From NCBI RefSeq assembly GCF_000003815.2, contig NC_049987.1, forward strand, positions 10,710,714 to 10,774,713: DNA of 64,000 bases, written 5' to 3'. Under the pieces are notes generated by a model. The model had not been told where the DNA came from, searched no databases, and was given only the letters and a program-made list of their open reading frames with translations. This DNA comes from Branchiostoma floridae. Taxonomy: Eukaryota; Chordata; Leptocardii; Amphioxiformes; Branchiostomatidae. The position numbers were made by a program, and so were the translations under genes. Of this stretch, positions 1 to 64,000 are shown in pieces (the first letter of the stretch is position 1; every line of letters begins with the position of its first letter).

Positions 1-1475
1 TGCTTAAGAATACTTTCCAAGAATGTGTTCCGGCAAGCGGGCTTAAATTTACTGCGATGGAACAGAATGGGCTAAGACGCTGAAGACATATGTTCCTATT
101 ATCAACATTGTGTCCGTCGGAACCAAGGCTATCTATCAGGATTTTGAGGTGATCCGCTTCTTTGTAAAGAGATATGGACCATTCCTGAAGACTATCGGAG
201 GATGAGAATGACTAGCGAGCCATGGTCGTCTTCATTAGAGAGAAATATATGTCGACTGTTGGAATCTAAGGATGATAAGTAGCATGAAAGTTACGACCCT
301 GTTTGCAGACAATAAAGGCTTTAAAACGAATTCGCATGGATAGTTCTTAGCATTCTGCATAACGTATACAGTAATACCATGATTGAAACAATTCGTAGAA
401 CTATAGTAATAATTGGTCTAGAGGGCCACCGCAAAAAAAAAGAAGCCATCGCGAATATTACATAATTTACATTGTATGGTGAATACACTGGATTCTATCA
501 ATACAGGTTGCTTTACAGACAAAGGCATTGGAATCATGGACACATGCGAGTAAGGTATTTTTTATCATTTAATGGAGCAATTTATAAATGGTTATAAACA
601 ATACCATGTTGATATGTATCAATCTTCGATCGTGAGTATCCATGAGGTAAGTGTGTATGTTTGTTCAAACTTCTCCAAAAACGGGGCAATTGTTTTTTAA
701 TGAAATAATGGAGGAATTCAAAATCCTCATGCGACTTTTTACAGAGCCCTGAAGGGGGGAATTTAAAACGTAAGTGTATTTCTACTTCTCGACCTGAACC
801 TTAATTCTAATGGCAAATATTCAGTCCCTGGCATACATCCAAGCGTATGTACATAAAATATTACTATTATTAGGTTCAGCTAAATGTAGAACAATATTTA
901 CATATACATGTAGCAGCATTTGGTGCCAGGTAATATAAACATTAAATCATGTGACAGCCCAACATCGATAAGGATAGGTAGTGGTTATCGACTTATCGTA
1001 AACAATGACTTCATATGTTACTCTGGAATGTACAAATGTATCCTCAAGGTGCATTTTTACAGCTCGCAACAATATCAACGACAATACAGTAACGACGAAA
1101 AGCTCAAGTTCAACATGGGGAGGTATGAGTCCCATTCTATACAATACTTGAACGTTAAGTACATAGTATGTCGCTGTTAACGTTTGGCACTTTAATAGAT
1201 TCAGAGAAATCCAACTGATCTACCTTGGGCAGTGGTATCGTTGTGGCGACAGAAGAGTTTTTCGTTACCATGTGCTGTACATAAGATTAACAGCAACATG
1301 CAGCTAACACTGGTGCTGAAAAGAATTCCTCAGATAATATTTTTATAAACAATTTGTTTACGCTTTTTGTTGCCTTCTCAGTCAAACCTTTACAACTTGA
1401 ATAGTATTTGAATTATGGCATAGTATTTTACACAGAGCCAATAGCGAACGCTGTCTAGTGAAAAAGTTGTGGAAA
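1..1475. other. Non-coding stretch downstream of the LRR gene
   Basis: I see no supported gene, RNA or repeat here. The short open frames (for example 920-1180) overlap antisense frames, show no domain pattern and have no matching splice signals. The right part may include the 3' UTR of the minus-strand LRR gene, whose stop codon is at 1476, but I found no convincing AATAAA in that orientation. Confidence 0.5.
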
Positions 1476-4400
1476 TCATTTCTCTGTGATCTTCAAAATC
1501 GCGAGAATGATGCAGACGACAGTTATGAGATGATCGCATGCAAACGTAACGGCAGTGCTAACGGGGCATAAGGAATCCTCTGCCAGATGACTGGTGTTCA
1601 TGAAGAGGATGTCTGTCCCTCTCAGGTCCAGAGGGTCCATACACTCCACAACAGGGAAACCAGTGTCGTTAATGAACGCCAATCTGTGTTGAAGGAAGGA
1701 AATTGTATTCGTATTTGACGTAGAGGGCAAAACCTGCTCCACCTCGAAAACGTTACAAAGTTTACTGTCACATAAAAGAAGAACCATGCGAATGGAAATA
1801 TACAATTTCTGTTTAGGTAAGGTGATAATCAAAATGATAACATTATTAACGTTAACGTTACATATCATTCGTACAAGACAATTATTACCATATAAATAAG
1901 TACAGTACGAACAAGCTGTAAACGAGGGGCAAACTTACTCGGATCCGTACAACTGGTTTTTCGAACCCAAGGGAAAGTTTTTCAAGTAAAGAATGTATTG
2001 CTTGGTATACAATGCTTAGTCAATCCTAAGACCTTCTTGTCTACTTGTATGTCACAATGAAGGTAGTTTTTGCCCATTTTTTGTTTCTTTCGCACGCTAC
2101 CATCAATTTGAGGCTTCTGAAAGCATGTCGACTATATGATAAAATCAGAATGTTGAAGAGGAAACTAGCTGTCTAACCTGTGTGTGTTGTTCTGTACATA
2201 AAGCACAAACTCCAGAAGGTCGTCACAGCAGCCCCACGGGTTGTCGTTCAAGGTCAGGTTTTCAAGTTCAGTCAACCTCCACAGTTCGAAACCAGGAAAA
2301 TCTCGCAACTAAACAGAAAGCATGTTACCCGTTAGTATTGTAAAATATATTTAACATGCTTGGTGACCTATTTCTGAGCAGGTCACTCTAAATCGTAATG
2401 TTAGTACATCACAAAATACGAATACAATTTTCTATAGATAATGTAGCCCTTAGTTAACGTTGCACGGGTTATAAACCTTGATTGACAAGTTTTAATTTGG
2501 TTTTACTCTTATTCTCGACTGAGACTAACTGTGTTCTTAATATTCATGCTGATGATTATTCAAACAATTTGCTGCTGTCAAAATAATGCATAATGATAAT
2601 GATGGCATTTTACGGTGCTTATCGCTCCTTACCTCATTGTTGTGCAGGTAGAGCACCTTCATGTCCGGGTGGAAGGAGTTGTTGTGCACCCGACTGATGG
2701 AGTTGTTCTGGAGGTACACATACGACACGGAGAACGGGAAAGCCTCGTAGTTGGGTAAGGCGTGCTCTGGAACTTCAGTGATCTGGTTACCTGCAAAAAT
2801 CAAGGATAATAAGTACTTTTTTCTTCACTAAGCACGAAAATCAATTGGTAATTTGCAAGCTAGAAATTCAAGATTTTGAGACAAAACGTGCTCTACACTC
2901 TGTTAATTTGTAAATCAGGCGATATACTGAGCATGCTAGCCATAGTATCACAGGTGCTTCGGGGCCATTGAAGTAAAACTGTCTAGAAGTGTAACGTTAC
3001 ACACATTTTGGGAATAACAAAACTGAACGCGCACACACCTTCCAGGTTCACTGTAATAACGCTGTTCAGCGTCGACAGAACGGGAAACGTTTTTATCCTG
3101 TTGAAGCTCAGATCCAAGGTACCGTTGATCACGGGTGCAGTCCCACGAAAGGCCGCTAGGTGGACCTCTTCGATAAGGTTGTTTGACAGGTCGAGTGAGA
3201 GAAGACCGTTGTTGATTACTGCGAAGAATGCATCTATGAAGGTAGAAAGGAAAAGATCATCTGTTACTCCATTTCAAATCACTGAGCTGATACGAAGAAT
3301 TGGAGCGTAGCCTCATATCCAAACATCTATATCTATCAACACAAAGGTTGAGAGCACACTTGGTTGGAAGAGGTTTTCAGGTCATTGCTCTAGATACGCA
3401 TCGTTACGGCATTTGAAGTTCAGTCATGGCACGATACACGGGTGTTACGCTTGAAGGGTTTACATGATGAGTTATGGACACAAACGATGTACAAAGAGAT
3501 TCCTAATTCTTAGTGTCTCAACCTAACACGCTAACCACAGCCCCAGGCCGTTGAATGTAAAAAAAATACTTTATAAAGCCTAAATTGCCCAAAGCTATGT
3601 TGATGTCAATGTCACTATACAACAGGACTTGCTTACATAATGTAGACGACTTAACCACTTTTTGTATATAAATCATTTCAGATTGATAAAAAACAATGGG
3701 ACCAAGTGCCTGAAGTAGAATACTAAAACGGGATGGCATTTTAACATACAAACAGTGATGCAGTAGTCAATTTAGGAAAATAGGTGGCATGATAGACCCG
3801 GCATATTACAGCTTGTAACTATGCGAATCTAAAGCAGGGCTCTAGCCAGCTCGAAGTTGTTTTCCGTCAGCCAATTCCCATTGTCACGAAAACCGCGAAA
3901 ACACTATTCCAGGAGTTAGAGAGACCAAGGAGGTTATTGGAGAGACCGAACTGAGATCTTGAAAAACGGGTTTTTAATGAGATTATCGTATGCGAAAGGG
4001 CACCGACACACATTATCAACAATCATAACAATAGCAAGACAAACAGTGTGTGGCTTTTACGGCCGTGGACGGCGTCCCCGAGCCGCCTGTAGCTTCCACC
4101 AAGGATTTTTGTCCGTCAAGCTTGACGGATTGGTTTTAAAAATTTTCCGTCAGACGCAGCAAATTTCCGTCAATTGACGGAAAAACGAACGCTGGCTAGA
4201 GCCCTGATCTAAAGTAATGTCTTCAATTTCCTTACTTGCTGGTATGTCCGTGATTTTGTTGTGCCGTAGGCTCAGAGTCAGGAGCCCCGGTAAAGACCCA
4301 TCATGCAGCACGCCGGGAACGGATGTTAGGACGTTGTAGGACAGGTCGATCGTGTGGAGGCTTGATAGAGTGAAGCTGTTTGCACGGTAAAACGCCGTCT

Positions 4401-6202
4401 CGTTCACAGTGCTGCAAGAGAAGAAAATATAGGGGTTAGCACTACGCTTAGATACATGTAGTATGTATTCGATCTGATGTCAGATAATCTTATGCATGTT
4501 AGAATCTGTAAAAAATGTTAATATGAAACCTCGGCCTATAAACTTCCAGCATACTCGTATGCTCGAGCTTCATCTCTAGTCTCTACCAGACTCCATATGT
4601 AGGTCGCTGGAAAAACCGTAGAAATGGAATTAATAGAGGAGTAAGCCAGTCAGAGAAGTACAGTCGGCTAGGGAACAGCGCGCGACCCATGGATGAAATG
4701 CTCATCACATCCTGCATTTACAATTTTTTTCCCATTACACTTTGATCAAATTGTTATAGTTGTGGCTAACTTCAAAGTACAATAGTAAAAGGCATTGCAC
4801 TGCATACATTAAGAATACTCTCTGTGTACTGTTGGAGTACACGAACGTCATGCAAATCAAACACGTCTGGAGACACAGATTACACAGGACGCTGGCTACA
4901 GACAAGCCTGACGGAACTCTTGGCGAATAGACCCCAATTAATGAGTGAATGAATGAATGAAGACCTTTATTGTACATATATACCCACACTGGGTACAGGT
5001 CACAACAAATGATAGTTGACAGATACATAAAATAACCGTCAACCAACACAAGAATTATATTCTCACTTTACTTACTTATTCTACTTTGTGATACTAAAAA
5101 TATAGGGACAGATATGATTTACAATCAAATGTTTGTCTAAATTTATTAGGAATATGAATTTTATCTCTGTTACTTAATAGGTGTATAAAGTAGGGGAAAA
5201 TAAATCCCACCTGATGTTGTTGTGTTGAAGGTCAACAATAGTGAGACTTAGTAGAGTGGAGAAGGCGTCCGGGAGGAGGGCGGAGATGTTGTTGTAGCTC
5301 AGGTCCAGTACGGTAGTGTCCGTGGGGATGTTGGTTGGCAGGGAGAAGAACTGCAGGTTGGTGCAGTTGACGGTAGTGTCGGCACATGCACACTGAGTGG
5401 GACACGCTTCCACAACCGCCTGGGGAAGAATAGACATGGACGGGAACTAATTACAGTTTCATTTCAATGTGTTTCATACTATGTGACATCAGATATGACA
5501 AGGGGTACTTAGAGCCAAGCCTGGAGTCCAGCTAATCTCCAAGCAGATTCCACGCATAAGACAGTATTAAACTGGCCAACCATGGTAGCAAAACACGCTC
5601 CTAGGCCGACTTCGCTCCTCCGAAAGCTTTTGATATTATGTTATGCTACGCAAGATCTGCTTGGAGATTGGAGTCCAGCCTCGTTTGCTTTAGTCCGCTC
5701 CCGAAGGTTGCCTCAACGAAGGAGGCTACGCTGGTGGGCAGCGGCCTTCGGGAGTGGACTAAAGCGAACAATGCTGGACTCCAGGCTACTTTGAGCCTAC
5801 TTTCTTGTATCTTTGACGCCTTCATAATTTCAGAACAGGTACCCAGTATCATGCATTTGCAAATGCGAAGCCCCATTTAGCAATTGCCCACCCCTTGACC
5901 TGGCTAGAACAAACAAAAAGATTGAAATGAACCCCGATTTCATGCATTTAAATCGTCATAAAGAATTACTGCTACAGCCGATCACTTTCATTCCGTGGTT
6001 TTCATTTGTAACGTTATCCATTTTTACCCATTGTCCTGCGACTGTCAGCAAATTTGATATGCCGTCCGGTAACTTGCGAATCATTTCTACATTCTAACTA
6101 ACACTATATGCAGCGTCAACTTTACAAGCACTAAGTCTACAAGTGTGATAGAAAAGAAGTTACCAATGCTGATGTCCAAATCAGGAATAAAGCGGCCAGC
6201 AT
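1476..6202 (-). CDS. Leucine-rich-repeat receptor/secreted protein, 7 coding exons, ~366 aa
   Basis: Coding exons, in order of transcription: 6202-6164, 5419-5211, 4411-4236, 3218-3039, 2790-2633, 2308-2178, 1683-1476. All introns are GT-AG and all phases agree; the coding sum is 1101 nt. Exon 1 encodes only a signal peptide (MLAALFLIWTSAL). Exon 2 carries a classic LRRNT cap (CP..C.C......C) and the first LRRs (LDLSYNNIS, VDLQHNNI). Exons 3-5 give further LRRs (IDLSYN, LSLRHNKI, LDLSNNLI, LDLSFNRI, VNLEGNQI, VYLQNNSI, LYLHNNE). Exons 6-7 form an LRRCT cap (NPWGCC, then ECMDP..LRG, ending LCP). The last ~28 residues are mostly hydrophobic (AVTFACDHLITVVCIILAIL) and end KITEK-stop, so the protein may be membrane-held by a TM helix or a GPI signal. 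The LRRNT-LRR-LRRCT-hydrophobic-tail layout resembles lamprey VLR-like and other chordate LRR receptors, but the ligand and exact family are unknown. Introns carry MITEs and a retroelement tail. Confidence 0.82.
3835..4206. mobile_element. hAT-type MITE in an LRR-gene intron
   Basis: A 372-bp element begins CAGGGCTCTAGCCAGC and ends with its inverse GCTGGCTAGAGCCCTG. It is flanked by a perfect 8-bp duplication ATCTAAAG (3827-3834 and 4207-4214). The CAG-type terminus plus an 8-bp target duplication is the signature of hAT transposons. Subterminal TTTTCCGTCA/TGACGGAAAA repeats extend the arms. No transposase is present, so it is non-autonomous. It sits about 22 bp past the splice donor of exon 3 of the LRR gene. 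Confidence 0.88.
4925..5060 (-). mobile_element. Retroelement 3' tail with (TTCA)n end
   Basis: Read on the minus strand, this intronic segment runs to ...ACAATAAAGGTCTTCATTCATTCATTCAC: an AATAAA-like signal followed by a short ATTC repeat. That is the usual 3' end of CR1/L2-like LINEs or of SINEs that share their tails. No coding part remains. Confidence 0.5.
5519..5786. repeat. Fold-back inverted repeat (MITE-like)
   Basis: The outer ends GCCTGGAGTCCAGC (5519-5532) and GCTGGACTCCAGGC (5773-5786) are exact inverses. Inside are a second inverted pair (ATCTCCAAGCAGAT / ATCTGCTTGGAGAT) and a third (around TTTAGTCCGCTCCCGAAGG / CCTTCGGGAGTGGACTAAA). It contains no gene of its own and lies in intron 1 of the LRR gene. 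A non-autonomous fold-back transposon is the simplest reading. Confidence 0.7.
6164..6202 (-). CDS. First coding exon (signal peptide) of the LRR gene
   Basis: A 39-nt exon reads MLAALFLIWTSAL and ends at a GTAACT donor in phase 0. The next exon (acceptor TTCTTCCCCAG at 5420-5421) starts in phase 0 with AVVEACPTQC. I chose it because it is the only hydrophobic ATG-led segment in correct phase that I found upstream of the LRRNT exon. The ATG context is CTACCATGC. Confidence 0.75.
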
Positions 6203-8705
6203 GGTAGATTTACCGCACGACGCCACCGGCGCCATCTTGGATGAGTCCCAGTGCCGATCACCTCGTGATGAAAGATTTGCCTTGAGCGTCTCAGTTTAAA
6301 AGCAGACCGTGCTGTTGGGAGGGATAAACAACACTTTGTATACACCGTTACCAAGCACAAGTAAGAGACCAGCATTACTCGCCACGATGCGGTTCGTTTT
6401 AAGCTATGTTCCAGCCATAGAAACCCAATAACCATGCAGGACTATCCTTTAAGCCTTTGTTGTGTCACAATTCACCAGTGAAATAAATTTTGACCTAATC
6501 CGCAACCTCCTTATTCATTTCTTAACGTATATTATAAACAGCCATCTATTAGCATTAAGTAGCTGCAGGTAGATAAACGAATGTTTATTGAAGACTTTTC
6601 AAAGTTTTCTATAGAAAAACGTAAACATTTAGAACCATATGTCCCTTCAGTTTTTACTCATACGTACTACTGTAAGTGCTCATACACTGTGAATTTACAG
6701 TAGGTTCATATCTGAGGTTTCTATCGGCTATCGCCCATTCTCTGGTGTTCCTAGCCTTGTAACCTCTCTACTTCACCAAGCACCGAAACGCAAAGATCTG
6801 TCGTGACACTGTTGTGGGCAGTGTCCAAATATTTTGTCTGAACAGTCCCGCATAGTATGACATTTAGAGCGTCCATACCTAAGGTACGGATAGGGTTTAA
6901 AGATATGCATAAGAGTCCGTAACTTACCTTTGTGTATGTCCTAACACGGATAGAAAACTTCTCTATCTTTGGACACTTCTTGAGAAGAGGACAAGGACGA
7001 TTTTTAGGTAGCTTCGGCCGGCCACACAAGCACGCACCAACGCACTATGAACATGTTTGCCCTGGCATGTAACCCAATATGCCGTGCACTGGAGCAGCGA
7101 CTTTCTATGGGTGAACTATTCAGGACCCCTCATGACAAACCTTGTACAAACATAGCTAAGAAATGGGACCCTCCAGGTATACACAACCCATGGCCGGTAA
7201 GACAAAACAACCAGGTTAAGGTGACGAGCGACCTCTTAAAATAGCAGGGGCGGGTCGTTCTCGACAATGTCATCCTTTCTCTAAGTCATACATGTTGAAG
7301 GGTATGAAATTTAAAGTTCAGACAATTTAAGTATGACGATGAGGGGCAATTATCAAGTGTGACCTAGTATTCCGTTCGTTACATTCTTCGTGCTTGTAGC
7401 AGATGTTTTAAGGGGTTATGAATAGTCTTAATCTTAGATAAAACAATCCCGACACGTTCTTAAACCCTATTCCGACCCGTGTTATACTTTTTCCTTCCCC
7501 CAAGACATGAATTTCACAACCTAGCGGTATACTTTTCCCCGGGCGATTAGGAGTGGCACTGCAGATTGGGCACTAATTGGGTCGTTTATTTGAGATATAA
7601 GAAATACAAAGACTGTCCTGACCTGTCCTGTTCCTTGCAACTACTGTTTTTATATTCATGAGTGCATGGGTAATAGCGGATATCGGGGACTGACAAGCAT
7701 ATAAATGCAATGAATAGGTGGTAGAAGCCGAAACACGTTAGCAAGTAGTTACAAAGATAAAAGACCGAACCCTAACGTGAAGAAATGTATTACGTCGGTC
7801 AGTTTGCACCTAAAGTATATGTATGAAATAAGCGAGATTATAAACTAACAAATTACAAAAGCATTGACTTTGGCCAAGCAGTTTAAAAAAGACGAATGAC
7901 ACTCAGTTGACAGAGGGCACAATTAGAACATGTTAAGTGACGATTGTGACAGGGTCTTAGTCTGCAGCCTCAACAAGTAGGCAACGGAACCACTTGAACT
8001 TACAACCACAAAGCAAAGTCCATTGTGACACAACGAGAACAAATTTAGCACTCCGTACAACGCGCAAGAGCAATCGTCGTAGCTCGATACACTATCCGAC
8101 CAAACGATATGGTCCAAGAAGCCAGAAGGCGTAGCCTTGACCAGGTTACGACGTCCTCTGGCGATAGACACAAAAACTGCAATGAACTGTGGTGGTCGCC
8201 TGGTAAAGCAGTGGTTGAAACAAAATCTCATTGCTGGAACCGTTTGTTGCAAAACAAAGCAGAAATATTTCTCGTCATAAACTACTTTAGGATCATGAAA
8301 TATGCATTCATGTAAATGTAATGTACGCATACCTTGATTTTCCCATCGTAAGCGTGTATAAGTATTCCGGTCAATTGATGCATGCTGTGTTATTAACTAT
8401 GATAGGTATTGGTTTCAATTCTATCTTTCAACTGCACATGCATATCTATATTTTGTTACCGTGGTCTCGATCATCAACACGTACCTTGTGAGTGGTGAAT
8501 TAATAAGGCAGTCCAACACAGTTTGAAAACGATCCTTTACACATACGTATATGCATCTTGTTACGTCTCGATAAATTAGTTCCATCAGCACAACAATTAG
8601 TGGCCACAACAGGGCGTAAATACGTAGCCAGGCAGCTCTAACTGATACATAACGAGTAGTCTCGTCTGACAGTTCACAGCCTGATTCAGCATGGATTAAT
8701 CCGCG
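6203..8705. other. Upstream region of the LRR gene, no supported gene
   Basis: This holds the presumed promoter of the minus-strand LRR gene; a TTTTAAA stretch lies ~95 nt upstream of the ATG but is weak evidence. A splice-donor-like ACAAAG|GTAAGT occurs at ~6927 and CACAAG|GTACGT at ~8483 (minus strand). The open frames here (for example 7923-8330) show no recognisable domain. Confidence 0.4.
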
Positions 8706-8886
8706 CACACCCATAGACCCAGGCCCTAAATGAAATCCTTCTACGGCCCTCGGGGAAAGCTGAACACATTAGTTCGGCTGGAAGATCCCAGTAATGTGTT
8801 CCAATTACATTATGTCATCCATAATGCATAGCCTAAGTCAGTTAGTAAAGATTTGGTGCACAACGCCCAGGAACAATAAGATCATC
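8706..8886 (-). repeat. R1: first copy of the conserved 210-bp element
   Basis: This copy matches R2 and R3 almost base for base from CACACCCATAG to the CAGGAACAAT region, with only a handful of changes. It contains the same inverted repeats: GAACACATTA...TAATGTGTTC and CATTATG-TCATC-CATAATG. The outer GACTGAT hairpin seen in R2 and R3 is degenerate here. It lies between the LRR gene and the 3' end of the first Kirrel-like gene. Unlike R2 and R3 it has no intact first exon next to it. Confidence 0.85.
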
Positions 8887-10233
8887 AATTCGAGAATGCT
8901 GCAAATTTTTCAGCGCGAGGATAATATCCCTATCAAAATCAAATACGTCAACAGTTAAGTCAAAGAACTGGCATCTGTGCTAGCTGCGGCCTCTTCCGAC
9001 TAGCCTGTTATTGCATCAGTGACAATCCATGTACAGTCCTTAGATCGACGTTATCATATATAGAATGGAGTGCAACACAATCTTATGATTGATGTTTGAA
9101 AACGATAGGATAATGACAAACATATTTGCCCTACTTTACGACTTGAAATTTATTTTGTTTGCAATCATCAAGCATACAACAATACATTACAAGCATTCTT
9201 TACTGCAAAATACATGATTTTAGTTATGTTTATATTACTGTACACCACCAGGTAGCAAAACTGTAGTGCTACGTCGATAATCATTAAGCAATTATGTAGT
9301 AAGATGTGCATAAGATGACAGTTACAAGTCTTGATAGAATTGTAAACGGTGAATGTTTACAATTGCTGAATGTGTAACTGTTATCTTATGAATTATACAA
9401 GTAATTAGCACTGTCCAGACGTTCCTACACCAGAGTTAGCATTATTCCTTAAATTCGTTTCGAATCTGCAACGTTACATGGAGATCAACAGAATAGCCGC
9501 CTTACTTTCAAATTGATACTTATAGTATCATCTTATGCACTGATTCACGACACTATCACCTATTACGTTTGTCCATATCATTATGCTATATTGTAAGTTA
9601 TTGAAGCCTACATGCCAAAGAACATTTATTCTAAAGAAAAGCTTAATGGTCGCCATAACAACATTGCTTTTATTACAACAGATAGACCTGGAATATTTCA
9701 TTCTGGTTTGAAGACCATTTGTAAAACCTTCAAGACAAGTAGGTTACAATTACAAATTTTACATTCACATCTGGCTACCGTGTATCTTCATTGTATCTTC
9801 AAACATGTTAAAAAGCATATATTCCAAAGCGGCAATGGCCCTAAAAGGACTTGAAGTTATTTTTAAGCATTGCGTCTAATCATGAAGGACTTGGTTGCTA
9901 ATGTACGTATATCATCAGGATGACAGCAAAAATGATCACCGGCTTCTCATAGACTGATGTATATCTAAGTGTCTGCTTATGTCTAGACAACGTCACGATA
10001 CTTTCCTGGAGCTCACGGCTATGGTTACTATAAGTCATCAATCATCTTCTTTGTTTCTTAATTTTTCTCAATGTATCATATTGATTTGAACGCACGGTCA
10101 TGGTCATCAATCACCATGATCCCTGACACCGATTTTTGTGCCGTCTTCCTTCTCTTCTTCATTTGAAGCTCACATACGATCATAAAGAAACAAAAACGAA
10201 TATCCATTTCCCTCCTGGCTGTTGGTGAGGCTG
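8887..10233. other. 3' flank of Kirrel-like gene 1
   Basis: The part from ~9550 to 10230 is recognisably similar to ~17230-17930 downstream of the second paralogue (shared blocks include ACCATTTGTAAAACCTTCAA), so it is duplicated 3' UTR/flank. AATAAA-like signals on the minus strand lie near 9627 and 9670. A hairpin occurs at 9309-9390. Confidence 0.5.
9309..9390. repeat. Perfect-ended 82-nt hairpin
   Basis: CATAAGATGACAGTTACA and TGTAACTGTTATCTTATG pair over 18 positions with one G-T-type mismatch. An inner stem TTGTAAAC/GTTTACAA closes a 7-nt loop, with a small internal loop between the stems. Size and shape suit either a tiny MITE or a microRNA-like precursor. Confidence 0.6.
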
Positions 10234-13200
10234 TTACACGGAAGGATAAGGTGGAGGATGCGTGGAGTTTACTAATCCTGAAATGCAAAAGTTAGATAAA
10301 ATCAACAATGTATAGAGTATCAACTGTGGAGATCGTAAGTTTAGGTGGAACGTATTCAAAAAGTAATGAATAGCTTGTCAGTTTGTTGAATTTTTTTTTT
10401 TACTTCAGGAATTATTTGAAAGAGAAAGTGTGTGCTTGATACAAAAAGGTGTAAGATTCTTATGTACCGGAGTAGGAGAGCCCAACCAACTCCCACTTCT
10501 TCTCCATCCGTGGCGGAGGCCGAGGCTTGAGTGTACCGTACATCTCCTGTAGCTCCAGGTCCTCCACACCGGAGTCAATGGTGCCGGTCTTGTACACGTA
10601 CTTCGGTACAGGCGGCATCGGGCGGGAGGCTGGGACCTCAATTGGATCTGTGACTTCAACAACAGCATTTTTACCTAATTTAGATGGAAGACTTTTTTCT
10701 GCTCCACATTTATGATTTTGCTGCATGTTCTTATATATCTGTTATATAGGCCATGGGTGAATCTTTAAAACCATAACAAATCTATGATATGGGAACTTTT
10801 AGGTCATGTATTTTAAAATCGTTGTAGGAGATATGGCCATACAATGACTTGTATTGGACGATGAAAGCATAGCTATACTACAGAGGTAGTAAAACGTTAC
10901 CATCTAGGTGAGACTTGCATATCCAGCCCTTCCTCTTGGCGATGATCAGCAACACTGCTACCACTGTCACCAGCAGTATTGCCCCAGCGGTAATGGCAGT
11001 TATGACGATTACATTTGGAATAGTTTCTGTGTGGTTAACAATAATTTTACAATATTTCCACTGCGGCATGTTCATCAAAAACGTATGAGGGATGATGGCT
11101 ATCTTTCTCATTCATCTTTACAAATTGGATTTCATATTACCTTAATTTCGTCATAGTTCAAACAATAAATTCCCTCATTTTCACGGTAGAATACTGTCAA
11201 ACTTTTTCCCAAAGAGAGAAAAGTAAACCCAATATTTACTTATAACAAAGAAAGGTATCCGAGCTATGCTGTTCTAATGATATCACTACTTCACTAAACA
11301 AGAAAATGTTATTTGACGAGCTCTATAAACATTCAAGCATACCTTCGATCTCCAGGTGAATATTTCTCATGACAGATCCAAACATGTTGGTTGTCTTGCA
11401 GACGTAGTCTCCACCATCCTTCACGGCAACATCCGGTATGGTCAGTGTCGACGTCATCTTCTGGTTTCCTCTGGTCGTCACGATGTGTGCAATGGCACTG
11501 TCTAACTCAGTCTCTATACCATACTTGTTTCTCCATAACCATTCCAAATCAGATGGTAAAGGATCGGCAAATACAGCACAGTCAAGTTGTGCTGTTCCCC
11601 CAACAGCTACAGATATCATCACCGAGTTCCCCTGTCCATCAAGATACGGCTTTCCTGTAAAAAATCATAAATGTGAGAAAATATATGTTGAAAGTTTTGA
11701 ATAGTTGGCTATTGACTCTTTCAAGCGTTAAACATTTAGATAGTTTAATTAGTAAATTGCATACTAAGCCTAGTTACGTGTAGGTTTATAATCGGCTAAA
11801 AGTATCATACGGAACTAACCGATGACATCGATGCGTATATCCTTGGTGCTCTGCGAGAATCCATTACTGATAGCGACGCATTGATACGTTCCCTCGATGT
11901 CGTAGTGCACACGGTGGAACTGGAGAGGGTTTTCCCAGTACAAGTTTGTATCCTTCCGCCACCACTTCACTCGCGGGGAAGGATTTCCATCCGCCAGACA
12001 TTCCAATGAGAAGTCATCATCGCCTTGCTGAACGGTAATCTGTGATTCCATGGAAGGGTCAATCAAAGGCGGGTCTGTTGAATATCAAAACCAGGTAGAA
12101 AAAAACAGACGTTTCAATAGTTAAATGTTGGGGCCAATATAAATGTTACATGTACGTAAAACAAGCAAGTCGTAACCTACCTCTACATCACACGCACGAG
12201 GTTAGACGTCCTCTACATGGTATTATACATTTAGTTTCCTCGATCGAAAATAACTTTTCAGGTCCACGTTTACAGAAAGAATTTTATACTTACACAGAAC
12301 GTCCAATGTTACAGTCCCCACAGCTATGGGGAGTACGCCATTGTCTGCCGTACACTGGTAAATCCCTGCGTCTTGGCGAGATGTGCTGGGGATTCGGAAC
12401 GTGCCCTTCCTGCAACAGGAACGGGAAATGCAATGTAGAGTTAGATAAAAAAATCACTTTACACATACACAGACACTAAACCACACACAGGCACAGACAC
12501 AGGCACACACACGACGCATAATGCCGTGAACTATCTACATATCACTACTATCCTTACCCGAAACCACCATCAGCAATTGGACGGCCATGTTTAGTCCACG
12601 TGATGCTCGCAAAAGGATGGCTGTCGACCAGACAAGTTAACATTGCTGGTTCTCCCTCTTTGGCTCGGATTGATTTGGTTGGAACAGATATACTCGGGGG
12701 ATCTGTAATGGAAAGAACAACGTAAGTTTTTGAAAATATTATCATAATAATGAAATATGTACATATCTGTTTCTATAACCAAAATGTTAGAGCGACTTGT
12801 ACGAAATCAATGTGAATGATGCCAAAGATCACATTGTTGGTTGTTTCGTTTACTATGTAATTTGTAAGATTAGTAGCTTACTTACAATTAACCTGCAAAA
12901 CCATCCAAGACTCCCGAGCAGAAGTGATCTCCGGAAATGGCTGGCTGGCTCTGCAGGTCAGGTTCAAACCGTTATCCCATTTTGTGACACGTCTGAGAAT
13001 CAGGTCAGCTTCGACTCTGCCTCCTCGTTGTTGTTGTCTCACGTATCGCTCTGTAAACGCCTCCGTCCCATTGTACCAGCTCAGCTGAGGCAGTGGATGG
13101 CCTCCTGAAGATGTACAGCTCAACTCTAGCTGCTGCCCTGCCTGGGCCGGTACTTCTGCGCCGCTCAGTGTAGGGGGTTGTGGAACTGGAACTGGAGATT

Positions 13201-16038
13201 TTTTGGGAGGGGGGTGATTTTTTTGTCAGCTTTCCATCAGCATTTTAAGAACTTTCCACAGTACATATCATTATTAGGCTAATATAAGATTTAGCAATTT
13301 GACCTTGTACAATGTAGTACTTACCAATTACAGTCAGTGTTGCTTCTTTGGGAGGAAGACCGAAGACCTTGCACTTGTAATCACCTCCATCTTCCAAGCG
13401 GACATCCCGAATCTGCAGATGGAACTCTCCTTTCTTCATGTCGCCGATAACCTGATCAATATATCAATATTCTACAAACAAATTACACAACGTTTATGGT
13501 CTTATTTGCATGTACAAGTACCGAAGTACTAGTGGGCATATAAATTCATCATATGTCACCACATTATTGTATAACGTGCGGTCGTAAAAAGGAAGGGGAT
13601 GATGTAAAAAAAAAAGAGAGACCTGATGGCGAGGGTAACTCGGATCAACTCTCCGATCAAAAGTTATTGCAGCCTGGTAAGGTGGTCCATTCCATGTAAC
13701 AACTTCCTCTGGCGACAAGTTATGCAAACTGCAGCGAAGGATAGCCGTATTTCCCATCAGAACAGCAGTTGGCATTGGAACTTCATTATAGCTGGCACCC
13801 AAGGCTTCCAATGAAAAAAATGCAATGTTAGCATTAGATCTTACATCATAGTAGTGTAGAGATTATATAGAGAGTTAAGAGATTTTTAGTGCTTGACGCA
13901 GAAAAGTTTTAATTGTGAAGCTAAAAAGATCTACCTTGTATACATAAATCTGACTATACTTGAATACGTAAAGAAGATGTCGTATGACCTTTAAACGTAC
14001 GATGCCAGGCAAATTAAAATCCCATGAACGCAGATTACTAGTATTTATTGCACTCTAAAGCAATCTTGTGCAGAAAGGCGTAATTATTAGAAGAAAAAAA
14101 TTGCATGTATTATCTTAAAGGTCAGAACTATGCCAATGTAACATAAAATTTTCGTAAAAACCTGGTGTCACTTGTGAGCTATATGAGTGACAAAGCAATA
14201 TGCAACTTGCCTTGTTCTTATCATGAACTTTGACAGCCTTTTTCCGAACGACCATTTTTCCTACAAATTATCTACCAAAAAATCGTATTGTCCCAGAATA
14301 GAGTGGGATTTGTTATCACCAAGCACATTAGGGGCATCTTCTCTGGATAGTTTCAAAGACCGCTTGCAGATATATAGATGTGTAATATACCCAGCTGCTG
14401 CCGTGCCGGGTTCCTGTGAAGCTGATGTGTTACGCCGGGCGGTTATATACTTGGCTAAACAGCTGTATTTTGCAACTACCATTGTCCAGGTAGCGATTGC
14501 TGCAGTACTATTTCACGAGAACGCGTATGTCAAGCCGTAAGTACATGTGATTGATGATGCCTTTGGAACAACGATTCTATCGTGTAAATCCTGTCCTCGG
14601 AGACTGCAGAACAGAATGCTGTTACTGACCTGTGGTGCGATATGCTTTTAGAAATACGCACGGGTTCTAAGGGCCATACATTGAAAAATCAAAGATGTCA
14701 GAGGTTTCCATATTTCAATAACAACAAGACTTTTGCCATCGGTATGAAAACACATATATACATGAGTGAATTGCTCAGTTCAGCACTGTATTTTGCGAAT
14801 AAGCGAGGGAACAATCATAATTATCTAGGACCAATCAGATACTTATTAGAAGCTCATTAGAGGCAGTTCCATTATTATGTGAATGTGATATATTCTAAAG
14901 AAAGAGTGCGTGGTTACAGGCATTCAGTAAGCATCAAGAAGCAACCTCATGGCTTTCACGTCTTCAGACCGTAAAAGAATACTAATGATGTTCTTGAGAA
15001 CGTCTTGCTAGCATGCTTGATTAAAGCCACCCACGGTTTGATTGAGGAGCCGGTAGTGCTCACAGAGGCAGTGATAGATTACTGCTAGCATCATGCTCAA
15101 TGGCGAAGATAGTGATGTGCTGTTGTGTATTCGGAAACTCTTATAATGGATTGGCCTGTAATTCAGATGATATGATATAAAGCTCCTGTGATAGCTCACT
15201 CTGACATTTGACTTAACTAACTTGAAGTCTTTTTTTCGTGTTCTGTGACTGATTCAACGTAGTCCTCGAATCAATCTTTCAGGCTGAACTATTATTGCCT
15301 GTAGCAACGAAGGACCTCAGAGACCGGAGGATACGGCCATGGAATTGGGTCATATGATCATGCAGATACCAGGAGCTTTAGTTACCAACCGCTGTCAGTC
15401 GATGATGTATAAGCTATGTTATCACTTATATAGTACGTTGACAATATGATTCAACAACATGCCTATTTGCATTTGCACTGTAATCTGTGTGTATTTATCG
15501 AATCCAATTCAACAAGACCAATTAAGTACTTGATGAAGTGACGCCATAAATACAATGTATAGGCTACTGATGGCTGTAAACCACACATTCTTCAGAAAAA
15601 TATACTATGTAGGAAAACGTTTTTTCATATAAAAGCAGATATATATTATTTGAAATAGGTCAGAATTAAGTGGAAACGGGTAGTAAGAAGAAATGCTACA
15701 AGGGCATCTGTGAATCCAGATAAACTGTTTACCTAAGGCTTTTGAAGCAACGACATAGTATGTACGTACAGTATGAATTGTGACATATTTTAAACAAATC
15801 GATGACCATCTGCGATGTTCTCACTCACTGAAAGAGATGATTATCATGACTTCGCAAATTTGGCAGCAATTGCAGACGATTGCACGACTTTACTGTCATG
15901 TACGTACAACAACGTGCAATGAAGTCATACAGATCTGATTTTAACCATTGGAAAAATCGGATATCAATACCTACCTTGTGGGAGGAGGGCGAATATTCCG
16001 ACCACTGTTAGCATACAAACGCTCCCACAGGACAACAT
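10234..16038 (-). CDS. Kirrel/Neph-like adhesion receptor, paralogue 1 (11 coding exons, ~618 aa)
   Basis: Coding exons: 16038-15975, 13804-13623, 13451-13325, 13191-12886, 12702-12558, 12409-12294, 12074-11820, 11654-11343, 11026-10901, 10647-10468, 10277-10234 (1857 nt, all phases agree). Exon 1 is a signal peptide (MLSCGSVCMLTVVGIFALLPQ). Five Ig domains follow, each with both Cys: Ig1 (RCSL...YKCKV), Ig2 (LSCTSSGG...LTCRAS), Ig3 (LTCLVD...YQCTAD), Ig4 (LECLADGNP...YQCVA) and Ig5 (LDCAV...YVCKTTNMFG). Then come one TM helix (~507-530, then KRKGW) and a ~75-residue tail. Ig1 YPRHQVIGDMKKGEF and the long Ig5 track the vertebrate Kirrel/Neph pattern; from family knowledge these are homophilic/heterophilic cell-adhesion proteins (irre recognition module). 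The tail has SH3-type RPMPPVP and PRPPPR, YGTL, and near the C-terminus PPPY (a WW ligand). The 2.2-kb intron 1 is the largest. The last junction (GTACAT donor) is the weakest; reading through it ends SYSGT-stop. Confidence 0.86.
15975..16038 (-). CDS. Signal-peptide exon of Kirrel-like gene 1
   Basis: The 64-nt coding exon ends CAAG|GTAGGT in phase 1 and joins the CC-starting exon at 13804, giving ...LLPQ-A-LGASYNEV. Its length and phase equal those of the corresponding exon of paralogue 2 (25345-25282), which is the main support for this start. Confidence 0.8.
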
Positions 16039-16164
16039 ACTTTTATCCTGCAGACACCAACACAAGCAGAATCGCAATGTATTCACCAGGTCCTGTGCTG
16101 TGGCCTTTTGAAGATGTTATCCCCTGGAGGTGAATCAATTCAGTTCTCCACAAAGTAAAAAGAC

Positions 16165-16170
16165 TATATA
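16165..16170 (-). promoter_or_regulatory. Possible TATA box of Kirrel-like gene 1
   Basis: TATATA (inside GACTATATAACAGTC) lies ~127 nt upstream of the ATG and ~25 nt downstream of element R2, on the minus strand. The spacing suits a core promoter, but paralogue 2 shows no equivalent TATA, so support is limited. Confidence 0.35.
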
Positions 16171-16193
16171 ACAGTCTCCAACGGCAGTTCACA

Positions 16194-16406
16194 GACTGAT
16201 TCCGTGTGTATCAGTCCGCACACACCCATAGACCCAGGCCCTAAATGAAATCCTTCTACGGCCCTCGGGGAAAGCTGAACACATTAGTTCGGCTGGAAGA
16301 TCCCAGTAATGTGTTCCAATTACATTATGTCATCCATAATGCATAGCCTAAGTCAGTTAGTAAAGATTTGGTGCACAACTTCCAGGAACAATGAGATCAT
16401 GAACTT
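16194..16406 (-). repeat. R2: conserved 213-bp element upstream of Kirrel-like gene 1
   Basis: This copy aligns with R3 without gaps over 213 bp and I count two differences. It begins with a GACTGAT-9 nt-ATCAGTC hairpin and carries GAACACATTA...TAATGTGTTC and CATTATG-TCATC-CATAATG inverted repeats. It ends ~155 bp upstream of the start codon, in the same orientation as R3. It is likely promoter-proximal; a mobile element is the alternative. Confidence 0.88.
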
Positions 16407-17929
16407 CCGGAAGGCTGCACATGTGTCTGTCAGATTTATCTCTATTTTTTTTATAGATGAGAAGGCGATTTATGTTGATTAGATACCTGAAATTATATAT
16501 ACCTGTCGTTCAATTTCAAGAAATTGACGAATACTTCTCTAGTCTTCTCCTTTTATGTGAATTTGATATTTCCTTGAATAATAATCTACTGATTCTTTAT
16601 GTAGATACTTTCAGTAGGGGAGGGGGAATTGTTTTGATTGTCAAAAATTGGTTATGATATATGACATCGAATTGTTATCTTTGCTTGATTGTCGATAGTT
16701 GAAGTTTGCCGTCTGTAAGGACACAAGTGATCACAACTAGTACTGCAGTAGAGGTTATGCAAGTGTTGTAGATTGTTATGCCGTGCATGTCTCATTTATT
16801 GTTGTCTTACTTTTTTACGTAACTTATAATTGCAGTATATTTGAAAATTGAAAAAAGAACAGTCGAAGAAATGACTGTCCAAATGTGCTTCATAGGGAGT
16901 AATTGGATCGTCTTATAAGTACAGCTCATTGACTCAATACAGCTGCGACCTCTTGCGACTTTTTGATTGCTACATTTTATGATTGCAGATAAAGACTCGT
17001 CATTTTGGATTACTGCACTGACATGGACTCTGCAATCCCTAATGTGCTAGAAAAAGTGCGTAGTATTTCCTTGAATATGTGCTTTGAATGTCTGCTTAAT
17101 GCATTTTGTAACATGACATCGTAGTAAATGTAATATGATCGAAAATGTGTCGACGTAAACAGTTTGACATCAGAAACCATCCATCGCCATATCTTTTATT
17201 CTTTCTACTTGATTGATGACATTGCAAGCACATCAATGGGTACAATCGCCTGGGTACAATTGACTATTTTTATATATATCGTTACGCTATACTACAACTT
17301 ATTGAAACATACATTATAAAGAACAAGTATTCTTATGAAAAATCTCTAATGGTCGTCATGACAACATTTTCTTTGATTTCATTCTATCAACCAAAAAACC
17401 TGCAAAACGACCATTTTATTGAGAAAGTTTTACTTGGCTTATTCTGGTTTTAATACCATTTGTAAAACCTTCAAGTAGCTTATCGACTATCATTTACAGC
17501 TTTATTGGTTTAAACACGTAGACATGTATTGTAAAGCGATGGCCCTCAAAAGTTCTTTTTAAGCAATGCGAACAATCATGAAGATTTCACTACTGAATGT
17601 CACGAGGATGACAGCAAAATAATCGCCGCGCCGGCTTCTCTTAGCTGATGCAGATCTGAGTGTCTGTTAAACTATATAACGCCATGCCACATTCTTGGCA
17701 ATTATATAAATGGTTGGTTACTCCACTTCATTAATCAACGTCTTTGTTTCAGAAAAGCCTTTGTCCTTAATGTATTTAATTGATTTGAATGCACGGTGAT
17801 GATTTCTAGTTCTGTCATAGATTCATGTAAAAAAAGGGCCATCTCTTTATCACCTCTTCTTCAGAGTTCACATACGATTATGTAAAAGACATTTCTTGTT
17901 CACCTGCTTGCTGGCTGTTGGTGACGCTG
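16407..17929. other. Spacer between the Kirrel-like paralogues
   Basis: No gene seen. The left part (~16680-16760, e.g. GATCACAACTAGTACTGCA) resembles 26040-26100 beyond R3. The right part (~17230-17930) resembles the 3' flank of paralogue 1. Both show that the tandem duplication covered intergenic DNA as well as exons. Confidence 0.55.
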
Positions 17930-20900
17930 TTACACGGATGGGTTAGGTGGAGGGTACGTGGAGTTTACTAATCCTGAAATTAAAAAGAAAAGTCAAAATG
18001 AACAATGTATGGAGTATCAACTGTGGAGATCTTCGGTTGTAGTTGAATGATACAGGTGGATTGTACTTAAAAAGTAATGAATTGCTCGTCTAATTTGTTG
18101 ATTTTTTTTTACTTCAGGAATTAATTAAAAGAGAAAGAGGGCACTTGATACAAAAAGGTGTAAGATTCTTACGTACCGGAGTAAGAAAGCCCAACCGACT
18201 CCCACTTCTTCTCCATCCGTGGCGGAGGCCGAGGCTTGAGTGTACCGTACATCTCCTGTAGCTCCAGGTCCTCCACACCGGAGTCAATGGTGCCGGTCTT
18301 GTATACGTACTTCGGTACAGGCGGCATCGGGCGGGAGGCGGACAGGTCAAAGGATTCTAAAAAAGATTGCTTTTGTAATTAAGACAAGAATACATCTATT
18401 TAGCTAGGCTTACAATACTTCGGAATGCATAGTATATACTTCTGTATAAGCATGGTTTCTTTACCAATAGAAATACTTTTACAACCGCTAAACACAAGCA
18501 CACTATTAGAAAGAAAAGCATACCGTCTTGGTGTGACTTGCAAATCCATCCCTTTCTCTTGGCGATGAATATAAAAACCACAGCGACAGTTGTCACTAGG
18601 ACCACTCCAGCAGTGGTAGATGTAATGAGTACAAGCTTAGGAACGGATTCTGTCGAGCAAAGTGTTAAAGAGTGAATGTTACATAGATTCACAAATTCAA
18701 GTCTCGTTACCAATGTCTGACAAACATAAGTTAGTGCAAAATGAAAATTGTACACTTACACTGACTATAGATATTCATACTACCTTTGATGTCCAAATGC
18801 ATATTACGCTTGGCAGACCCGAACATATTTGTTGTCTCGCAGATATAGCTTCCACCATCCTTCACTGCCACATTCTGTATGGTCAGTGACGACGTCATTT
18901 CCTGGTTTCTCCTCGTGGTAACAATATGGGAATCACCTCTGTCTAACTCTGTTTCCAACCCAAAGTTATTGCGCCATATCCATCCGACACGAGATGGCAA
19001 AGGGTCGGCTACAACTGTACAACTGAGCCTTATTGTTTCCCCAACATCCGCTGATATCATTTCTGTATCCCCTTCTCCTTCCAGATATGGTTTTCCTGGA
19101 ACAAATCATAAGATACTTTGATTTCCATAATCAATCGCCATCTCAATTAGACCAGATAGCTAGCTGTGCAGTTTACTAATTTTCGTGCTCATTTGTCCTA
19201 TTTATACTGTATCTCAGCGCCAAACTGTTTTTTGTAAATCATGAAAAGGAACTAACCCACAACATCGATAAAAACGTCCTTCGTTTTCTGAGGGAATCCA
19301 TCGCTTGCTGCTACACATTGATACGTCCCCTCCACGTCGTAGCGCACCTGGTGGAACCGGAGAGGGTTTTTCCAGTACAACTTTGTATTTTTTCGCCGCC
19401 AAGTTACTTTTGGTTTTGGATTTCCATCCACCAGACAGTTTAGAGAGAAATTATCGTCATCTTGAAGGGCAGTGACTTTGTCGTCCATGGAGGGGTCAAT
19501 CAGCGGTGGGTCTATTGTGAACCAAATGTTGAAGGTAAGTGCCACTAATGCAAATGTTTATCCTACATTTATTTAATCATTCAATCCAAGTTAAGACCCA
19601 ACTATAGATGTGCTTTTCAAAAGATGACATAGAAGTAGAAGATAGTGATAACTAATGAGTAATCTACAACTAGAAATATGGACTTATCTACTCTTTAATC
19701 GACTGTTTTAATCGGTCGTGCTGATGCTACAATGCTGAAACTGAAACCACGACATACACACAACTGTGTTTGAAAATAATGAACATACGTACACAGAACC
19801 CCCAATGTCACAGTCCCCACAGCCATAGGAGGAATGCCGTTGTCTGCCGTGCATTGGTAAGTCCCAGCGTCTTGGCGAGAAGTCCGGAGGATCTGAAATG
19901 TCTTCTGCCTGTGGAACATGATGAAGATGCAATGCTTTTTAGACAGTGCAACCAGCCGTCAATGTTAAATCGCTTTTCAACTTTCTTTATACAGTACAAA
20001 TAACAATTCTGTAATCACTAAAAGGCATGCAGATGACGTCTTTCTCATAGAAAACTATTACCCGATGTTGCCAATGTGTAATGCAGAGCGGCCAGGTTTC
20101 GCCCAGCTGATGGTTGCAGTAGGATTGCTGTCAACCAGACAGGTCAGATCTGCGGAGTCTCCCTTTATGACGCGAACAGATGGAATGGGAACTGTTACAC
20201 TTGGGGGATCTGAGGATTGAAATAAAGTTGTCAGTACAGACCTCCAAGGTGTTACATATCAATTAATGCAATGCTTTAAATTTACGTGGAGGTTTAAATA
20301 GAAGATTTATATTCGAAAAGCTACTTACAGTGCACTCGCAAAACTGTCCAAGATTCCTGAGCAGAAGTGATCTCCGGAAATGGCTGGCTGGCTCTGCACG
20401 TCAGGTTCATACCGTTATCCCATTTGGTCAGTCGCCGAAGGATAAGATTAAGCTCTACTAGACTCTCGCTTTCTTTCAGGCTAACATGTTGCTCTGTAAA
20501 CGCCTCCGTCCCATTGTACCATGTCAGCTGGGGCGGTGGATGGCCTCCTGAAGATGTACAGCTCAACTCTAGCTGCTGCCCCGCTTGTCCTGGAACTTCC
20601 GCACCTCTCAGTGTAGGGGGCATGGGGACTGGAACTGAAGGGAATACTTTTTGATGGTATGTTTTCTGTTGCTCTGAAAATGTTAGTCCATAGAAACAAA
20701 ATCAGAGAGACAGACAAGCGACTCTATCTAGAATTGTCTTCGGTTTGGTAATACTTGCTTCTCACCTACTACGGTTAACGTTGCTTCTTTAGGTTCAAGG
20801 CTGAAGATGTTGCACGTGTAAGCCCCTTCATCCTCTAGGCGAGCGTCTTGAATTCTTAAATGAAACTCTCCTTTTCGCACGTCACCCACAACCTGAGGAA

Positions 20901-23900
20901 TCAATTGATAGTTTATCACATGTTTAATGGTGTTCTTATGATGAGTTCGGCTTGACATCAAGGCAGGATAAGAAAATTTGACTACACGATGAAACAAAAG
21001 ATTCATTTCATCAATTTGTTCATGTGTTATCACATTGTGATGTGCTTAAAATCATAGAGAATAACCTGGTAGCGAGGGTAATTTGGGTCCACTCTTCGAC
21101 CAGATGTGATGACTTTTATGCTTGGTGACTTAGCCCAATTCACGGCATCATCTGGTGACAGGTCACGGAAGCTGCAGTGAAGCGTAGCTGTATGACCCAG
21201 TAGGACAGCGGTGGGCAATGGAACTGCATTGTAGCTGACACCGCTGGCTGTAATACAAAAATCAGCATCTTGTGATAGCTTGCGCATTTCTCCACTCCAA
21301 TGTAATTCATCCCGCCAATACCACACCGACACCGTAATAACATACCCAGGAGATAAGTTAACAGCAATGGTAGCCATCTGGAAAATTCAATGATACGCAG
21401 TAAGTAAGTACCCATAAAATTACTACCTATAGCCCCATTAAAGTATCATGGCCAAATGATCGTTGTCGTTTACGTCGCAATTGAAACACTTTAAAAGCAA
21501 TCAGTATGTGAACACCGTGAAAAATAAGGTCGTTTGCAGCAGCATCTGTATCTATCTAGCTCAAGGTTAAAGCTTCAAATAGTTTTTTCGGCTATGGACA
21601 ATGACTTTAAAGCCAGCAGATGGTCCGCAAATGTCATTGAACATCTGTCTACTAGCCAATTTGCCCTGAAAGGAAGGCACACGAAAAAAGACATGCTACG
21701 TGAACCCTTTCATCCTGCCATTTTTCAGGCGACAAAGCAATACATGGCAAATGCATTTTAAGCCTTTGAAAATGCTACAATGCAGATATTGTTATTTAAT
21801 TGGTTTGTCCTTTTACTAAAACCTTACAGCTTAATCTATACCACTTTAAGCTGAATACTTCTTACGCATGCATATTTCCTACTTGTTAGGTAATTCAGTA
21901 GTTGTTGCCATATTGTGTCAACGGGTAAATGTCACGTCTACAATGGACATGATTGATTATGCTTTTGGCTCCTCGTTTCTCGCGTGTAAATCTCTACCAC
22001 AGAGATTGCACAACAGAATTCCTGTAGTGACCTGTGGTTTGGTATGCTTTTGTGTATACCCGCAGATACATTTTACAGAGAAAGCAGCTTAAACCACAAG
22101 AGGGATTTTAAGAAACTAGAATGCTTTTAATAGAAAATGAATATACTGCTCATTAAGTCTATGTAGGTATATTTACAGACTTAAGTGTGCTTTGAAATAG
22201 TTACTTCAAGTGAAAATGAATAAGTAAGAATAGGCACTTTTCCTACAAAGAAGCATTTACCCTTAGAAGTATTGGAAAGCCCCGTATACATCGTTCCATT
22301 GCTTTAGCTTCTTCACACCTAAAAGGAATACTAATGGCGTTATTGAGAAGGATCAGTCTTGTTTGATTATAGCAACAACTAGAAAGGCCGACATTTGCTT
22401 GAGAGCAAATACAGCATATTTCAGCCATCTCCCTCCCCATGCAACAATAGGCTATTTCAAAATCACCCATTTGAAAAATCACTTTTACTAATGACGGTTT
22501 AACCCAAAAATGAGTCTTACAAAATTCCCCCGTTCAAGAATGGACTCCAGTGCACCCTATGTGAATTTGCACAATAGACCAGTCCAGAAATACTCCCACT
22601 GAAACCTTGGCCTTTTGAATAAGAAACCAAATCCAAAATTGAATTTAGCAAAAAAGGTCCCAGTGCATAAAAAGGTATAATAGACCAGTCTAAAAACACT
22701 TCCACTAAAATAGAATTTTGAATCATCACCCGTTCAAAACTGAATTTGAAAAAATCCCCCTTCCGTGTGCAAAAAATGGACTCTTCCATGTAAAGTAGAG
22801 CAGTCCAAAAATACATCCGCTAAAATAGGACTTTGACATAATCACTGAAGTCCAAAAAATGGATTTTTAAAAAAAGCCCCCTCTATGCAAGAATGGACTC
22901 TTCCAGAACACCCATGTAAAATTGCAAATTAGACCAGTCCAAAAATAACCCTACTGAAAGACTTTGACTAACTAGAAGTCACCAAAGTCCAAAATATGAA
23001 TTTTGAAAAATCCCCCCTCCGTGCGAGAATAGACTCTTCCAGCACACATTCTGTAAAATTGCAAAATAGACCTGTCCAAAAATGCATCCACTGAAAGACT
23101 TCACCAGTCCAATGATGAATTTAAAAAAAAAATGAACCCCTCCGTGTAAGAATGGACTCTTCCAGATAACACCGGGCTCGCTGATTGGCTGCCACCCCCC
23201 CCCCCTCTTAGGATATAGATTCAGGCTGATTGGTTACCTATCTAATTAGATTAAATAGACATATATGCCAGTAGGTGCAATCTGCAGCTGGGGGTCAACG
23301 ACCTTAAGGTCATTGACCCCTCTGGCTATTGGAAAATGACAAAAAAAATCCCCAAATATATCATTTTGACGTAGTCTATGACAAAAATTAGACATGTGTC
23401 ATTTGAATAAATATCTAGTGCACCCTTTTACCAAAATTTAGGTCATTTGGTTTTAAAACCAGAGCACAAGAGCCAAAAGTGTACTTTTTGGTCATAAAAT
23501 GGCCAAATAATCGCAAAATTGAGCATTTTATTGCACCGTATGCCTCAAGTGTTATTGAATCCATGTGCGCATATGTCTAGGGCACTCCTATACTAAATTT
23601 CAGGTCATCCGGTTCTAAAACCAAGGTACAGGAGCCAAAAGTGTCCTTTTTTGGTAAAAAAATGACCAAAAAATCGCAAAAAATAAGTATTTCGTTATAC
23701 TGTACACCAAAACTGATATTGAATCTATATGGGGGACTTATCAAGGGACATCTGTACCAAATTTCAGCTCATTCGGTTATACTACCAGGGTACAGGGGGC
23801 CCAAATATACAGTTTTGGTCTTAAGATGACCAAAAAACCTTAATAAAATCATTTAAGAGACAGATATGGAAAAAATGAAAAAAACGTCCGAGGGTATTGG

Positions 23901-23979
23901 CCCACTCTACCCTTGTGCCAAATTTCAAGTCATTCGGTTGAGGAACAAGGGAGATACCGTGTTCTGAAGATTTGACAGG

Positions 23980-24014
<35 letters not shown>

Positions 24015-25345
24015 AACATTACGAATACAATATATTTCACCATACCTATGGTATGGCTGAAATATAATAAGGTCAATTGCAGACCGGCAGCGCTGATACA
24101 TTGTTACAGGTGACCGAGGCTAGGCAGTAGGAAAGAAGAAGACTCAATGATGATGATCCCGCAGTGCTGCTATATATCTTATAATGGATGGGGCTGTAAT
24201 GCTGGTGATAACAGAGGTCCCGTAATAGCTCTTACTAACATTAACATTGCACGGGCCTTTTCCATGTTCAGTGAACTGTTCCATGTTCTCGTCGCTCCGA
24301 ATTTTCTACATGAATCTATCATCTCCCACGTATACTATAATGGAAAACAGCATTTTTTTGTACACTCTAGTTGTAGAATCAGGTCTTTAACGATTGCGTA
24401 TATCATGATCTTTTGATAAATGACCATAATATATATACACAAATTACAGTACGTCCCTTCAGGCTATAGTCAATAATAGGTCATGTTCATTTCCAACAGC
24501 GGTAGTTACATCCTTTATGCACCAGTAAATTATCGCTGTTGCTATTGATTTAACTGTTTTTTCAGCACTCAACGACGCCCTGCTTTACATAGATAAGGTG
24601 TTCATCAGTCTGAAGGTCTATGTACCTTAGTCATGTAATAATGATGGCAAAAATGTAATCAGTTGACGCATTTGTAGCAAAGATGGAATTAATATTTCTA
24701 TGCCAATATTTGCAAAATCTCATCATCGTGTAAAGATAATAGATAGCGAAACATATTACACAAAAAATACTTTATTTTACAGTCCCTAATAACTGGCATA
24801 AATCCACAAAATATCATCTTTACATATCATTCACTTGATGAACGTTAACATAATTAATCTAACATAACTAAGTACTTTCATAATTGACCTCGTATTGTTT
24901 TTTTTTATAATACGAATGACAGGGTACACAAGCTTGCTTCTGTAACATTAGCCAGCACGTCGTGAAATAGCCGTCGACTACATTCTAAATGACTCGGTGT
25001 GCTACATTTAGATCTAGTTATCAGGATGACGCAAATAGTCTGATAACAGCTATGTGTCAACAGAATTAAAAAGCAAGAGTCGTCAAGAAAAAAAACGCAT
25101 TTTGCCAAATGTTCATAGTTGAGTCTATTACTGTTTACCTTTCATTATAAAGAAGGTGCAGACGAGATATAGACGTGACTGCTACGCGTTACCCACCGTT
25201 ATTGATACCCAGTACAGAAAGCATCTCGGTATAGTAGGGACAAAATGTCGTCAGTAATAAATATTGACTAGAAGCACCCACCTTGATGAAGAAGAGTGGA
25301 TAACCCAGCTACAGTAACCATGAGGATAATCACGTTGGTCAGCAT
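17930..25345 (-). CDS. Kirrel/Neph-like adhesion receptor, paralogue 2 (11 coding exons, ~619 aa)
   Basis: Coding exons: 25345-25282, 21247-21066, 20892-20766, 20634-20329, 20209-20062, 19908-19793, 19511-19257, 19095-18784, 18649-18524, 18356-18177, 17973-17930 (1860 nt). Ten of eleven exon lengths equal those of paralogue 1; only the fifth differs (148 vs 145 nt, one codon). Signal peptide MLTNVIILMVTVAGLSTLLHQ; five Ig domains with both Cys in each (LHCSF...YTCNI, LSCTSSGG...LTCRAS, LTCLVD...YQCTAD, LNCLVDGNP...YQCVA, LSCTVVADP...YICETTNMFG); TM segment (LVTTVAVVFIFIA then KRKGW); tail with RPMPPVP, YGTL and PRPPPR almost unchanged. The C-terminus has PPPN where paralogue 1 has PPPY. Intron 1 (~4 kb) has filled with repeats (22.5-24.1 kb). 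Expected role: type I membrane cell-cell adhesion/recognition. Confidence 0.86.
22505..23185. repeat. Tandem ~130-bp repeat in intron 1 of Kirrel-like gene 2
   Basis: About five diverged units recur, each with AGAATGGACTCTTCCAG, then a TAAAATTGCAAAATAGACC-like part, then CAGTCCAAAAAT and CACTGAAAGACTTT. Units differ by indels. No coding capacity. Confidence 0.7.
23190..24065. repeat. Palindrome/tetranucleotide repeat family, copy 1
   Basis: This copy is AT-rich, with sub-repeats that mention CAAATTTCAGGTCAT..GGTT and AAAAATGACCAAAAAATCGC. It ends in (GAAA)n at 23981-24016 and the hairpin CCATACCTATGGTATGG inside ATATTTCA..TGAAATAT. A reverse-oriented relative lies at 32955-33790, and a short copy at 60170-60470. 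Confidence 0.75.
25282..25345 (-). CDS. Signal-peptide exon of Kirrel-like gene 2
   Basis: A 64-nt coding exon ends CAAG|GTGGGT in phase 1 and joins 21247 to give ...LLHQ-A-SGVSYNAV, parallel to ...LLPQ-A-LGASYNEV in paralogue 1. A closer ATG-led hydrophobic segment (21415-21346) is also in phase but has no counterpart in paralogue 1. Confidence 0.78.
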
Positions 25346-25518
25346 CTTTTATTTCTTTTGAAATACTAGCAGCTTGATGGCGTACAGTGAGTCAAAGCTT
25401 AACTCAGTCCAGATAACAGCCCAGCAGGCCAAAGGAGAAAACTCAATCCTCTCTCAGCGCATCAATATGGCATTTCAGGAAGTAGAAAGGCATGGAAGCG
25501 TCTTGCATGACATTTCAC

Positions 25519-25731
25519 GACTGATTCGGTGTGTATCAGTCCGCACACACCCATAGACGCAGGCCCTAAATGAAATCCTTCTACGGCCCTCGGGGAAAGC
25601 TGAACACATTAGTTCGGCTGGAAGATCCCAGTAATGTGTTCCAATTACATTATGTCATCCATAATGCATAGCCTAAGTCAGTTAGTAAAGATTTGGTGCA
25701 CAACTTCCAGGAACAATGAGATCATGAACTT
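25519..25731 (-). repeat. R3: conserved 213-bp element upstream of Kirrel-like gene 2
   Basis: This copy is colinear with R2 (two differences counted) and sits ~175 bp upstream of the paralogue 2 start codon. The DNA between element and ATG is not recognisably alike in the two genes, so the element is far more conserved than its surroundings. Confidence 0.88.
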
Positions 25732-26339
25732 GAAGAATGCTGCTAATATGCTTGAGAGAGGATTTATTATTTCTATACAGCTATATATTCAATTAATGTG
25801 GCTTATAGATACGTGAAAAATTTCGATAACTATGGCCAGTTTCCAAACTAACGATCGTGCGATTACCTAAAACTTCTTGTTTACGAGTGACAAATGAGAG
25901 TTAATGTTTACTCGTAAAATCTTCCTATGATTCATTTTGCAGATACATTCTGAGGAAGAAATGGAATTTCCTTTTTTCCTTGTTAGAACTGCTTAACATA
26001 CCTTTTTAAAATGGATTTGTCACCCACTTTATGATTAGCGATGTTTGATTGTTACTGACAGTGGGGACACATGCGATCACAAGTAGTACTGCATCACCGA
26101 TCAATCTTAAATATAATACTTACCTTACTTTTCTCTAAACTTACTTCTCAAAACTTGTTCAAAAATCTTCAGTTGCCGATTTATTAGTAAGGAAGTCACG
26201 AAGGGCTGTTTGCATACAGTGCAGACACCGCAGTTGTGCCTCTAAGATTGGGGCGCTGCGTGACTGTGACGCAACGAAGTGGAGCAAACAACGTCTAATT
26301 AGTCTAGCTTAGGTGGGCGTGCTGATTGCCTGTAGCTTT

Positions 26340-27001
26340 GTTTTTATGTTTGTTCATTTATTGTGCACAACAAAATGATAAGAAATACAGAAATGAATGC
26401 ATAAATAAGGTACAGGAGGAGGGGAAAACAATTAACAATTTATGCTGTGCTCTCCCCCTCTAATACTACACAAGAATCAATGAAATCAATAAATAACAAA
26501 GAAAAGAAACTAACACATATGTTATAATACAAAAACATAATCAAAGAATAATAGCAATATAAACTAAATAAGATAAATGCTTCTATAACGGAGGATTATT
26601 ACGGAGGACTAATAATGTTCGGAATGAGTGGAATATGTAGTTGATTTCTTTGCCTGGTATGGTAATTGTGTACGTACAAGTGAGTTACGGTTTAGGAAAT
26701 TTCTAAGTTTATCATGGAGATTGTTGGAAAGAAAGTTAAACGTGAATATACTAGCTAACATCATGGTGGCGCGAAAATTACAAAGGTGACATATGTCGAG
26801 AGACCATACAACAGCAGTATCTCTTAGAAGGGGGCAATAAATAATAGTGATGTCGGCATTCGTTTGGTTTTCAAACTCATATTTCCTAACATTTTGGTAT
26901 GTAGAGCCTTCTGTCCTCTTCGGTAACACAGTGGAAATTCCTGATATCGTAAGTGCACTTAAAATTAAATTCAGTTTAAAAAACCTGCCGAAGAAATTCA
27001 T
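26340..27001 (-). mobile_element. 5'-truncated non-LTR retrotransposon: ORF2 C-terminus and 3' UTR
   Basis: A 130-codon open frame (27001-26609) reads ...KYEFENQTNADITIIY..., then FNFLSNNLHDKLRNFLNRNS, and stops at TYSTHSEHY. The order of motifs (YE.R..D, short helix, then LP..L...F..NS) resembles the C-terminal end of LINE ORF2 proteins after the reverse transcriptase. About 250 nt beyond the stop the minus strand reads GTGCACAATAAATGAACAAAC, a plausible LINE 3' end. Family not assignable by eye. Confidence 0.45.
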
Positions 27002-30000
27002 AAAAAAGTGGCGTATTTCTTATTTTGTGCACACATGTTGTGTCCTGGTCGCCAGGCCTGACTCAGTTTAGACGAAGTTTAGACTCAGTTTAGACGAAGT
27101 TTCTCACAGGTGTTGTGACAAGGGGGGAGGAAGGGGGCTTTGATAGACTTATGTGTAAAATTATATGTAAAATTTGCTGTCATTCACTTCAATCTTATCA
27201 TAGGCACACTGCCACTCAGGGTTGACAAATAAACTACCGCGGCAATACCTTACAATATCACCCTTAACAATTCAGTCACAGAAAACAGGTATTAGGGGCA
27301 AGGCTTCTAACTAACTGTCAGCCCATCAGAGAAATGCCTTTTTGTTGCCAAAGGCAACTCATTAATATTCAAGAGGAACATAACAGTACCAGCATAACGC
27401 TTCACAGTTCTTTCAGCGTCCAGACGTCTTTGTCATGTACCAAATAGATTTGTCGGTTCTTTGGGTATAGAGTAAACACGGCACGTATACCTAGCATGCA
27501 AAAAAATTATCATCACGCAAAATCATCACGTCTTCAAATTCTAGCTGTGACTAAACCTTACTGATATGGTCGTGTTAATTGTCTGAAGCTGTCTAAATAT
27601 TCATTAACGTTTTACATGGAGGTTGTTCACTCCCTTTTCCTTTCACTGATATTTTCGTAACGCTGTTTGGTTGGACCAGATAAGAAGATTAGGCCATATC
27701 AATGTTATTCCTTGGTTCTTAGATTTGCAAGATAAAGATGGAGGGGCTAAAATAGACCTAATGATGAAACAGGCATTCTGTTATAAACCGAGAACATTTG
27801 TTAATACCCAAAATCAACACTCTAGACTGGATGGCATTTCGAGTATTGTATTTTACAATGGAATTGTATCAATAAATTGAACAACACAAATAATTAGGAA
27901 GGCAAAAGCTTTTTTCATTGTTTGGGCAAATGTGAGAGTCCAAAAAAGTCAAATTGGTGTAACTGACCCAGTAGAACAAACTAGGGCTACAAATATGTCC
28001 TAACCCTATTTTTAAGTACGAATTTCGCGTAAGGGGCCCTATCCAATAATCAGTACCTGTTAAGGGTTTGATCTCATCGATGGTTTGGTAAGTTATCTGG
28101 AAGTTATGTTCCTGTTACTGGTGCAGCCATGCTTTTTACGGTGATGTCCAGAAAGCTTCCGTCTGCCTGCGTTAGGGCATAATGAACTAACCAGCTTTTT
28201 AAAGGTGATTAGATTTTTTGAAAAATATACTTGTCTTACCTTTCTCCAAACTGACTTCCTAATTAGTTTGTCAGAATATCTCCAGTTGTCAAATTCTGGA
28301 TTAGAAAGTCATGAAGAGCCGATCTCAGTCTTCTTGTTGTGAGCTCGGTGACGCCGTTACGCAAAGGAGTGGTAAGTAAAAAACAATGTTTGATTAGTCT
28401 TACTATAAGGGCGTGTTGATTGTCTGAAGCGACGTCACTAACACGTAGGTGCTCGAATAAACAATATAGAAATCAACCAGTTAGAGAGCGGCTCTTAGAA
28501 GGGACAATAAATGATTGTGATGGCATAGTCCATGTTGTGTTCAAATTCATATGTCGTACCTTTTTCGCCGGAGCGATCATTTATTTATTCCTCTTAACCA
28601 TCAGAACAATGGTAAGTCTGATATTTAGCCTCAATACAATACGAGCATTTCATGAATGTTGTATGGGATGGAGGGGCAGCTTTGTATTGTTTCGCAATTG
28701 TTTTCGGAGAGCTTCTAGATCCTCGGAAATACTCGGACGTACATAAACGTATTTAACCATATCTAGACGAGGCTTTTTTTGTATTCCTGGGGCCAAGATG
28801 GCTCTTTTGACTCCCCTCCTTCGTAATTTCAAAACGGCTTGAGTTACGATCACAAAATTTAGAGGGAATGATGTACTTATGAAGTTTTATAGTTTCTGCG
28901 ATTTTTGGTATGACACTGGCGTCTATATGACGTCAGATAATGACGTCATTTGTTCGCCATCTTCTTTTATTTTAATACGTTTTTTACATAGAAGAAGAAC
29001 TTTATTACACAAAGTACAAAATAGATGTACAGAATATGGCTTAACATCGTAACATATAACCCCACACCCAATAGAAGTGGACTAAAAGGTTCAAATAAAC
29101 GTGTTTTGAAAAAAAAAAAGAATTTGACAGAATTTGAGTAAAAAAATGCTTCTATCGTTGCTAATGACATTGTCCACCATCTTGGACTTTAACCCATTGT
29201 TGTGCAGAAATCCAGATATTCTAGAAGAGTGAATGCATCACGCCAAGGCATAGAAACCGGGGCTAAACATGGCCTACTTCACTGCTGAGCACAAGTACAG
29301 GCACAAAGATCGGAGCACTACAACAGCTTGCCATAATAAAATGATACTTGAATTACAATATACACTACAATATATTAGATAAAGATACCTGACGTGAACG
29401 TGAACGTATTATACACAACGACACCACGAAACTTTACTTAGCTTTCATTAAGCTTACAAATATAAAAAAAATCGATATCTACAACAAATTCACGACGCTA
29501 CTAGTAATCCAAAGTGGGGGGAACAAGGTTTTGTATAAACGTAGATTTGCATGAGAATGAGCGCAATGCTGTTGTACTCTGCCGGGCCACGCAAGAGCTC
29601 TAAGCTCGCCAAACCGGGGAGGATAATTAGGTGATAATCGGACGCTAAATTATGCACCTATGTCTGGAGACAGGCGTGCAGGCTGCGCAGGAATGGCGTG
29701 TAGATTTTACGCTGACTGCACGGGTATTCGCAGGGCACGGCACATCCTGCACAGAAAAAAATGGTGCACTTTTCAGGGCGTGCCGGGTCCTGCACAGAAG
29801 AAGTGAGCGGGTCGACACGTCAGACTAATGTTTATCATAATGGTCATCATGTTTGGCAAGTCGACGTCGCAATCTTGATGCGAAATATATACTAGAGTCA
29901 AGTATTTGGATATCGTGAGCTTAGATATTTGTTTAGTTGCCAATAAACATGCAATGTATGATCAGAACACTTTATACCACTTGAAGGTCTTTATGTTTAT

Positions 30001-30735
30001 TGTTTTTCTCCAAAATCGAATGGTAAGAACATTTAACGTACTGTCCGCTAGATAGAAGATACGCAATGTATATCATTATCTGTATAGTGGCTGGAATCAC
30101 TACTGCGAAAAGGAATTTCATTAATCTCAGACAGACTCTGCGGGAAGATTGGCTGACATTCCGTACGATCACTTCAGTCAGACTTTGCAGGAAGATTAAT
30201 GACATTTCGATCTAAGACGTCGACCCACAAGCATTCAGACTCTGGTTGTCTGAGAAAGGTACATGAAACTTTCATTATTTCTTTTGTATCTAAGTATGCA
30301 TGATTTGAAGCTAGATCAAGAGCAAAATCTAAATGAAACATGTCACCGTAGGTATCATATTCCGTGGCATAGTTATGGTTTGTTTTTGTCTGTTGTATTG
30401 CTTTATGTGGAGTGTGACATGGTGTTTATATATCACACAGAACTCATCACATCGACTAATACCAAAAAAGTACCTACAAGCTTACCCACAAATTACCGCC
30501 AAATTTAAAACACAACATACGTGGCTGAATAAAACAGAAAAATGAAGCTTTCACGACCTTTTCTTATCATGTTATTTGATTGGAATACAACGGCATACAA
30601 TGAAAAAAAATTTATTCGTGATAAAATACAGAAAGAATTTCATCAATATCTTTTGTCAGACTCTCCAGGAAGATTGGCTCACATCGCATTAAGCCAGATC
30701 AAGGTTTCGATTTACATTTTTCTAGAAATGTGCCT
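27002..30735. other. Repeat-rich intergenic DNA, no supported gene
   Basis: 28225-28570 is a diverged duplicate of 26101-26890: both contain a TTACCTT..CTCTAAACT-like block, a GGGCGTG.TGATTG block and TTAGAAGGG..CAATAAAT, and the coded peptide YEFE...ITIIYCP recurs. A retroelement tail (minus strand GTAATAAAGTTCTTCTTCT) lies at ~28980-29070. A GC-rich patch occurs at 29570-29800. Short repeats of CAGACTCTGC.GGAAGATT occur near 30130, 30175 and 30660. Confidence 0.45.
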
Positions 30736-30739
30736 TTAA

Positions 30740-31698
30740 CCCTCAAACCACCGTATGGGGTCAAAACTGACCCCAGACGTATATTGATATGTGCCATTAT
30801 GACATTTCTGGTTGAAAACAAATTTAAATTTCCTACCATGAGTTTGTTTGTATATTATAACTTCACATACGTTTTTACCGAGATTGACCCATTTTTGAGT
30901 AAGTTATTATAAAAAGTTTATGTATGGTCCAGTGGGGTCAAAAATAACCCAAGCATTTTTTTAAACAATGTTTTGAGACCCACGCCTAAACTGCTTATCG
31001 TATGATCACGAAATTTTTAGAGAATGATGTACATGTGCAACGAAATCATGGTGACAAGTTTTGTGTTATTGCCATGTTATATGACGACGCCATGACGTCA
31101 TTTAGCTTAAATCAGCCGCCATCTTGGATTTTGACTTATGACGTCATCAAATTAGCATAAATTATGAATATTGAATCATGAAATTTACGTTGAGTTTTAT
31201 AAGATGTCATGCACAAGTGTAATTTGCCAAGAAAGCCTTACAACTTGATTGTTTAAGCCAAATTAGAAAATTGCGTAATAAATATGCCTGTCAGAATTCC
31301 GTTGCCATGGCAACATGAAAAATAATGAACTTTTTTTTATTCACTGAAATTGCTTGCTATCAACATTGTCTCAAAAAGGACCAAGTTTGGTGGCCCTAGC
31401 ATAAGCTATTTGGGGGCTATGTGACTTTGAAATTGGTGCAGGCATAAAAAAACCTTACCCGGTCTGAATAGTGTTAGTGCAAAATGTGGTCCTCTCGATC
31501 TTTTGCATAAATTATGTGTTCCCCATCCACCAGTCCCCAACTGAACTTCCTGTAGGCCTTCTTCCTGACTTCTGACCAAACACTACGCATTTACTCTAAA
31601 AGAGTCACAAAAAAACTGTATTTGTACAAAATGTTATGGGGTCAGTTTTGACCCCATACGGTAATCTACGTCACAAAAAACGTACGGTGGTTTGAGGG
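30740..31698. mobile_element. piggyBac-type non-autonomous element
   Basis: The ends CCCTCAAACCACCGTA and TACGGTGGTTTGAGGG are perfect inverses and both are bounded by TTAA (30736-30739; 31699-31702). CCC...GGG ends with a TTAA target are diagnostic of piggyBac-type transposons. A second inverted block, ACCGTATGGGGTCAAAACTG and its complement, lies directly inside the left end and ~25 bp inside the right end. There is no long ORF in the 959 bp. Confidence 0.85.
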
Positions 31699-31913
31699 TT
31701 AAGACATAATTTTTTAAGAGTGACAAAAGTACCCTGTTCCTCCAGCCTTGCTTGTCAAATGTAGTATGCACACTTCGACGACAAATAACTTACCGATTGT
31801 ATAAAGATGTCATAGTCTATGAAAAAGCAGAAATTACAGTTTCCGAGCTTTCTCCGACCGGCCAAATAAATTAGAAGAAGTTTTATGTTGCTAAAATAAG
31901 GTTAGTTCATATA

Positions 31914-32895
31914 GGGCTTATTCAGTCACGTGATCCACCCTCCGGACGCCATGGCAACGAGCGAAGTCGGCCATTTTGGGGTCCACTTTGAGCGCGGCTC
32001 ACAGAGGCTCGCCATGCAACTCTCCGTAAAAATTAAAAATATTTCTTATGCAACGCACAATTTCCCTTCAAAACGTTTAGGTTCATAATCAGGGTGTGCT
32101 ATCTTGTGGTGGGATGTTGGTCTAGCACTGGTAAATCCTACACACATCGGGTAACAGTTAAGTTTGTTTCGCGTTTCTCGTGTAACAAACAATTAAAGCC
32201 GGGACGGGAACGAAGTCATGTAGTAGTGCTACGACTCGGAAACAAATTTGGGTTTCTGTCATAAGTAGAGCTCATCTTACTGGTAGAATTTTCAGAACGA
32301 ATGTGTAGTACAAATTTTGTATCTGAACAAGACAGTTAACGATTTGTCAGATAACTTTCAACGACGGTGGACTGGGTACCTACTCCGGCACAACGTAAAT
32401 ACATGTACATGGACCGTCGCTACACTCCACTAAAGCAGGAAGGACAAAATAGAGCCCCACAAACAGCGAAGCCAAGAAATGATAGGAAGAACATATTCCC
32501 AGGTTCTGTGAAGAATTTCTATGAAACAAAAGTTCAACATTTAACGTTAATAATGGCTATCACAGTGTCTGTGAACAACAACGTCACAGCTCACCCACAA
32601 AATTCACTATCAACTGATACTCCACTGTCACTGTTGCCGTGCTCTGGCGGGGACCCGGAGTGGGTCAAACTTTCCCTCACTGATAATGGGAAAATGGGTA
32701 ATTTCCACCCGATTTATGTAGTGAAAATAAGATTTAAGGTTGTAGACTCTTTGTATAGACAAACATCGTGCAACCCACTTCACTTTCTTCGGACACTTGG
32801 AGACCCACGCTGTACATCGCTGTACTGCGTAGCGCATGGACCCCAAGATGGCGGCGCACGGGGGCAAGGGGTGATGACGTCACGTGAATAAGCCC
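31914..32895. mobile_element. TATA-flanked inverted-repeat element
   Basis: The termini GGGCTTATTCA(cagt)CACGTGA and TCACGTGAATAAGCCC are inverses apart from a 4-nt insertion, flanked by TATA on both sides. Subterminal GGCCATTTTGGGGTCCA / TGGACCCCAAGATGGCGGC extends the symmetry. The right arm includes CAAGATGGCGGC, the YY1 consensus. An open frame of 174 codons (32367-32891) fills the right half; I do not recognise it. The superfamily is uncertain. Confidence 0.7.
32367..32891 (+). CDS. Unrecognised 174-codon ORF inside the TATA-flanked element
   Basis: The frame runs from MDWVPTPAQRKY to GQGVMTSRE and uses the right terminal repeat as its end, so its stop codon is within a few bases of the element end. 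It shows no known motif; there are scattered Cys but no clear zinc-binding spacing. It may be a chance frame, a domesticated fragment or the remnant of a transposon-encoded protein. A frame running into a TIR argues against a normal host gene. Confidence 0.25.
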   Translation: MDWVPTPAQRKYMYMDRRYTPLKQEGQNRAPQTAKPRNDRKNIFPGSVKNFYETKVQHLTLIMAITVSVNNNVTAHPQNSLSTDTPLSLLPCSGGDPEWVKLSLTDNGKMGNFHPIYVVKIRFKVVDSLYRQTSCNPLHFLRTLGDPRCTSLYCVAHGPQDGGARGQGVMTSRE

Positions 32896-32954
32896 TATAA
32901 GGCAATCCGTACTCATCTTTGAGTATTATTTTCTGGTATATCAGTTAGTAAATA

Positions 32955-33790
<836 letters not shown>

Positions 33791-33799
33791 TTTTGTTGC

Positions 33800-33870
33800 A
33801 TGCGGGAGATGGCTGAAATATGCTGTATTTGCTCTTAAGCAAATGTCGGCCTTTCTAGTTTCGTAATAGG
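33800..33870. repeat. Short interspersed block shared by three loci
   Basis: GGCTGAAATATGCTGTATTT, then AAGCAAATGTCGGCCTTTCT, recurs at ~62260-62320 (same strand) and ~22380-22440 (opposite strand). It is probably the end of a mobile element. Confidence 0.65.
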
Positions 33871-33936
33871 TTGCTTGAAATAGAAAAAGTTACACCATTA
33901 GAGACTATGATATACCTGCTTTTAGAGGGATTCTTA

Positions 33937-34880
33937 CCCTTGTCCTGCGGATCCGGTTATATAACCGGTTGGGGTATTTCCCACAGGAACATATGATACT
34001 TCTGTGTGGTAACCAGGAACAGCTGGGATGAACCTGGGGGCTGCATGAATGGGGTCAAGGGTCAACATACTGGTTGCGCAATCAATCCCAGAGTTCTATG
34101 CGGGCATAAATTATGTTAATGAACCAAGATGGCCGACTGTCGTCTACAGATGTGTTTTTTCATGTTTTTTTGTGTTTTGAAGCATAAATTCTTAGTTTAG
34201 TCGCTAACATGTCAAAGTTAACTTGGTTACAAGTGTATAAGGAGTCTTTCTCCACCGATTCTGAAGCAGAGCATCAAATTTGGACCCAAAATGGTGATGA
34301 AATGCTGCTGAACATCAGGAAACACGATATGCACGTGAACTTTACCAATTTCATGGAAAATCACCCCCACGCTACAGAAAATGACTTAGGGCAGGCTGTA
34401 AAGCTGAAAAATTGACCTTAAAGTTGGTTACCTTTGTGGAGTTCATTGAGTGCCTGGATGTTGCAAATAATTAGTGACAAGCGGAGCTGAACATATGTTG
34501 CATTGTTCTATTGAACAGCCTGTTCAGCACCCAGGACAATACCTAGCCATAAACTCACCTGTAGTGATACCTGGGTAAATTTTTTTGCTGCATGTGTGGC
34601 TATGATGTTATCAGGATGTCATAGGAATGTTGTAGAGTTGATACTAAGATTATTCATAAATTTCAGGTATTATAATACTCGAGTTTATGAAAATATCCTG
34701 TTTTATTGATTTATTACCCTTGCATATAATTTTTTTATGACTCAGGGTAAAACTCAAAAGTAGAGACTCTCAGCTTTCCAGTGATGTATAACATTATAGG
34801 GTTACTTAGGTGCAAAGTAACTAAAAAATAGCCCAAAACAGGGAGGGTATATGGTTAAAAAGTTGCCAGCAGGACAAGGG
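33937..34880. mobile_element. Possible DNA transposon with CCCTTGTCCTGC ends
   Basis: CCCTTGTCCTGC at the left and GCAGGACAAGGG at the right are exact 12-bp inverses, 944 bp apart. Flanks are TTA on the left and TTTTAA on the right, near but not equal to a TTAA duplication. It includes a 68-codon frame (34209-34415, MSKLTWLQVYKES...) with no recognised domain. Confidence 0.5.
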
Positions 34881-35079
34881 TTTTAAGATTAAAAAAAAAA
34901 CATAGAAGGGCTTTGAAACTTTCAAGCAATGTTCATTGGTGACAGTCAAAATAGTTTAGGTAGAGTTTCTATATTATTATAATAAAGTTTATTGCAAATT
35001 CAATTCACAATATGCTTGGGCTACACTCATACCACGAGAGACGTTTGAATGAGAAACACTAGTACTTTAAAATGCACAT

Positions 35080-35100
35080 CATTTCTTTCTTATAGAGAAA
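35080..35100 (+). promoter_or_regulatory. Splice acceptor just upstream of the LRR-Ig start codon
   Basis: ATTTCTTTCTTATAG followed by AGAAA-ATG forms a pyrimidine-rich 3' splice site ending 5 nt before the start codon. It supports this ATG as the true start and predicts a non-coding first exon upstream, which I could not locate. Confidence 0.55.
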
Positions 35101-38100
35101 ATGTTCTACATGCTGAAGACGTTCTTGGTGTTCCTGCTCATCATCTTGGCAAAGAAAACTGGTCCAACCGCAGCCTGTAGCTGTTCAACATCTTGTGTTT
35201 GCATTGGTGAAGGCCTCGGCAGTGTCCCTAAACATTTACCCACGGGTATAGATACGCTAGACTTAAGGAGCAATCGCATCGCAAACATTAGTCAGTCTGA
35301 TTTATCAAGGTACAGGGGATTAACCGTGTTGATTCTGTCCAACAACACGATAGGGCACATCCAATCTGTTGCATTTTCAAAGTTTACCAGTCTTACACAC
35401 TTGAATCTTGGCAGAAACGAATTACAAAACATTCAGGAAGGTACATTTTCAAATTTACCTGAGCTTAAAATGCTAGCCCTGTTCAACAACATGATAACTT
35501 ACATTCGGACTGGAGCATTCCTTCATCTGCCTAAGCTCATAGAGTTGGACTTGTCATACAACAAAATAACTGGCATTCAGCAAGATGCATTTCAAAACAT
35601 GCTCCAACTGAAAAACCTTTTCATTGCGTGCAACGATATAACTAACGTCGAATCTGGTGTATTTTCCAATCTACCCCGGCTGTTACGTTTGGATCTAAAC
35701 ACTAACAATGTAAGTGTAATTCAAGGCGATGCATTTTCAAACACATCACAGCTCGAATACTTGCTACTGTCCTACAACCACATACCCTTCATCCACTCTG
35801 CCGTACTATCAGACTTACCTCGGTTACAAGAGTTGGACCTGTACGAAAACAAAATAGCTTCTTTTCAGACTGATACTTTTAAGGATTTACCTCATCTCCA
35901 ATCCCTGCATTTAGCCAATAATGACATAACTGAAATTCAGCCAGGTGCATTCTCCAATGTACCAAAGCTCAAAAAGATCTTCTTAAAATACAATAAGATA
36001 ACTACTATTCAGGTCGGCTCATTCTCCAATCTACCAAGACTAAAACAACTCTTCCTGAATTCCAACAAGATAGCTAATATTCAGGTTGGTGCATTCTCAG
36101 ATTTATTTCAGCTCCAAAAATTGGACCTTTCCTCAAACCGACTAACATTCATTCCGCTTGGTACATTTCAAAATCAACGCATGCTGAAAAAACTGTACCT
36201 GTCCTCAAACAAGATTGCGAAGATTATGCCTGAAGAATTTTCCAATCTTATTCATCTCAATACACTGTCCCTGAGTAATAATAATATACAGGTATTGTCC
36301 GGGTATAATGAGCTGTCACTGATCTCCAATGTAGCTCTTCACAACAACTCCTGGCAGTGTGACTGTAGAATGGCTGACTTCAGGGAAAAGATGACTGGGT
36401 CTGCTTTGTTTGAAAACCAAATCATATGTGAGGGGCCGAGTCATTTTCTTGGACAAAGGCTAACAGATATAATTCCTGATGACCTTATCTGTGATGAACC
36501 GAGAATTTCAAGCTTCACTGTAATTGAGAAGAGAATAGTTATGCACGGTGATACTTTTCATTTGGCCTGCAGAGTTTTAGGCATTCCATCACCAGACATT
36601 ACAGTCACCCTTCCATCTGGACTGAACGTAACTGTTGAGTCAGTTGGGAGAGTAACTGTGGAGTTGAATAGAACCATTATAATGCGAAATTCTACTTCAG
36701 CAGATACGGGCCCGTATGTATGTATTGCAGTAAACCACATAGGTTCCACATCTGCTACGTTGTCATTATGCGTCCAAGGGGCAGCATCAACTAGCCCTTC
36801 AAGTACTTTTCCAAAGGGCAATGCTAATAGTAATGCTGAAACAATATTTCCCGCCCTGTTCGGTGTCATCGGAGTAGGCATTAGCATATTGATGGGAGCA
36901 TTTATGATATCATGTATAGTTGTTGTAGTTCGGCGTAAAAAGAATGATATCAAGACAGGCATCACTGTGTCAGTACCCAGTGGTGACAACCAAGCTGTAT
37001 CTGCTGATCCTTTAACTGATGAACAAATCAACGTTTATGAGAATAATGATGAAGTAGAAGGATCTGCTTCATGTTCATTACATGAAAACCGCAAAGTGTA
37101 TGAAAACGACGACGAAGAAGCAGTGTCATACATTAATACATGCGATAATGATGATGAGATAGAAGCATCATCGGATTCTGTATCTCATCAAAATATTAAC
37201 ATTTATGAGAATGGTGATGAGATTGAAGCATTGGGTAATAATTTAGTAGTGTCAACCAGCAATGTTTATGAGAATGACAATAAGGGAGCAATATCCGCCA
37301 ATTCTGAAGAAGAACAAAACACTAACTTGTACGTAAGTGATGAAGAGGTGGCCATACCTGAACATGTACAACACAACTTGTTTAAGAATAATGAAGTAGC
37401 ATTAAATACTAATTCTGATGTTGAACAGGAAACTTACATGCATAGGCATGATGATGAATCAGCAGTAGCAATACCTGTTGATTATGGAGCTAGGGTTGAT
37501 ATCCCTGTGTTTGATAGTGACAGTGTCCATGCCACATCTACTACTTTTTGTTCAACCTGCAGCAGTGGGACCCAGAAAACCTATGAAAATGAGAAGACAG
37601 CTACTGCTTCTTCTCAGTCCATTTATAGGAACGAGAATAAGGAGGCAATGTCTGCTGCTTCTCAGTCCATCTATGAGAACGAGACGGAGGAGGCAATGTC
37701 TGCTGCTTCTCAGTCCATCTATGGGAACGCGAATAAGGAGGCAATGTCTGCTGCTTCTCAGTCCATCTATGGGAACGAGAATAAGGAGGCAATGTCTGCT
37801 GCTTCTCAGTCCATCTATGGGAACGAGAATGAGGAGGCAACGTCTGCTGCTTCTCAGTCCATCTATGGAAATGAGACTGAGGAGGCAATGTCTGCTGCTT
37901 CTCAGTCCATCTATAGGAACGAGAACGAGGAGGCAATGTCTGTTGCTTCTCAGTCCATCTATAGGAACGAGAACGAGGAGGCAATGTCTGCTGCTTTTCA
38001 GCCCATTTATGGGAACGAAAAGGAGGAGGCAATGTCTGCTGCTTCTCAGTCCATCTATGGGAACGAGACTGAGGAGGCCATGTCTGCCTCTTCTCAGTCC

Positions 38101-38508
38101 ATCTATAGGTACGAGAACGAGGAGGCAATGTCTGCTGCTTCTCAGTCCATCTATGGGAACGCGAATAAGGAGGCAATGTCTGCTGCTTCTCAGTCCATCT
38201 ATGGGAACGAGAATGAGGGGTCAATGTCTGCTGCTTCTCAGTCCATCTATGAGAACGAGACGAAGGAGGCAGTATCTGCTGCTTCTCAGCCTATTTATAA
38301 GAAGGAGACTGAGGAGGCAATGTCTGCTGCTTCTCAGTCCATCTATGGGGACGAGAACGAGGAGGCAGTATCTACTGCTTCTCAGGCTATTTATAAGAAG
38401 GAGACTGAGGAGGCAATGTCTGCTGCTTCTCATTCTATTTATGAAAACGAAAACGAGGAGATGGTGGCTGTCGTTTTTCAGTCCATTTACCGAAAAGAGG
38501 ATGATTAG
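35101..38508 (+). CDS. LRR-Ig transmembrane receptor with a tyrosine-repeat tail (1135 aa)
   Basis: Single uninterrupted frame. Signal peptide (1-~25, FLVFLLIILA); LRRNT (CSCSTSCVC); ~15 LRRs of 24 residues (pattern L..L.L..N.I..I....F..L..); LRRCT (WQCDC...IICEGP...LIC, ~415-464); one Ig domain (LACRVLGIPSP...DTGPYVCIAVN, ~468-560); TM helix (~582-606: LFGVIGVGISILMGAFMISC) then RRKKN. The ~525-residue cytoplasmic tail has five juxtamembrane YEN motifs and then 18 full 16-residue repeats (consensus SQSIYGNENEEAMSAA) plus a partial 19th. Fourteen of the 19 copies keep Y-x-N, the consensus for Grb2-type SH2 docking. The LRR-Ig-TM plan is that of LRRIG receptors, which amphioxus has expanded; an immune or adhesion role is inferred. 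A good acceptor (TTTCTTTCTTATAG) ends 5 nt before the ATG, so a 5' UTR intron is likely although the coding part is intronless. AATAAA at 39683 is a candidate poly(A) signal. Confidence 0.95.
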   Translation: MFYMLKTFLVFLLIILAKKTGPTAACSCSTSCVCIGEGLGSVPKHLPTGIDTLDLRSNRIANISQSDLSRYRGLTVLILSNNTIGHIQSVAFSKFTSLTHLNLGRNELQNIQEGTFSNLPELKMLALFNNMITYIRTGAFLHLPKLIELDLSYNKITGIQQDAFQNMLQLKNLFIACNDITNVESGVFSNLPRLLRLDLNTNNVSVIQGDAFSNTSQLEYLLLSYNHIPFIHSAVLSDLPRLQELDLYENKIASFQTDTFKDLPHLQSLHLANNDITEIQPGAFSNVPKLKKIFLKYNKITTIQVGSFSNLPRLKQLFLNSNKIANIQVGAFSDLFQLQKLDLSSNRLTFIPLGTFQNQRMLKKLYLSSNKIAKIMPEEFSNLIHLNTLSLSNNNIQVLSGYNELSLISNVALHNNSWQCDCRMADFREKMTGSALFENQIICEGPSHFLGQRLTDIIPDDLICDEPRISSFTVIEKRIVMHGDTFHLACRVLGIPSPDITVTLPSGLNVTVESVGRVTVELNRTIIMRNSTSADTGPYVCIAVNHIGSTSATLSLCVQGAASTSPSSTFPKGNANSNAETIFPALFGVIGVGISILMGAFMISCIVVVVRRKKNDIKTGITVSVPSGDNQAVSADPLTDEQINVYENNDEVEGSASCSLHENRKVYENDDEEAVSYINTCDNDDEIEASSDSVSHQNINIYENGDEIEALGNNLVVSTSNVYENDNKGAISANSEEEQNTNLYVSDEEVAIPEHVQHNLFKNNEVALNTNSDVEQETYMHRHDDESAVAIPVDYGARVDIPVFDSDSVHATSTTFCSTCSSGTQKTYENEKTATASSQSIYRNENKEAMSAASQSIYENETEEAMSAASQSIYGNANKEAMSAASQSIYGNENKEAMSAASQSIYGNENEEATSAASQSIYGNETEEAMSAASQSIYRNENEEAMSVASQSIYRNENEEAMSAAFQPIYGNEKEEAMSAASQSIYGNETEEAMSASSQSIYRYENEEAMSAASQSIYGNANKEAMSAASQSIYGNENEGSMSAASQSIYENETKEAVSAASQPIYKKETEEAMSAASQSIYGDENEEAVSTASQAIYKKETEEAMSAASHSIYENENEEMVAVVFQSIYRKEDD
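37612..38505 (+). repeat. 48-bp coding minisatellite (18 units plus a partial)
   Basis: In-frame 48-bp units encode SQSIYxNExEEAMSAA. Unit identity is high (TCTCAGTCCATCTATGGGAA recurs almost unchanged). Variation is concentrated in the residues around the tyrosine. The array keeps other frames open too, which yields long artefactual frames on both strands (37478-38569 plus, 37601-38224 minus). Confidence 0.97.
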
Positions 38509-41070
38509 TTTTCTTCTCAGTCCGGGGGACCCCCCAGGCAATCCATGGCCCATTGAAATGTATACATAAAGGCACAGAAAGACAGTGCCTATAACTCACC
38601 TTTCCGGCGTGAATATCATACAAACTTGCCCTTAATGAAATCCCACCATCTTTAGCTGTAAAAAAAAACCCACCGTCATTAGAAATATTACGGCATAATT
38701 TCTAGAAAAATACACCAAAACCCTCCCACCCATCTCAAACGCAAGCTCTTGCACAACCAGGAAATCCAAATTTCAAATTTCAAATCCCCTGAAAATCACA
38801 AAAACAAAAATAACCTCAAAGCTGCCAGAATTTCTACCCATTTTTTCAAGAAAAAAAAAACAACTTTAAGTTGAAGACCCGGAACTACATTCGATCACCA
38901 TCATTTTACATGGCGGATCGCTGGCGGATCCCCTGTTTATGGGAATGACACGAGAAGGTAGTGAATGAGTGAGTGAGCGAGTGAGTGAGTGAGTGATAAT
39001 CGATGTTTATACCAAATCGGATTCTCTACCCTAAATATCTTTATATATCATTCTATAACTATCTATCTATCTATCTATCTATGTAATACTTATGTAAATT
39101 CCTTTATTGCATTTATCATCATGGTCATCATTATTGTCAATATGAAGTCCTGTTTTTTTTCTTATACAACTAACCATCATCTTTGATCAAGCACTAATTT
39201 TTTTTTCTCATCAATTTGATACCAAAGACGTACCAGGCCGAAAGAAGGGCCATTTATGAAGATGGAGAGCAGATACTTTTTAAAGAAATTTTTTTTTAGA
39301 ATTTCCTATGTACATATTAGCTTTTTTTATTCATATGTTATTTTTGTTTAGACGACAATCACTTATGGCTGAATTTACCGAGCAAATCATTTTTTCTAGA
39401 GTTAATGTTGGTGATTGTAATAAGGGTTGTTAACCTATGTTGTCTAAATTAGCATTGTCCATTATAACAGTAAATCATGGAATTGTGAACAATTATTATG
39501 ATATTGAAAGACATATTAGAGCTAAATATAGAAGCAATGTGAGTTGCACTTTTATGAATTGTTTGCAATTTTATTTGACGATTTCTTTATATCAATGTTA
39601 TCGCAAGTAGCTTGAACCGTTGTATTGAATTGTACAGCATGTTTCAATACGGTTCATCATGTTTAAAGCACAAACATTAAGCAATAAACTATTTACCCAA
39701 AAAAGTAAACGTTGTTGAGAGATCACTTAAGTTAAAGCCAAATGATACACGTAGCCAAGAGTAGGAAGGAAAGTGCGTATTCAATAATGAGTCATACAAT
39801 ATCATACAATATCAACTTCGAATTTAATTTGGAGATTTTTGGAACCTTTCGAATCGCTTCTCTTTAGTGTCACGGTGTCTACTTGTAATTTTTTGAGAAA
39901 ACGTAAAAAAACAGTTTGTTTCTTACTGGGTTCAGGTATTAAGTCCACTTACATTGAAAGTAAAGTATATGCTACAGTTAGCTTCTTGGGTCTTTGTCTA
40001 TAGTTATAAAGATTCAAGAGACATGTGCTGATTAAACAACGTGCACAGAGTTTATAATATGCATCGATAAAAGGCTAGGACATACATGTTATAATGTAAT
40101 TCTTCGTTTGCGTGAAATGTGTGGGCCTCTGTCACTCATAAATATTATTATCATCATCATCGGTCGACGTGATCACACATGTTTACACACGACGGGGTTA
40201 TACCGCCCCTTACGGGGTGACATATCCTTTCGTTGGATGATTACAAGACCGGCATGTGCCAGGTCTCCCATCCGGGTGAATGATGTAAGTGCATGATAAT
40301 AGCTGAAACTGATTAGATTTTGGGCCCCCTAGTGGCTTCCCTTGGTACTGCAGCGCAACTTCCGGTTTTGCTATCTCGTGTTCTGAACATGCTATGGTCA
40401 CGATTTTAAAGTGTTAGATAGCTCTTTTGCTCAGGAATAAGTGACATAAGTTTGGCCCCCTCTAGCGACTAGTTTTGGGATAGCTCTGAAGAGGATAACT
40501 CAAGAAGGGTAAAATGGATTTTGATGATTTTTGTTATGTGGGTAACTTAGACAATGCTATACAAGATCAAATACGAATTAAGCAAAAGAGGAATACATTT
40601 GCATAATTAATGAGATTATTCCTTCATAGCAGATTTTTCTATGTACCTCTTATTCCAGACGTGATATGGTCGTGACATTTGGGTGGTAGATAGCTTTCAG
40701 TGTCATGACAAAGTAGCACGGAGGTTATATTTCACCCTGTGTTTGTCTGTCTGTCTGTGTGTGTGTGTGTGTGTGTAAATATAGCTCTTGTGCTTAGGAA
40801 TAAGTGACATAAGTTTAGGCCCTCTAACGTCTAGTTTGGGGATAGCAGGTAATTATGGAATAGGTGGAATATAAGCAGAAACCAAATATGGTAATGAGGA
40901 ACTTATTAGCATAATTTATGTCAAAATTGCAAAACCTCTTTATGATGAATGATGCGATTCTTTTATTGTGGCATGTGTGCGTCAGTCAATGATGAACAAC
41001 ATTATGCATAAATTATGTTAATGTTCATTAATTGCATGAAATTTACAAAAGCTCTAAATTTTTTTGGAGG
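38509..41070. other. Intergenic DNA with simple repeats
   Basis: No gene seen. There is a (GAGT)n-like tract at ~38963-38992, (CTAT)n at ~39058-39080 and (TG)n at ~40745-40775. Two CTCF-like motifs lie at ~40321-40335 (strong) and ~40455-40470 (weaker). Segments around 40480-40640 share TTTGCATAATTAATGAG with the tandem repeat at 43.7 kb. Confidence 0.5.
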
Positions 41071-41652
41071 TACGAGGGGCGTGCAATAAGTAATGGTCCT
41101 GACCCACTTCCAGTTGTCTGATCTAAATGAAATTTTGTATGTGTAATAATTTATATCTCTATGGGTTATGTTGCAAAAGACAGCTCTGAACTAATTGTGG
41201 TTTCTGATTTACTGGTGTTTGAACTTAGTCAGGTGCGAAATGGACCAGGTGTGAAATGGAACCAGTTGAGTGTCGCGCAGTGATCCGGTTTTCGTATTTG
41301 AAAGGACGCACACCAAAGAAGACTTTTGATGAAATAAATGAAACTTATGGTGATGATGCCCCATCATATGACCTTGTAAAACGCTGGCATCCTGAGTTCA
41401 AACGTGGCTGGAAGTCTGTGGAAACAGCTCCCAGACCTGGTCGTCCCTCTTGTGCCATTGATGAGGCATCAGTTGGAGGACCAACCTGGGGTGTCCTAAA
41501 AAATCGGTTTCCAGAGCTGCATCAAACGATGGGAGAAATGCATAACTCTGGGTGATTCCTATGAAGAGAAAGACTAATAACTGTGCCAAGTTTCATTAAT
41601 CTCCTGCTATGGGAAATGGGTCAGGACCATTACTAATTGCACGCCCCTCGTA
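41071..41652 (+). mobile_element. Mariner-type internally deleted element, copy 1
   Basis: 582 bp, ending in TACGAGGGGCG...CGCCCCTCGTA; the outer TA is the expected target duplication. The ~36-bp inverted arms differ at one position. The interior keeps the transposase start (MEPVECRAVIRF...LKGRTPKKTFDE, an HTH_48-like DNA-binding domain, then RPGRPS) joined to the very end of the protein (NRFPELHQ...), with the DDD catalytic core missing. Confidence 0.92.
41256..41555 (+). pseudogene. Deleted mariner transposase (DNA-binding part joined to C-terminus), copy 1
   Basis: About 72 codons match the N-terminal helix-turn-helix region of mariner transposases (VIRFxYLKG, YGDDAPSYDLVKRW, FKRG..S.E..PRPGRPS). 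They run directly into the last ~25 codons (GVLKNRFPELHQTMGEM). No catalytic acidic residues remain, so it cannot act as a transposase. Confidence 0.85.
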
Positions 41653-41926
41653 GTTCTTTGTCTTCTCTTACACTGTATTAACATATGATTAAACTCCACA
41701 GAATAAGTGCTATAGTCTTTATTGGTTAATATTTACAGTACATTATAGGGGAAACTAAGTCTTGGGGAGGTCCGTGAAGGATGCTTAACACTTTAAATCG
41801 ATGGCTAGTGGACCTTGGAGCAAGATAGTTATTGATACGTTGACAAAACAGAGAAATATGCATATCTAGATTATGCACATCTTATCCCTTCTCGTAAACG
41901 CATAAAAAAAACTCTGTTTAAACAAC

Positions 41927-42112
41927 ATGAAAGGCGGGCGTCGTCGCGGACGTCAACGGATAGCCTGGCAGGATAACATCACTGACTGGACGTTCCTCAG
42001 CCTACAGGAGAGGCTAACCCTGGCTAGGAAAATACGAACCTGGAGGCAACTCTCTACCTTCATGTCTACCCCCCCCCCCAGTGACCTGGAGGTCAAGGGA
42101 CTAGGTAGGTAG
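41927..42112 (+). pseudogene. LINE ORF2 C-terminal fragment
   Basis: The frame GGRRRGRQRIAWQDNITDW then LSLQERLTLARKIRTWRQL matches the well-known end of non-LTR retrotransposon polyproteins (RRGRxxxxWxDNIxxWTGLSLxE...A.DRxxWR). A run of C and a GGTAGGTAGATAGATAGG tail follow, consistent with a 5'-truncated insertion. Confidence 0.75.
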
Positions 42113-42800
42113 ATAGATAGGTAAACAACATAATTGATACCTTCTCTGAACAAATATTATTTGAAATTACAGGAATGAAAAAAAAATGGTCCAAGTTAAA
42201 ATACCAACTAGTCGTGAAAAGTCAAATATTGAAGTTTAGATTCTTGCTCGCAAATTCCAAACTCCTACCATCACTACGTGGGTGGACTCTTGTTTTTAAA
42301 GTTTTTATATTTAGAATCAACTAAACATTTGTAATAAGGACTGTCCTATCAAAACAATACATAAAACTAACTAACGGAGATGATGGGCAGACCTTTTGAC
42401 ACAGATTTCATCGCAGGAAGGAAATCCATTCAATGTCTGTAAGAAGATTGATCCGCAGGTTTTTGTTGATGCCATGGCAACGGCGTGAGAGGCTTTTTCT
42501 GGGAAATAAGTCTGTCACTCGAAAAATCTTCGTGTATTACGTCAAATACAATGGGGCTTAGTGCACCACATTAAGATTCCTTAAAACAAATCACTGATTT
42601 CAAACTAATGAATTTCAAACTAGTTTGCAACCTATTTCTTTTTTCACTGACATATGTTAAGTTAATGGTTTGAAAACTTAATGATTGACAAAGGCCAATT
42701 GAAAATCTACTTTTAACGAACTTTTTGCAAAGCTAAGTCTGACTATTTTTGCCTACTATGTATGTTCTAAACCCCTAACAATATGATACTCCCTAGTACC

Positions 42801-43382
42801 TACGAGGGGCGTTCAAGAAGTAATCCACCTGACCCACTTCCAGTTGTCTGATCTAGATGAAATTTTGCATATGTACTGATTCATATCTCTATGGGTTATG
42901 TTGCAAAAAACAGCTGTGAACTAATTTTGGTTTTTGATTTAAAGGTGTTTGAACTGAGTCAGGTGTGAAATGGACCAGGTGTGAAATGGAGCCAGTTGAG
43001 TGTCGCGCAGTGATCCGGTTTTTGTATTTGAAAGGACGCATACCAAATGAGACTTTTGATGAAATGAAAGAAACTTATGGTGATGATTCCCCATCATATG
43101 ACCTTGTAAAACGCTGGCATTGTGAATTCAAACATGGCCGGAAGTCTGTGGAAACAGCTCCCAGACCTGGTCGTCCCTCTTCTGCCATTGATGAGGCATC
43201 TGTTGCAGGACCAACCTGGGGCGTCCTACAAAAACGGTGTACAGAGCTGCATCAAACGATGGTAGAAATGCATAACTCTGGGTGATTCCTATGAAGAGAA
43301 AGACTAATAACTGCACCAAGTTTCATTAATCTCCTCCTTTGGGAAATGGGTCAGGTGGATTACTTCTTGAACGCCCCTCGTA
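42801..43382 (+). mobile_element. Mariner-type internally deleted element, copy 2
   Basis: 582 bp, the same length as copy 1, with a perfect 36-bp inverted repeat (TACGAGGGGCGTTCAAGAAG...). The same internal deletion joins transposase N- and C-termini (frame 42965-43285). The TIRs differ from copy 1 at several positions, but in both arms at once. Confidence 0.92.
42965..43285 (+). pseudogene. Deleted mariner transposase, copy 2
   Basis: The same fusion as in copy 1: VECRAVIRFLYLKGRIPNE, then PRPGRPSSAIDEASV, then GVLQKRCTELHQ. The catalytic domain is absent. Confidence 0.85.
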
Positions 43383-43740
43383 GCTTTGTTTAGGGACGTC
43401 CCTGGTTAGGACTTGAAATTGAGGCCTTGTGTTTAAGTACAGAAATCGCAAAACGTATCGAAAATAGTAATGATCCATCCCAAAGTATGTGTTTCATATC
43501 CTTTCAGTTCAATGGCCGCAATATTGCGCCATGAACAGACTGTCATGAAAGACCTTTGTAACCTGGTTATGTCGATCTCGTAATCTCATGCTGCGAAGAT
43601 AGTAGTAGGCCTATCTAATTAGTTACGTTACAACAACAATGTAATGAACAAAAGTGCTGTGAGTTTGGGTTCCCTAACGGCTCGTCTTGAACTGCAAGCG
43701 CCAGTTTCCTTTGAAACTTTGGACAAGAATAAGTCGAAAA
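43383..43740. other. Spacer right of mariner copy 2
   Basis: No gene or clear repeat seen up to the tandem repeat that starts at ~43745. Confidence 0.4.
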
Positions 43741-43744
43741 CGGG

Positions 43745-44460
43745 TTGACGGATATGGATAGCCATGATTTTTGTATATAGATAGCCTGAATGAATTACAT
43801 TATGAAATACAAGTTACGCAAGTCAACAGCTAGTTTGAATAATTAATGAGGAAAGTTCATTAATCCACTACATTTTAGGATTGGACTTTCAAACATGTCA
43901 CGTTTGTAACTGACAAAGAGAGAAATGTCAATAGATATCAAGTATGCAAATGACGAACTTATTTGCATCATTAATAAGAAAATATGAACGTGTTCACGGA
44001 TCGTCATGATTTTTTGAATATAGATAGCCTAAGTGAAGACCTACATAATCCAATGCTAATTATGTGAATTAACAGATAATTTACATAATAGGAAAGTTTA
44101 TGAATCCACTGCATTTAATGATAAAACTTTCAAACCTAATCACATAGGTAGCTGAGGAAGACAATATCAATACATATTGATTATAGAAATGGTGACCTCA
44201 TTTGCATAATTATGAGAAAACATGAACGTGTTAACAGATCTTCAGGATTTTATTATGTAGACATTCTAAGTGATGCCTTACATAACGAAATGCTTATAAT
44301 GCAAATAAATAGCTGATTTGCATAATTGATTAGGAAAATTTGTGAATCCACTGCACTCCATGATTTAACTTTCAAACTTATCACACATGTAAGAGAGAAA
44401 TGCCAATAGTTATTAATTATGCAGGGGACTACCTCATTTGCATAGTGGTACATGGTGGGT
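43745..44460. repeat. ~240-bp tandem repeat, three diverged units
   Basis: Units begin near 43745, 43994 and 44231. Each starts GT..ACGGAT..TCATGATTTT..TATAGATAGCCT, then TTTGCATAATTAATGAGGAAA, CCACTGCATTT, GAGAAATG..AATAG and CTCATTTGCATAAT. No ORF is shared between units. Confidence 0.75.
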
Positions 44461-47328
44461 ATTTCAAAGTAAACAAAACCCGTCTGGACATTGTTATGCA
44501 AGTCACAGCAGTAGTTAAACAAAGAATGTTTAGTTTTTGTGGGCCTTGCTCTCTGACATGCTAGTATTACCTATAATTCCTGTTGCGACACGTGCGTGCT
44601 GACTTGCCGACCGATAGTGGTAGGAGCTTCAGCAAGGCTACGTATTTACAGACTTAGGTAATGGATATGTATATAATGACGTGATATTTAAATAGACAAC
44701 TTCTCTGCTATATATACAAGGTCCGCAAGGGGGAGCAGCTGTCTCGTAGTTGCTTCTCGGCGCAGAGGGATGTGTCGGTGTTTCTCCATCCGGGGTTTTT
44801 CAAGAGCCGTAGCTTTCTTAATGCGAAAGAAAGACAAGAAAAACAATCATTTGCTACTGCATAGAAGGTAGAGAAGTATTTTTTGTTTACCTAATTTCTG
44901 TCATTTGTATCCTTGGCTGCCCAGCTCAGTGCTTGACTCTTTTTTCGGCTTAGGACAACATAAAGAAAGTGATACATTCAAGCCTTTAATAGCAGCCACT
45001 CAAGATACTGGGAAAATGTGGCCACAATAGACAAGCATACGTAACATAGAGAAAATGCTGATCAATTGACGGAGCAATAAGTTATACATAATTTCAGTAC
45101 CTCACTGATCTTTCTCACTAAGTATCATTGTCTCGATCGTCTCAAAATTCAACTGAGCCTGCAAAGCCCAATCTACCGAAAATGATATTACCATGCGCAA
45201 TGTTGGTAAATTCGCCGACTTGTGCAATGCACGCCTATCTTTCGCTACTTCCAAATGACCCTGTCAATTCCTCGCAAACTACGATTTAAACCTGGCGCAG
45301 GGAGACATACGACCGCTGTTTGGTCGTAATATACAGCGTTTCTGTATATACGGGACCGGAAATGGTGTGGCTTTGGCCGTGTTGGGCAGTTGGCAGGTGG
45401 CCTCTATAAACCATTTCTTAATTCTTAGGTCAATGGGAGCGGCATGTTAATAAATTATCAGAGAATGCTTTTTAATGCCGTCTTTCTGAACATAGATTGT
45501 GTGCGTCTATTATCTGGGTGGAGGGTCGGGTTCGTGGAACTCTAGTTAAGAGTTGGGCTAAGAAGACCGAGTCACCGTGGATATCCGAGATGTTATGCTT
45601 ACCCGGCCAAAACAGAAGGGACAGGTGGGCGCTAAAACGTCTGACCAAACTTTTTTTCCGTGTTTCCATTTTTTTTACATTTGAATTTATACTCAAATGC
45701 TTGGAGCAACCTCCTCGCTTGGAGATACAGTAGTACAGTAGTACAACTGTTCCGGTGGCGGTCCTAGTGGCTACACTGTGTTAGCAAGAGCAACCATGGA
45801 CCATGCATACCAAACTAAACAAGTGCGTACGTTTCAGGGCCTTGGATGATCCACAGAGGTAGGAGATATTAATCTGTTGAAAAGCAGCCCAATAAGAAAT
45901 CTGCTATTCCTTCGTGTCACCTAGAACATAAGACTACTGGAATTATTTTAGATAATATCATTTAAAGAATAACAAGATAATACCATTTTAATTTAGTTTT
46001 AGTCTTAGTTTGTAAGACTTGTTAGGCTGAGTCCGGTCCGGTTCCCGATTCATTTGTTATGAACTCACGCGAGTGGAAATGTCTTGAGAGTTCTTCCCAT
46101 TGTGATATTTGTGGGGATAGCATCTAGTCAACACGGATGCTGTTAAGCAGATGTGATAAGCTTATATTTTGGAATTTCTGGTAGTCTTGTAGTGGTCCGC
46201 GTTTTTGTTTCGTCTTGGAGAAGATTATTGGTCAACACAAATTTAAATGTAACCAGCCTCATCCAAAAAGTATTTATATACCTGCCCATTTGACCATGGA
46301 AACTTTCATTTCTAGCAAGGTTTGGGTCTGATTCGGGACAATTACATAGATGTTCATCGCCATTTTAACGTATGGTATTATCTAAAATGAATAATTTCTA
46401 AATCCAACAATGGAAGCCAGCTGGCTGAATTAATGCCAGACTTTACTTGGTAAGAAAACAGTTGAAAAAACGCAACGTGGTTTACGGATATCAAACGTTA
46501 AACAAACATTAGATGATGTTTTAACAACAGTATACCGGATCTTTTTCCGAGTTAGACTCGTACATACTGTTTCTCCTGGCTCTAGAATGTAAACAGTCGG
46601 ATTGTAGTTTGTACCACAATGTTTACTATAGCTAGTTTGTCGTATTTTTCACGTAGGTACAAGTGTCCCCACTAGCGCAACTTCTGATACGCGGTAAAAC
46701 CTGTACATCCACGATTCTTACTCGCTGCAGATTGCTGTGTTCTTTCAAAGACAGGACAGGGTAGTAATGCCAGACCAAATGCGATAATATCCGATTTTGA
46801 CAAAATTACCCTGCAGTTCCAGAGCATGCCACTAGGTGGCCAAAACGTACATCACCTTTTCCTTACATAACAAGCTATCCCCCCAAAAAATATCAAGACC
46901 GTAGCATGTTCAGGTCAAAATATACAAAAAAAATCGAAGTTCTGTTGCAGTACCAAAGACACACCAGGAGGACCAAAATCGACCATTACTATCGTCTTGG
47001 CAACAACAACCCACATAACAAATATTATTACAATCCATCCAAAGGTTCTAGAGTTATTGTGACCACAAATATTCAGAGTCACAGACAGACTTACAAACAC
47101 ACACACAGACAAACGAAAACTATGCATCCATTTTATTGGAGTAACAGATATACCAAACTGTAGACCGTGTCTTCCACTTGTCCTGGTTCTCCACCTCCAG
47201 TTTTCCCCGCACTGGAAAGATAGACCGTCAGTGAGTTCAGGTCGAGATGGTGCAAAAGTTTGTCCGACATCTATCAAACCTTACAGATTGTATTCAGCAC
47301 ACAGGAAAGATAGCTGCCCACCAGGACT
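44461..47328. other. Intergenic DNA, no supported gene
   Basis: I see no domain-bearing frame. A CTCF-like CCACTAGGTGGC lies at 46829-46840, and an A/C-rich tract (ACAAACACACACACAGAC) at ~47090. Short frames (45472-45696, 46906-47163) are unsupported. Confidence 0.4.
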
Positions 47329-47405
47329 GCTTTTAACAAACGTCTAACCGTGTACAGCAATGTTTTTGAGCTATACACTGCTGTTAATGGCTGTATTATT
47401 CCCAA

Positions 47406-47616
47406 TACTGTAAATGCATTCAAGTTCGCGGGGATTCAATTTCGCGGTAGCGGGAAAATGGACTTTTCGCGGTGGTTTTAATTTCGCGGTAGCACCATGC
47501 ACTGTAATCTCTTACTGTTATGGACAATTTTCGCGGTGGTTTTAAATTCGCGGTGAGGCGTCCGCCGCGAAAACCGCGAACATTAATCCATCCCTAACAT
47601 TTCTGCATTTACAGTA
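47406..47616. mobile_element. TA-inserted MITE (CTGTAAATGCA ends, TTCGCGG-rich)
   Basis: TACTGTAAATGCA at the left and TGCATTTACAGTA at the right are perfect inverses. Inside are five or more TTCGCGGT/ACCGCGAA motifs. It interrupts block S1 of the cassette array; uninterrupted copies show the empty site. TA duplication suggests a Tc1/mariner-mobilised MITE. Confidence 0.85.
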
Positions 47617-49008
47617 CATGACAGGTTTGTGATGGTGTACCCAATGTCAGGACCGAAGACGGACCCCCCCCCCCCCCCCAGGCGGACCGGTTGGAAAGTC
47701 ATTCGTCTTGTTACGAATAACTTCCTTTCTGAGAAATAATAAGATAGCAAGTTAATGTTTGAATAAGAGGATTTCTGTATGTTCTTTACATGCATAAAAG
47801 CATGAATAGTAGGTAGTCGAATGAAATGTCCTTGGTAAAAACGTAATAAAAACCATGTCCTGCTTACAGTGACCAAAGGTTAAATTTGCCCAAAATATTG
47901 CAGCAGTTTTACTATCCTATAATCGATTATAGGTAAACACAAGGCCTAAATTTTTCTACATTTCCTTTACGATCACGCCCCAAAATGAATCCAAATGTTT
48001 ACAAAACTGTAAATATGAATTCAAATAAAACTCACAATTACATCAAAAGAGACGAATAAATGTTCAAATATTGTTTATGATTATTGCGTAGCGTATATCT
48101 TTCTTTGTGTTCCCACCAAGGTTTGTTGTATACAACACGTAACATCATAGTAAAGTAACGATCGCGAGTGTCCTTGTCTGAAAAATATTTATGGTCCTGA
48201 CTCACAGTTGTAAGAAAATTAGACAAGCCAAATCGTAGTTTGGAATACGTTAGTTTTTTTTCGAATGTATACGCGTGCAGTTACCAATTCTTTTGGAGCG
48301 CTAGTATAATATCCCATGCTTGCCCAATTCTAACATGCATGTCGTTTTTCACATCAGTGCAAACTAGTGCTTCTTTCTAAAAACGTCTTACCGTGTACAA
48401 GTATGTTTGTTGAGCTCTATACTCCGGTTGTTTGCTGTATTCCTTCCAAGATATGACAGGTTCGTGATGAAGAACCCTATGTTTGCACCGAATTCGAAGA
48501 CACGCCAATCCGCGCCTGCCCCGTACAGAACCGTCCCTAACCCGGATCGGAACAACACACGAGCAGACCGACTTCTAAGTCATACGTCTCTTTACGAACA
48601 AATTTGTTTGGGAAATGATTTAGTTGCAAGTAAAGGTTTCAACAGAATCATTCTGTATGTTCATTACATGCATAAAATCCTGACTAGTAGGTAGTCGAAT
48701 GATATTTTCTTGGTAGAAACGTAATGAAAACCATGCCCTGCTTACAGTGACCAAATGTTAAATTTGGCCATAGGTAAACACATATCCTACAATTATTCTA
48801 CATTACCTTTACGATCATGTTTACAAAAAACTGTAAATATGAATTCAAACAAAACTCGCACTTTCATCAAAAGACACGAATAAAAGCTGAAATATTGTTC
48901 ATGATTATTGCGTAGCGTAACGGGGGCCGCCCTAAGATGGGTCCCGTCGAAAGACGGTACGGATTTTTTGCTGATCTTATTATCCATAAGTACACCGTGT
49001 TTGTTGCC

Positions 49009-49364
49009 ATAGCCTGGTTACCAAACCCCTCTCAATTTTGCACCTTATAGTGGGCAAAAAAAAACACCAATAGAACAGCAGCAGGATCAGCAGGAGGTAC
49101 TACACCCCTACCATGATTGGTTAAAGACCCCCAACTGTATTTTTTGAATCCATAACAGTGGCCACTTAATACCTGATTCGCTACTGTGATAGCCTGCTGA
49201 CCAACTGTGTGGTGTGTTGTAGCTGGCTACCTGTGGTGTGAGTGGTGATAAATCTTAGGTTCTCCTCCCTCTGATCAAGGGCCTTCGAGAACCTTTCTAC
49301 AGCCATCCTGCCAGACCCCAACACAAAAGATATTTTTGAGGTTGGGGTTTGGTATCCAGGCTAT
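49009..49364. mobile_element. Inverted-repeat element with ATAGCCTGG ends
   Basis: ATAGCCTGGTTACCAAACCCC at the left pairs with GGGGTTTGGTATCCAGGCTAT at the right (one mismatch, written here as ends only). The interior segment AACAGCAGCAGGATCAGCAG and CATGATTGGTTAAAGACCCC recurs at 63851-63970. No ORF; MITE-like. Confidence 0.7.
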
Positions 49365-52300
49365 TGTTGCCACTGACTATGCTGATTACAAAGGTAAATA
49401 AACCAAGTCCATGCACACAGTTTTAATTTGCATTCCAAGTATACTTTAACATATTTACTTCATGTTTTTTTAACAGAATTCTAACGGTAATGTTGACAGT
49501 GCTGAATCACTGCGGTCACCGGCCTCTGCGTATTGGCGGCTCGTGTCGCTAACTATACGAACTCTTCCAAGCAGTCACACAACTGCCAAGGTACACATAA
49601 ATAAAGCTCCATAAAACACTATGAATATGGGTCTCCAAATGTTTGTTGAGTAGAAAAGCAACCAAAAGGAAGCGACATAAACTTTGCCACCATTGTACTC
49701 CCAAGGGAGTGTGGCCGTGAAGGTGGCAGACTACAGAACGCTCCGAAGATTTATTTGACTGTAACAAATGATTCGTGATGTCTATGAAAATAAGACTTGA
49801 TAGAGAGATGTAGATAATATTTTCATATAATCAGACAGAGTTTTGTTGATGTTGGCGGTGTCGTTTTTTCGTAATATATATTTTTTTTTAGTCGGGCATT
49901 CACAATCAGTGCATTCAGCCCATTGCCCGTAAAAACATCATCTGGATTGTTCTAGGTACAGCCTTCTTCATGTGAGACAAGAAGTACATACAGTCACGAT
50001 TTTACTGTCAAAAGAAAGCTAAAATATCATACTATTAATTTTTTTCTGTGTACTTAAATTTACCACTTACTTCTGAAGAGAGCAAAATGTAAAAAGTGTA
50101 CAAAGTCCAGCACACTGCACATTGTCCAGCGTAGCACAAAATTGGAAGGTTACATACACGAAATTGTCTCACAGTGTTTGTCGCTTGTAACACGCAGCGC
50201 GAAAGGTTCATGAACCACATGAATGCATTTCTTATTCAATTATGTTTTTCAAATCTATGTGTAAAAATTCAGTCATCAAAATTTGACCACTCTCAGGCAA
50301 CTGGCGATGCCATGAGTTTGAGCGCAAGAAAAGGCGTACCGTGTTGGCGCACCTCCCGTTATACCTTTGCTTGTGTTCCCACCAAGGTTTGATTTCTAAT
50401 TTTTTTATAGCATGCATGGTACTCCATGCTTGCCCAATTTTATCATCTATGTCGTGTTTCACATCAGTGTCTACTAGCGCTTCTTTCTACAGACCAAAAC
50501 TGTTGACCAAAACTTTAAAGTTTTACTGTTATGTTGCCTTATCAGAAAAAAATGCATATACACCTGCTATACATGCATACATAGGCATATTCCTACAGAT
50601 TTGTAGCATTTCGAAAGTCCTACGCCCAGTGTAATCTTTCATTCATCATTATAGTTAGGTCCCTATCACTCAGTCAAGTCTCTGATTCAATAAAGTTCCA
50701 TAGCGTAAGTTATGGACAGCTTTTTCTCTTTTTTTGCTTCTTGGGACCACATTACCAAATTACCACCTAGTTTGCCATGTAGAGTGACATGTCTTGTCTA
50801 AACCGGTCTCGCCAGAGTCCCATGTGGTTCTTTGTTTGTGTTCCCACCAAGGTTTGTTGTATACAAAACGTAACATCATAGTAAAGGATCGATCGCGAGT
50901 GTCCTGGTCTGAAAAATATTCATAGTTCTGACTCACAGTCGTCAAACAAAATTGAGACAATACAAGTCTTAGATTGAAATACTCAAGTTTTTCTTTCTTT
51001 TCTGATGTGTGATTTCCAATTATCGTGAGAGCATGTTTGGTACTCCATGCTTGCCCAATTTTATCATCTATGTCGTGTTTCACAGCATTGTCCACTAACG
51101 CTTCTTTCTACGAACGTCAAACCGTGTACAACCATGTTTGTTGAGCTAAATACTGCTGTTGATGGCTGTATTCCTTCCAAGATATGACATGTTCATGATG
51201 ATGAAACCCATAATTGCACCGAAGACGCTCCCGTCCCCGCATGCACCCCCTCCCCCGTACAGAACAGTCCCTAACCCGGATAGGAGCAACACACGTGCAG
51301 ACCGAAGTCATGCTTCTCCTTATGAACAAAATGTGTTTGTAAGAAATGATTTAGTTGCAAGTAGAGGTTTCAGCACATCCCATGTATGTTCGTTACATGC
51401 ATAAAAGCGTGGGTACTAGGTAGCCGAATAAAATGTCATTGATAAAAAAATAAAAACCATGTTCTGGTGCAGTTCTTTGTCTGTGTTCCTAGCAAGGTTT
51501 ATTGTATACAACACGTAGCATCCTAGTAAAGGATCGATCACGAGTGTCCTTGTCTGAAAAATATTTATGGTCCTGACTCACAGTTGTAAAAAAAAATAAG
51601 ACAATACAAGTCTTAGATTGGAATACTTTAGTTTTTCTGTCTTTTCTGAAGTGTGATTTCCGATTTTGGGGAGAGCGTGTATGGTACTCTATGCTTGCCC
51701 AATTTTATCATCTATGTCGTGTTTTACATCAGTGTCCACTAGCGCTTCTTTCTACGAACGTCTAACCGTGTACAAAAATCTTTGTTGAGCTCTATACTGC
51801 TGTTGATGGCTGTATTTCTTTCAAGATATTACATGTTTGTAATAATGGATCCGGACCCTATGTTTGCACCGAAGACGCGCTGGCCGCACCTGCATCCCCT
51901 CCTCCGTACAGAACCGTCCCTAACCCGGATCGGAGCAACACACGAGCAGACCGACTTCTAAGTCATGCGTCTCCTTACCAACAGATGTGTTTGAGAAATG
52001 ATTTAGTTGCAAGTAGAGGTTTCAATAGAATCATTCCGTATGTTCATTACATGTATACATGCATAAAAGCTTGGGTACTAGGTAGTCGAATAAAATGTCC
52101 TTGATAGAAAGAAAATAAAAATGTTCTATTTACACTGACCAGTTTGCTAAAGTATTGCAAAAGTTTTACTCTGCTATGTTGCCTTATCGGAAAATATGCT
52201 TATACACCTGCTATGGCGCCCCTTATTAGTCCCAAAAGCTACACGCACATGCGTAAATATGCATATTCTTGTAGATTTGTAGCATTAACAAAGTACAACG

Positions 52301-52867
52301 CCCAGTGTAATCTATCATTCATTATTATAGTTGGGTCCCTTTCACTCAGTCCAGTCTCTGATTCATTAAGGTTCTTTAGTGTAAGATATGGACGGCGTTT
52401 TCTCCTTTTTGCTTCTTGGAACCACATCAACAGTTTACCGACTGGTTTGCCATGTCGAGCACGGCTTAACCGGCGTCGATTGACTTCGGTAAAGATTGGT
52501 CCCATGCAGTTCTTTATTTTTTGTTCCCACCAAGGTTTGTTGTATACAACACGTAACATCCTGGTAAAGTAACGATCGCGAGTGCCCTGGTCTGAAAAAT
52601 ATTTATGGTTCTGACTCACAGTGGTAAAAATGAAACAAGTCGTAGTTTGGAATACGTTATTTGTTTTTCTTTCTGATATATATATGTGTGAATTCCATTT
52701 TTTGGGAGAGCAAGTACAGTACTCCATGCTTGCCGAATTTTAACATCTATGTCGTGTTTCACATCACTGCCCACCAGCGCGGCTTTCTACAAGCGTCTAA
52801 CCGTGTACAGGCATGTTTGATGAGCTCTTCTGCTATTGATTGCTATATACTAGACGAAAAGACCGAA

Positions 52868-53460
52868 TATGTAGACGGATGCTGACGGATTCCAATTTGC
52901 AACACCTGACGGATGCTGACGTATGCTGACAAATGCTGACGGATCCCAAAAACCATCACGGATCCCAAAAAATAACGGATCCCACTTGCATCCGCAACGC
53001 ATTCCTAGGTATCCGTAACTCTCATCGGTGGATACAAACACAGAACCCGTATACTCAGTACTTCGTGACGGATGCTAACACTGCATTCGTATGGATACTT
53101 ACTTATAATCACGGATTCGTTAGTATCTGTAAGCCACTAACTGATTCAAACATTGTATTCGTATGGATACTTACTTTTAACGCAAACGAAAGAATACGTG
53201 GTCATGATTCTTGTTTATCAGCGAAAAGTCTTCAGATGCAGACGAATACCAAGGATACGAATTTGCAACATCCTGACGGATGCTGACGGATAACAAAGAT
53301 TACCAAAAATCACGGACCCCATACACATCCGTAACGCATTCGTTGACGTTGGTATCCGAAACTCGCGGTGGATGCAAACACGGAATTCGTTTGCTTACTT
53401 ACTTCGTGGCGGATGCTAACTCAGCTTCCGTAAGAATACTTACTTTTTATGTATGCGTGG
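52868..53460. repeat. Degenerate GACGGATGCTGAC repeat region
   Basis: GACGGATGCTGACGGAT and close variants recur many times, together with ACGGATCCCAAAAA and a longer ~95-bp module (TTCGTATGGATACTTACTT...) present three times. It cuts off the last cassette of the array to its left. Confidence 0.65.
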
Positions 53461-56155
53461 CTAGCACTCTTGTTTTTGAGCATCTATTTTATTTTTTAGA
53501 TTGGTCATATCTTTCCCCCTTTTCGTACCTCGGATACCACAGTTTGTAACGTCAATACAAGTGAGACAATCCACCTTACGCTAGATACCAGGATACTCGG
53601 ATTCGTAAGGATGCGAAATGGTTTTTTTTCTGCATTCGTGGCAAGATTACGTGGAGGGGATTCCATTGGAGCAGTGCATTGTTGGTAATCTTGGGATATC
53701 TTAAATATGCGACTCTGTATTTTTTTGCATCCGTACATTGGGGCGGTGTATTGTGGGTAATCCAATCGTTGTCTCTCTGACCAATCAGACTGCACATCAG
53801 TCAGTTTAAAAATAAAGCGGAGATAGTCAGCGTTGTCCGTGAGGACCGCAATCTTTTTGTACCTCAAACTTTGAGTTTTGAAACGTTGAACTCGGGACAT
53901 GGATTTGTACACACGTGTGTGAACTTCTGTAGTAGGGTGATGTTGAAGTGGTGACCAAACTCAAGTGGCAGTCGACGGACGGGACGGCGAGGGACTGAAA
54001 CAGCCAGCCCTGTTTTGTAGTTCGGCGTCCTGGAGCTATTTTACATCACTGTCCTGCGGATCTCGCGGCGAGGTATGTTTTATACAATGATTGTTTCCAA
54101 ACAATACCCGCTTTGAATTCGTCTTTGTGACTACATTCCTTGTTGGCTAGTAGTTAGTAGCGCTTTTGGTATGCTTGGGCTGAACAGAAACTTATCAGAA
54201 AACGACATAACGGAGCCTTACAAAACACAAGTCACAAGCATGATACTTGCTGAGTAACTGTTGACTTATTTGGGAAAAATTTGAATCATCATCAAAACAG
54301 TACTTGTATACACATATGTTTGTCTCAAGCCTGGTATTTATTCGCATAGGAACATTCTGTTCCAACGGTGTTTACGTGTTTGTTTATATGCGACGTCTCG
54401 TACACAATGTAAAGTCTGGCCGGGGAAGCAGATCACACCTTGTCACTAATTATGCATTGCTAGACTGTTTCTGCCGCGCCCTCCCGGGGGACTTTTTTGG
54501 TATGATAATGCGGAATGTAACGGTGATAATGGCGATACCACAATCAGATGCATTTGTTCCTGTTGTAGAACAAGCCAATCACCATTTCTTTTCATATACA
54601 TCCTAATTACTTGACGGACGCATCCATCAAACATGGATGCTTTAGCTATCTCAAAATTTGATGGGATTATTCTTTCTCTTTTTCAGAAGGCGGGTCGACA
54701 TTCTCTGGCCGTGTCAACAGCTGGGAGAACACTGGACTACAGGAAGGGCACAGAAGGAATTGAGCTGGGAGGGATCAGGGCGTAACTAGCCTGAAAAGAA
54801 GCGAAGCACTGTCACTAGTAGAAAGGAGACTTTGTGCTGTTGCGAGAAGCTGTACATACTGATAGTATAAGTCATGTTAGTTGCACTTTACAAGCTGGAT
54901 TCACTATCTGTATCCTGTAGCCGGATGTGGAAATTCCTTAGAGTTGGACATCGCGAAGACTTTGATTTGTAATAGAAACAGATATTCGTAGAAGCAAGAT
55001 TAGCCACAGAATCCCATGTCTATAATATTCTTCCCGAGACATGACAGGTTTGTAAAGGAGGGCCCCTTGTCTACACAGAAGACGCACCAGTCCGATTGTT
55101 GTGCCGTTATGTTCACTTTTTAATTCTGTAGGATACATTTCTGCCACGTCTAGATCTCGTGGTCGGTGCGTGCGTTTGTTGTGTATGTCATTACTCTTTG
55201 TTGTGGGTGACATCATTTCGCACCAATCACAGGTTGAAAGGTCCCGGACATCACATTCTATAATACTGACAACGTGGAATCTGTGGCGCAGTACATTGGT
55301 AAACCACTGGACAAACAAGACGTATTAATCTGTAGACCAGGTCTTTAACTTGTCCCTGTCCTCGGTATCCAGTTTTTCCGGCACCAAAAAGACTGACTGT
55401 CGGTGACTTCAGGCAGAGATTGTCTGCGAGGTTGTCCATCATCTAAGAAGCTGTACCAGGTGTAATTATACACCCAGGTAAGATAGCTGCCAACTATTGC
55501 TGCTTCCTAGAAACGTTGTTCTTTCACTGTCGATTGCTGTATCCTTCAACAGACATGACAGTCTTGTGAAAGAAGACAACTTGCCGACCTTGTGTGTCCC
55601 ATAGACTCGCCTGTATCCCCAGTTTACTGCACGGACCCGAACAAGGGTGCAGACACGCACAGACCAACTTTATTTGAAAACATAAAAATAATTTTCTTCC
55701 ATCAAAAATTATACCCGAAAATGTCTCCACGGGCTGACAAAATTTTATCAAAAGAAGACAGATAAATCCTGAAAGATAGTTCTTGATTGTTGTGTCGTGG
55801 TGCCGCCTTTTTATTTCCGTCGGCATATTTCTGCCACGTCTCAGACAAATAACAGGTAACCAAATAGTGGACTAAATATCCAACTTTTAACTATTTATTC
55901 TATTATCTCCCAGCTCTTGAAAGATCGACTGTTCTTGACTCCAGACCGACATTGTCCGACGGTACCAAACCGTACAGATTGTATTTAGTATGGCTATCTA
56001 CGAGCTATTTCGGTTATAAGTGATCACTCAGTTTATCGGTAATTATCGGTTACACACAAAGTTGCCATCGGACAGAATCGCATCTTCTCCCAGTAACTTT
56101 GGAACCTTTGGTCGGTCTTGCAACACATTTTCCTCAGTCCAAAACGATCTATGCA
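53461..56155. other. Intergenic DNA with possible splice sites but no gene model
   Basis: A donor-like GCGAG|GTATGT lies at ~54072 and a strong acceptor (TTCTTTCTCTTTTTCAG) at ~54687. The acceptor is followed by an open stretch KAGRHSLAVSTAGRTLDYRK... that stops at ~54785. No initiating exon in phase was found. Fragments resembling block S1 of the array occur at ~55010-55100, 55420-55680 and, further right, 57815-57960. Confidence 0.35.
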
Positions 56156-56184
56156 TTACTCTGCCTGTCCTGCAAGAGCTCACG

Positions 56185-56285
56185 CCAACACTCAGGGCAC
56201 CGACGGACGTGGTATACGTACACGGCACCGGCGGACGTGGCATACGTACACGGCACCGACTGACGTGACATACGGACACGTTGAT
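56185..56285. repeat. ~28-bp minisatellite, three units
   Basis: Three units of ACGGACGTGGTATACGTACACGGCACC follow each other with a few substitutions. No gene is associated. Confidence 0.75.
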
Positions 56286-56635
56286 CGCATTTGTAGACAG
56301 TCTTGTGCGGATAAGGTTTTTTAGCTCACGGCAGTTAACGTCAGCTTTTTGCGCAGTTAGCGACAGGCTTTAGAGGGTTTCCCTTGGCTAATCTGCTGGT
56401 GGTTGCCGAAAACTACTGGAAGGGCCTCGTTCGCTGTGGGTGGTTGCGCCTGGCGGAGAAATTACCGACTAGCTGTCGCACTAACGGCCGGCAAAATCTC
56501 AGCTGGGGAATCCTATATGCTGGGAGATGTTGTTTGCCAGTAGTGCATATCATATTCTTTTTTTTCTATTTGCTTTTGCACAGACGAGGACGATGTGGCA
56601 CTGCACTCAAGTTTTGTAACTTATATTAAAAATGC

Positions 56636-56779
56636 CACATACACGGTACAGACAGAAGGAAAGTCGTGTTAACTGCCTTTCCCAAAGGCACAACGTCGGG
56701 GGCACGGTGGGAATCGAAGTCAGAACCCATAAATTCCGAGCCGAACGCTCTACCAGTTACGCCACGCCCGACGCCACGT
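56636..56779 (-). mobile_element. tRNA-derived SINE
   Basis: The minus strand reads like a tRNA: A box TGGCGTAACTGGTAGAGC (56764-56747) and B box GGTTCTGACTTCGATTCCC (56727-56709), ~20 nt apart. A body with TGCCTTTGGGAAAGGCAGTT and AACACGACTTTCC follows, a sequence style common in marine-invertebrate SINEs. It is not an intact tRNA gene: the acceptor stem does not close. Confidence 0.75.
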
Positions 56780-56879
56780 ATATCAGTTCAAGTAGACTTT
56801 CACCACAGCTTTGTTGAGTGTGTAACAGAAGAGATGTCTTCGAAGGCCGGACGAATTCGTACCCAGTCCTGAGCTGATC

Positions 56880-57830
56880 GGCCGTGTCGACCGCCTTGTA
56901 GTGGCGATTATACATGTCCGTCGCTGCAAGACATGGCGCGTCTAGTCGAATAGCAGCATTACCACCGGGACCCTTGCATCGCCTGGTGAATCGTGCGGGT
57001 GCAATAATGTTATGCTATGGTATGTTATGGGGCCTGTACGGATAAACCTCACCGGTACTGACGCTTACCCACGACCATTAAGCCTGAACGCGCACTTTGT
57101 TCCCTCGAGAAAATTATAACTCCTCGACGCTGGCGTTACTAACCTGCTTCGTGACGGTATCGTCGCTGTCATCGCTGTCGACCGCCCCAGCGATATCCTG
57201 CCCAACCGGCCCATTCAACCCGGCTGCCTCGGCTCTCTTTCACCTCCGCTCCGTTCTACACTCAGAACAGCCACGGACATACATTTCAATGTCCTCATCT
57301 GCCTTTCCACTGTCCCCGCATGCCCTCTCTTTAATATCCGTAACCAATCAAATCAATATGTCCCGACAACAACTCACAGCTCAAATCAATACCTCCCTCC
57401 CCCAGTGTAGGGTGCACATGGTCAGACTTCCTATATGGAACTTAGGCTGAAAAAGGCGCACTACGCCCGCCAGAGTTAAACAAAGCACCCGCTACGGGGT
57501 GGTCATCGGCGTCGAGAGGTGCCTCCCACCGCCGAAGACCCCGTTTTGCCGCAGTGAGCTGGCGATCACCCTTACGGCCGGCATCCGGTGCTAGCATCCG
57601 ATGTAACGAGCTAGGCGTGCCCCAACGGACCCGTGCCTTGGCGTCACCTCCGCAGTCGCCGGGACCTGCCTGCGACAAACCGCATCCTGCTCGCTCAATT
57701 GGCGGACCCTGGACTGCTTTTACTTACCGCGATCGTAGCCGGGCGGATAAAGGTGGTCACAGGGTCACATGGCCCGCCAACGGCCTGACCAGTATCCGGT
57801 GCAGAGCCCGTCACTAGGTAGTCGTATAGA
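56880..57830. other. GC-rich block of unknown origin
   Basis: Base composition rises well above the AT-rich neighbours, especially at 57440-57800. Open frames exist on both strands (57097-57450 plus, 57554-57817 plus, 57442-57678 minus) without recognisable domains. It may be a retroelement fragment, inserted beside a remnant of cassette block S1 at 57815. Confidence 0.35.
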
Positions 57831-59236
57831 ATGTCCTTGGTAGAAAGGAAATAAAAACAATGTCCCGTTTACAGTAACAAAAGTTTAAAGCTGGCCAATA
57901 TATTTCAGCAGTTATCTGCTGTTAAGTTTCATCATTAGTAAGTACAGATGCCTATACACATCTGCTGTCAGCTCATTTTATTATTCAGTTATTCTGTTCA
58001 GGCCGTGTCAACTTTCGTGTCGCATAGCGCTAGAACGACGAGAGGATATGAAGTTTTATTAGTGACAATTCTAAACACTTAGATTGCAACAATTTCCCTA
58101 AGTTTGGGATTTTTTCCTTTTTTCGCGTTGTCATGACAACCGCCTTTTGACGAAAATCTACAAAAGGCATTTCTGAAGTAAGTCACTATTTTTGGTTATG
58201 GCAATGCGTCTTTCACTTTTATTGCTATATTCCTGCTATTTGGTTACATAAATTAAATCGTATTTAATTTAGCATATATTTCACACTCAAACATGAAAAA
58301 TCACGCTAATTTGATTGTTTTATCGGCCAAACTCTATTATGGCAAACGAAATGAAAAAAATTATGAACAATTAGCTGATTATTCTTTAGAATTTGTATCT
58401 TTCTGATGCTTCTTTATCAGAAAATGTTGCAAAGAACGATTTAGTCTTTTTCCATTGCATTTTGCTATTACTTGCTGAAAAACAAATGTATTTTCGAAAA
58501 TTCAAAGTAAGATATATAAGATCTTCGATACGAATGACGCCATATGATTACGCCAGTTTCACGTCATTGGTGCTGCTATTGGTAACACGTGACGTAACAA
58601 GCATTATCATTCTGTTATCTGCAGTTGCTGTTACGTTTTATTTATTTATTCATTTGATTTTCTGAAATGTTCTGAGAGGATCCGGCAACAGGAATATAGA
58701 TTTCCTTTAGCAGGCCGGATCTAGTGACAACAGATGCGAAATTGAGAAAAATAAATTAAAGACATTAGCTTGAATAACACTTAGCCCAGAATATGAAGTA
58801 ATGACAACACTTGGCTGCTATTCAGTGTGAGGAATTCTCTAGCAGTTATATGCACAGTTCTACAGACCATAGGTCTATACTGGTCTCTTACTATAAGTCA
58901 AGTATTACAAGTCATGTTTCTACACAAACAACTCATGAGAGCTAATCCAGCTGTGAGAATGACGTTTTCAAGTTCGAAATGTAGATGCAAATAGATGATT
59001 TGATACAATTTTGACAAGGCTTATTTGATATTCAAAGAAAGGTGTTTCTTCCAAAAACTGGAAAGAGTATTATCTTATTATCCAATGATCTAATTGAAAC
59101 TTTGCATTATTTAATTTTGTTACTTATTTTGGGTCATTCTGTATGGTTTAATAATGTTCCTACGAAAACCAGTACAGAATATTTAAACTGTGTGGCCAGT
59201 ATTATGCTACTCTATCACTGACCATTGTGCCTAGCT

Positions 59237-59238
<2 letters not shown>

Positions 59239-59317
<79 letters not shown>
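59239..59317. repeat. (TA)n microsatellite
   Basis: About 39 uninterrupted TA units; the poly-IY frame across it is an artefact. Confidence 0.97.
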
Positions 59318-59322
<5 letters not shown>

Positions 59323-60169
59323 TATGGTGGTCAATCCGCTATTCAAACTGCTGGACATATCACATTGGGAGCACTTCCTTAATGTTCTCGCCTGGGTAAG
59401 AAATCCCCAGGTTTAATGCGAGAATCTCATATTCTTTATTCATACACCTCTCAAAGTCTGTTTACTTTTCACAGTTCACCCCCCCCCCCCTTACTCACTT
59501 TGTGCGTCTTACTCTTTTAGCCTTCCTTCTTTTCATTTCTCAATTTCTTTGTTTCCGTGATTACCTTCTTTCCATTTTCCCTTTCATTGTGCACTTGTCT
59601 AAAGTCTATTCCCTTTCAAAAGTTTCATACATTTCAGTCATTCTTATCACTCTCATTCACTGTAGTGCGCTCTTTTTATGTCTTTACCTTCTCCAAACCA
59701 AAAGCTCCTGCTCAGACGATTTCACTTTGGTAGTCTAGGACTGAGATACAACTTTTTCACAAATTCAGTTATTTGGGAGCAGCGAATCCGTGACCCAAGA
59801 CATAAAATTGGGCCGACCTAACGTCAACGCAATAACAGTTAGTGCTCTGAGCAACCTGATACTCCAGAGAAGTAAGGCCATACATATTCCATATGGTAGA
59901 CGACCCTCATGATTGGTCAGAATTCTGTTGTTTCTTTTTTTGAGTTATCCTCTTCATAGAACGCCTATAATTATGTAAATTAGACCCCAAATTACATAAT
60001 TGATATGAAATTGTATCAAGCATTACTTAAGCTATCAATATATCAAAATCATGATGATACTCTTATCCCTTCTTGACTTATTCTCTGTCAAAGTCAGAAA
60101 CTCAACCGGTTCCTCCAGTCCCCAAAAAGCCACTAAGGGACCCCAACATAAAAGTCTCTGCCGCCTTTA

Positions 60170-60470
60170 TATTTCAGCCATACCATAGGTATGGTGAAAC
60201 ATATTGTATCCTTAATGTTTCTTCTAAATTTGTCACAAAGGTAGAATGGGTCAATACCCCCAGACGTTTTTTTAAAATGTTTTTCATATCTGCCTCTAAA
60301 ATGATTTTATTGAGGTTTTATGGTAATTTTACCAAAACAGTATATTTTGACCCCCTGTACCATGGTATTACAATTAAATGACCTGAAATTTGGTATAGAT
60401 AGGCATGGAATATTTGGTAAAATGATCCGAGTAAAATTTTTGGCATAAACCAATTTAAAATAATTAATTT
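60170..60470. repeat. Palindrome repeat family, copy 3 (truncated, no microsatellite)
   Basis: ATTTCAGCCATACCATAGGT, then ATGGTGAAACATATTGTATC, then TGTCACAAAGGTAGAATGGG matches copies 1 and 2. The tetranucleotide tract is missing between hairpin and body. Confidence 0.7.
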
Positions 60471-61473
60471 TATCACTTTTCTGAGGGTAAATTGGTTTCA
60501 TTGGTCATTTGAGCGGTAGCGGACGCGTCGACGGTACGTGTGCATTGGAAGTGAGAATACAATAAATTTTCCAACATTCCGCAAAGCAATATCAATCATT
60601 TTCGTCAGATTTGACTTTGGTAGGGCTAGTTGAGACAATCGAGAAAAAAAGTTATTTGGCGGAAAACGCGGGAAAATTGGCCAGTTTAACATTTGCGTTT
60701 AGTTTTTATACGTAAGTTTGACGGTGACTAAAATGATTATTTTCTCATCAACATTTCTCTTCAGAATTATTTGAACTGTAAATCTAAACAATTGGCTTAC
60801 CTGTGCAATGTTTATATGAATAAAGATCAGTGGGTACTAAAGTTAAGTGTAACTTATTGCTCTTTGAGCCCAATAAAACACTCTCAGTTACAGGGTATCA
60901 GCACTGACCTCCGAAAAGAAACCCTCGAACAAAGTAACGTTGGAAACCCCTATCCTTAGGGTCTCGCACGCTACGAACAGGAAGTTATAACACTAAGACA
61001 AGATTACGTCCGATGGCTGATTGCATACAAAGTAAAACAATTTAACAGTGGTATGCAGGAGCATGTACTTAACAAAGAAGGAAATCGAAATATGTAGATA
61101 AAACCAAATCAACTTAACTTGTTGGTCCTGGGATTTTTCAGAAACGAAATGAAGCGACAAAGTGGTAACATTCCTTTAAGAATTCGACACGTCTCCGTTT
61201 ATTTAATGGCTCATACAAAACAAGAAGAAGATTTAAGTTTTTCAGCAAACAAACCAACTCATACTACACAGTACACCTACTTGATAATTATCAAAACGTA
61301 TGCCCTACTTGAATAAAAAAGTTCACGGCAATAATAAATGTACCCACATCACAAGGACATTATAACGGTACTTAGACCTAGTTAACGTAGTGGAAATTGT
61401 TGAATGGTTTAATTTAATTTCATGATAAAAATTTTCAGAATGGAAGGTGCGTTTTTTTTCACTTTCGGAGACA

Positions 61474-62048
61474 TACGAGGGGCGTTCAATAAGTAATACC
61501 CCTCACCCACTTACAGTCGTCTGATACATTTTGCATGTATAATGATTCATGTCTTTATGGGTTATGTTGCAAAAAACAGCTCTGAACTAATTGTGGGTTC
61601 TGATTTACTGGTGTTTGAACTGAGTTAGGTGTGGAATGGACCAGGTGTGAAATGGAGCCAGTTGAGTGTCGCACAGTGGTCCGGTTTTTGTATTTGAAAG
61701 GACGCACACCAAAGGAGACTTTTGATGAAATGAAAGAAACGTATGGCGATGATGCCCCATTATATGACCTTGTAAAACGCTGGCATCCTGAATTTAAACA
61801 TGGCCGGAAGTCTGTGGAAACAGCTCACAGACCTGGTCGTCCCTCTTCTGCCGTTGATGAGGCATCTGTTTGAGTACCAACCTGGGGTGTTCTACAAAAA
61901 CGGTGTCCAGAGCTGCATCAAACGATGGGAGAAATGCATAACTCTGGGTGGTTCCTATGAAGAGAAAGACTAATAACTGTGCTAAGTTTTATTAATCTCC
62001 TGCTATGCGAAATGAGTCAGAGTTATTACTTATTGAATGCCCCTCGTA
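61474..62048 (+). mobile_element. Mariner-type internally deleted element, copy 3
   Basis: 575 bp with TACGAGGGGCGTTCAATAAG and ATTGAATGCCCCTCGTA ends. The arms have diverged further inside. The transposase N-terminus (61631-61873, VECRTVVRFLYLKGRTPKE) is cut by a stop just after VDEASV; the C-terminal joint (GVLQKRCPELHQ) follows out of continuity. Confidence 0.9.
61631..61873 (+). pseudogene. Deleted mariner transposase, copy 3
   Basis: The DNA-binding region is the same as in copies 1 and 2 (YGDDAPLYDLVKRW, HRPGRPSSAVDEASV). A TGA follows, so even the fused short product is truncated here. The catalytic core is absent. Confidence 0.82.
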
Positions 62049-63500
62049 GGAGCTGCTGCGATTCTAATAACCAATTAGTTATGCATAGGAGTTCCTGTGG
62101 AAGAGTATATTCTTCCATATGGGGCCGGGCATATTGGGCAAGCTCCGTTTTGACCTGGAATCAAGTCAAAATATTACTTCCCTTTTGGGGATAAGTTACT
62201 GTTTAAATGTTTCATTTTGGGGCAGGGGTGACTTGGAACAGTCCAATGTTGTGTGGGAATGGGTATGGCTGAAATATGCTGTATTTGCACCTAAGCAAAT
62301 GTCGGCCTTTCTAGTTCTCAGTTACATTATGTGACAAGACTGAACGTCCTACCATAAAATGCAGTACTAGTGCAATTATGAACTTTCCGTTTTACCTTTG
62401 CAAGAATGTTTTCAGTAGAGAGATGATGTTTGGCTCTATATGTAGGTCAGCGGCATATAACTAGAGTAGCTGTGGATGGAAATCATGGTATTTGGTACTT
62501 GAGTAGTGGATGCAAAAACGAAGGTCTTGTTCGAAAACGGTTTACCTGGCACTTTCCGTCAACACTGCAGCGAGGCGAGCGTGTTTGTGTGTTTGTTTTT
62601 GCTTGTTTGCGTAGAGTCAATTCCAAGTCACCGAGATGGTTTTGAAATAATATTTGTAATAAGTTTGAACTATTTTGAGTAAAAGAATATTTCAGTCACT
62701 AAAGTTCAAAATTGTTCAAACATTTCAAAATGAAAGTTTAAACATGTTTGAACCTTTTTATATTTGTTGGAACATTTGGGAAAGTAATGATATCATTATC
62801 TCTTTATTTAGAACAATTTTCAAACATCTATGTGTTTTTGTTATTGTTCCAACATGTTCCAACATTTTGTGTCATTTTTCCCCTCATAAAAACTTTTATT
62901 GACCCCATAAACAAAGCTGCTAAGCTTGGTCCTTTGTTTGGCTCTTGTATTTTTAGTCTTTCTTTAGTATACACTGGTGAGTCTTTTGTGAGAAGGTGGC
63001 AGACAGACATAATTTCCTGCACTTGGCAGGGATGTGTGAATTGCCCTCTTCCCAGCCCGCTGACCCAGTTTCATCATATTGTTTCCATGTTCGAACATGT
63101 GATCACAAATTATGCATCTATGTTGGAACAGTTTAGAAACTAACAGAAATAATGTATTTGATGTTAGAAATGTTTCTAACATGTTGGAATACTATAGAAA
63201 CATTTATAACGTCATATAGCTGTTGTAAATAGTTCCAAATAGTTACTTATCACAGTTAGATTGTTACAAAGATTTCCAAATTGTTAGAACAAAAGGCAAG
63301 AAACACCCTCTCGGTAATATGGAATCGACTCTACAAGATAAATCGGCACGTTGTTGATCGTTTTGCATGCTTTTTGATAGTTATTTGGGGGTTGGCAAAA
63401 TTAAAGTCAAGTTTGATAATGGGCCTCCTGGTGGCGAGTTACGGTATTGCAGAGACGGCTTAAATGTCGTGCGAAACATTTAGTGAAACAAAAACTTTAT
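62049..63500. other. Upstream DNA of the right-edge gene
   Basis: No gene seen. 62690-63300 is rich in repeated GTTGGAACA / TGTTCCAAC and AACATGTT motifs. A CTCF-like GCCACCAGGAGGC (minus strand) lies at ~63419-63435, ~110 bp upstream of the signal-peptide exon. Confidence 0.4.
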
Positions 63501-63538
63501 CTAACTTCCAGGTTCCTTCCAGCCTTGTGAAAGTGACC

Positions 63539-63602
63539 ATGTGGAAGGAAGTCCTGCTGTGCGTGTGTGGGGTCACAGCCTACGTCATGGCGGCTCCGTC
63601 TG
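63539..63602 (+). CDS. First coding exon (signal peptide) of a gene leaving the window
   Basis: Acceptor CTAACTTCCAG at ~63510 is followed by a short leader, then ATG in context GTGACCATGT. The exon encodes MWKEVLLCVCGVTAYVMAAPS and ends G|GTGAGT in phase 1. A charged start, a hydrophobic core and an A-x-A-like end make a good signal peptide. The rest of the gene must lie beyond 64000, so its product is unknown. The 64-nt phase-1 layout equals that of the Kirrel-like first exons, but that is common among secreted proteins. Confidence 0.6.
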
Positions 63603-63850
63603 GTGAGTTTATTGATGAAAAAACATTTCTATATTTGTAGAAATGGAGGCATAGTATGAGTGTGATTGTGTCTCGTTGCGCTAGCGAACCTATCACAAAA
63701 TTTGAAGGTGCGAGTAACAGTGCTAATATTTCGTATGTGAGAGGCCTCCTTGTGAGAGGTCTCGGTATTGCACCAGAACGTTTTTGGTAGCTATTCTGGT
63801 ATGTGGGTGGGTGGTTATGGTGAAAGTCAATTTTGGGTCCCCTTTTTAGT

Positions 63851-64000
63851 GGGCAAATAGTGGGCAATAATAGAACAGCAGCAGGATCAGCAGGAGGCAA
63901 TTTACAATCCTGCCATGATTGGTTAAAGACCCCAAACTGTATGTTTTGAACCCATAACAGTGACCACTACCCAATGAAATGTAATAGTTACTGTAGACAA
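63851..64000. mobile_element. Partial copy of the ATAGCCTGG element
   Basis: GAACAGCAGCAGGATCAGCA, then CATGATTGGTTAAAGACCCC, then CCCATAACAGTG matches 49070-49170. The left end is missing and the right end is outside the window; the copy lies in intron 1 of the right-edge gene. Confidence 0.65.

Follow-up and report, generated by a model that had tools for sequence, protein, structure and literature searches.

The Branchiostoma floridae window, the whole 64,000-nucleotide stretch of DNA that was analysed, encodes a receptor whose long tail is filled with Y-x-N motifs and which belongs to a family of similar receptors in the same genome. We lean, at slightly better than even confidence, towards the view that this family forms a multivalent docking platform, in which a type I LRR-Ig receptor carries a tail for Grb2-family adaptors. 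This view builds on the receptor anatomy, on the enrichment and recurrence of the motif, on codon constraint between paralogues of two clades and on a Grb2 SH2 domain with an EF-loop Trp in the same genome.

The receptor frame combines an LRR array and an Ig domain in one chain, as in an LRR-Ig transmembrane receptor. LRR_8, I-set and Ig_3 all score above the Pfam cut-offs, which bears out the LRR-Ig receptor proposed by the first-pass annotation. The ectodomain is clear from the sequence, and its Cys-rich caps (CSCSTSC at the start and WQCDCRM...LIC at the end) are presumably LRRNT and LRRCT. PDB relatives of the ectodomain include LRRC4, LRIG1 and LRRC15, with LRRC4 aligning to receptor residues 197-561. 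A hydropathy scan locates one transmembrane segment with a basic stop-transfer sequence (RRKK), and the signal peptide was judged by eye. The tail is probably disordered. No kinase family occurs among the 10 Pfam matches of the receptor (E 0.001), which argues against a receptor tyrosine kinase. The splice-site-like stretch upstream of the ATG, which has a similar counterpart shortly 5' of the first Met in 10 of 16 loci inspected by eye, suggests a spliced 5' UTR upstream of a single coding exon. Besides the receptor frame, the array is open in a second forward frame (37469-38569) and, across most of its length, in two minus-strand frames (37552-38220 and 37601-38290). Its openness was therefore rejected as proof of coding, since it proves nothing alone; the 1145-codon frame with its domains does.

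Table 1. Features of the receptor gene, in positions of the window
Feature	Coordinates	Strand	Basis or detail
Receptor ORF, 1135 aa, ATG to TAG	35101..38508	+	Open frame; paralogues found
Signal peptide-like N-terminus MFYMLKTFLVFLLIILAKKTGPT	35101..35169	+	Hydrophobic run by eye; putative
LRR ectodomain with Cys-rich caps	35170..36492	+	LRR_8, 9 stretches, E 1.7e-87
Immunoglobulin I-set domain, residues 476-558	36526..36774	+	Pfam I-set 1.5e-08, Ig_3 6.4e-08
Transmembrane segment IGVGISILMGAFMISCIVVVV	36868..36930	+	Hydropathy 2.64; RRKK next
Tail, 525 aa, taken as cytoplasmic	36931..38505	+	100 acidic and 29 basic residues, 29 Tyr, 21 Y-x-N
Juxtamembrane region, 6 irregularly spaced Y-x-N	37036..37590	+	Five YEN, one YIN; related region in L032 and L033
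Array, 19 units of 16 aa (commonest like SQSIYGNENEEAMSAA)	37612..38505	+	14 in-register Y-x-N
3' splice-site-like stretch, pyrimidine-rich, AG end	35082..35095	+	Five bases upstream of ATG

The array has exactly the boundaries and the 19 register units given by the first-pass annotation. It is built from 18 full 48-bp units and a last unit of 30 bp that is cut by the TAG codon at 38506-38508, and Tandem Repeats Finder assigns it a period of 48 with 17.9 copies and 86% matches (37604-38460). Tyrosine is present in 19 of 19 units and Asn at +2 in 14 of 19, the in-register count reported before. The earlier description of the array as homogeneous has to be qualified: at +1, the 14 in-register motifs have G eight times, R three times and E three times, and the in-register N is gone from five units (two YKK, one YGD, one YRY and one YRK). 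Unit 11 (YRYEN) additionally holds a shifted YEN. Ahead of the array, Y-x-N motifs lie at 37036, 37099, 37129, 37204, 37267 and 37582; the juxtamembrane sites described earlier are present but number six rather than five. The high copy number likewise stands, although the total is 21 among 29 tail tyrosines and not about 19. Each of the 21 motifs is followed by an acidic residue between +3 and +6, in agreement with the acidic context noted at first sight. In 2000 shuffles of the tail, the mean count is 2.8, the maximum is 8 and none reaches 21, a figure that by itself overstates significance because tandem copies are not independent. Several Y-x-N above chance (21 versus 2.8) are what a multivalent Grb2-docking tail would hold. 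No tyrosine in the window receptor's own tail is followed by a hydrophobic +3 residue. YGN and YRN, which may be weak ligands, account for 11 of the 14 in-register motifs in the array, in contrast to the older juxtamembrane YEN.

The receptor does not stand alone but is one of a family. At least 55 loci in the same genome display tail similarity (47 on C5 and C7), of which 39 lie in frames 750 aa or longer and 13 were read over the matched stretch. Thirty-two tails were pooled, leaving out L055, and 19 of them carry at least two Y-x-N; the tail of L056, read outside the pool, has no Y-x-N. The 19 tails contain 173 Y-x-N versus 25.8 (s.d. 4.8) expected in shuffles, a comparison that is inflated by tandem copies. 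Y-x-x-[LIVMF] is depleted (16 versus 51.5 expected), and YxxM is absent (0 versus 5.4). An ITAM is a YxxL/I pair, and an ITIM reads (S/I/V/L)xYxx(I/V/L). The ITAM pattern occurs 0 times versus 0.5 expected in these 19 tails, which, judged by this pattern and by the broader YxxL/I/V/M/F in place of the exact ITIM pattern, are not those of ITAM/ITIM receptors. The pooled Y-x-N motifs have I/V at -1 in 69%, E/G at +1 in 81% and D/E at +3 in 79%; their consensus is [IV]-Y-[EG]-N-[DE]. Amplified units measure 16 aa in L001, L033 and L038, 20 aa in L044, L046 and L050, 21 aa in L053 and 13 aa in L054. The pattern is well beyond shuffles and is found again in diverged paralogues with other unit lengths.

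Motif content differs across the family. The highest Y-x-N count is 22 (L033), the count of 16-aa-spaced motifs varies widely between close relatives, and some relatives of the receptor have short tails or other motifs. The L032 frame ends early, with degenerate repeats beyond the stop in another frame; in L035, labelled 'none' in the tree, a 20-aa YEN array follows in-frame stops. Genes labelled with at least five Y-x-N require 7 changes on the tree and by these labels do not form one clade. For L025, L026, L028 and L029, however, the labels rest on cut loci, and L035 counts as 'none' despite its array, so no count of gains and losses is drawn from the tree. The L041 'tail' is probably no tail, as the preceding segment has a hydropathy of only 0.63. 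Low-identity tail matches (11 of 75 rows, 14-24%; on C165, C3:5.3-5.8 Mb, C15 and C19) were dropped as probable low complexity.

Constraint on the motif was assessed with a codon test in which the motif is defined in either sequence of a pair. An initial dN/dS comparison, with motif codons taken from the window gene alone, was alignment-biased and was set aside. Of the 136 pairs that 17 tails allow, 17 reached the required 80 aligned codons and 55% identity; these pairs share genes and so are not independent. No pair involving L038, L024 or L042 passes this filter, and in L026, L027 and L029 the locus ends before the tail does. In five of seven pairs from clades A and B, which comprise the window receptor's clade and one other, the Y and N codons have fewer changes (p ≤ 0.05) than randomly drawn codons from that tail. 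Clade C exhibits no constraint, with 1 of 10 pairs at p 0.05 or lower. These comparisons suggest constraint on the Y/N codons in two of the three clades tested. Within the window array, 25 replacement changes are found versus a neutral expectation of 25.03, and the +2 N is not conserved beyond chance; in this test, changes that create stops contribute to the expectation, and every distinct departure from the consensus is scored once. All 18 full units keep the Y and the I before it, though this invariance is not significant (p 0.17 and 0.20). The neutral-like replacements indicate that the array is young and that its copy number may be neutral. This neutral fit within the array comes close to the neutral evolution of repeat tyrosines in relatives that the first-pass annotation named as evidence against docking. 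The older YEN motifs are better-supported sites than the array, which is recent, probably raises valency and may be partly neutral.

These results also allow a reading in which function is confined to the few older YEN motifs of the juxtamembrane region, the 16-aa array being a young minisatellite of neutral copy number in a tolerant, disordered acidic tail. We consider it unlikely, yet it deserves to be taken seriously: it would account for the neutral-like array pattern, the five of 19 units without in-register N, the widely differing numbers of 16-aa motifs between close relatives and the decayed repeats past the L032 stop. It fits less well with the amplification of different-length units with the same motif in paralogues of several clades and with the family-wide depletion of other tyrosine motifs; the invariant Y and I of the full units point the same way at their non-significant p values.

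The pooled consensus bears on both kinase and adaptor. Passages of PMC10065799 report that c-Src favours Ile/Leu/Val at -1 and Asp/Glu/Ser or Gly at +1 and that the Grb2 SH2 profile, alone among three SH2 domains, is dominated by Asn at +2. [IV]-Y-[EG]-N-[DE] thus unites the -1 and +1 residues preferred by c-Src with the Grb2-type +2 Asn. In the same passages, c-Src additionally favours Phe at +3, a residue that is not one of the most frequent at that position in the pooled tails. Acidic surroundings also suit ZAP-70-type kinases (PMC5089863). According to passages of the same paper, ZAP-70 substrates have Asp at -1, where the tails mostly have I/V. One SH2 exon of the Grb2 gene in the same genome, reading KYFLWVVKFNSLNELV, matches the human query at 78% identity over residues 99-153 and retains the EF-loop Trp. 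In the docking platform that we favour, engagement or clustering of the ectodomain would bring a Src-family kinase to the tail, where it would phosphorylate the consensus sites. pY-x-N would then attract adaptors of the Grb2 family through their SH2 domains: Grb2 itself and, should it occur here as it does in B. belcheri, GADS. With many sites per chain, SH3-bound partners such as SOS or SLP-76 would crosslink tails into a signalling cluster like that of LAT or the EGFR tail.

The tail might instead serve no phospho-signalling, its acidic tyrosine repeats being sulfated, if extracellular, or acting as a charged spacer. Acidic residues near tyrosine also suit sulfotransferases, and acidic residues far outnumber basic ones in the tail. 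This is nevertheless very improbable, given that the signal-peptide-like start, the ectodomain and the single hydrophobic segment with RRKK place the tail inside and that sulfation leaves the Asn at +2 unexplained. A different reader of that Asn is a somewhat better candidate, if still a poor one. Several SH2 classes share the +2 Asn, including the Grb7 family and tensins, and docking of, for example, a tensin or Grb7-type SH2 would couple the receptor to cytoskeletal or endocytic processes instead of Ras or SLP-76. The +3 residue here is acidic, whereas in some Grb2 ligands it is hydrophobic, and 60 exon-wise SH2 matches in the genome leave many candidates. The dominance of +2 Asn that sets Grb2 apart in passages of PMC10065799 and the presence of a Grb2 with the EF-loop Trp argue for Grb2 instead.

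The receptor resembles the innate-type LRR-Ig (LRRIG) receptors of amphioxus in its LRR and Ig ectodomain, one transmembrane segment, long single open frame and large clustered family. Among the matches listed, no literature title or abstract describes Y-x-N arrays or tails on LRR-Ig receptors, and the tail family could be a signalling platform so far undescribed in amphioxus. The substrate domain of p130Cas, which repeats YxxP for Crk, is comparable in presenting repeated tyrosine motifs to one adaptor class, but p130Cas is cytosolic and its motif is another; YxxP is unenriched in the pooled tails (4 versus 10.4). Members of the LAT family lack a large ectodomain and have a very short extracellular part, unlike the receptor with its large LRR-Ig ectodomain. 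LAT, LAB/NTAL and LAX are, according to PMC3291652, membrane-anchored scaffolds with several Grb2-binding motifs, a likeness to the tails here, and with aggregation driven by valency. The Grb2 valence of LAT in that source is zero to three, whereas up to 22 Y-x-N occur on an LRR-Ig receptor here (L033). PMC9181613 describes the EGFR tail as a disordered region of ~200 residues with several phosphotyrosines that condenses with Grb2 on membranes. The tail described here, probably disordered too, would be similar, but EGFR has its own kinase.

In passages of PMC5431462, slp76, GADS and Itk are found in amphioxus but no LAT-like molecule, and an unknown membrane-bound recruiter is offered as one possibility. 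The receptor family members are candidates for this LAT-like platform reported missing. More tentatively, and with rather little confidence, the family may be the missing LAT itself. Receptor and adaptor platform would be fused in one chain, a Src-family kinase would phosphorylate it directly without ITAM-Syk, Grb2/GADS and, via GADS, SLP-76/Itk would be recruited, and repeated amplification of the motif unit would have raised valency. If the tails bind Grb2/GADS, a germline receptor family would join what vertebrate lymphocytes split into antigen receptor and LAT. Amphioxus would then have a direct candidate for recruiting the SLP-76 complex to the membrane, the recruiter that the study in PMC5431462 did not find. 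The tails, with 2 to 22 sites, would also form a natural series for measuring how valency affects signalling clusters.

The window gene (L001) encodes an LRR-Ig receptor in which Pfam detects LRR_8 in nine stretches as well as an I-set/Ig domain, and LRRC4, LRIG1 and LRRC15 are among the solved structures related to it by sequence. Because RRKK follows its strongly hydrophobic segment, the 525-residue tail is most simply read as cytoplasmic. A pyrimidine-rich stretch with a terminal AG lies five bases upstream of the ATG, and by eye 10 of 16 loci examined, L001 among them, show a comparable stretch shortly upstream of their first Met. These stretches suggest that the 5′ UTR is spliced and that the coding region is a single exon.

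Features of the window gene, its surroundings and selected related loci
Locus	Location	Strand	Feature
L001	35101-38508	+	Uninterrupted frame, 1135 aa (ORF reading)
L001	36868-36930		Single strongly hydrophobic segment, then RRKK (hydropathy scan)
L001	37612-38505		Array of 16-aa units
L001	37469-38569	+	Second frame open across the array
L001	37552-38290	-	Two frames open over most of the array
Window	42800-43383		Inverted repeats of 42 nt with 98% complementarity, separated by 500 nt; small transposable element-like
Tail match, same genome	C5:25387980-25388696		Tail-like match lying in a 3884-aa open frame, which greatly exceeds the other listed frames
L053	439-1601	-	Ig-like stretch (by eye) and TM-tail in different overlapping frames; spliced or broken
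L054	185-1927		580-aa frame with, by eye, an Ig-like stretch; also a stalk rich in Ser/Thr, a hydrophobic segment and YDND/YEND repeats

The L001 tail contains 21 Y-x-N motifs, compared with a mean of 2.8 and a maximum of 8 in 2000 composition-preserving shuffles. The first-pass annotation counted the array correctly (19 units of 16 residues, 14 with an in-register Y-x-N). It also noted acidic residues after each motif, and all 21 have one within +3 to +6. It claimed five motifs before the array, but six are present; unit 11 carries an extra, shifted motif. The array is also open in additional frames because the 48-nt unit is a multiple of three and lacks stops in those frames.

The observation of a Y-x-N tail is real, and such tails extend beyond the single receptor of the first-pass annotation to a family of loci. 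In the organism's own genome (513,431,437 bases, 431 contigs), the whole L001 protein gave at least 127 matches with 41 of 2225 first-look candidates scored, and the tail alone gave at least 75 rows with 86 of 339 scored. Removal of 11 low-identity rows left at least 55 tail-like loci (34 on C5 and 13 on C7), which are loci rather than gene models and may include fragments; frames of at least 750 aa occur at 39, and 13 were read over the matched stretch. The set is incomplete because five further Y-x-N tails (L024, L042, L044, L046 and L050) fall outside it. Among 30 tails, five of which (L025-L029) are cut by the locus end, 17 carry at least two Y-x-N motifs and 13 individually exceed all 2000 shuffles. 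Addition of L053 and L054 brings the former count to 19 of 32, and the L056 tail, a further one read, has zero. Tails with zero or one motif are mostly short, and some contain other motifs. As no LRR was seen in the 580-aa frame of L054, the Y-x-N tail may also occur on an Ig-only ectodomain.

Pooled over the 19 tails with at least two motifs, Y-x-N occurs 173 times versus 25.8 (s.d. 4.8) in shuffles, Y-x-x-hydrophobic is depleted (16 versus 51.5 expected), YxxM and the ITAM pattern are absent and YxxP and YxxQ are not enriched; because tandem copies are not independent of one another, the counts measure motif content and not separate events. The motif is flanked by I/V at -1 (69%), E/G at +1 (81%) and D/E at +3 (79%). 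At -1, c-Src prefers Ile/Leu/Val; its preferred +1 residues are Asp/Glu/Ser or Gly, and its preferred +3 residue is Phe (PMC10065799). Lck favours a hydrophobic -1 residue, and ZAP-70 substrates typically have Asp at -1 and many acidic residues (PMC5089863). Set against these preferences, the tails match what a Src-type kinase favours at -1 and +1 but depart from it at +3, and being acidic they would be suitable for a ZAP-70-type kinase too. Asn at +2 dominates the Grb2 SH2 profile in the former source (PMC10065799). The genome's own Grb2 SH2 exon, KYFLWVVKFNSLNELV, keeps the Trp credited with the turn underlying this Asn preference. That residue corresponds to W121 of human Grb2.

Other tail elements were also observed. 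The L047 tail lacks Y-x-N and contains EYQTLRPSQPPAEYQSL, with two YxxL at ITAM-like spacing, so LRR-Ig subfamilies may have differing tyrosine codes. Proline stretches near Tyr motifs (PPSPPPR in L042, PPLPPPRR in L048 and PPSLPPR in L024) are SH3-ligand-like. The L038 tail has six consecutive SQSVYKK[GD]SEER units, with Tyr kept and Lys in place of Asn, between Y-x-N units on both sides; two YKK units occur in the L001 array.

Equally spaced motif runs have periods of 16 (L001, L033 and L038), 20 (L044, L046 and L050), 21 (L053) and 13 residues (L054), with linkers that differ among the arrays of different paralogues. The ectodomain tree resolves clade A (L001 and L031-L034; support 100/100), clade B with the 20-residue period (L035, L044-L046 and L050; 100/99) and clade C (L038, L049 and relatives; 100/98). 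Different clades have amplified units with little in common beyond [IV]-Y-x-N-[DE], a pattern that slippage alone would not readily explain. In L035, a YEN array of 20-residue period runs on past in-frame stops, indicating an intron or an interrupted gene; in L032, the frame stops early and degenerate repeats run on in another frame.

Between paralogues, codons were counted as Y/N motif codons if the motif occurred in either member of the pair, and they changed less than codon sets drawn at random from that tail in L001-L032 (p = 0.0022), L031-L033 (0/5000), L031-L034 (0.003), L044-L046 (0.022) and L046-L050 (0.003), but not in L033-L034 (0.11) or L045-L050 (0.10), and clade C reached 0.05 or lower in only one of 10 pairs. 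Within the L001 array, 25 of 34 distinct changes are replacements versus 25.03 predicted by random placement, with zero at Tyr (p = 0.17) and three at Asn. Because this pattern matches random placement, the array is young and its Tyr constancy, taken alone, is no evidence of function; it is the youngest and least constrained part of the gene.

The Y-x-N array is real, and a docking mechanism is plausible. A multivalent docking tail is, by a modest balance of probability, the most likely mechanism: a Src-family kinase would phosphorylate the Y-x-N sites, Grb2-family SH2 domains would bind the phosphorylated tail, and SH3 partners of the bound adaptors would cluster tails. Such putative docking and clustering has analogues in LAT (PMC3291652) and in the tail of EGFR (PMC9181613). 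The titles and abstracts listed, which cover few subscription papers and not the 2008 survey of amphioxus immune genes, describe no LRR-Ig receptors with Y-x-N tails. In a B. belcheri study, slp76 binds GADS and Itk; its authors found no LAT-like molecule and gave an unknown membrane-bound recruiter, or no recruiter at all, as possibilities (PMC5431462). The Y-x-N-tailed LRR-Ig family is a concrete candidate for that membrane-bound recruiter.
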